NCBI GenBank assembly: GCA_020725145.1
Contig: DYFO01000020.1
Coordinates: 1-38,317 of the forward strand
DNA length: 38,317 nucleotides
Source: Symbiobacterium thermophilum
GTDB lineage: Bacteria > Bacillota > Sulfobacillia > UBA995
Direction: 5' to 3'
The notes beneath the pieces are model-generated. The model made no database searches. It worked only from the letters and a program-made list of their open reading frames with translations, and had not been told where the DNA came from. Below are positions 1 to 38,317 of the stretch, in pieces. Positions within the stretch are counted from its first letter, which is position 1; each line of letters begins with the position of its first letter. The translations under genes were made by a program, and so were the position numbers.

Positions 1-38
1 CCCGCCCGGCAACGGACGGGTGTCCGGAACAGATTTCT

Positions 39-932
39 ATGTTCCGGGCAACGGTTCGCGATGTGCTGGCCGGCCGCCGGCCCTGGGGCGGGTCTGAGCC
101 CCCGCTGTTTTTCGTGCTGGCGGCCGTCCCATCCTACTTCCTCGGCATCTTTGAGGGCACGCGGCTGTGCGCCGCCCTGGTCAGCTCCTCGCTGGCTTTC
201 AGCGGTTACCTGCTCGCGGCAGAGCTGCTCGGGCATGGCTGGTGGGCGGTAGGGGCGGCCGCCGCCATGACTTTCGCCTCCCCCTACCTGACCATCATGA
301 TGGACCTGTACAAGAACTGCCTGGCCCTTGCCATCTTGCCGGTTTGGCTCTGGGCGCACCTGGGATTGAGTCGAGGTCGTCGGCTGCCGTGGCTGCTGGT
401 GGCCGGCGTCGGGCTGGCGGCCAGTCATCTTGCGGTGTTCGCCTATGCTCTCGTCCTCTCCGCCATGGCGGAGATCTTGGAGCTCGGTTGGCGCTGGGGG
501 AAGGGTGAGCGCCCCGGCGTTCACCGCGCATGGCTGACGGGGTTACTGGTGGCCCTGGGTACGTTGACGGTTGCCCTTGCCGTTACACCCTCTCTTCGAG
601 AGACGGCCGTGCGCTACTGGCAGGCGGTAACCTTCTCGCCTCAGGCGGCCCGCTGGGAGGTGCTCAACTCGTTCCGGGCGCTGGCACCGCACTACTCCGG
701 GTTGGGCCTGATAGCGGCGGCCGGACTGCTCTCCGCCTTCCCCTGGGAGGACCGGCAAAGACGCTATCTGGTCGCGTGGAGCGCCGGTGCACTCGTGCTG
801 GCGCAGCCGCCGGTTCACCTGCACGAGCGATTTGCCCTTCTGCTCTTCCCCTTCGTCATACTCTGGGCGTTGCACTTCGTGGTCGGCGTGGGCCGGCCGG
901 CCGCAGGCTACTCGCGCTGGCCTGCCTGTTGA
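39..932 (+). CDS. Polytopic membrane protein, N-terminal part (glycosyltransferase-like membrane protein; probably frameshifted at its C-terminal end)
   Basis: Long ORF rich in hydrophobic segments; coding sense appears to switch to the 932-1573 frame at a GGCC repeat (891-902). Confidence 0.6.
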   Translation: MFRATVRDVLAGRRPWGGSEPPLFFVLAAVPSYFLGIFEGTRLCAALVSSSLAFSGYLLAAELLGHGWWAVGAAAAMTFASPYLTIMMDLYKNCLALAILPVWLWAHLGLSRGRRLPWLLVAGVGLAASHLAVFAYALVLSAMAEILELGWRWGKGERPGVHRAWLTGLLVALGTLTVALAVTPSLRETAVRYWQAVTFSPQAARWEVLNSFRALAPHYSGLGLIAAAGLLSAFPWEDRQRRYLVAWSAGALVLAQPPVHLHERFALLLFPFVILWALHFVVGVGRPAAGYSRWPAC

Positions 933-1573
933 TGTTACTGGGGATGGTGGGGCCGGCGGAGCGGGCGGTGCTGTCTTCCCGGAACTGGCGGCCGGTGGTC
1001 GAACCGGCCGAACTCGAGATACTGGCGCGGGCAGCGGGCGTGGCCGCGGCGGCGGAGCCGGTGCTCGCCTTCCACGAAGGAACTCAGTACTGGCTGGCCT
1101 TCGCGGCCGGGCTCAAAGTGATCTCGCGGGGACATGCCGAGCTGTGGGATGAGATGGCCCGACGCGTGGCGCATGGAGAGCAACCCCTGCTCTTCGTTCG
1201 GGCCGGCCGGCCGCCTGCGCATCCCCGTCGCACGGTGTGGGCGGGTGGACGCTTCGAGATCGTGCGGGTGCTTGCCCTGCGCCCCGATAAACCGGCACAG
1301 CCCGGGGGGCCTCCTCCGCTGCCGGGCCCGCCCCCGGCCGGGGACTTCGTGGTACGTCTGTTCTGGACGACGATCCAACGGATGGTCTTCCTGCCGGCCT
1401 GGTTGTCGGGGCTGCTTCCGCTGCCCGGACCCGCCCGCTACCTGAGCTACCTTGGATTGGGTTTGGGACTGACCGCTTTGGGCTGGGGGTTCGCCGCAGG
1501 CCGGTCGAAGCGAGTCGGGCTGGGGCGGCAGGCGGCGGCCAAAGGTGTTTCGGCGGGCCGGCAGGGACTATAG
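932..1573 (+). CDS. C-terminal part of the same membrane protein in another frame (or a coupled second gene starting at the TGATG overlap)
   Basis: Continues ORF 530..1573; ATG at 932 overlaps the TGA stop at 930-932; contains a C-terminal hydrophobic helix. Confidence 0.5.
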   Translation: MLLGMVGPAERAVLSSRNWRPVVEPAELEILARAAGVAAAAEPVLAFHEGTQYWLAFAAGLKVISRGHAELWDEMARRVAHGEQPLLFVRAGRPPAHPRRTVWAGGRFEIVRVLALRPDKPAQPGGPPPLPGPPPAGDFVVRLFWTTIQRMVFLPAWLSGLLPLPGPARYLSYLGLGLGLTALGWGFAAGRSKRVGLGRQAAAKGVSAGRQGL

Positions 1574-1633
1574 CACGGCGTACCGAATGCGCACACGTCT
1601 GAGGCGGCACAACCGTTGTGAGGTCGGTGCGGC

Positions 1634-2095
1634 GTGCGAGACGAGCTGAAGGTGGTTGCCAGCAATCGCAAGGCGCGGCACGAGTACCACCTCGAGGAAA
1701 CCCTCGAGGCCGGACTGGTGCTGGTCGGCTCGGAGGTGAAGTCGCTGCGTCTGGGTCGGGCCAGCCTGACCGACAGCTACGCCACCGTGGAGCGGGGCGA
1801 GGTTTACCTTCACAACATGCATATCAGCCCATACGAACAGGCCAACCGCTTCAACCACGAGCCCAAACGGACGCGGAAGCTGCTTTTGCACAGGGAGGAG
1901 ATCCGACGCCTGGCCGGCAAGATCTCGCAGCGCGGCTATACGCTGGTGCCCCTGCGGGTTTACTTCCGCGGGGGTCGGGCGAAGGTGGAGATCGCCCTGG
2001 CCCGCGGCAAGAAGATCTACGACAAGCGACGTGACATCGCCGAACGCGATGCCCGACGGGCCATCGACCGCGCCCTCAAGGAAGGCCGCCGATAG
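1634..2095 (+). CDS. smpB: SsrA-binding protein SmpB
   Basis: Protein VRDELKVVASNRKARHEYHLEETLEAGLVLVGSEVKSLRLGRASLTDSYA... has canonical SmpB motifs, ending in a basic tail. Confidence 0.97.
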   Translation: MRDELKVVASNRKARHEYHLEETLEAGLVLVGSEVKSLRLGRASLTDSYATVERGEVYLHNMHISPYEQANRFNHEPKRTRKLLLHREEIRRLAGKISQRGYTLVPLRVYFRGGRAKVEIALARGKKIYDKRRDIAERDARRAIDRALKEGRR

Positions 2096-2098
2096 CGT

Positions 2099-2830
2099 TC
2101 AGCTGCGACGGCTGCCCCTGCGCCCCTGATAGCTCTGCCACCTGAGGTCCTTGCAGATGGTGCTGGCCTCCTGGATGGTGGGAGGGGGCCCCGACACCGC
2201 AGCGTCCAGCCTGTCGATCAGGTCGGTCAACTCCCGGATCTCCGCTTGTACCTGCGGGTCGGCCTCCGAACCGCGTGCCTGCAGGCCCTGCAGTACATCC
2301 AGTTGCTCCTTTAGCATCCGCACCCCCTTCGCGTACTCCCCCCGGTCCAGGACGCTTGCTACCTGGTCTTTTGTCATCGCGGCCCTGGTGAGCTCCACCA
2401 CCCGGACGACATCCAAGTTGGGTTGGTACAGCTCGGCGGGCCCGTCCCCCACCCTTAGCCGAACGGTGACGGTCACGACGACTGCGTCCAGATCGCCAAG
2501 GCAATCGGCGTACTCGAGGTTCAGCTTGAGGAGCTCGTGCTCTCCCGCCGCGAGCGCGGAATGGGCGATCTCCGTCGCAAGGATCTTCGACTCGTGCTCG
2601 TGCATGTCCGGAAGGTCGAGGATCACGCCCGCGGGTGCCGGCGATGGCTCGTATCCCAGCACACCGGTTACCTCGCAACCCGCCTGCCCCGTCGCCGTCA
2701 GCCGTATGCCCTGGGCCACCACTCTCAGGAGTCCCTGCAGCTCCGCAGCGAAGATCCGCGGGATCCGATCGGGGTCCTCGAGGCGGGAAATGCTGTGGGC
2801 CGGACATGCACGTCGCCGAGCTTCTCCGCC
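2099..2830 (-). pseudogene. 3' remnant of a vWA-domain protein (vWA domain missing)
   Basis: Reading frame is open upstream of the GTG at 2722 to a TAG at 2831-2833 and encodes EDPDRIPRIFAAELQGLLRVVAQGIRL, resembling the segment that follows a vWA domain; no vWA domain/MIDAS motif is present. Confidence 0.55.
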
Positions 2831-2865
2831 CTATACTGTAGGGTCACGGCGGAGGAGGGGACGGC

Positions 2866-3573
2866 GTGTTGTCGGGGATCCTGGCAGGCCTTGCACCGGT
2901 CCTGTGCCTGCTGGTCGGATGTGTAAGCGGAGGCCAGAGCTTCCCCCACCCCCTTTCTGAGGAAGAGGAGGCCCACTTCCTGCGGCGGCTGTCCGCGGGC
3001 GACGAGGTGGCCCGCAACGTGCTGATCGAGCGCAACCTGCGGCTTGTCGCCCATATCGTCAAGAAGTTCGACAACACCGGACAGGACGTCGACGACCTGA
3101 TCTCCATCGGCACCGTGGGGTTGATCAAGGGCATCACCACCTACGATCGCGGCAAAGGCACGCGTCTGGCCACCTACGCGGCCCGTTGCATCGAGAACGA
3201 GATCCTCATGCACCTGCGGGCGGCGAAGCGGGCCCGTGCGGAGGTGTCGCTTTACGACCCCATCGGTACCGACCGCGAGGGAAACGAGATCACGCTGATG
3301 GACGTGCTGCGGACGGACGACGACCCGGTCCCGGAAGTGGTGGGTGCGGAACTGGACGCCGAATGCCTGCGAACCAGGCTGGCAGGCCTCGGCACCAGGG
3401 AGCGCCTGGTGCTGGAGCTTCGGTACGGGCTGCGCAACGGGGTCAAGCGCACGCAACGCGAGATCGCGCGCATGCTCGGCATATCGCGCTCCTACGTCTC
3501 CCGCATCGAGAAAAAAGCGGTCAACCGGCTGTATCGCGAGCTCGGGCCCCAGGGGCAGTTGCGCGCGCCATAA
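2866..3573 (+). CDS. sigK: RNA polymerase sporulation sigma factor SigK (with pro-sequence)
   Basis: GTG start with GGAGGAGGGG RBS; hydrophobic N-terminal pro-region; RNLRLVAHIVKKFDNTGQDVDDLISIGTVGLIKGI and TQREIARMLGISRSYVSRIEKKA motifs. Confidence 0.95.
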   Translation: MLSGILAGLAPVLCLLVGCVSGGQSFPHPLSEEEEAHFLRRLSAGDEVARNVLIERNLRLVAHIVKKFDNTGQDVDDLISIGTVGLIKGITTYDRGKGTRLATYAARCIENEILMHLRAAKRARAEVSLYDPIGTDREGNEITLMDVLRTDDDPVPEVVGAELDAECLRTRLAGLGTRERLVLELRYGLRNGVKRTQREIARMLGISRSYVSRIEKKAVNRLYRELGPQGQLRAP

Positions 3574-3589
3574 GCAGAGTCGAGCAGAC

Positions 3590-4339
3590 TTAACGGCGGT
3601 CTTGCCTTTCCTCGAGGAAGGCCTGCAGCAGGGCCGCGAACTCCTGAGGGCGTTCCAGCATGGGAAGGTGTCCGGCCCGGGGGATGAGGGCGAGTTTTGC
3701 ACCGGCGATGCCGCGGGCGAGCTCCTCCGACAGCTCCGGCGGCGTGAAGCGATCCTCGGTGCCGCAGATCACCATGGTGGGTGCACGGACTTCGGCCAGG
3801 CGGCTTCGCGCGTCAAATGCCGCGGCCGCGGCGAAGGCCGTCAGCACCGACGACCGGGCATTCTCCTCCCAGCGGCGACGGCTGATCTCCACCAGTTGCG
3901 GCGAAGCTTCCGGGCTGAAGGCCAGCCCGTGCTCGCCATCGAGGAAACGCTGCAAGAAGACCGGATCGATGCGGAATCGGGCGGCGGTGCTCACGAGGAC
4001 CAGCCCGCCCAAAGGAACGATCTCGCGAAGGGCCAGGGAGAGCGCGATGGCCCCCCCCAGCGAGTGCCCCACGACCACCAGTTGTGGCGTGGCCTCTACC
4101 ACTGCGAGGAAGTCTTCCACCACTCGCGCGTACGCGTCAACCTTCCGAAGCGGCAGGCCCCCGGTCCCGCCGTGCCCGGGGAGATCGGGGGCAAGTGCGG
4201 ACCAGCCGGGAGGCACCGCTCGCAGCTGTGTAAGCCAGGTCAGCGCCGAGCCTCCCGCGCCGTGCAGGAAAAGACATGTTCCCCGAAGGGGCCCGCGCGG
4301 CGGCACCTGACGAACTTGCATGCGAAAGCTACCCATCAT
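3590..4339 (-). CDS. Alpha/beta hydrolase
   Basis: LFLHGAGGSALTW, DLPGHGGTGG, VVVGHSLGGAIAL (nucleophile elbow), late Asp/His (GTEDRFTPP, RAGHLPMLERP). Confidence 0.9.
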   Translation of the reverse strand: MMGSFRMQVRQVPPRGPLRGTCLFLHGAGGSALTWLTQLRAVPPGWSALAPDLPGHGGTGGLPLRKVDAYARVVEDFLAVVEATPQLVVVGHSLGGAIALSLALREIVPLGGLVLVSTAARFRIDPVFLQRFLDGEHGLAFSPEASPQLVEISRRRWEENARSSVLTAFAAAAAFDARSRLAEVRAPTMVICGTEDRFTPPELSEELARGIAGAKLALIPRAGHLPMLERPQEFAALLQAFLEERQDRR

Positions 4340-4391
4340 CGTCGCCCCCTTACCACACCATGGGTCGCGCTTCCTGCCGCGTAGTGTGTGC

Positions 4392-4397
4392 TATAAT
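4392..4397 (+). promoter_or_regulatory. Extended -10 element (TGcTATAAT) of a probable sigma-A promoter for yqeG-prepilin peptidase
   Basis: TGTGCTATAAT directly upstream of the GTG at 4428/4431; -35 is weak. Confidence 0.5.
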
Positions 4398-4427
4398 GGG
4401 GAGGTGGCAGGAGGGCGGGAGAGGCTC

Positions 4428-4994
4428 GTGGTGGCTTCCGGTGGTCGCATCCCGTGGTGGCTGAGGCGGCTGACCCCCGATGACTACTGCGCTTCGGTGC
4501 TGGACGTCGACCCCCGGGAACTTACCGCCAAAGGCATCCGAGGGGTGATCCTCGACCTCGACAACACCCTTGCCCCCTGGGGCAGGGGGAAGCCCGCACC
4601 CGAACTGCAGGGCTGGATCGCCGAGGCCCGGGCGGCCGGGCTGGCCTGTCACATCGTCTCCAACGACCACGGCCCCCGCGTCCGGTACTTCACGCAGGTG
4701 CTGGGCATCGAGGGCACGCCCCGCGCGGCCAAGCCGGCAGGACGCGCGTTTCGGCGTGCCATGCACGAGATGCGGACGCTGCCGTCGGAGACGGTGGTGA
4801 TCGGCGACCAGATCTTCACCGACGTTCTCGGAGGCAAGCATCAGGGCTGTCACACCATTTTAGTGGTGCCGGTCAGCGATGAGGAGATGGGCTGGACCAG
4901 GCTGGTGCGGCGCCTGGAACGGGCGGTGCTGAGGCGACTGCAGGTGTCAGGCCTGTTGCCTGCGCGACCCCGGCGGCGGGGAGACGGGTCGTGA
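4428..4994 (+). CDS. YqeG family HAD IIIA-type phosphatase
   Basis: GVILDLDNTLAPWG, HIVSNDHGPRVRYF, KPAGRAFRRAM, VVIGDQIFTDVLGG motifs; start moved downstream of the promoter. Confidence 0.9.
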   Translation: MVASGGRIPWWLRRLTPDDYCASVLDVDPRELTAKGIRGVILDLDNTLAPWGRGKPAPELQGWIAEARAAGLACHIVSNDHGPRVRYFTQVLGIEGTPRAAKPAGRAFRRAMHEMRTLPSETVVIGDQIFTDVLGGKHQGCHTILVVPVSDEEMGWTRLVRRLERAVLRRLQVSGLLPARPRRRGDGS

Positions 4995-5743
4995 TCCTCG
5001 AGATAACGCTCTTTGGGCTGGCCGGCCTTTGCGTGGGCAGCTTCCTCAACGTCTGTATCCATCGCCTGCCGCGACGCGAGAGCCTGATCTTCCCCGCCTC
5101 GCGCTGCCCGTGCTGTGGCACGGCCCTGCGGCCCTGGGAGCTGGTGCCCGTCCTGTCGTACCTGTGGCTGCGGGGACGCTGTGCTTCCTGCGGCGAGCGC
5201 ATCTCCGGGCGCTATACGCTGGTGGAGCTGCTCTCCGCGGCCGGATGGGTGGCGGTAGGGGCAGTACGGGGCCCGACGCTGGCCGCCGCCGCCGACCTCG
5301 TCTTGCTGTCGGTGCTCATTGTGGCCGCCTTTGCCGACCTTGAGACGCAGCTGATCCCCGACCGTCTGACGCTCCCCGGCACACTTGCGGGACTGGTTTT
5401 CGTCGCCCTCCGGCCGGCGGGGCTTGCGTCGGCGCTAGGTGGGCTCGGCCTGGGGGGAGGCGTCCTCTTGCTGCTCGCCCTGGTCAGCGGGGGCGGCATG
5501 GGAGGAGGGGACGTGAAGCTGGCAGCGCTCATGGGGGTATTCCTGGGCTGGCCGCGCATCGCGGCCGCTTTGGCGGTGGCTTTCCTGGCCGGCGGGATGA
5601 CGGGTCTGGCCCTGGTGCTAACAGGCCGCAAGGCCCGACGCGACCGGATCCCGTTCGGTCCCTTCCTCGCGCTTGGAGGAGTGACCGCACTGTTCTGGGG
5701 TGAGGCCCTCATCAGGTGGTACCTCGCCGGGCTGGGGAGGTAG
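4991..5743 (+). CDS. pilD: Prepilin peptidase (A24 family) with N-terminal cysteine-rich domain
   Basis: CVGSFLNVCIHRLPRRESLIFPASRCPCCG...CASCGERISGRYTLVELL, ADLETQLIPDRLTLPG and GGGMGGGDVKLAALMG motifs; GTGA overlap with the upstream gene. Confidence 0.93.
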   Translation: MILEITLFGLAGLCVGSFLNVCIHRLPRRESLIFPASRCPCCGTALRPWELVPVLSYLWLRGRCASCGERISGRYTLVELLSAAGWVAVGAVRGPTLAAAADLVLLSVLIVAAFADLETQLIPDRLTLPGTLAGLVFVALRPAGLASALGGLGLGGGVLLLLALVSGGGMGGGDVKLAALMGVFLGWPRIAAALAVAFLAGGMTGLALVLTGRKARRDRIPFGPFLALGGVTALFWGEALIRWYLAGLGR

Positions 5744-5749
5744 CAGACG

Positions 5750-6955
5750 GTGACCAGGGCCGGTGCCCCTTCCCTGGCAAGGCGGGTGGTACGGGCCATC
5801 GACGGGGCGCGGTCGGACATCGTTGCCTTGAGCCGACACATTCACGCCCACCCCGAGCTTGGCTACCAGGAGAGGGTCGCGGCGTCGGCGGTTGCCCAGA
5901 TGTTGCGCAAACACGGCTACCGAGTGACGATGCCGCTGGCAGGGCTGCCCACCGCCCTCCGGGCCGAGCTTCCCGGAGCGCCCCAGCGCCCCACCATCGC
6001 TTTATTGGCGGAGTACGACGCGTTGCCGGGGCTGGGCCACGCGTGCGGCCACAACCTGATCGCCGCGGCAGCGGTCGGGGTGGCCCTGGGCATGGCCGCG
6101 GCGGCCGCCGAGATCCCCGGCAGGGTGGTGGTGATAGGCACGCCGGCGGAAGAAGGCGGGGTGGACGGCGCCGGCGGCAAGGTGCTGCTCCTGGAGCGGG
6201 GGGTGTTTCGGGACGTGGATGCCGCGCTGCTGGCGCATCCCTCGAGCCGGACGGTGGTGGCCAGCCGCTCCACGGCTCGCGAGGCGTTGGAGGTGGCCTT
6301 CGAGGGCAGGGCGGCCCACCCTGTTCTGTCTCCCGGGGCGGGGCGCAGCGCCCTGGACGCGCTACTGCTGACCTTCAACGCCGTGAATGCCCTGCGCGGC
6401 CGCCTTGAGGATGGGGTGCAGTGCCATGGTGTCATAACCTCCGGCGGCACCACACCCGACGTGGTCCCCGATCATGCCGTGGCCCGCTTTTACGTGCGTG
6501 CCCCCACCGCGGAGCTTCTGTCCGGCGCGGTCGAGCGGGTTCGCCGTTGCATCGAGGCTGCCGCCCAGGCCACGGACACCCGGGCCACCGTGCGGCCGTT
6601 CAGTCATACCTACCTTGACCTCAGGCCGAATCCCGTGCTGGCCGATCTGGTACAACACAGCTTCGAGCGGTGGGGGATGCGCCCGGAGCCGGCGGCACAT
6701 GCCGCCGCGGGGTCGACCGACATGGGAAACGTGAGCCATGCGCTGCCGAGCCTCCATCCCTACTTCGCGGCGGGAACCGAACCCCACCCCACCCATACCG
6801 CGGCTTTCGCACGACTCGCCGGCTCGGCTGCAGCTCACCGCAGCTTACTGGTGGCGGTGAAGGCCCTGGCCACCGCCTGCCTTGAGTTGCTGGTGGAGCC
6901 GGAAGCGCTCTGCCGTGCCTGGCGGGCTTTTCGCGGCGACGTGTCACTTTTCTGA
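5750..6955 (+). CDS. M20 family metallopeptidase/amidohydrolase (PM20D2/AbgB-like)
   Basis: LSRHIHAHPELGYQE, LLAEYDALPGLGHACGHNL, GTPAEEGG, GSTDMGNVSHALPSLHPYF. Confidence 0.92.
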   Translation: MTRAGAPSLARRVVRAIDGARSDIVALSRHIHAHPELGYQERVAASAVAQMLRKHGYRVTMPLAGLPTALRAELPGAPQRPTIALLAEYDALPGLGHACGHNLIAAAAVGVALGMAAAAAEIPGRVVVIGTPAEEGGVDGAGGKVLLLERGVFRDVDAALLAHPSSRTVVASRSTAREALEVAFEGRAAHPVLSPGAGRSALDALLLTFNAVNALRGRLEDGVQCHGVITSGGTTPDVVPDHAVARFYVRAPTAELLSGAVERVRRCIEAAAQATDTRATVRPFSHTYLDLRPNPVLADLVQHSFERWGMRPEPAAHAAAGSTDMGNVSHALPSLHPYFAAGTEPHPTHTAAFARLAGSAAAHRSLLVAVKALATACLELLVEPEALCRAWRAFRGDVSLF

Positions 6956-7082
6956 CGCTTGGCACCACGGGCGACACCTCCTCACAAGGTGGTGGCCGTG
7001 CCGGCGGGGAATCCCCCACCCAGATGGCAACCCGGGAGGGGGACCGGCGTTGAACGGGAAGGATACGGGGTCGGGTACGGTG

Positions 7083-7928
7083 ATGGCCAGGGTCAGGGTG
7101 ATCACCGACAGCGTGTGTGACCTGCCCGAGAGACTGGCCGAGGAGTACCGTATCACCGTGGTGCCGGTGCTGGTCCACTTCGGGCTGGAACAGTACCGCG
7201 ACCGGATCGAGATGAGCATCAAGGAGTTCATGCGGCGGCTGCCGCTTGCCGCCATCCCTCCCAAGACCTCGCAGCCTCCACCGTGGGACTTCTATCAGGC
7301 CTACCAGGATGCCACGGCCGACGGCAGTTCGGTGGTTTCCATCCACGTATCCTCCAAGCTCAGTGGAACCTACCAGTCCGCGATGATCGCGCGTTCGATG
7401 CTCGAGGATCGCGACATCGAGGTGGTGGATTCGGGACTTGGGTCCATGGCTCAAGGATGGGTGGTGTTGAAGGCCGCGCGCGAAGCGCTGGCCGGCAAAG
7501 GCAAGCAGGAGGTGCTCGAGGCGGTCGCCCGCGTGGCGGCGAGGGTCAAGACCCTCATCGTAGTGGATACTCTGGAGTACCTGGCGCGTAACGGCCGCAT
7601 CGGCAAGGCCCAGGCGTGGGTGGGCAGCATGCTCAAGATCAAGCCCATCCTCACCCTCGAGGAGGGCATGATCGCTCCGCTGGAGAAGGTGCTGGGTGGT
7701 GCCCGGGTGCTGGGCCGGCTGGTGGAACTGGTGCAGTCAAGTCTGGAGAAGGGAAAGCGGGCGATGCTGAGCATCATCCACGCCGATGCTCCGGAGCAGG
7801 CGGCACGGCTGAAGCAGGAGCTGGAGAAGCTGTTCGACTTCGACGAGATCATCATCGCACCGACCGGTCCCGCCATCGCCGCCAACGTGGGTCCCGGAGC
7901 CTACGGCGTGATGCTCTATCAGGACTAG
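7083..7928 (+). CDS. DegV family protein (fatty-acid-binding)
   Basis: VRVITDSVCDLP, KTSQPPPWDFYQAYQ, SVVSIHVSSKLSGTYQSA, VVDTLEYLARNGRIGKAQAWVGSMLKIKPIL. Confidence 0.95.
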   Translation: MARVRVITDSVCDLPERLAEEYRITVVPVLVHFGLEQYRDRIEMSIKEFMRRLPLAAIPPKTSQPPPWDFYQAYQDATADGSSVVSIHVSSKLSGTYQSAMIARSMLEDRDIEVVDSGLGSMAQGWVVLKAAREALAGKGKQEVLEAVARVAARVKTLIVVDTLEYLARNGRIGKAQAWVGSMLKIKPILTLEEGMIAPLEKVLGGARVLGRLVELVQSSLEKGKRAMLSIIHADAPEQAARLKQELEKLFDFDEIIIAPTGPAIAANVGPGAYGVMLYQD

Positions 7929-7932
7929 GAGG

Positions 7933-8679
7933 ATGGGTCACCCGGTGCGCTGCGCTATCTACATAGACGGTTGTCCCCGTGGGACGTGGATGGGACACTA
8001 CTTGGAGGAACTCGGCTGCAGCTGGCTGGCGGAAAGTCCCCAACGGGTGATCGCCGACGCCTCCGGCGCGATCGCCGCTTACCTGAGCTGGCTGCACCGA
8101 AACGGCGAGCCGGCGGTTGAGGTGCCCGCCGCAGAGGATATCCACGTCGAAGTGGCACAGGTGCAGGAGGTCGACGGTTTCGGCCAATCGGGCGCGGCGG
8201 TAGGGTTCTTCGCCCCGGACACGCAGCCGGTGACCGACGCCGAGATCGCCACCGCCCTGCGCCGACTGGGCTACGCCCGGCGCAACCTCCTGGAAACGAT
8301 CGCCGGATTGCCCCCGGAGGCTCTGGACTGGCGTCCGCCCGGGGGCAAGCGCAGCGTGTGCCAGAACCTGGAGCACGTTCGCAACTGCCACGGGTTTTAT
8401 CTGTCGCGTTTGCTGGGCATGGACGGGGTGCTGGCCGCCTTGCCTCCGCCGTGGCCCGAGGAGCTTTTCTTCAGCCTTACATGGACTTTGGAGCACACCG
8501 CGGCTTTCCTGGCCGCTTTCCCCGCGGAACTCCGCGCGGTAACCGTCAGAGCTCACAAGCCGGACGAGAACTGGACCGCCCGCAAGATGCTCCGACGCTT
8601 TGTGGAGCACGAGCGAGAGCATGTGGACGTCGTCAGCCGGACGGTGCAAGCGTGGCGGGCGGCGGCTGCCGTGCGCTGA
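7933..8679 (+). CDS. DinB family protein with an extra (HicB-like?) N-terminal domain
   Basis: C-terminal four-helix DinB-like region with LEHVRNCHGFYL and FVEHEREHVDVV His motifs; N-terminal ~85 aa resemble a small HicB-like alpha/beta domain. Confidence 0.7.
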   Translation: MGHPVRCAIYIDGCPRGTWMGHYLEELGCSWLAESPQRVIADASGAIAAYLSWLHRNGEPAVEVPAAEDIHVEVAQVQEVDGFGQSGAAVGFFAPDTQPVTDAEIATALRRLGYARRNLLETIAGLPPEALDWRPPGGKRSVCQNLEHVRNCHGFYLSRLLGMDGVLAALPPPWPEELFFSLTWTLEHTAAFLAAFPAELRAVTVRAHKPDENWTARKMLRRFVEHEREHVDVVSRTVQAWRAAAAVR

Positions 8680-8799
8680 CAGAAGAGCTCGTACGGCGGC
8701 TGCCCTTTCCATGTCATATGGCCGTCTGGCGTGATATCATTCAAGCAGCAGGTCCCGACGTGGGCGCCGGGCCTGTGAAGCGATGGAGGTGGGCTGTTT

Positions 8800-9165
8800 T
8801 TGCGCTTGACCCGCGGTGACCTCGTCTTGCTCGGCACGCTGGTACTGATCTGCCTGGGATTGCGCTTTGCGATGGGTGCCGGTCTCGACCGCTCACGGGC
8901 AGAGGTCGCCGTGGTGGTGGACGGGCGGACGCACGGGGCGTTCCCGCTTCACGAGGACCGCGTGCTGACCCTTTCCGGGCGTCTGGGAGAGGCGGTGGTG
9001 GAGATCGCCGGTGGTCGGGTGCGCATCGCCAGTTCGGAGTGCGCGGACCACCGCTGGCACGCCGGGTGGCTGGCGGAACGGGGAACGCTCGTGTGCGTGC
9101 CCAACCGGGTGCTGGTGGAGGTCAGGGCGGGTACGGAAACAGAGCCGGACGCGATCACGAGGTAG
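8800..9165 (+). CDS. NusG domain II-containing small membrane-anchored protein
   Basis: N-terminal TM helix, then VVVDGRTHGAFPLHEDRVLTL...GRVRIASSECADHRWHAGWLAERGTLVCVPNRVLVEV. Confidence 0.75.
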   Translation: MRLTRGDLVLLGTLVLICLGLRFAMGAGLDRSRAEVAVVVDGRTHGAFPLHEDRVLTLSGRLGEAVVEIAGGRVRIASSECADHRWHAGWLAERGTLVCVPNRVLVEVRAGTETEPDAITR

Positions 9166-9180
9166 GCAGGACACGGAGCG

Positions 9181-11226
9181 GTGGCGGGAGAAGAAGTGAC
9201 CATGCCCCGCTCCAAGCGTACCGTTCGCACGGCTTGTCCCCTGAACTGCTGGGATACCTGCACGTGGCTGGTCGAAGCGGCCGGACGGCGAGTCCTGACG
9301 GTGAGGGGCGACCCCGACCATCCCATCACCCAGGGATTCGTCTGTCCCAAAGCTCAGTACCAGGTTGAGCGCCACCATTCTCCGCGGCGGCTGCGTACCC
9401 CCCTGCTGCGCAACGGCGAACGGTGGCAGACGATCGGCTGGGACGCGGCCATAGACGAACTGGCCGAACGTCTCGATCGGGCGAGGGGCAAAGAGGGGTC
9501 GCTTTCGATCCTGAGCTACTGGGATGCGGGCGCGATGGGGTTGCTCAAGCAGCTCGACCTCCGCTTCTGGAACCTCTTCGGCCCGATAAGCGTTCCCACC
9601 GGCAGCCTGTGCTGGTCGGCGGGTCTGGCCGCGCAGCAAGCCGACTTCGGCGGAAACCTCGCGCACGATCCTACCGACCATGCAGCGTCGAACTTCATCC
9701 TCATCTGGGGCAGGAACCCGATCGACACCAACGTCCACCTGTGGCCTTTCCTGAGACCGGCCAGGGAGCGAGGCGCACGCATGGTGGTGGTGGACCCGGT
9801 GGCTACCGCCACCGCGCGCCAGGCCGATCTGCACATCTCGCCCCGTCCCGGCAGCGATCTTGCGCTGGCGCTGGCGATGGGGTGCGTGATCGTTGACGAA
9901 GACCTCGTCGACGCCGAATACGTGGGGTCGCACGTAAGGGGCTTCGAGGACTACTGCCGTCTGTGCCGGCAGTTTCCGCCCGAGCAGGTTGAGGCCAAGA
10001 CGGGGGTTGGGGCGGGCGTCATCCGCGAACTGGCCCGCGAGTACGCGCGTTCCCGCCCGGCCACCATCTTGATGGGCTATGGACTGCAGCGGTACGCCTG
10101 GGGAGGCGCGGCCGTCCGCGCCATCGACGCCCTGGCCGCCATTACCGGCAACGTCGGGGTTGCAGGAGGCGGGGCCAATTACGCCAGCACCTTCATCTCT
10201 TCCAGCTTCGCCGACCTTACGGGGCAGGCCGAGCGCAAACCCCGCCATCGGCCGGTACCTCGACCCAAGCTTGCCCAACACCTCCAGGAGCTGGACGACC
10301 CGCCCATTACCACTGCGGTGGTGGCGCGGTCCAATCCGGTAGCCCAGTTGCCGAACACCGGCCGGACGCTGGAGGCCTTCCGGTCGCTCGACTTCCTGGC
10401 GGTGATCGACTTCACGCTCACCGATACGGCGGAATTGGCAGATCTGGTGTTGCCGGCCACCACGGTCTTTGAGGAGACCGACGTGTACTTTTGCTCCTGG
10501 CACAATTACCTGACCGGGGCGGAGCCGGCAGTGGATCCCGAACCGGGTTGCCGCTCCGATCTTGAGATCTACGCCGCTCTGGCGACGCGCCTGGGCCTGG
10601 GAGAGGCGTTTGGAAGCCACTGGACTCCCCGCGAGTGGATCGAGGAAGCCCTGCAGCCGCTGGCAGCCTGGGGGATCACGGCCGAACGGCTGCTCGGGCA
10701 GTCCCTGCGCCACCCCGGGGCTCCCCTGGTGGCCTGGCAGGACGGGCGGTTTCTCACCCCGAGCGGCAAGGTGGAGCTGCTTGGTCCGGGCTTCAGCCCT
10801 CCGCCTTCCCCCCAGGTGGACGAGCGGTACCCATTCCGCCTGGTGACACCCCAGCATCGCCGCACCATTCACTCGCAGTTCTACGAACGCGTTCAGGAGG
10901 CGCTGGGAGTGCCCGAGGAGGGGCCGCCGGCGGTGCTCATCAACGATCGGTTGGCCAGCAAGCTGGGTCTTTTCGCCGGGGAGCGCGTGTGTGCCGTATC
11001 GCCCTGGGGCAGGCTCGTGTGCCAGGTTCGCCCCGTGCCCGGGCTCAATCCCGATACTTTGGTCATTTACTCTGGGGGCCGTGTCGGCCGAACTTGCGCG
11101 AACGTCCTCACGCCCGACCGGTTGACCGACATCGGCCTGGGAGCCGCGTACTACGAGTGCCCGTGCCGCCTGGAGCGCGAGAGCGTGATGGCACGGGGAG
11201 GTGAACGCGAGCATGAGCCTGCTTAG
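9181..11226 (+). CDS. Molybdopterin-dependent oxidoreductase with N-terminal [4Fe-4S] site
   Basis: ACPLNCWDTCTWLVEA...GFVCPKAQY Cys motif; SYWDAGAMG; C-terminal molydopterin dinucleotide-binding domain (RLVTPQHRRTIHSQF). Confidence 0.93.
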   Translation: MAGEEVTMPRSKRTVRTACPLNCWDTCTWLVEAAGRRVLTVRGDPDHPITQGFVCPKAQYQVERHHSPRRLRTPLLRNGERWQTIGWDAAIDELAERLDRARGKEGSLSILSYWDAGAMGLLKQLDLRFWNLFGPISVPTGSLCWSAGLAAQQADFGGNLAHDPTDHAASNFILIWGRNPIDTNVHLWPFLRPARERGARMVVVDPVATATARQADLHISPRPGSDLALALAMGCVIVDEDLVDAEYVGSHVRGFEDYCRLCRQFPPEQVEAKTGVGAGVIRELAREYARSRPATILMGYGLQRYAWGGAAVRAIDALAAITGNVGVAGGGANYASTFISSSFADLTGQAERKPRHRPVPRPKLAQHLQELDDPPITTAVVARSNPVAQLPNTGRTLEAFRSLDFLAVIDFTLTDTAELADLVLPATTVFEETDVYFCSWHNYLTGAEPAVDPEPGCRSDLEIYAALATRLGLGEAFGSHWTPREWIEEALQPLAAWGITAERLLGQSLRHPGAPLVAWQDGRFLTPSGKVELLGPGFSPPPSPQVDERYPFRLVTPQHRRTIHSQFYERVQEALGVPEEGPPAVLINDRLASKLGLFAGERVCAVSPWGRLVCQVRPVPGLNPDTLVIYSGGRVGRTCANVLTPDRLTDIGLGAAYYECPCRLERESVMARGGEREHEPA

Positions 11227-12430
11227 CCACCTGGAGTGTTCCGCATGCGGCCGCATCTGGTCACCCACCGTGCCTCGCAACCTGTGCGATTGCGGCCGGC
11301 CGCTGCTGGCCCGTTACGATCTCGACACCGGCCGCAGGCGGTTTGCCGACGGTTTGAACGCGCAGGGGCGCGGGCTTTGGCGCTGGGCCCAACTTCTGCC
11401 CGTGGGCGAGCCCGGCCATCGCCTTGAGCTGGGGGAGGGTGGTACGCCCTCGCTTCCGCTACCACGCCTGGCCGGACGGCTTGGGCTCGGGGCTGTGTAC
11501 CTGAAGGACGAGGCGGGCAATCCTACCGGCACTTTCAAGGCACGAGGGGCGGCGGTTGCCGTCTCAAAGGCCCGCGAACTCGGCATCACCCGGGTGGCCA
11601 TTCCCTCAGCGGGCAACGCAGGGGCGGCGTGGGCGGCCTACTGCGCCAGGGCGGGGATCCGCCTCCTGGTGGTGCTGCCATGCGATACCCCCGCGGCCGC
11701 CCAGGAGGAGTGCCGCCTGTACGGCGCCGAGGTGGAGGTGGTCGAAGGCTCCCTCGCCGATGCCGGGAGGGTGGCAGCCGAGCGGGCCAGGGCCGAAGGA
11801 TGGTTCGAGGCGGCAACCCTCAAGGAGCCTTACCGGGTCGAGGGAAAGAAGACGGTGGGCCTGGAGCTCTGGGAGGAGTTCGGGGCGGGAATAGACGCCA
11901 TCGTCCATCCCTGTGGCGGTGGGGTGGGGCTGATCGGCATTCACAAAGCCTATCAAGAACTTGCCGCCCTGGGGATGGTGGCCGGGGGTGAGGTCCCGCG
12001 GCTCGTTGCCGTGCAGGCGGCCGGATGTGCGCCCGTCGTGCGGGCGATGCGGGAGGGGGCCGAACGCGCGGACCTTTGGCCCGAGCCCCGCACCCTCGCC
12101 GCCGGGCTGCGGGTTCCTCGGGTGCTGGGAGACACGCTGGTGCTCAAGGCCCTGCGGCAGACGGGCGGGACGGCGGTGGCGGTGGAGGATCGCGAGATGC
12201 TGGAGGCCACCGTCGAAGTGGCCAGGCACGAGGGTATCTGGGTGTGCCCGGAGGGGGCGGCGGCGGTAGCCGCCCTCACCCGGTTACGGGAAACCGGTTT
12301 TCTCGGGCCGGGTGACCGGGTGGTGGTGGTCAACACCGGCACCGGTCTCAAGCATCCCGAGCTGGCCGCCGCCGCGCGCGCAAGCGGGCCGTGGCAAAAG
12401 GACACTCGTGGACTCAGCCCAGCGGTTTGA
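11201..12430 (+). CDS. thrC: Threonine synthase
   Basis: N-terminal Zn-ribbon (LECSACGRIW...CDCGRPL), EGGTPSLPLPRL, KDEAGNPTGTFKARGAAVAVSKARELG (PLP lysine), HPCGGGVGLIG. Confidence 0.93.
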   Translation: MNASMSLLSHLECSACGRIWSPTVPRNLCDCGRPLLARYDLDTGRRRFADGLNAQGRGLWRWAQLLPVGEPGHRLELGEGGTPSLPLPRLAGRLGLGAVYLKDEAGNPTGTFKARGAAVAVSKARELGITRVAIPSAGNAGAAWAAYCARAGIRLLVVLPCDTPAAAQEECRLYGAEVEVVEGSLADAGRVAAERARAEGWFEAATLKEPYRVEGKKTVGLELWEEFGAGIDAIVHPCGGGVGLIGIHKAYQELAALGMVAGGEVPRLVAVQAAGCAPVVRAMREGAERADLWPEPRTLAAGLRVPRVLGDTLVLKALRQTGGTAVAVEDREMLEATVEVARHEGIWVCPEGAAAVAALTRLRETGFLGPGDRVVVVNTGTGLKHPELAAAARASGPWQKDTRGLSPAV

Positions 12431-12920
12431 CCCGCCGCAGCGCGTGCGCCAGCGGCAGGGCGATGGCCGCGCTGCCCACCGCCTGCACGATGCTGCCGGG
12501 GACCTCCGCCAGCGCCGCCCGGTAGTCCCAGAGCACGCTGCCGGCCACGAAGTAGCCGAACATCATCCACACTCCTCCGGCCAGGATAGCAAGCAGCGTG
12601 AGGGGAGTCAGGCGACCGGCCTGCTGAAACGCCCGGTGGCCGATAACCCCGACCAGCAGCCCTTCCAATCCCTTGATGGCCAGGGTCCAAGGGGCCCACA
12701 TGGTGGCCCCCAGCAAGATGTCGGCGAGGGCGGAGCCCACTCCCCCCGCAAGCAGCGCCAGGCGGGGGCCCAGCAGCAGGGCGACGAGGAAGATCACGCT
12801 ATCGCCCACGTTGACGTAGCCTTGGGTCGCCGGTACGGGCACGGTGATCGCCATGGTGGCCAGGGTTACCAGGGCAATGCAGAGGGCGGAGACGGTTAGC
12901 AGACGAAGCCGGCTGGACAC
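12414..12920 (-). CDS. ribU: ECF transporter S component, riboflavin-specific (RibU-like)
   Basis: Hydrophobic ECF-S protein; GTG start at 12920 with AAAGGAGG RBS; directly downstream of an FMN riboswitch and terminator. Confidence 0.8.
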   Translation of the reverse strand: MSSRLRLLTVSALCIALVTLATMAITVPVPATQGYVNVGDSVIFLVALLLGPRLALLAGGVGSALADILLGATMWAPWTLAIKGLEGLLVGVIGHRAFQQAGRLTPLTLLAILAGGVWMMFGYFVAGSVLWDYRAALAEVPGSIVQAVGSAAIALPLAHALRRVKPLG

Positions 12921-12978
12921 GGCACGGACCTCCTTTTGCCCTCGGAACAGGGATGGGAGAATCCGGCCGTGCCGATCC

Positions 12979-13004
12979 AAAACCCCCGGACAGGCGTCCG
13001 GGGG
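12979..13004 (-). terminator. Intrinsic terminator of the FMN riboswitch expression platform
   Basis: On the minus strand CCCCCGGAC-gcct-GTCCGGGGG-TTTT, 9-bp perfect stem plus U-tract just after the aptamer. Confidence 0.88.
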
Positions 13005-13021
13005 CAGGATGGCACAAAGCC

Positions 13022-13168
13022 ATGTCTCCTCCCATTCGGACTTTACCGTCGGCTCCGGATTCGCACCGGCTCAACCGCTGGGGCTGACGGGCTCGTCCCC
13101 TCTAAGGGGCATCACCGCCGGTCGGGAATTGGAGACGGGGCCGTCTCCTCACCCTGCCCCGAAGACAT
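13022..13168 (-). ncRNA. FMN riboswitch (RFN element)
   Basis: Minus strand ATGTCTTCGGGGCAGGGTGA...AATTCCCGACCGGCGGTGAT...GAGCCGGTGCGAATCCGGAGCCGACGGTAAAGTCCGAATGGGAGGAGACAT; P1 AUGUCUUC/GGAGACAU pairs. Confidence 0.96.
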
Positions 13169-13264
13169 CTCTGCCACCTAATATAAGCCCGGCCGCCCCG
13201 GACGTCAATGGGGCTGGCGGGCCGCGAAATCTTACGGCAGGATCCGGCGCAAGGGAGGATGCCA

Positions 13265-13966
13265 ATGTCGCGACGCGTGAGACTGGTATGCTTTGACCTT
13301 GGGAATACCCTGGTGCGCTACTTCGGCGCCGCGGAGTTCCCCGCTCTCCGGGATGACGCTGTGAAGCGGGTGGCGGCCCTTCTCCGACGACAGGGGTGGG
13401 AGGTCCCCGGGTCGTCCACGCTGGTACCGCGTGTGGCCGCGGAGGACTACGAGGCTTCCGATTTCGCGGTACGCCCGCTCGAACAACGTCTGACCCGGAT
13501 CTTCTTCGGCGAAGGTGTCCAGCCCGACCCCAGGTTGCTGGAGGAGATGTGCGGGGAGTTCGTGGCTCCGCTGCTGGAGCGCGGACGCCGCTTCCCCGAC
13601 GCCCTGCCCGTGTTGCAGGCCCTCCGAGGGCAGGGATTGGCCACCGCTGTCGTCTCCAACACACCGTGGGGAAGCCCTGCTCCCCCCTGGCGCTCGGATC
13701 TTTCGCGCCATGCCCTGTCCGAGTCGCTGGATTTCACGGTTTTCTGCCGTGACCTGGGGTGGCGCAAACCCTCTCCGCGCATCTTCCGGCATGTGCTGGC
13801 GCTGGCAGGGGTCGTTCCGGAAGAAGCGCTGTTCGTAGGCGACCATCCCGTATGGGATGTGGAGGGACCGCGGGCCTGCGGGATGCGAGCGGTACTGCTC
13901 GTTCGCGAAGGAAGCTCTCCCGGCGGCGCCATCAGCAGCCTGGAGGAATTGCCGGAGCTCGTCTGA
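13265..13966 (+). CDS. HAD family hydrolase
   Basis: VCFDLGNTLVRYFG, TAVVSNTPWG, WRKPSPRIFRHVLALAG, ALFVGDHPVWDVEGPRACGMRAVLL; ATG after GGGAGGA. Confidence 0.92.
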   Translation: MSRRVRLVCFDLGNTLVRYFGAAEFPALRDDAVKRVAALLRRQGWEVPGSSTLVPRVAAEDYEASDFAVRPLEQRLTRIFFGEGVQPDPRLLEEMCGEFVAPLLERGRRFPDALPVLQALRGQGLATAVVSNTPWGSPAPPWRSDLSRHALSESLDFTVFCRDLGWRKPSPRIFRHVLALAGVVPEEALFVGDHPVWDVEGPRACGMRAVLLVREGSSPGGAISSLEELPELV

Positions 13967-14246
13967 AACGCGTGCCAATCTGTCAATCTTATCGGCAGGT
14001 GTCAAGTGCCCGGGGTATCCCCGCTTGTGCTGTCAGATAATGTAGGTGAGCGCCGACGCTTCTTGCCCTGCCAGGAGAGGTCATGGGTGCTTACCTGCCC
14101 GTGTCGAGGGTGGACATGGCGGCCGGATCCGGCTCGCTGCTGCTCCAGTCCCCTGTCCGTGCCTGGCACGTGCAAGGTCAAGACCAAAGACCCGGGCCGG
14201 TATGCAGGAGCGGACAAGGGATACGACGAATCAGCAGCGACGACAA

Positions 14247-14345
14247 ACCGGGGGAGCTCGGAAGAGCCCGGGCTGAGAACGGAGCCGCGACGAAGGTTCC
14301 GGACCCCTAGGGACCTGACCTGGGTAATGCCAGCGTAGGGAGCAT
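14247..14345 (+). ncRNA. TPP riboswitch (THI element)
   Basis: CCGGGGGAGCTC...GAGCCCGGGCTGAGAACGG...GGACCTGACCTGGGTAATGCCAGCGTAGGGAG matches the TPP aptamer core (GGGGAGC, GGGCTGAGA, ACCTGATCTGGATAATGCCAGCGTAGGGA). Confidence 0.96.
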
Positions 14346-14362
14346 AGCGTCGCGATCGAGCG

Positions 14363-14392
14363 CGATGGCGTGCCCCTTGTGGCGCGCCATCG
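14363..14392 (+). terminator. Probable expression-platform hairpin of the TPP riboswitch
   Basis: CGATGGCGTGCC-ccttgt-GGCGCGCCATCG, 12-bp stem with one G-U pair, followed by a weak U-rich tract GTGTTGTTG. Confidence 0.65.
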
Positions 14393-14412
14393 GTGTTGTT
14401 GAAGGTTGAAAG

Positions 14413-15249
14413 TTGAAGGAGGGGGTGGGCTTGGTTCCCCGGGCCATGACGGTGGCCGGCTCCGACTCCGGAGGAGGGGCCGGTATACAGGCGGATCTGC
14501 GGACCTTCTTCGCGCTTGGAGTATACGGCACCAGCGCGGTGACCGCCATCACCGCCCAGGACACGCAGGGGGTGCGGGCGGCGCAAGCACTGCCGCCCGA
14601 TCTGGTAGTGGCACAGATGGAGGCGGTGCTCGACGACATCGGTACCGACGCGGTCAAGACGGGAATGCTGGCCAATGCCGACATCGTCACTGCGGTGGCC
14701 GAAATCCTGCGACGGCGGGGTATCGAGAACCTGGTGGTGGATCCGGTCATGTACTCCAAGTCCGGTTACCCGCTGCTTGACGAACAGGGCAGGCAGGCGG
14801 TGCTCCGGTGCCTCTTCCCGCTGGCCACCGTGGTCACACCCAACCTGGCCGAGGCCGCGGCGCTGACCGGTCTGACCATCCTCACCCCGGAGGACATGCG
14901 CGAGGCGGCACGCCGGTTGCTGGACAGAGGGCCGCGTGTCGTGGTGGTCAAGGGCGGGCATCTTCCCGGCCAGGCGATCGACATCTTCCACGACGGCCAG
15001 ACCTTCCGCGAGTTCAGGGCTGCCCGTATCCAGACCCGAGCCACCCACGGCACCGGGTGCACCTTTGCCGCGGCGATCTCTGCCGGGCTGGCCCGGGGTA
15101 GGTCCCCGATGCGGGCGGTGGAAGAAGCGAAGCGCTACGTCACCGCCTGCATTCGCCACGGGCTGCAACTCGGGAGTGGTCACGCCCCTACCGGTCACTG
15201 GGCCGGCCCTCCGCGGCCGCTTTGGGACTTGGAGGAGAACGTCCCATGA
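14413..15249 (+). CDS. thiD: Hydroxymethylpyrimidine/phosphomethylpyrimidine kinase
   Basis: [68 protein letters not shown]-terminus may be internal to this ORF. Confidence 0.96.
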
Positions 15250-16070
15250 ACTCGCTGCTTGAAGAGGCGGGAGGGGCAATCGCCCGTCTCCGACAAGCCC
15301 GCCCGCTGGTGCACTGCCTGACCAACCCGGTGACGGCCGCACTGGTGGCCGGTGCGGTGCTGGCGCTGGGAGGCCTTCCGGTCATGGCGACCGCGCCGCG
15401 CGAGATCGTCGAACTACTGCCATCGGTGCGCGCCGTCGTCATCAACCTCGGGATCCTCGACCGGCGGCGGGCGCGTACGGCGGTGTGGCTCGCGGCGGCG
15501 GCGGGCGCCCGCGGCATTCCCGTGGTGCTTGACCCGGTAGGTGCGGCCACGTTGACCACCCGGCGGAAGCTGGCCCGGCGCCTGCTCCAAGCGCGACAGG
15601 TCGCCGTGCTGCGCGGCAACGCCGCGGAGATAGCCGCTTTGGCGGGAGCGGGGGAAGTTCCGGCCGTCGGCGTGGACACGCTGGGTGAGGTGCCGGGGCT
15701 GGAGGGGCACGCGGCCTCCCTGAGCTTGCGCTCGGGGGCTACGGTGGTCGCGACCGGGAGTCGCGATCTGGTTACCGACGGCAGCCGGGTGGCCCTGGTG
15801 GACAACGGTCACCCCATGCTGGCCAGGGTTAGCGGCCTGGGTTGCGCCTTGTCGGGGTTGACGGCCTGCCTGCGGGCGGTGGAAAACGACTGCTTCACCG
15901 CTGCGGTGGCGGGCGCGGTGGTGGCCGGACTGGCAGGCCAGCACGCTGCCGGCAACAGCCCGGGTCCCGGCACGGTGGTCCCTGCCTTCCTGGACGCGCT
16001 GTACCGGGTGGAACCGATCGACATCATGACGGGGGGGAAGGTGAGTTGCCGGACCTTTCGCTCTACGTGA
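15246..16070 (+). CDS. thiM: Hydroxyethylthiazole kinase
   Basis: RPLVHCLTNPVTAALVAGAVLALGGLPVMATAPREI; DPVGA; LRGNAAEIAALAG; ATG at 15246 overlaps the thiD stop. Confidence 0.95.
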   Translation: MNSLLEEAGGAIARLRQARPLVHCLTNPVTAALVAGAVLALGGLPVMATAPREIVELLPSVRAVVINLGILDRRRARTAVWLAAAAGARGIPVVLDPVGAATLTTRRKLARRLLQARQVAVLRGNAAEIAALAGAGEVPAVGVDTLGEVPGLEGHAASLSLRSGATVVATGSRDLVTDGSRVALVDNGHPMLARVSGLGCALSGLTACLRAVENDCFTAAVAGAVVAGLAGQHAAGNSPGPGTVVPAFLDALYRVEPIDIMTGGKVSCRTFRST

Positions 16071-16681
16071 TCGCCGATCCCGGCCTGACGTGCCACCGGG
16101 TGCCGGAGATCGTGCGGGCGGCGCTCGCGGGAGGAGCTACCGCCATCCAGCTCCGCTGCAAAACGGGGACCGACCGTGAGGCACTGTCCCTGGGAGAGCA
16201 ACTGCGCGCGATCACTCAAGCGGCGGGGGTTCCTCTCATCGTCAACGATCGGGTGGACCTGGCGCTGGCTCTGGCGGCGGACGGGGTGCACCTGGGGCCG
16301 GACGACCTGCCGGTCGCGATGGCGCGCAGACTGCTGGGCGCCACCGCCATCATCGGCTACTCGGCGGGCGAGCCGGGCGAGGCGGTGGCTGCCGAAGCCG
16401 AAGGGGCCGACTACCTGGGGGTTGGACCACTGTTCGCCACCACCACCAAGCCCGACGCCGGTCGGCCACTGGGACCGGAAGGGCTGGCAGGTGTGGTCCG
16501 TGCCGTACGTGTCCCGGTGGTGGCCATCGGCGGCCTCGGGGTGGACACCGCCGCCTCCGCCATCGCCGCCGGGGCGGTCGGCGTGGCGGTGGCATCGGCG
16601 GTGATGACGGCCGCTTCGCCCGAAGCGGTGTGCCGGGAACTGATGGCCCGTATCCGACGGGCACGCTCACAAGGAGGTTGA
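16046..16681 (+). CDS. thiE: Thiamine phosphate synthase
   Basis: LYVIADPGL, GATAIQLRCKT, PLIVNDRVDLALALAADGVHLGPDDLPV, GADYLGVGPLFATTTKPDA, VAIGGL; TTG start overlapping thiM. Confidence 0.94.
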   Translation: MPDLSLYVIADPGLTCHRVPEIVRAALAGGATAIQLRCKTGTDREALSLGEQLRAITQAAGVPLIVNDRVDLALALAADGVHLGPDDLPVAMARRLLGATAIIGYSAGEPGEAVAAEAEGADYLGVGPLFATTTKPDAGRPLGPEGLAGVVRAVRVPVVAIGGLGVDTAASAIAAGAVGVAVASAVMTAASPEAVCRELMARIRRARSQGG

Positions 16682-16683
16682 TC

Positions 16684-17178
16684 GTGGTGCGCGAGTCAAT
16701 CTGGCGTCTAGCCCTCATGTCGATGCTGGTGGCCATCGGGGTGACCACCGCCCACTTCGTCGCCTTTCCCGTGGGACCGGCCCGCATCTTTCCCGTACAG
16801 CACGCGTTAAACGTGATAACCGCGGTGACCCTGGGAACGTGGCCTGCGGTCACCGTCGCCCTCGTGGTGGGGATCCTGCGCAACATCCTGGGCACCGGAA
16901 CTCTGCTGGCCTTTCCCGGGGGCTTGGTGGGGGCATTCCTGGCCGGCTGGTGGTACCGGTGGGGTCGCGATCCGCTGTGGGCGGTGGCCGGCGAGGTGCT
17001 GGGCACCGGCCTGGGTGGCGCCCTTTTGGCCTACCCCGTGGCCCGGTTCCTCATGGGCCGGGAAGTGGCCTTGCTGTACTTCGTGGTTCCCTTCGCGTTG
17101 AGCAGCGTCAGTGGAGCGCTGACCGCTTACGTGGTGGTACGCCTGTTGAAAGGGCGACCGCGACCGCGACCGGGCTGA
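16684..17178 (+). CDS. thiW: ECF transporter S component ThiW
   Basis: VAIGVTTAHFVAFPVGPARIFPVQHALNVITAVTLGTWPAVTVALVVGILRNILGTGTLLAFPGG, typical ThiW; last gene of the TPP-riboswitch operon. Confidence 0.93.
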   Translation: MVRESIWRLALMSMLVAIGVTTAHFVAFPVGPARIFPVQHALNVITAVTLGTWPAVTVALVVGILRNILGTGTLLAFPGGLVGAFLAGWWYRWGRDPLWAVAGEVLGTGLGGALLAYPVARFLMGREVALLYFVVPFALSSVSGALTAYVVVRLLKGRPRPRPG

Positions 17179-17247
17179 GAGAGCATGATCACGCGGGCCG
17201 GCCGGTAGAAGAAGGGTTGGGCTCCTCGACGGGGAAACAGGAGCTCC

Positions 17248-18648
17248 ATGAGTAACGATGCCCGGACGCTGCCGGCCGGCCAAGCGGTTCGCGGAAGACT
17301 GCCCCTTGAGGACCTGGCCGCCGACGCCCAAAGGTTGCGCCGATCCATTCTTCAGCTAGCCTGGCCGGTGGCGGCGGAGATGCTCCTGCAGACGGTCACC
17401 CAGATCGTGGACATGATGATGGTGGCACGTTTGGGCCATCAGGCGGTGGCTGCGGTGGGGCTTTCCTTCCGCCCCATGTTCTTCGCTCTCTCGATTTTTC
17501 TCGGCGTCGGCGCCGGCACCACCGCCCTCGTGGCGCGAGCCATGGGCCGCCGCGAGCCGGACACCGCCTACCGGGTGGCACACCAGGCCGTGCTGGCGAC
17601 GGTCGGGCTGGCGAGCATCCTGGCGGCGGGGTTTTACCTCTGGGCCCCCGCCATTCAGACCTTCATGGGTGCGGGACCGGAAGTGCTGCCGCTGGGTGTC
17701 GACTACCTTCGGGCGCTGGCCTTGGGCATGGTCTTCATGTACGCCGGTATCGTCATCACCGCCGCCCTCCGGGGTGCCGGGGACAGCCACACCTCGATGC
17801 GGGTGGGGGCGCTGGCGAACGTGCTGAACGTCTTTTTGAACTACGCGCTTATCTTCGGGCACTTCGGTTTTCCCGCCCTGGGGGTCAGGGGCGCCGGCAT
17901 CGCCACCGCCGTGTCCCGCATGTTCGCAGGCCTTGTGCTGGCAGGGCTGGTCGTCGGCGGTCGCCTGGTCATCGTTCCACCGCGTCGCCTGCTGGAGTTC
18001 GACCCCGGAACCTTCATGCGGGTCATGCGGGTGGGCCTGCCGGCCACCGGCGAACGCATACTGATGAGCCTGGCGATGCTCGTCCACCTGCGCATGGTCG
18101 CCGTCGAGGGGACGGTGGCGGTGGCGGCCGCCACCATCAGCCAGAACATCGAGGAGCTGGCCTACATGCCTTCCATCGGACTGGCGGTGGCCGCGGCCAC
18201 ACTGGTGGGGCAGTTCCTGGGGCACGGGCGGCCCGATGCCGCCGAGCGCTCGGGCTGGGAATGTGTCCGGGTAGGCGTGATCTTCATGGGAGCGATGGGG
18301 GCCCTGTTCGCGATCTGGCCGGGCCTGTGGCTGGCGCTTTATGCGCCGTCGCCCGAACTTGCCCCGCTGGCGCGAACCCTGGTGCGGCTGATGGGTCTTG
18401 GCCAGCCGTTCGTGGCCGTCGCCTTCGTGCTTGCGGGAGGATTGCGCGGGGCCGGTGACACGCTGTCGGTGATGGGGGCGACGGCCTTCGGCATGTGGGC
18501 GGTGCGCCTGAGTCTGACCGCGGTCTTCATGGCCCGGGGATGGGGGACGGCAGGCGCGTGGGCGGCGATGCTGGTGGACTCCGCGGTGCGGGCGGCGGTG
18601 ATGGCCTGGCTGTTTTCCCGTGGGAGATGGAAGCGGATAAGGCTGTAG
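17248..18648 (+). CDS. MATE family efflux transporter
   Basis: 12-TM protein with LAWPVAAEMLLQTVTQIVDMMMVARLGHQAVAAVGLS and second-half repeat ALRGAGDSHTSM / GGLRGAGDTLSVM. Confidence 0.94.
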   Translation: MSNDARTLPAGQAVRGRLPLEDLAADAQRLRRSILQLAWPVAAEMLLQTVTQIVDMMMVARLGHQAVAAVGLSFRPMFFALSIFLGVGAGTTALVARAMGRREPDTAYRVAHQAVLATVGLASILAAGFYLWAPAIQTFMGAGPEVLPLGVDYLRALALGMVFMYAGIVITAALRGAGDSHTSMRVGALANVLNVFLNYALIFGHFGFPALGVRGAGIATAVSRMFAGLVLAGLVVGGRLVIVPPRRLLEFDPGTFMRVMRVGLPATGERILMSLAMLVHLRMVAVEGTVAVAAATISQNIEELAYMPSIGLAVAAATLVGQFLGHGRPDAAERSGWECVRVGVIFMGAMGALFAIWPGLWLALYAPSPELAPLARTLVRLMGLGQPFVAVAFVLAGGLRGAGDTLSVMGATAFGMWAVRLSLTAVFMARGWGTAGAWAAMLVDSAVRAAVMAWLFSRGRWKRIRL

Positions 18649-18709
18649 AAGGTGAAGTCCTCCGCCGTGCAGTAATGGGAGGGACGGACCCGGGAGGAGG
18701 CGACCTCGA

Positions 18710-19507
18710 CTGAACTGGAAAGGCAGACGGGTACTAATTACCGGGGCTTCCCGGGGGATCGGTCGCAGCCTGGCGCTGTGCCTGGCCCGGCGGGGGGCGC
18801 GGCTGGCCCTGTGCGCCCGATCGGTTGACGACCTCCTCGCGGTCGCCCGGACTGCCCGCGAACTCGGCGCGGAGGCCGTGCCCGTCCCCGGCGACGTTAC
18901 CGATCCCGCGTGGGTGCGGCAAGTGGTCGGGACGGTCGTGGAGACCCTGGGCGGCCTGGACGTACTGGTGAACAATGCCGGAGTGGGTCTCCGGGCACCG
19001 GTTGCCCGGCTCTCGCCCGACGATCTCCACCGGGTGCTGGCCGTGAACCTGCTGGGACCGCTTCACTGCACTCAGGAGGTGCTACCCTACTTCCGCCGGC
19101 AGGGCGAAGGCCTCGTGATCAACATATCCTCGCTGGCAGGGGTTTTGCCCGTTCCCTTCCTCGGTGGCTACTCGGCCAGCAAGCATGCGCTGGTGGCGCT
19201 CTTCCGCTGCCTGCGGGCGGAGCTGCGGGCGGACGGGGTACGGGTGATGCTTGTGCACCCGGGCTCGGTGGACACCGATTTCCGCCGGCACGCCCTCGGG
19301 TTACCGTACCCGGAGCGCCGACGGTCATCCCGGGTCGGTGCCGACCGCGTCGCTGAAGTGGTGGCCCGGGCAGCCGAAGCGGGACGGGAAGAGGTGTTCA
19401 CGGCCTGGTCCGATCGCGCCCTGCTGACGGTGGCCCGTGTTGTCCCCCGCCTGGCCGAGCGCGTTCTGCTCCGGCGATACGGACCGGATCCGGCCGAGGA
19501 CCGCTAG
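18710..19507 (+). CDS. SDR family oxidoreductase (probable CTG start)
   Basis: NWKGRRVLITGASRGIGRSLALCLARRGARLALCARS (18713 onwards), NNAG, YSASKHALVALFRCLRAEL; no ATG/GTG/TTG in frame between the stop at 18653 and GTG 18878; GGGAGGAGG lies 9 nt before CTG. Confidence 0.85.
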   Translation: MNWKGRRVLITGASRGIGRSLALCLARRGARLALCARSVDDLLAVARTARELGAEAVPVPGDVTDPAWVRQVVGTVVETLGGLDVLVNNAGVGLRAPVARLSPDDLHRVLAVNLLGPLHCTQEVLPYFRRQGEGLVINISSLAGVLPVPFLGGYSASKHALVALFRCLRAELRADGVRVMLVHPGSVDTDFRRHALGLPYPERRRSSRVGADRVAEVVARAAEAGREEVFTAWSDRALLTVARVVPRLAERVLLRRYGPDPAEDR

Positions 19508-19530
19508 CGCGCAACGAGAGGATCGACCCC

Positions 19531-20730
19531 ATGCTGACACGCTATCGCGATGCACTTTCCGACCTCAATCCGGAGATCCGGCTGTTGCTCATCACCACGG
19601 CCGTGGCCGCGTTGGGCTGGGGCGTCACCGATCTCCTCACCAACCTGTACCTCCTGCGTGCGGGGCACAGCGAAGGCACCGTGGGCATACTGGTGTCCAT
19701 CGGCGCCCTGGTGATGGCGGCGACCGCCGTGCCGCTGGGGATCGTGGTGGACCGTCATTCGCGGCGGCTGGCAGTGTGGCTAGGAGTCGGGTTATCGGGG
19801 GCAGGAACGCTCGTCATCGTCCTGGCGCAGAGCGTCGGCGCGCTTTACCTGGGAGCGGCGGTCGGGGGAGTGGCGGCCGCGCTGCTGACGGTAGGGGTTC
19901 CCGCCTTCGTGGCCGAACACACGGCGCCGCGGGTGCGGGCCTACGCCTTCACGCTGCTTTCTGTGGTTCACCTGGTCATGGCCACCGTCGGTCAGCTCGG
20001 TGGCGGGTTGCTACCCGAAGCACTGGGTGGCGGGGTGGGCGGTTACCGTGTGGCCTTGCTGCTCGGCGTGGGGTTCCTGGCGGTTGCCGCCGCAGGACGT
20101 TACCGGTTGCGCGACGCCCCCCGCGACGAGCCGACCGGACAGGGCCAACTCGGCAAGATCGCACACTGGCCGGTGGTGCTGCACTCCGCCGGCTCCAACC
20201 TCCTGATCGGCGTGGGGGCAGGGCTTTTCATCCCCTTCTTCAACGTCGTCTACCGCGTCCGTTACGGGCTGGATCCGGCCACCATCGGCTGGGTGTTCGC
20301 GGTACAGAGCCTGCTGATGTTGTTTGCGGTGATGCTGGCACCGGTGCTGTCCGAGCGGCGGGGCACCGTCAACACCACGACGGGCGCGTGGCTGCTGTCG
20401 GTGGCGTTTCTCCTGCTCATGTGGTGGGCGCCCGACCCCTGGTGGTTCACCGCGGGGTTTTGGATCCGAGGGACGCTGATGTTCTCGATCCAGCCCTTGC
20501 TGGACAGCTTTCGACAGGGATTGCTCAGTCCAGGCGAGCGGGCCACTGCTTCCAGCCTGTTCGGCATGACCTGGCACGTGGGATGGGCGGTGGGCGCGGC
20601 GGTTGGCGGCCAGCTCCTGGCACAGGGCCTGTACCAGGCACCTTTCATCGCGGCGACCGTGTTCTACCTGGCGTCAGGCCTATGGTTCTATGCGGCCTTC
20701 CGAAGGTCAGAGGAGTCGGCGGCTCAGTAA
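19531..20730 (+). CDS. MFS transporter
   Basis: Multi-TM protein with GVTDLLTNLYLLRAGHSEGTVGILVSIGALVMAATAVPLGIVVDRHSRR loop motif. Confidence 0.9.
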   Translation: MLTRYRDALSDLNPEIRLLLITTAVAALGWGVTDLLTNLYLLRAGHSEGTVGILVSIGALVMAATAVPLGIVVDRHSRRLAVWLGVGLSGAGTLVIVLAQSVGALYLGAAVGGVAAALLTVGVPAFVAEHTAPRVRAYAFTLLSVVHLVMATVGQLGGGLLPEALGGGVGGYRVALLLGVGFLAVAAAGRYRLRDAPRDEPTGQGQLGKIAHWPVVLHSAGSNLLIGVGAGLFIPFFNVVYRVRYGLDPATIGWVFAVQSLLMLFAVMLAPVLSERRGTVNTTTGAWLLSVAFLLLMWWAPDPWWFTAGFWIRGTLMFSIQPLLDSFRQGLLSPGERATASSLFGMTWHVGWAVGAAVGGQLLAQGLYQAPFIAATVFYLASGLWFYAAFRRSEESAAQ

Positions 20731-21513
20731 TGACCCAGCAAGCCGCGGCGCATGGCGGTCCGCTCACAATGACGGTAGGCCCAAGACCCGGCCAACAACC
20801 ACAGCGCGGTCACCCCAAGAAGGGCCGGAGCCGATGGCTGCCGCCAGAGCGGCACCCCGTGCACCAGACTCTGGTGGGCGGCTCGGGTGCTGAGTACGAA
20901 GGGCAGGGCCCCGAGCAGCCAATTGCCGGGTACCGCGGCCAGACCGATGAGCCCGGCGATCAGGAACTGCATGATCTGGAAAGAAGCTTCGATGCGCTTG
21001 TAAAGAAGCGCCAGTCCTCCCAGCGCCAGTCCCAGGCTCCAGGCCTGCAGGATGGTGAGCATGGCCAGCGGCACCAGGGTGAACAGGTCGACCCTGAAGG
21101 CGCGTCCCGTGAACAGCACGCCGAAAGTGATGGGCAGGCAGGCGAAGATCAGGGGAAAGGTCAGGTCGCCGAGCAGGCGGCCGAGCGCCACCCAGCGAAA
21201 CCCCCAGGGGCTCAAGTACAGCTGCTCCAGCGTTCCCGTCTGTGCCTCGAAGACCAGGCCGTAGGCCCAAGACTGGTAGGAAAGCACCGCCAGCGTCCAG
21301 ATGAGCAGGCCAACCACCATGCCCTCGAGGCTGGGGCCCAGGGTGATGCCCTCGGCTGCCGCCAGTCCGCGCATGCCGCCGAGTATGACCCCAAAGAGCA
21401 GGGTGAAGGTGATCGCCGACGAGGCGAGGTTGAAGGCGTAGCGGCGATACTCCACCAGGACCTTCCATATCACGCCCCGAAGCACGTGCCAGGGGCTGCG
21501 GTCCTTCTCCTCC

Positions 21514-21521
<8 letters not shown>
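20724..21521 (-). CDS. ABC transporter permease
   Basis: ABC-2-like permease with ~6 TM segments and EAQTGTLEQLYLSPWGFRWVALGRLLGD; TTG start at 21521 with GGAAGG RBS, overlapping the ATPase gene. Confidence 0.87.
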
Positions 21522-22479
<958 letters not shown>

Positions 22480-22526
22480 TCACCAAAACCACCAAGTTCG
22501 ACCTGGCGCCACCGGTGTCCTTCCGC

Positions 22527-24140
22527 TCAGTCACTCAGGAAAAACCGGGGCGGTGTCGGCTCACGCTCCACATTAAAGGTGATCGTGATCGTACGGGTGC
22601 GGCCGGGCATGGAGCCGGTCACCAACACGGAGCGGCGTCCGGCCAGCCAGTCGGAAAGGACGGGGAAAGGGACGGCCCAGCGACCCGACGTCGCGTCGGC
22701 GCCCAGGGAAAGCTCCGGCAGGCCGTCAACGGCGGCGGTCACGGCGGTTGCCGGAAAGCCCACTTCTGCCCACAGGACGGCCGTGGAACCGGCGCGGGCG
22801 GGGTCGGGGACGACCCAGGCCACGAGCGGAAGCGGCTGGTACACAATACAGGCGAGGCGGGCCGTACGTTCGGTACGGCCAAATCCCGCCTGCAGTACGA
22901 CGTGCAGGGTGCCGTCGGGGAAATCGAGCGGAACCGCAAAGCTTCCCTGCCACCACTGGCAGTCGGAGGCAGCGCTGCCGGGAGCCAGGTCAAGCCGGGC
23001 GCCGCTCGGGAGGTGGCCGATGACCCACAGCGCTCCGCCGGTGGTCCCCGCGTTGACCTTCACCGTGTGCCCCGGGCCTGCGAGCGACGGCTCGAGGCTC
23101 CCCCAAAGCCTGGCCTGCTCCAACCGCACGGGATGCATGGGCGCACGGTGCACATGGTTACCGGCGTCGACCGCGTAGCCGCCGAGGTAGTAGGTACCGT
23201 CGGGTAGCACGTTGCCGAGGTTGTCCTGTCCGTTCCACAGCAAAAACCCCGGGGGTTGGCCGGTCCCCTGGCCCAGGGTGCGGAGGACGTGCCCGGAGTA
23301 GTCGGTCACGTTGATCTCCCAAGCCCGAATGCTGCGGTTTCGAAGGGTCTGCACGGTGACCACGGTGAAATCGTCAACCCCGTCGCCGTCCGGTGAGAAG
23401 GGGTTGGGTGCGGCGGTGAGTACAAGCAGACAGGAGCGGAACACGACGGTTGCAGCTTCCGCCCGCGTCATGGAGCTTTGTGGCCGTACCGTGCCGTCAG
23501 GGTAGCCGACGATTATCCGGAGTTTGATGGCCGCGGCCATCTCGGGCCAGCACCACTGACTGACGCTGAACCCGTCTATGAAGCGGCCAAGGAGCGTTCG
23601 CACCTCCTCGGGACCAAGCCCATGGGCGTAGTCCCTCAGCCCCAGTCCTCTGATCAAAATGGCCACCGCTTCCTCCCTGGTGATGGACTGGGCAGGGCGG
23701 AAGTATCCTCCCGGGTAACCGGTGACCAGTCCGGCAAGCCGGGCCGCGTCGATGAAGGGCTGACCGTTCTTGCCGGGATAGGTCTCATATCCCGGAGGTA
23801 CGTCCAGGAAACCCGTCTGTCCCGGGGCCGGGGTGAGCCGGAAAGCCTTGGCCAAAAGCATGGCGTACTGCCCGCGGTCAATGAGCTTGTCCGGATGGAA
23901 CCGTGACTGCCACTCGCGACTCAGGCCCCAGCCCGGCGACCAGGTGAGCACTTCCTCCAGGCTGCCGTCGGCAACTCTTTCCTCCCACAGACACCTTATG
24001 TATTCCTCCGCCCAATGCTGGGCAACGTCACGATACCAGGGGTCTGCCGCACCCACCGGCGAGGCCACGAGTGCGAGCAACACCAGTCCCGAGATGACCG
24101 CCCGCCGGCGTGGAATGTGCCTTCGGCCGTCGTGGGTCAT
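22527..24140 (-). CDS. Secreted S-layer homology (SLH) domain protein with FlgD-like Ig region
   Basis: Signal peptide after ATG 24140 (RBS GGGAGG); SLH repeats (FIDAARLAGLVTGYPGGYFRPAQSITREEAVAIL; IKLRIIVGYPDGTVRPQSSMTRAEAATVV); NPFSPDGDGVDDFTV...LWNGQDNLGNVLPDGTYYL. Confidence 0.9.
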   Translation of the reverse strand: MTHDGRRHIPRRRAVISGLVLLALVASPVGAADPWYRDVAQHWAEEYIRCLWEERVADGSLEEVLTWSPGWGLSREWQSRFHPDKLIDRGQYAMLLAKAFRLTPAPGQTGFLDVPPGYETYPGKNGQPFIDAARLAGLVTGYPGGYFRPAQSITREEAVAILIRGLGLRDYAHGLGPEEVRTLLGRFIDGFSVSQWCWPEMAAAIKLRIIVGYPDGTVRPQSSMTRAEAATVVFRSCLLVLTAAPNPFSPDGDGVDDFTVVTVQTLRNRSIRAWEINVTDYSGHVLRTLGQGTGQPPGFLLWNGQDNLGNVLPDGTYYLGGYAVDAGNHVHRAPMHPVRLEQARLWGSLEPSLAGPGHTVKVNAGTTGGALWVIGHLPSGARLDLAPGSAASDCQWWQGSFAVPLDFPDGTLHVVLQAGFGRTERTARLACIVYQPLPLVAWVVPDPARAGSTAVLWAEVGFPATAVTAAVDGLPELSLGADATSGRWAVPFPVLSDWLAGRRSVLVTGSMPGRTRTITITFNVEREPTPPRFFLSD

Positions 24141-24296
24141 GCCGTTCCTCCCTTCTCCTGCGGCCGGGCCTTGTTTGCCGCGGCACCTCAGGGTTCCTTC
24201 AACGACCCAGGTCAGCTGGTGGCATACGCTCGACAAGTCTTGACCCGCACTGACCCAAGGACACGTCCGGTCCCGCTGCCCGTCGACGGATCTCCT

Positions 24297-24325
24297 TTGA
24301 CCGGTGCCACGTCCCCGGGTACAAT
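24297..24325 (+). promoter_or_regulatory. Sigma-A-type promoter of the tad operon
   Basis: TTGACC - 17 nt - TACAAT, ending 32 nt before GTG at 24358. Confidence 0.75.
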
Positions 24326-24357
24326 GGGACCCACTGGAAGGAACTGGGGGGACTGCC

Positions 24358-25083
24358 GTGCGCAACCGTCGACTCCTCATCCTGACCATCCTGATAGCCG
24401 GCGCTACCGGGTTTGCCCTATACCAGTATCTTTCAGGTCTCGATCGACGGGTGAGCGTGGTGGTCGCCGCGGTGCCGCTGAAAGAACTAACGGTGCTTGA
24501 ACCATCCATGCTCAGGGTCCTGAGCATTCCGGCCGGAGGGGTGCATCCACGGGCCACGAGTGCGCCCGAGACACTCGTCGGCAAGGTGGTGCTGGTTCCG
24601 ATGGAAGTGGGCCAGCAGATCCTGGTGACTCAGGTCCGCGAACGCGGCTCCCTCGGTGGGGTTAGCCGCTACGCGGCCGCCCTTGACCCCGGTGAACGGG
24701 CCATGATGATCCCCACCACGCTGGCACGTGGGGTGGGGGGCGGGTTGACTGCAGGGGATCGCGTGGACGTCATCTTCGTTGCCGACGAGTTGAAGCTGGG
24801 CTGTTCCTTTTCGCGCGTTCTACTGCAGGCGGTGAGGGTCCTGGACGTCAGAGGCGACCGCGGGCAGCCGATAAGCTCGGAACGCGACGGGATGCCGGCA
24901 GGCGTCGTGGTAGCCGTAAGCCTCGACGATGCCGAACGTCTGGCATTCGCCCTCGAGAACGGTCAGCTATACCTGGTAAGCAGTGGCGGACGCCGTGAAC
25001 CGGAGTTCAAGACCCCCGGCGCTTGCTTTGAGACGCTCTTTCGGGACGACTGGTGGGTGCCTGAGGGCGTGAACTCCCACTAG
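24358..25083 (+). CDS. cpaB: Flp pilus assembly protein CpaB (SAF domain)
   Basis: N-terminal TM, then VVVAAVPLKELTVLEPSMLRVLSIPAGGVHPRATSAPETLVGKVVLVPMEVGQQILVTQV; first gene of the tad cluster. Confidence 0.88.
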   Translation: MRNRRLLILTILIAGATGFALYQYLSGLDRRVSVVVAAVPLKELTVLEPSMLRVLSIPAGGVHPRATSAPETLVGKVVLVPMEVGQQILVTQVRERGSLGGVSRYAAALDPGERAMMIPTTLARGVGGGLTAGDRVDVIFVADELKLGCSFSRVLLQAVRVLDVRGDRGQPISSERDGMPAGVVVAVSLDDAERLAFALENGQLYLVSSGGRREPEFKTPGACFETLFRDDWWVPEGVNSH

Positions 25084-25105
25084 CGAAGTAAGGAGGGAGT
25101 CGGTT

Positions 25106-26389
25106 TTGCCCAGACGCGCGATCGGCCGGCGGTCAGACCCGTCCCGGCCTTTGCGGGTGTTCGTAGCGGCGTCGGACCCGAGCGTGGTGGAAGCGGTACT
25201 GGCAAACCCGGCGTACGAGCTGGCAGGCCACGTGCAACATGTGGAACATTGCCTGCCCATTGTGGGCGAACTGGACGTCGATGCGCTGGTGGTGGCAGAC
25301 GAGGGCGATGATACCGTGGCGCTCGCACGCCACCTGAGGCTGATCTACCCTCGCCTGGCGCTGACCCTGCTCGTGGCCGCCGACCTGTCCCCGTCTGTCG
25401 CCGCCGGCCTGGAGAGGGCTGGGGTGAACGTGGTAAGGGAGTTGTCTTCACACTTCGGGGAAGTGGCGGCGAGCGCACTCCCCGGGCCGGCACCACCCCG
25501 CACGCAGGCCGACGGGGCCGCCTCGCCTCGTAGGTGGCTCTCGGGTCAACGTGGGCAGGAACGGCCCACACCCTCCATCCTGACGCAGCAGGTGGTGGCG
25601 GTGTGCAGTCCAAAGGGCGGTGTGGGGAAGACGCTACTTGCCACCAACCTTGCGGTGGCGGTGGCCACCCGCACACCCGCGCGCACGGTTCTCGTGGATC
25701 TCGACCTGGCTTCCAGTGATGTGGGAGTTCACCTGGACTTGTTGGAAGGGCCCACGATCGTAGACCTCCTCCCGTATCTACCGGAGGTGGGCTCTGCCGA
25801 CCTGCGGCGCTTTGTCATGACCCATCGAGCCTCGGGCCTTGACGTCCTGCTGGGCCCGGCGCGCCCGGAGCTGGCGGGCCTTGTGAAGACCGAACACCTC
25901 CGTAGGATACTTGACTGGCTCAGGCGCGAGTACCACTTCGTTTTCCTGGATACGCCCCCGGACACCAGCAGCGACCTCGTCTGCGAATGTCTTGAGGCGG
26001 CGTCCAGGATCCTTCTCGTCACCACCACCGACGCGGCGTCACTCCGCCAGGCTCGGGTGATGGTCGACGTCCTCGATCGTCTGGGCACCGGCAAGGAGCG
26101 CGTGCTGCTGGTGGTCAACCAGCTTCACGAGGGTAGCCCGGTAACCCTCCGGGAAGTGCAGAGTTTCCTGGGGTTGAGTACGGTGTTCGGGTTGGTGACC
26201 GACCGTCGCCTGGCCGAAGGGGCGGTGTTTGAGGGCAAGCCGCTGGTGTTGCAGCCATCCGACCACCCGCTGGTCGTTTCTCTCCTGGAGGTAGCCGCAG
26301 CGTTGTGTCCGGGAATGCAACTGCCGGCCGACGGACGGCTGACACGGCCAAGAGGAGTCCTTGGCTGGCTGAAAAGGGTACTGCCATGA
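25106..26389 (+). CDS. cpaE: CpaE/TadZ-like protein (receiver-like + MinD-like ATPase)
   Basis: AVCSPKGGVGKTLLATNLAVAVATRTPARTVLVDLDLASSDVGVHLDL; position before tadA. Confidence 0.92.
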   Translation: MPRRAIGRRSDPSRPLRVFVAASDPSVVEAVLANPAYELAGHVQHVEHCLPIVGELDVDALVVADEGDDTVALARHLRLIYPRLALTLLVAADLSPSVAAGLERAGVNVVRELSSHFGEVAASALPGPAPPRTQADGAASPRRWLSGQRGQERPTPSILTQQVVAVCSPKGGVGKTLLATNLAVAVATRTPARTVLVDLDLASSDVGVHLDLLEGPTIVDLLPYLPEVGSADLRRFVMTHRASGLDVLLGPARPELAGLVKTEHLRRILDWLRREYHFVFLDTPPDTSSDLVCECLEAASRILLVTTTDAASLRQARVMVDVLDRLGTGKERVLLVVNQLHEGSPVTLREVQSFLGLSTVFGLVTDRRLAEGAVFEGKPLVLQPSDHPLVVSLLEVAAALCPGMQLPADGRLTRPRGVLGWLKRVLP

Positions 26390-27726
26390 CCGATGTTCCA
26401 GAAGAACGGCTGGCGCGTTTCGATCCGGCGGCCAAGACGGCCCAGACCGGTGACCTGGCCGTAACGCAGCTCGTTCCTGAAGGCCTGTTGGAGAGAGTCC
26501 GTGCCCTCATGGTGGAGCGCCACCGCGATCTCCTGGAAGCTTCACAGGACGGCCGCCGGCGCCGTGAACAGCTGCGTACCGCAGTGGGTCGCCTCCTGCT
26601 GGAAACCGGCTTGGGAAGCCACAGGCTTACCCGCGACGGCCTGGTCGACCGCCTTGTGGACTACCTGGTTGGCTACGGCCCTTTGGAACCGCTCCTGGCC
26701 GATCCCACGGTAACCGAGATCATGGTGAACGGTCCCGATATGGTCTATGTGGAGCGAGGCGGCCGCATCGAGCCGGTAGGGGTCAGGTTCAGGGACGAGC
26801 AACACCTCGAAGACGTCATCGCCCGCATAGTTGCCCCACTGGGGCGGCGCATCGACTACTCACTGCCCTTCGTCGACGCTCGGTTGCCGGATGGGTCGCG
26901 GGTGCATGCCATCATCCGCCCGCTGGCCGTGAGAGGTCCGGCGCTGACCATAAGGAAGTTCGCCCGACGCCCGCTCACCGCCGGCGACCTGGTCCGAAAC
27001 GGTACGCTCAGCGAGGAGATGGCAGACTTCCTGTCCTTAGCCGTGCGAGGTCGTTGCAACCTGTTAATATCGGGCGGGGCAGGATCGGGGAAGACCACAA
27101 CGCTCAACGTGCTGTCGGCCTTCATCCCCGACGGAATGGAGCGCATCGTCACCATTGAAGACGCGGCCGAGCTTCAGCTCGACCAGCAGCACGTGGTGGC
27201 CCTCGAAAGCAGGCCTCCCAACCTCGAGGGAAAGGGGGAGATCACCGTACGCATGCTGCTGCGGAACGCCCTGCGTATGCGTCCCGACCGGATAATCATC
27301 GGCGAATGCCGTGGTGGTGAGGCATTTGACCTGTTGCAGGCGATGAACACCGGTCACGAGGGGTGCATGTCTACGATTCACGCTAACAGCTGCGCTGATG
27401 CGCTCGTGCGCCTGGAGAACATGGTGCTGATGGCCGGGGAGAGTCTGCCGCATGAAGCGGTACGTGCGCAGGTCCGTGCAGGGGTTGACATAGTCGTTCA
27501 CCAGGCGCGCTTCCGAGACGGCACCCGCCGCATCACGGAAATCGCCCTTGCCCGGGCCGACGGGAAAGAGGGGACGGTGACCATCTTTCGGTGGAACCCC
27601 GAGAGGGCCGGCTTTGAGCGTGTCGGCAACTCGCTGCCGCCACGCTTGCTGGCACGCCTGCGTCAGAACGGACTTAGCGCACCTGCCTGGCTGGCGACCG
27701 GCGGGGAACAGGAGGTGCCCCGGTGA
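26386..27726 (+). CDS. tadA: CpaF/TadA secretion ATPase
   Basis: [103 protein letters not shown] overlap with cpaE. Confidence 0.97.
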
Positions 27727-28589
27727 CGGGTTGGGGAGCCGAACACCTCGATCGCCTGCTCATATGCATCGGGGCCGCCTCGGCGATGGCCTCCGCCGTG
27801 ATGTTGCTAACCCGTCAGGGCCTGGGCTTCGGCATCACTGCTCGACGGCTGGCAAATATGGTTCCTCGGGTTACCCACGCCGGGAAGCCGTCAGGGCTGC
27901 TCTCAAAGGTGATTCCCACGATGGCGACCGCGGCCGGAGGCCTGGTCTTGGGGATGGCGGCCGGGGGTGTGGCCGGAGCGGCTGTCGGGACCTGTCTGGC
28001 CTCATGGGCGAGGGGGCACTACCTCAGGCATAAGCAAGCTGCCCGCATCCGTGCTTTTCAAGAAGCGTTCCCCAACGCCTTGCTGGCGCTGGGTGCCTGC
28101 TTGCGCTCCGGGCAGAGCCTGCTTCAGGCCATCGAAGCCCTCACGGCCGAAGGAGACGGACCCGTCGTCCGGGCACTGCAGGGCGTGCTCGACGAGTACC
28201 GGACAGGCGTGCCACTGCTCACAGCCCTGGGCCGATTGGAGGGAGATTTCCCCGGGGAGGAAGTCCGCTATTTTTTGCAGGCGCTTGAGGCCCATCGCCT
28301 GAGCGGTGGCAACCTGGCCGAGGTGCTCGCCGGCGCCGCGACCGCCCTGCACGAACGTAGGATGTTGGTGGGGGAATTCGAGGCCAAGACCCAGGAAGCC
28401 CGTGTGTCAGCTCGTGTGCTGCTCGCCCTTCCCGTGGTCCTTGGGCTTTACTTTGCGTGGGCCAACCCGGAGATGCTTCGCCCGCTGTGGGAGACCACAA
28501 CCGGCCGGCTAGGGGCCGCCTACGGCTTGGCGTCCTGGTTGATCGGACGCGAGCTGATGGCCCGGATGGTCCGAACGCTCGAGCTCTGA
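27723..28589 (+). CDS. tadB: Flp pilus assembly protein TadB (type II secretion F family)
   Basis: FQEAFPNALLALGACLRSGQSLLQAIEALTAEG...VRYFLQALEAHRLSGGNLAEVLAGAATALHERR; GTGA overlap with tadA. Confidence 0.92.
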   Translation: MTGWGAEHLDRLLICIGAASAMASAVMLLTRQGLGFGITARRLANMVPRVTHAGKPSGLLSKVIPTMATAAGGLVLGMAAGGVAGAAVGTCLASWARGHYLRHKQAARIRAFQEAFPNALLALGACLRSGQSLLQAIEALTAEGDGPVVRALQGVLDEYRTGVPLLTALGRLEGDFPGEEVRYFLQALEAHRLSGGNLAEVLAGAATALHERRMLVGEFEAKTQEARVSARVLLALPVVLGLYFAWANPEMLRPLWETTTGRLGAAYGLASWLIGRELMARMVRTLEL

Positions 28590-28602
28590 AGGAGGGGATC
28601 AG

Positions 28603-29415
28603 GTGAACATACCTGCCGCATTGGTCGCAGCGGCGGTTGCGGTACAGGTCGGCGCCCTGAGCCGGTGGCTCGTTCGCCACGTCGGGCACCGGCTGGGCAG
28701 GCTCGCGGGCAACCTGCCGTCGCGACGCCCGCCATGGTCGGGCGACGGGCTCAGACAAAGGCTTGCCCGTATCCCCATCGGCAGAGCGTTGAGGGCTCTG
28801 CCGGACGAGGCGGCAGGGTGGTGTCTGGGTGGGGGAGCGCTCGGAGCCGTGCTGGGGATGATCGGCTGGACATGCCTCGATCTGCCGTTCGTGTTCGTGC
28901 CGGCACTGGCCGTCCTGGGCGGACTGGCCCCCGTGGAGTGGTTTCGGGCCAGAGCACGTGTGCGACAGCGCTCCATCCTGTCCGACCTGGCAGGCGTACT
29001 GGACCTGCTGGCGGTGTGCGCGGACGGCGGCCTGAGTCTGGGCAAAGCCGTGGAGCTCGTGGCCGCCCGGGCCCCCGGGTCGCTTGGGGACGAACTTCGC
29101 CGCACCGTGCAGGAGATGGCCGCGGGACGTCCGGCGGGCCCGGCGCTGCAGGCCATGGCCCGGCGGATAGACCTCCCGGCCGTGAGCCTGCTGGTGGGAG
29201 CGTTGCTGCGGGCCGAGGAGCTGGGCACGCCGCTGACGGCCGTACTGCGTCAGCAGGCGTCCGCGGCGCGGGCGCAAAAGAGGCATGCCTTCGAGCGCAG
29301 TCTGGCCACGCTGCCGCTCAAGCTCACCCTGTGTACGCTGTGTTTCATCTTCCCGACCCTGTTCGTGCTGGTTGTTTTACCCAATCTGCTCTGGTTCATC
29401 CGCGCCAGGTGGTGA
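28603..29415 (+). CDS. tadC: Flp pilus assembly protein TadC (type II secretion F family)
   Basis: LAGVLDLLAVCADGGLSLGKAVELVAARAPGSLGDELRRTVQEMAAGRP...FPTLFVLVVLPNLL. Confidence 0.92.
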   Translation: MNIPAALVAAAVAVQVGALSRWLVRHVGHRLGRLAGNLPSRRPPWSGDGLRQRLARIPIGRALRALPDEAAGWCLGGGALGAVLGMIGWTCLDLPFVFVPALAVLGGLAPVEWFRARARVRQRSILSDLAGVLDLLAVCADGGLSLGKAVELVAARAPGSLGDELRRTVQEMAAGRPAGPALQAMARRIDLPAVSLLVGALLRAEELGTPLTAVLRQQASAARAQKRHAFERSLATLPLKLTLCTLCFIFPTLFVLVVLPNLLWFIRARW

Positions 29416-29437
29416 AAGTGGGGAAAGGAGGACCATC

Positions 29438-29623
29438 ATGAATTGGCGTGAGAAGTTCACGCGCTGGTGGTACTGCGAGGGAGGTGCCACTACCACGGAA
29501 TACGCTTTGCTTCTTGCCTTGGTAGTGGTTGTGCTCATCGGCACGCTGACCCAGCTGGGGGCGACGCTCAAGGCGAAGCTCGAGGAGATCATCTCCCGGC
29601 TCGGGACGGTGGGTCCGCCGTGA
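29438..29623 (+). CDS. flp: Flp family type IVb pilin
   Basis: 61-aa MNWREKFTRWWYCEGGATTTEYALLLALVVVVLIGTLTQLGATLKAKLEEIISRL with prepilin-type TTEYALL motif. Confidence 0.93.
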   Translation: MNWREKFTRWWYCEGGATTTEYALLLALVVVVLIGTLTQLGATLKAKLEEIISRLGTVGPP

Positions 29624-30069
29624 GCCCGCCCCTTACCCCTGAAGCTCATAACCCGGGCTCAAAGCGCCGGGGGACGGCAGAATCGGGGGTAGTGCTGGTG
29701 GAGTTCGTTCTCGTCGCGGGGCTCTTGCTGCTGCTCTGCTTCGGGATGATCGAGCTCGGGCTGCTGGTCAACGCCAAGCTCGTGCTGGCGGCGGCGGCCC
29801 GCGAGGGAGCGCGTCGGGCGGCGGTGGAGGGCGGAGCCACCGCCGGCGTGTACCACAAGATAACCGAGCAGTTGGAGCTGGGGAACATCCACGCCGACGA
29901 AGTCGATATCCGCATAAGCCCGGCAAGGGCGGCGTACGGCTCGGCCATCACCGTAACTCTCAGCTACGACTATCCGGTATTCATGCCCCTGCTCCGGAGC
30001 GTATTTGGCGCCACCGTGCACCTGCAATCGGAGGTAACGACCCGCAGTGAGCGGGTCAGAGGGCCGTGA
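29620..30069 (+). CDS. tadE: TadE-like pseudopilin
   Basis: GVVLVEFVLVAGLLLLLCFGMIELGLLVNAKLVLAAAAREGARRAAVEGG; GTGA overlap with flp. Confidence 0.9.
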   Translation: MSPPLTPEAHNPGSKRRGTAESGVVLVEFVLVAGLLLLLCFGMIELGLLVNAKLVLAAAAREGARRAAVEGGATAGVYHKITEQLELGNIHADEVDIRISPARAAYGSAITVTLSYDYPVFMPLLRSVFGATVHLQSEVTTRSERVRGP

Positions 30070-30548
30070 AGCGACGGCACGAGGAAGGAGCGGTGCTGGT
30101 TACGGCGGTACTGATGTTGCCGGTGATGCTGCTCGCGCTGGCGCTGGTGGCCGATGCCGGGTGGCTGCTACTGGCCAGGCAGCTTGCCTCGAACGCCGCG
30201 GACATGGCGGCGCTGGCTGCCGTACAGGAGCTTGACGAGGAACTTCTGCGACAAGGGCAGCTGGCTCTGGATGGTTCGCGTGCTCGTGCGATGGCCATCG
30301 AGTACGCCCGGCATAACCTGCAGGCTGCCCTCCCCGGCCTTGACCTGCAGTCGGAGGTGGCCGTCAGCGTCGAGGTCCACCAGCCCTCTCCCTCTGTCAG
30401 CCCGCGGTGTCGGGTGACCGGACGGGAGCTTGAGCACCCCACGGTGTGCGTTAGCCTGGAGCTGACGCTACCGCTGCGACTGCTGCCGGTCCCCGGGGGA
30501 CGGGTGCGGGTGAAAGCCCATGCCGACGCCAGCGTGGTGCTACCCTGA
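30066..30548 (+). CDS. TadG-like pilus assembly protein
   Basis: EEGAVLVTAVLMLPVMLLALALVADAGWLLLARQLASNAADMAALAAVQEL, typical of the TadG N-terminal region. Confidence 0.85.
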   Translation: MKRRHEEGAVLVTAVLMLPVMLLALALVADAGWLLLARQLASNAADMAALAAVQELDEELLRQGQLALDGSRARAMAIEYARHNLQAALPGLDLQSEVAVSVEVHQPSPSVSPRCRVTGRELEHPTVCVSLELTLPLRLLPVPGGRVRVKAHADASVVLP

Positions 30549-30578
30549 GTACGTCCGAGGTGCCACGGAACACGGGAT

Positions 30579-31577
30579 CTATCGCGAACTCGGACGCCGG
30601 GGCAACCTGCCGGCGGGCAAGGCCTTCAGCGCACCATTCGGAGGCCGCCCGCAACCGTGGTCCGGTCGCCCGTCGCCGTCGGCCAAGAACTGCCGGACCA
30701 GGGCCGGCAGTTCCTCGATGACCGTGGTCCGGAGGCTGTAGCGGCCGCCCTGGAGCGAGAAGGACACCAGGCCGGCTGCCCGGAGGACGGCGAGGTGATG
30801 GTGAACGGTGCTCTTGCCCAGCCCGCTCCGGCGTGCGATCTCCGCCAGGCCGCAGGGGCCGCGGGCGAGATCGCGGAGGATCCGCAGCCGGCTGGCGTCG
30901 GACAGCGCACGCCCAAGGCGCAGCAGGCGGGCCGGGGGGGCCCCGGCCGCCTGGGGCGCGTCGGCGGGGTAGAGGACCAGAACCAGCTTACGCCACACAT
31001 CGTAGCTGTTGAAGGGTCGGAGGTGCAATTGGGGCACCAGCACCACTCGTTCCAGACCCTGACATCCGTCAAGCCGGAGGCCGCCGGTGACGGTGTCGAC
31101 CACCTCGGCCGCATCCCTGCCGGCAAGGTCACCGGCCCGGTCACGGGCCTCCTTCGACAGGGCTTCGAGCAAGGCCGGATCCAGCCGATCGAAATATTGC
31201 CGGTTCCAGGCATCCACGAGTTCCGTCCAGTCGTCGCGCAATCGGGTCAACGGGGGCAGGGTCGGCCCATCCACGGGCAGGAACGGTTCGAGCGCCGCAT
31301 ACAGCTCGCCGGCGGTCAGGCCCGCCAGCCATCGCAGGAAAGCGGTGGCGGATCGCGTTCCCGGGCATAGCCAGACCAGGATGTAAGGCGGAATGGCGAA
31401 ACTGCCGGACAGGCGATCCAGGCGCGCGGCCAGGCGGGGGTCGAGTTGCTCACGCACCCGGCGACGCCAGCCCGCGCCCAGGTCGAGTACCCGAGTGGCC
31501 GCCGGCTTGCGGTAGCTTTCGAGGCTGGCGAGCAGCTCGTAGGCCGGAGCATGGTCGAACTCAACGGTGAAACCCAT
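30579..31577 (-). CDS. ArsR-type winged-helix transcriptional regulator
   Basis: LGRALSDASRLRILRDLARGPCGLAEIARRSGLGKSTVHHHLAVLRAAGLV; additional N-terminal helical region. Confidence 0.88.
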   Translation of the reverse strand: MGFTVEFDHAPAYELLASLESYRKPAATRVLDLGAGWRRRVREQLDPRLAARLDRLSGSFAIPPYILVWLCPGTRSATAFLRWLAGLTAGELYAALEPFLPVDGPTLPPLTRLRDDWTELVDAWNRQYFDRLDPALLEALSKEARDRAGDLAGRDAAEVVDTVTGGLRLDGCQGLERVVLVPQLHLRPFNSYDVWRKLVLVLYPADAPQAAGAPPARLLRLGRALSDASRLRILRDLARGPCGLAEIARRSGLGKSTVHHHLAVLRAAGLVSFSLQGGRYSLRTTVIEELPALVRQFLADGDGRPDHGCGRPPNGALKALPAGRLPRRPSSR

Positions 31578-31610
31578 GGCGGACTCCTCCTCCGCCCAAA
31601 CGTTCTACAG

Positions 31611-31639
31611 TTGTCAAACGCATTGGCGTGATCTACAAT
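31611..31639 (+). promoter_or_regulatory. Sigma-A-type promoter for the M20 hydrolase, in the divergent intergenic region
   Basis: TTGTCA - 17 nt - TACAAT; overlaps repeats (CAAACG x2; TCTACAg/TCTACAa) that could be operator for the divergent ArsR protein. Confidence 0.65.
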
Positions 31640-31687
31640 GATAGTACCATGCCCCGGTGTCAAAGCAAGCACGAATTCTGAAGGGAG

Positions 31688-32932
31688 TTGAGGCGGGTGG
31701 TCGACAGCCAGTTCCTGGCCGCCATGGCCGGCGGCCTGAAGCCAGCTCTGGTGGCGGTGCGCAGGGACATCCACGCTCACCCCGAGCTGTCGCTCCAGGA
31801 GGAGCGGACCTCCCGGCTCGTGGCCGACAGGCTTGCCGGGCTCGGCCTGGATGAGGTCCGGCACGGTGTGGGCGGGTTCGGAGTCGTGGCCGTCCTCAAG
31901 GGCGGGCAGCCAGGGCCGGTGGTGGCCTGGCGTGCCGATATGGACGCCGTGCCGATCGACGACGGTTTGCAGACCCCGTACCGGTCCAGGGTTCCCGGTG
32001 TAAAGCACTGCTGCGGCCACGACGCTCACACGGCCATCGGGCTGGGCATTGCCGAGATCCTCGCGCGGGTCCGCAAGGATCTGCCCGGCACGGTCAAGTT
32101 CATTTTCCAGCCGGCCGAGGAGCCTGCGCTGGGAGCCCGGGCCATGATCGCCGCCGGCGTGCTCCGAGATCCGCATCCGGAGGTCATTTTCGCCTGCCAT
32201 GCCTTCCCCTTGCCGGCGGGTCAGTGCGGGCTGGGCCCCGGCACCAACCTGCCGCCGCTCGACGATGTGCGGGTGGTGTTGCGGGACGCCCGGGGCATCA
32301 GCACGCCCCGACGGCGGCAGGAAGCCCGGGAACGTTGCGCCGCAGCGGTGCGAGGCCTCAGCGATGTGCGGCTGCCCGACAGCATCGAGGCGTTTGACGA
32401 GCTGCTCGCGGCGGTCATCCGGGGTGACGCGCGGCTAATCAAGGCGATCGAGATTGGCTTTTCCCCCCAGGTCGCGGGCATGGGCGGGGGTGATTGCGAT
32501 CTGGTAGGGGTGGCCCGGGCGGCGGATCCGGCGGGCAGAGCCGCCTTGCCCGGCAGGGTTCGCGCCCTGCTGGATCAGGTGCTGGGGGGGACGGGGCTGG
32601 ATTATGAACTCCAGTGGCAGCAGGTGGTACCGGCCACTGCCAACGATCCGATCCTGACCGCGGAGGTAACGCCCGCAGCCGAAGCTGCCGTGGGACCCGG
32701 GAACCTCATCCCCTTCCGGGCTCCCCTGCCGGTTGGGTCAGAGGATTTCGCGGTCTTCCAGCAGGAGCTGCCGGGGGTCCTCTTCTGGCTCGGAGTGGCC
32801 AATCGCGATGCGGGGATACCGGCCATGCTGCACACACCGACGTTTGATATCGACGAGGAGAGCCTGGTCGTCGGCTGCCGGCTAGGCGCCGGAGTGATAC
32901 TGGACTACTGTCGCCGGCACCGCCCGGTGTGA
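31688..32932 (+). CDS. M20 family metallo-hydrolase with atypical lid domain
   Basis: RRDIHAHPELSLQEERTS, AWRADMDAVPIDD, HCCGHDAHTAIGLG, FIFQPAEEPALGARAMIAAG, LPVGSEDFAVFQQELPGVLFWLG. Confidence 0.9.
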   Translation: MRRVVDSQFLAAMAGGLKPALVAVRRDIHAHPELSLQEERTSRLVADRLAGLGLDEVRHGVGGFGVVAVLKGGQPGPVVAWRADMDAVPIDDGLQTPYRSRVPGVKHCCGHDAHTAIGLGIAEILARVRKDLPGTVKFIFQPAEEPALGARAMIAAGVLRDPHPEVIFACHAFPLPAGQCGLGPGTNLPPLDDVRVVLRDARGISTPRRRQEARERCAAAVRGLSDVRLPDSIEAFDELLAAVIRGDARLIKAIEIGFSPQVAGMGGGDCDLVGVARAADPAGRAALPGRVRALLDQVLGGTGLDYELQWQQVVPATANDPILTAEVTPAAEAAVGPGNLIPFRAPLPVGSEDFAVFQQELPGVLFWLGVANRDAGIPAMLHTPTFDIDEESLVVGCRLGAGVILDYCRRHRPV

Positions 32933-33169
32933 GACGGCGGTCGACCACCGGGAGACGATGCGGAGTGCTTCTGGTGCCGCTGCCGGCCCCCGGCCGGATC
33001 TTTTGGCACCTTCTCCCCGCCTGAACGGTGGCCGCTTGACTCCTTCCCGATCCCTCTCCGGCCAGGCCACGCATGTGGGACGTCTGACGGCCCACAGGAG
33101 GGCATGCCGCGCCGACCGGCGAACTGGAGACGGCCGAACGGCCCGCCGCCTCGGCTGAGCGTGGCACGC

Positions 33170-33346
33170 GTGCTGGCCGCCGGCGCCGGGGCGGGGCCAG
33201 AGAACCCGTCTTTCCTGCAGGCGGATGGGGAGGCATTGCCCTTCGGCGATGGGACGTTCGCATCGGTGCTATGTCTGTCGTTGCTGCACGAACTGGCCGA
33301 CCGTAGCCGGGTTCTGGCGGAGATCCACCGCGTGCTTTCGCCCAAC
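33170..33346 (+). pseudogene. Fragment of a class I SAM-dependent methyltransferase
   Basis: FLQADGEALPFGDGTFASVLCLSLLHELADRSRVLAEIHRVLSP; N-terminal motif I absent and C-terminus replaced by IS sequence. Confidence 0.7.
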
Positions 33347-34998
33347 TCGGGTTTGAAACTCAGCTCTAGAGGAAGGCCCATGGTGCAGGGGTTTTGGGGA
33401 ACAAGGGGGTGACGTACCACTACACCCTTCCGGGGTATCCAGTCAGAGGGGCACTTCGGTAACGTGTAGTGGCGGCCGCAGCCCCACGGCGCGGAACGCC
33501 ACGTCAGCGCAGCCGCCAGTTCCGTGCGGGCCAGGTAGCGCTTCCCGTCCAGGTGAAGGTCAACGGCCTGCAACTGGCAGAGGTCAAGCAGCAAGTCGTC
33601 ATAGCGGACTTCCTTGCCCAACGCCTTGAGCTTCCTGCGCAGGGCCGTCTCCAGCACGAGCGCCAGAAAGCAGACCACCACATGACCCCTGATACGCCTC
33701 TCCGTCCGGCCTGAGGTCGAGTCCCGACTTCAGTTCCCGGAACGCGTGCTCAACCTGCCAGAGGCTCTTGTAGGCCTGCGCCACCTCATCGGCGGCCAGA
33801 GAGGAGTTGGTGCGAAGCACCCATTTGCCGTCGTACCGGGACTCCTCCTCCAGGACCCGCCCGTCTACCGAGACGCCTGCCCCGTCGATGCGAAGGTACC
33901 GACGGTAGGCACGGTTGCCGATGAGCTGCTTCACTTCACCGGCAGCCAGCTTCTCTCTCAGCCTGGCCACCGCCGCTTCCCGCACCAGTCGGTCACGCTC
34001 GCGCTCCTCCGGGTTGAGGCACACGAGGTAGCGCACACCGGCGTGGACCACCTCCTTCACCTTGAGGTTCAAAGACACCTCGCGGTACCTCCCGGCCCGG
34101 GACAGCACCTCCCGTGCTGCCTTGAGCTTGCGCATCCGCACCCCGACGATGTACTCCAGGTTCGACCCTTCGAGCTCCCGGAGCAGTTCGCCGGACACCA
34201 TCCCCCGGTCGGCAACCAGGATCACCCGTCTTGGGTGGAACTCTTGCTTGACCTTGCCTATCACGTGCCGGAAAGTGTCCACCTCGGCCGTGTTGCCGGG
34301 GAACACCTCGTGGGCTATCGGGAAGCCGTCGCCAGAGACCAGCACTCCGACCATGATCTGTACCCGGTCAGGCTGCTTGTCCTTCGAAAAGCCGTACTCC
34401 GCCAGCCCCTCCGCCGCCCGACCTTCAAAGTACGTGGTCGTCGCATCCCACAGAACAAGATCCAGCTCCAGGTTGAAAAGGTCCCTCACCTGGTCATACA
34501 GACCTTGCTCAAGTTCGGTCTTGTGCTCGGAAAGGAAGTCGAGGGCACGGTAGAAGTGATTGAGCTCCAGCCGCTCCCACTCGGGCCGGTATATTGTCCT
34601 CACCCAATCGCTTACCCGCAGCTTGGACATCGGGTCCAGGAGACGGTTGAGCACCATCGCGAAGGCCGCTTCCTCGAAATCAGTCCGGGCCGCAGCACCC
34701 TCAACCAGCCGTCCCAGCATCGCGGCCAGCCCCAGCTGTTCCCATGGCCGGCGGAAGATCAGCACCGGCCCCCAGGTCTTGGCCTGCCTGGCCCGGATCT
34801 GCCGAGCCCGCTCCAGCACCCACTGCTTCCGGGAGAACCGGGTCAGCTGCTCGATGAGCCCGTCGAGGGGACCCGCCTGCAGCTTCTCCAGCCGCCCAGG
34901 GTGGCCACTACCTTCTGGCGCATCTTGCCGCTCACCTGTTCACTGGTGACCAGCTGCAGGTAGGTACGAGTGCTCCCGTCGCGGTTGCGGAAGGTGGG
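33346..34998 (-). mobile_element. Degraded IS1634/IS4-superfamily insertion sequence
   Basis: Transposase DNA and protein motifs across three frames (33599..34819 core, 3' part in the 33681 frame, 5' part in another frame); boundaries approximate, no matching terminal inverted repeats found by eye. Confidence 0.8.
33599..34819 (-). pseudogene. IS1634-type transposase core, frameshifted at both ends
   Basis: LDLVLWDATTTYFEG, GFSKDKQPDRVQIMVGVLVSGDGFPIAHEVFPGNTAEVDTF, VILVADRGMVSGELL, YKSLWQVEHAFRELKSGLDLRP. Confidence 0.88.
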
Positions 34999-35820
34999 CT
35001 AGCTCGGCCAATCGATTATGTACAGGGGGCCGGGCTCCAGGGTGTCACCCTCCTCCGACGACACCGCAAGCCACGGTCGAACGAGCAGGACGCGCCTCCT
35101 CAAATGACCATCGCTGGCCTCCGACTTGAGCTGGACCCGCAGGTAAGCCCCCCGCCCATCAAAGCGCACGGGATCGAATTCCAGGATCACGTCCTCAGGC
35201 AACCCGGGGCAGACCAGGGAAACGTCGACGGCGCGTGATCCTAACCAGACCTCGCCGTCGTAATGGCCGTGACGGTACGGTACTGCATAGAAGAGCAGGA
35301 CCAGTGTGCTCAGATCCACGAGCTGTTGCCTGTCTTGGCCGGGAGACCTGGCGTCAAACAGCACCCTTCCGATCGGCAGGGCCCGCGTTGAACCTCCGCG
35401 GGCTATCGTGAGCGCCGTCAGGTGATGTTCGCCGGGGGAAAGAGGGGTAACTTCCATCCGGATTACCCATCGCCGGCAGGGCTTGTTCAGGTAAAGCGGA
35501 GCAATGCTAAAGGAGGTGACTACCAGCTCAGGGTTATCGGTCGCGACGGACATGATCGTCCCCGACGCATTGAGCCACGGCCACCGGCCATAGTCATTGA
35601 AGAGGATTGAGAGACTCGTGCTCCTGCCTACATAGCAGGCAACATAGCCTTCATGCGGGGGCTCGACGAAGTAGACCCCTCTGAACGCAAACGGTACTAG
35701 GAGTGCCAGCGTGATCAGCGCGAGAGTCCCTGCGGCAACTGCCTTCAGTCTATGGCGCGGGGATGGTTCCTTCTCGTGCCCCTCAGCTTCCTGCACGCTC
35801 ACGCTCACCTCCCTGCTCAA
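34999..35820 (-). CDS. Uncharacterised membrane-anchored protein with one N-terminal TM helix
   Basis: ORF with TM segment LKAVAAGTLALITLALLVPFAFRGVYFV and extracytoplasmic-type remainder; follows the 35827 gene by 6 nt. Confidence 0.7.
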   Translation of the reverse strand: MSREVSVSVQEAEGHEKEPSPRHRLKAVAAGTLALITLALLVPFAFRGVYFVEPPHEGYVACYVGRSTSLSILFNDYGRWPWLNASGTIMSVATDNPELVVTSFSIAPLYLNKPCRRWVIRMEVTPLSPGEHHLTALTIARGGSTRALPIGRVLFDARSPGQDRQQLVDLSTLVLLFYAVPYRHGHYDGEVWLGSRAVDVSLVCPGLPEDVILEFDPVRFDGRGAYLRVQLKSEASDGHLRRRVLLVRPWLAVSSEEGDTLEPGPLYIIDWPS

Positions 35821-35826
35821 CGCGTT

Positions 35827-36723
35827 CTATTGGGCTGCGGCATTGCACTCTGCGCAATAGCACGTCCGGCGCTGCAGTTCGTAGGTCCGGTCTTCGGGGA
35901 AGACAAACCTGAAACCAGAGGCAGTATACTCTCCCTGGAACCAACGGGTTATCTCTCCTTTTACATCCTCGTCTGTGCAGTACCACTGCCAGTAAGTCGC
36001 TGACGAATGGAAATGCCTGTCCCAGTGCCCAATGGCCGCCTCCTCGCCGCGTGGGCAGAAGGAACACGTGGGATCGTTGGGACCCTTGGGAGTGTAGGGG
36101 CCGTATGTTGCGGTCGCTGTCCACGTACAACGATACTCAAGCTTGAGCCAGGCCAGCAGCGTTTGCAGAGGAACGGTCGCTCCTCCGCTGATCGTTGTGC
36201 CCCAGGTAACGGACGTTGACACGGAAACCGGTAGCGGATGCCGCGAGTACGCAGTGTCCCAGTAGTAATGCTGGTCGTGATAGTCAGAGGCATGGATCAG
36301 CTGGTGCTCATACCAGACCGCTCTGATGGACGCGCCAGCCGAATCGAGGGTTACCTTGGAGTTCTGCAGATGCCTCGCAAGGATGAGGCACTGTGCCAAG
36401 TCCGCCTCGCTCCAATTCCCGTCGAGTTCACCGCTCGTCAGCGCTTGTTCATCGATGAAAAGCCTACCGTCCTCAGTTAGCGTGTAACAGTGCGGGTTGG
36501 AGTTCAGCAGAGTCAACAGCGCCCGGCCGACCTTCTCCTCACACGTCGACATGCACCTGAAGACGGATTCGCGTACCGAGAGATAGCCCCCGAGAATGGC
36601 CAAGTCGTTGCGCATGAGAGCTCCGACCCTGGGTATGCAGCAAGAAGCCGGTTCCGCCAGGACAGGCGTCACAAGAAGCAGGTAGAGCAAGACCACCGAC
36701 ATCAGACCCGCTAAGCGACGCAT
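35827..36723 (-). CDS. Uncharacterised secreted cysteine-rich protein
   Basis: Signal peptide MRRLAGLMSVVLLYLLLVTPVLA from ATG 36723 (RBS GGTGGAAGG); many Cys residues incl. C-terminal TCYCAEC. Confidence 0.75.
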   Translation of the reverse strand: MRRLAGLMSVVLLYLLLVTPVLAEPASCCIPRVGALMRNDLAILGGYLSVRESVFRCMSTCEEKVGRALLTLLNSNPHCYTLTEDGRLFIDEQALTSGELDGNWSEADLAQCLILARHLQNSKVTLDSAGASIRAVWYEHQLIHASDYHDQHYYWDTAYSRHPLPVSVSTSVTWGTTISGGATVPLQTLLAWLKLEYRCTWTATATYGPYTPKGPNDPTCSFCPRGEEAAIGHWDRHFHSSATYWQWYCTDEDVKGEITRWFQGEYTASGFRFVFPEDRTYELQRRTCYCAECNAAAQ

Positions 36724-36771
36724 ACCTTCCACCCCCAGGACTGCCATTTGCTACCACGCCTGTCTCTAGCT

Positions 36772-36801
36772 AGCATACTGCGGCTTACCTCCGTTTGTCA
36801 A
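36772..36801 (-). promoter_or_regulatory. Sigma-A-type promoter for the two-gene secreted/membrane module
   Basis: Minus strand TTGACA - 18 nt - TATGCT about 50 nt upstream of ATG 36723. Confidence 0.7.
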
Positions 36802-36814
36802 GGCGAAAAGTGTG

Positions 36815-36979
36815 GGCAAGGCCTTTGAGCAAAGCACTGCTTCCGACCCCGCCGACCGGCCCGTGATGCTGCGCATAGAGACCATGGCCGGGCACGGAGC
36901 GGGCAAGCCGGTTCGCAAGGTGGTCGCCGAGCAAGCGGACATCCTGACGTTTCTGGCGTGGCAGCTGGAATTGGGTTAG
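36815..36979 (+). pseudogene. C-terminal stub of a prolyl oligopeptidase (S9A)
   Basis: GKAFEQSTASDPADRPVMLRIETMAGHGAGKPVRKVVAEQADILTFLAWQLELG* matches the catalytic-His C-terminal end (RVETxAGHGxGKP...EQADIxxFLAW). Confidence 0.85.
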
Positions 36980-37035
36980 CAGAGGGCAGGAGGTCGGATT
37001 CGCCGCGCCGAAGGACCGACGGGGAGGGGAAGCCG

Positions 37036-37836
37036 TTGGCGCTGGGGTTTGTCTCACTGGCCAGCTCCAGCACCTTCGGCAATGCTTACCTGCTGGACGG
37101 GGGCCCCGGTGCTCGGGTCATGGTCGACTGCGGCGCAGGCCTCCGGCAACTTGAGACAGCCCTGGCGGACGTGGGCCTTGATCCGAGTCATATTGAGGCC
37201 ATCTTCCTCACCCACGGCCACTCAGATCATGTTCGCGCGGTTACCCTCCGTGTCCCGTTTCCCCGGTCCTACGGCATTCCCGTGTACGCCACCGAAGGGC
37301 TGTGGCAGCTGCTTGACGGCTGCATCGGGTCGCTCGAACCCTCGCTGCGACGCGTGCTACCGGCAGGCGGCGAAACCACGGTCGGATCCTTGCGGGTACG
37401 GGCCATCCCCAAGCCGCACGATTGTGTGGACCCGGTAGGGTTGGTGATCGACGGAGCAATGGGCAGCTGGCTGTTCTTGACCGACCTCGGCCACGTGCCC
37501 CCTCACCTCCTGTGCGAAGGGAGAGAATGCGAGTACCTTGTGGTGGAGGCAAATCATGAACCGGCACTGGAACTTGCCTCGGGAAGGCCTGAGGTTCTGG
37601 TCCGGCGGGTGCTGGGCGACCGGGGGCACCTGTCTAACCAGCAGGCGGCCGCGGCGCTTCGCGAGATGGTCAATCGCCGCACCCGGGTGGTGTTCCTAGC
37701 CCATCTCAGTGTGGAGTGCAACACGCCGGCACTGGCCTACTCCACCTGTCGGCACGAGCTCGACCGCTGCGGGTACCGAGGTGAGCTCGGTGTGCTCCCG
37801 GCGGGCGGTCAGGTGTTGCGTTGGCCCCGGTTGTAG
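37036..37836 (+). CDS. MBL-fold metallo-hydrolase (YycJ/WalJ-like)
   Basis: SLASSSTFGNAYLLDGG, IFLTHGHSDHVRAV, FLTDLGHVP, EANHEPALE, VFLAHLSVECNTP; TTG start with GGGGAGGGG RBS. Confidence 0.88.
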   Translation: MALGFVSLASSSTFGNAYLLDGGPGARVMVDCGAGLRQLETALADVGLDPSHIEAIFLTHGHSDHVRAVTLRVPFPRSYGIPVYATEGLWQLLDGCIGSLEPSLRRVLPAGGETTVGSLRVRAIPKPHDCVDPVGLVIDGAMGSWLFLTDLGHVPPHLLCEGRECEYLVVEANHEPALELASGRPEVLVRRVLGDRGHLSNQQAAAALREMVNRRTRVVFLAHLSVECNTPALAYSTCRHELDRCGYRGELGVLPAGGQVLRWPRL

Positions 37837-38317
37837 GTTACATGATGCCGCCACTACCGCTGTCTGCTGAGGTCTCGATATAAGCCTGCTCGTTGGCGGG
37901 GCACCGTCCTAGCTGCCACCGGTGGTTCGTCCAATTCGGCCTCAGAGTAGTCGCAACCCTCCAATGCAAGGCGTTCTTCGATCTGGGAGTTGCAGTTGTT
38001 GACGACTCGCGCGGTGGTATCCAGTTCACAGCTCTGGGCTAAAGTCTAAGAAGATCAGTCCGGGCATGAACTGAGCTGGCGGGGTTCCGGTCGAGGAGAA
38101 GCGTGCGGACTACGTCATCTGGCTCAGTGGTGAAAACCAAGGGTTGCCCCCCGGCACGATGACGCTTGCGTGTAAGCCATCACATGGCTGCGTCAAGCTG
38201 TGAACAAAGCGAGCATTGATGCGGGTCGGTGAGGGGTCTGGCTTTTTTTCCGCGGATGTGGTGAGCCTGTCGCACAGATAGCCTGAAGATCAGGCAGTTA
38301 CACCTACATAACGTTGA

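What the first reader, a model, noticed from the sequence alone, without database searches (positions are those of the whole stretch)
34999..36801. Two-gene low-GC module: secreted Cys-rich protein plus single-TM membrane protein, with its own promoter, wedged between two decayed genes
The segment has visibly lower GC than its surroundings and carries two same-strand genes 6 nt apart. The first encodes a signal peptide and a ~275-aa mature protein with roughly 15 cysteines (SCC, RCMSTC, TCSFC, TCYCAEC) and an S/T/V-rich central stretch. The second is a single-TM protein with a large exposed domain. A TTGACA-N18-TATGCT promoter drives them. I recognise no family for either. One flank is a dead IS, the other a prolyl-oligopeptidase stub, suggesting acquired DNA. 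An exported toxin/antimicrobial with a membrane partner (immunity or anchoring), or a surface adhesin, are hypotheses only.
Basis: partly seen in the sequence, partly recalled or inferred. Interest (0 to 1): 0.62.

Follow-up and report, generated by a model that had tools for sequence, protein, structure and literature searches.

The report
Orphan secreted-protein and membrane-partner gene pair
Two neighbouring genes, one for an exported protein and one for a membrane-anchored partner, form a real and conserved but very rare pair that matches no known protein family; it looks old and inherited rather than recently acquired, and what it does is unknown.

Summary
The two genes are real. Gene 1 (35827-36723/36747, minus) encodes a signal peptide and a 275-aa secreted protein. 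Gene 2 (34999-35820, minus) encodes one TM helix and an exposed domain predicted to be partly an Ig-like beta-sandwich. Neither matches Pfam, NCBIfam or PADLOC, and neither has a convincing PHROGs or PDB match. The TTGACA-N18-TATGCT promoter and low GC are confirmed. The flanks are a twice-frameshifted, truncated IS1634 transposase and a prolyl-oligopeptidase remnant.

Of 154 genomes of the class, five have gene 1. In all five, gene 2 lies directly downstream. Three pairs are intact; in two, gene 1 is broken and gene 2 whole. Gene 2 also occurs alone (two loci). No convincing relative was found elsewhere. The two gene trees mirror each other and the taxonomy, and low GC recurs in relatives, so recent acquisition is not supported. 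The cysteines are not conserved (13, 9 and 2 in full-length proteins); the family signature is DxHFHSxATYxQxxCTDEDxxG. Both genes are under purifying selection.

Best reading: a lineage-specific surface pair in which gene 1's product works with gene 2's anchored ectodomain. Toxin-immunity remains possible, with only asymmetric gene loss in its favour. Tests for chagasin-type inhibitor and beta-hairpin pore gave no support.

The parts
36772..36801 (-). Promoter TTGACA-N18-TATGCT for the pair
   Evidence: Only match in the window, 0.00 expected in shuffles; TTGACA-N17-TACGAT and TTGACA-N17-TAGCCT lie upstream of gene 1 in L004 and L008
35827..36747 (-). Gene 1: secreted orphan protein, ORF 306 aa; likely start ATG at 36723 (298 aa)
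   Evidence: homologues in 4 other genomes; dN/dS about 0.21 against L004
36655..36723 (-). Signal peptide of gene 1 (MRRLAGLMSVVLLYLLLVTPVLA, cut before EPASCC), no lipobox
   Evidence: sequence inspection; hydrophobic peak
35893..36252 (-). Conserved C-terminal domain of gene 1 (residues about 166-285)
   Evidence: 44-73% identical across five genomes
35956..36021 (-). Signature DxHFHSxATYxQxxCTDEDxxG of gene 1 (residues 243-264)
   Evidence: invariant columns in A1/A6
34999..35820 (-). Gene 2: single-TM protein, ORF 273 aa, TTG start (or GTG at 35802)
   Evidence: homologue directly downstream of gene 1 in 5/5 genomes, plus 2 solo copies
35683..35739 (-). TM helix of gene 2, N-in/C-out by charge
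   Evidence: AF2 helix 21-45
35347..35649 (-). Predicted beta-sandwich (Ig-like) domain of gene 2, residues 58-158
   Evidence: AF2 pLDDT mostly 54-91 here, seven strands; Foldseek hits mainly Ig-like folds, weak
35071..35079 (-). RPW, invariant in all seven gene 2 homologues
33520..34998 (-). Flank, not part of the module: dead IS1634 transposase, 5'-truncated flush with the gene 2 stop, two frameshifts (outer edge approximate)
36815..36979 (+). Flank, not part of the module: prolyl-oligopeptidase C-terminal remnant (left edge approximate)
   Evidence: PF00326 E=0.0022

Best explanation
A lineage-specific two-gene operon for a cell-surface pair. SHOWN: adjacency of gene 1 and gene 2 in all five genomes that have gene 1, tight spacing, parallel divergence, purifying selection. 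PREDICTED from sequence: gene 1 is exported by Sec and released; gene 2 is anchored by one N-terminal helix with its domain outside, at least partly an Ig-like beta-sandwich. INFERRED: the gene 1 product binds or is held by the gene 2 ectodomain at the outer face of the membrane, and the complex recognises or binds something outside through the conserved C-terminal domain of gene 1. Gene 1 depends on gene 2, but gene 2 can act without gene 1. The pair was inherited within the class and lost many times, not recently acquired here.
For: 5/5 gene 1 homologues have gene 2 directly downstream on the same strand, with a TGATG stop/start overlap in G001 and 6 nt spacing in the window. Five loci have five different neighbourhoods, so adjacency is not passive synteny. 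Trees of gene 1 (C-terminal part) and gene 2 share the topology ((G000,G151),G150),(G039,G001), in line with the kinship labels. dN/dS (window-L004, NG86) is 0.21 for gene 1 and 0.42 for gene 2. Gene 2 solo copies: G151:C5, G037:C8. Topology. Ig-like prediction. A TTGACA promoter lies upstream of gene 1 in 3 of the 4 loci whose upstream region was read.
Against: No direct evidence of interaction. Both structure models are poor overall (mean pLDDT about 50), so even the Ig-like assignment is tentative. Only five loci are known, all MAG-like assemblies. The different neighbourhoods could also mean transfer within the class; the tree test is weak with five tips.
Confidence: 0.42

Rival explanations
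1. Exported antibacterial toxin (gene 1) with a membrane-anchored immunity protein (gene 2).
For: Gene 1 is never found without gene 2. Where gene 1 is damaged (G150 frameshifts, G001 loss of the N-terminal half) gene 2 stays open, and solo gene 2 copies exist. This is the loss pattern expected for orphan immunity genes.
Against: The C-terminal domain of gene 1 is its most conserved part (44-58% between families against 23-27% for gene 2), not diversified. No match to toxin, immunity or defence models in Pfam, NCBIfam, PADLOC or PHROGs. No amphipathic beta-hairpin signal above shuffles. No plasmid or phage carrier found. Two damaged copies are too few to test the asymmetry.
Confidence: 0.18
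2. Two separately acting envelope proteins that share a promoter; for example, gene 2 a general sensor or envelope factor and gene 1 a secreted binding protein or enzyme, without physical contact.
For: Gene 2 occurs alone, evolves faster than gene 1 and stays intact without it.
Against: Gene 1 is never found without gene 2 directly downstream although all surroundings differ.
Confidence: 0.25
3. Recently acquired foreign DNA: cargo brought in by an insertion sequence or other mobile element.
For: Low GC, dead IS on one side and gene remnant on the other, an unrelated transposase next to the pair in G151, patchy distribution: 5 of 154 genomes.
Against: The IS is a single broken copy lying outside the pair, and the transposases in G000 and G151 are unrelated and on opposite sides of the pair. 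Pair divergence tracks CpaF (68/61% against 71%) and taxonomy. Low GC recurs in the relatives' copies. No plasmid, phage or viral relatives.
Confidence: 0.1

Closest known systems
Inhibitor_I42 / chagasin family (PF09394)
   Same: Ig-like beta-sandwich prediction for gene 2; weak Foldseek matches to chagasin (2h7w) and amebosin (6cjz); an RPW tripeptide.
   Different: Profile-profile probability 0.4%, aligning only the RPW; no NPTTG or GxGG motif; RPW lies about 90 residues beyond the predicted sandwich. Not a member.
Secreted bacteriocin plus membrane immunity operons (general kind)
   Same: Exported first gene, membrane second gene, tight operon, second gene survives loss of the first.
   Different: No sequence match to any modelled bacteriocin or immunity family; long protein with its most conserved domain at the C-terminus; no activity data.
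Bitopic Ig-like surface receptors/anchors of bacteria (general kind)
   Same: Single N-terminal TM helix, predicted beta-sandwich ectodomain.
   Different: No Pfam Ig-like family detected; second half of the ectodomain not modelled with confidence.

Membership tests
Inhibitor_I42 (chagasin), for gene 2 | Sequence profile match to PF09394 | tested here: not met
   No Pfam hit at E<=1; hhalign of A3 against I42 domains of the same class: probability 0.4%
Inhibitor_I42 (chagasin), for gene 2 | NPTTG(Y/F), GxGG and RPW loop motifs in one about 110-aa domain | tested here: not met
   Only RPW is present, outside the predicted sandwich
Toxin-immunity pair | Second gene always present with the first | tested here: met
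   5/5 loci
Toxin-immunity pair | Toxicity of gene 1, neutralised by gene 2 | not testable with these tools
   needs expression
Toxin-immunity pair | Match to a known toxin, immunity or defence family | tested here: not met
   Pfam, NCBIfam, PADLOC, PHROGs
Beta-pore-forming toxin, for gene 1 | Amphipathic S/T-rich transmembrane beta-hairpin | tested here: not met
   Top beta-moment reached by 194, 51 and 294 of 500 shuffles in the three full-length proteins; a crude test
Beta-pore-forming toxin, for gene 1 | Fold match to a known pore-forming toxin | tested here: inconclusive
   No Foldseek match at E<=0.001, but the model is poor
Secreted cysteine-rich (disulfide-stabilised) protein family, for gene 1 | Conserved cysteine pattern | tested here: not met
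   13, 9 and 2 Cys in the full-length homologues, one invariant Cys

The most novel reading that the evidence does not exclude
A new kind of two-protein antagonism or surface-recognition system, with a secreted protein of unknown fold (HxH...CTDED signature) and a dedicated Ig-like membrane-anchored partner, confined to one poorly studied bacterial class.
Probability: 0.15. Interest if true: 0.6.

Novelty: new variant of a known kind. Interest (0 to 1): 0.36.

Why it matters
It adds two unnamed protein families with a fixed partnership, which is a stronger starting point than single orphan genes: the prediction that the two bind, and that gene 2 is needed for gene 1, is directly testable. It also corrects an easy misreading: low GC beside a dead IS looked like recent acquisition, but the relatives say otherwise.

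Tried and rejected
Chagasin-type inhibitor for gene 2, suggested by Foldseek and RPW: rejected by profile comparison. Beta-hairpin pore former for gene 1: no signal above shuffles. Shared ancestry of gene 1 and gene 2: none. Weak hits of the C-terminal profile in 38 other genomes of the phylum (E 0.02-0.5): a long-ORF check of six of them showed unrelated proteins or no plausible ORF, so all were treated as chance. Gene 1 model against the PDB by fold: nothing at E<=0.001, model too poor to interpret. Plasmids, phages, viral contigs: no relative of gene 1; the viral scan with the gene 2 alignment could not run. Extra class search centred on G155 covered one genome only and shows nothing. Naming the host: the only named relatives are 'bacterium isolate Ess09-15' and 'Clostridiales bacterium isolate 30'; the candidate mineral-water paper (PMC11708057) does not mention the isolate.

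Full report
OBSERVATION. Gene 1 is 35827-36747 on the minus strand; an in-frame ATG at 36723 is the likelier start, since it removes eight residues in front of an ordinary signal peptide and the L004 homologue has an in-frame ATG at the matching place. Gene 2 is 34999-35820, 6 nt downstream with the TTG start. GC is 0.584 and 0.613 against 0.674 +/- 0.020 for 26 other ORFs of the window, and GC3 is lower too. The promoter TTGACA-N18-TATGCT is unique in the window and not expected by chance. The downstream IS is dead: an IS1634 transposase with a frameshift near each end, cut at its 5' end flush with the gene 2 stop, and without another copy in the genome. The upstream flank is a prolyl-oligopeptidase C-terminal remnant (E=0.0022, below the curated cut-off but well placed at the end of the profile). 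Gene 1 has 13 cysteines.

FAMILY. Neither protein matches Pfam, NCBIfam or PADLOC, and PHROGs and PDB sequences give nothing convincing, singly or as alignments. Relatives exist in the same class. A pattern-based scan of 84,980 species genomes gave two. Profile searches of 154 genomes of the class gave gene 1 in five: G000, G151, G039, G150, G001. A sample of 399 genomes of the phylum gave only G000 and G151, for gene 1 and for gene 2. A more sensitive search with the conserved C-terminal domain in 349 genomes gave only weak hits; the six inspected were unrelated or had no plausible ORF. The pattern-based scan can miss relatives: it missed G039 (FCTDEDIK in place of YCTDEDVK).

PAIRING. In all five genomes gene 2 lies directly downstream of gene 1 on the same strand. 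In three the pair is intact (G000, G151, G039). In G150 gene 1 carries several frameshifts and stops; in G001 it lacks its N-terminal half and signal peptide; gene 2 is whole in both. Gene 2 also occurs alone in G151:C5 and, more distantly, in G037:C8. The neighbours differ in every locus: metallo-beta-lactamase-fold gene in the window; transposase and ABC transporter in G151; RND transporter and TetR regulator in G039; glycyl-tRNA synthetase in G001; HAD hydrolase in G150. Adjacency is therefore unlikely to be left-over synteny. The two trees have the same topology, in line with the kinship labels. Window-L004 dN/dS is 0.21 and 0.42 by NG86, 0.11 and 0.24 by YN00, so both genes are under purifying selection; dS is high and the values are rough.

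NOT RECENTLY ACQUIRED. The pair is also below its surroundings in GC in the relatives: L004 0.60/0.65 against 0.67-0.68, L007 0.52/0.59 against 0.656, L009 0.53/0.60 against 0.632, L008 gene 2 0.586 against 0.681. Identity between G000 and G151 (68%, 61%) is close to that of CpaF (71%). The IS lies outside the pair, and the G151 transposase is unrelated to it and on the other side. Older transfer within the class is not excluded.

ANATOMY. Gene 1: signal peptide without lipobox, an N-terminal part of about 100 residues predicted mixed helical (pLDDT about 66-85) and a C-terminal domain with no confident model. The conserved core is SGG...LLxWxKxE...DxHFHSxATYxQxxCTDEDxxG...G..TAxG. The cysteines are mostly specific to the G000/G151 family; one is invariant. 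Gene 2: cytoplasmic N-terminus, one TM helix, a seven-strand sandwich at residues 58-158 with moderate confidence, and an unresolved second half with an invariant RPW. Foldseek returns mainly Ig-like folds with low TM-scores, which supports a class of fold, not a family.

MECHANISM. Shown: fixed adjacency, common inheritance, selection. Predicted: export of gene 1, anchoring and outward exposure of gene 2. Inferred: the two products meet outside the membrane and act as a surface pair. The toxin-immunity reading fits the pattern of loss but has no other support, and conservation of the C-terminal domain of gene 1 speaks against a diversifying toxin domain. I put 0.42 on the surface-pair model, 0.25 on separate envelope functions, 0.18 on toxin-immunity, 0.10 on recent mobile cargo.

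NOVELTY. Both families are unnamed in every library searched, but the general kind, a secreted protein with an anchored partner, is common. Limits: few and partly fragmentary relatives, poor structure models from three-sequence alignments, and no metagenome search.

Noticed in passing
window 13020-13170 (-) and 14240-14358 (+): FMN riboswitch upstream of a small membrane protein that looks like a riboflavin ECF transporter subunit (12414-12980, -), and TPP riboswitch upstream of thiD/thiM/thiE-like ORFs (gene names by eye).
   Followed up: partly
window 24304-30548 (+): Apparent Tad/Flp pilus locus (CpaB, CpaE, CpaF, TadB/C, Flp, TadE/G-like ORFs), named by eye; CpaF was used as the core-gene yardstick.
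   Followed up: partly
window 33520-34998 (-): Sole copy in the genome of an IS1634-type transposase, with two frameshifts and a 5' truncation exactly at the gene 2 stop.
   Followed up: yes
L008:200-960: Gene 1 of G150 is scattered over several frames while its TTGACA promoter and gene 2 are kept; decay or, less likely, assembly error.
   Followed up: partly
L004:6909-7016: Gene 2 of G151 has no ATG/GTG/TTG in its upstream frame at the expected place; a CTG eight nt behind AAGGAGGAG is a possible start.
   Followed up: partly
L021:4585-5391 (-): Solo gene 2 paralogue in G151 with normal GC (0.688), unlike the paired copies.
   Followed up: partly
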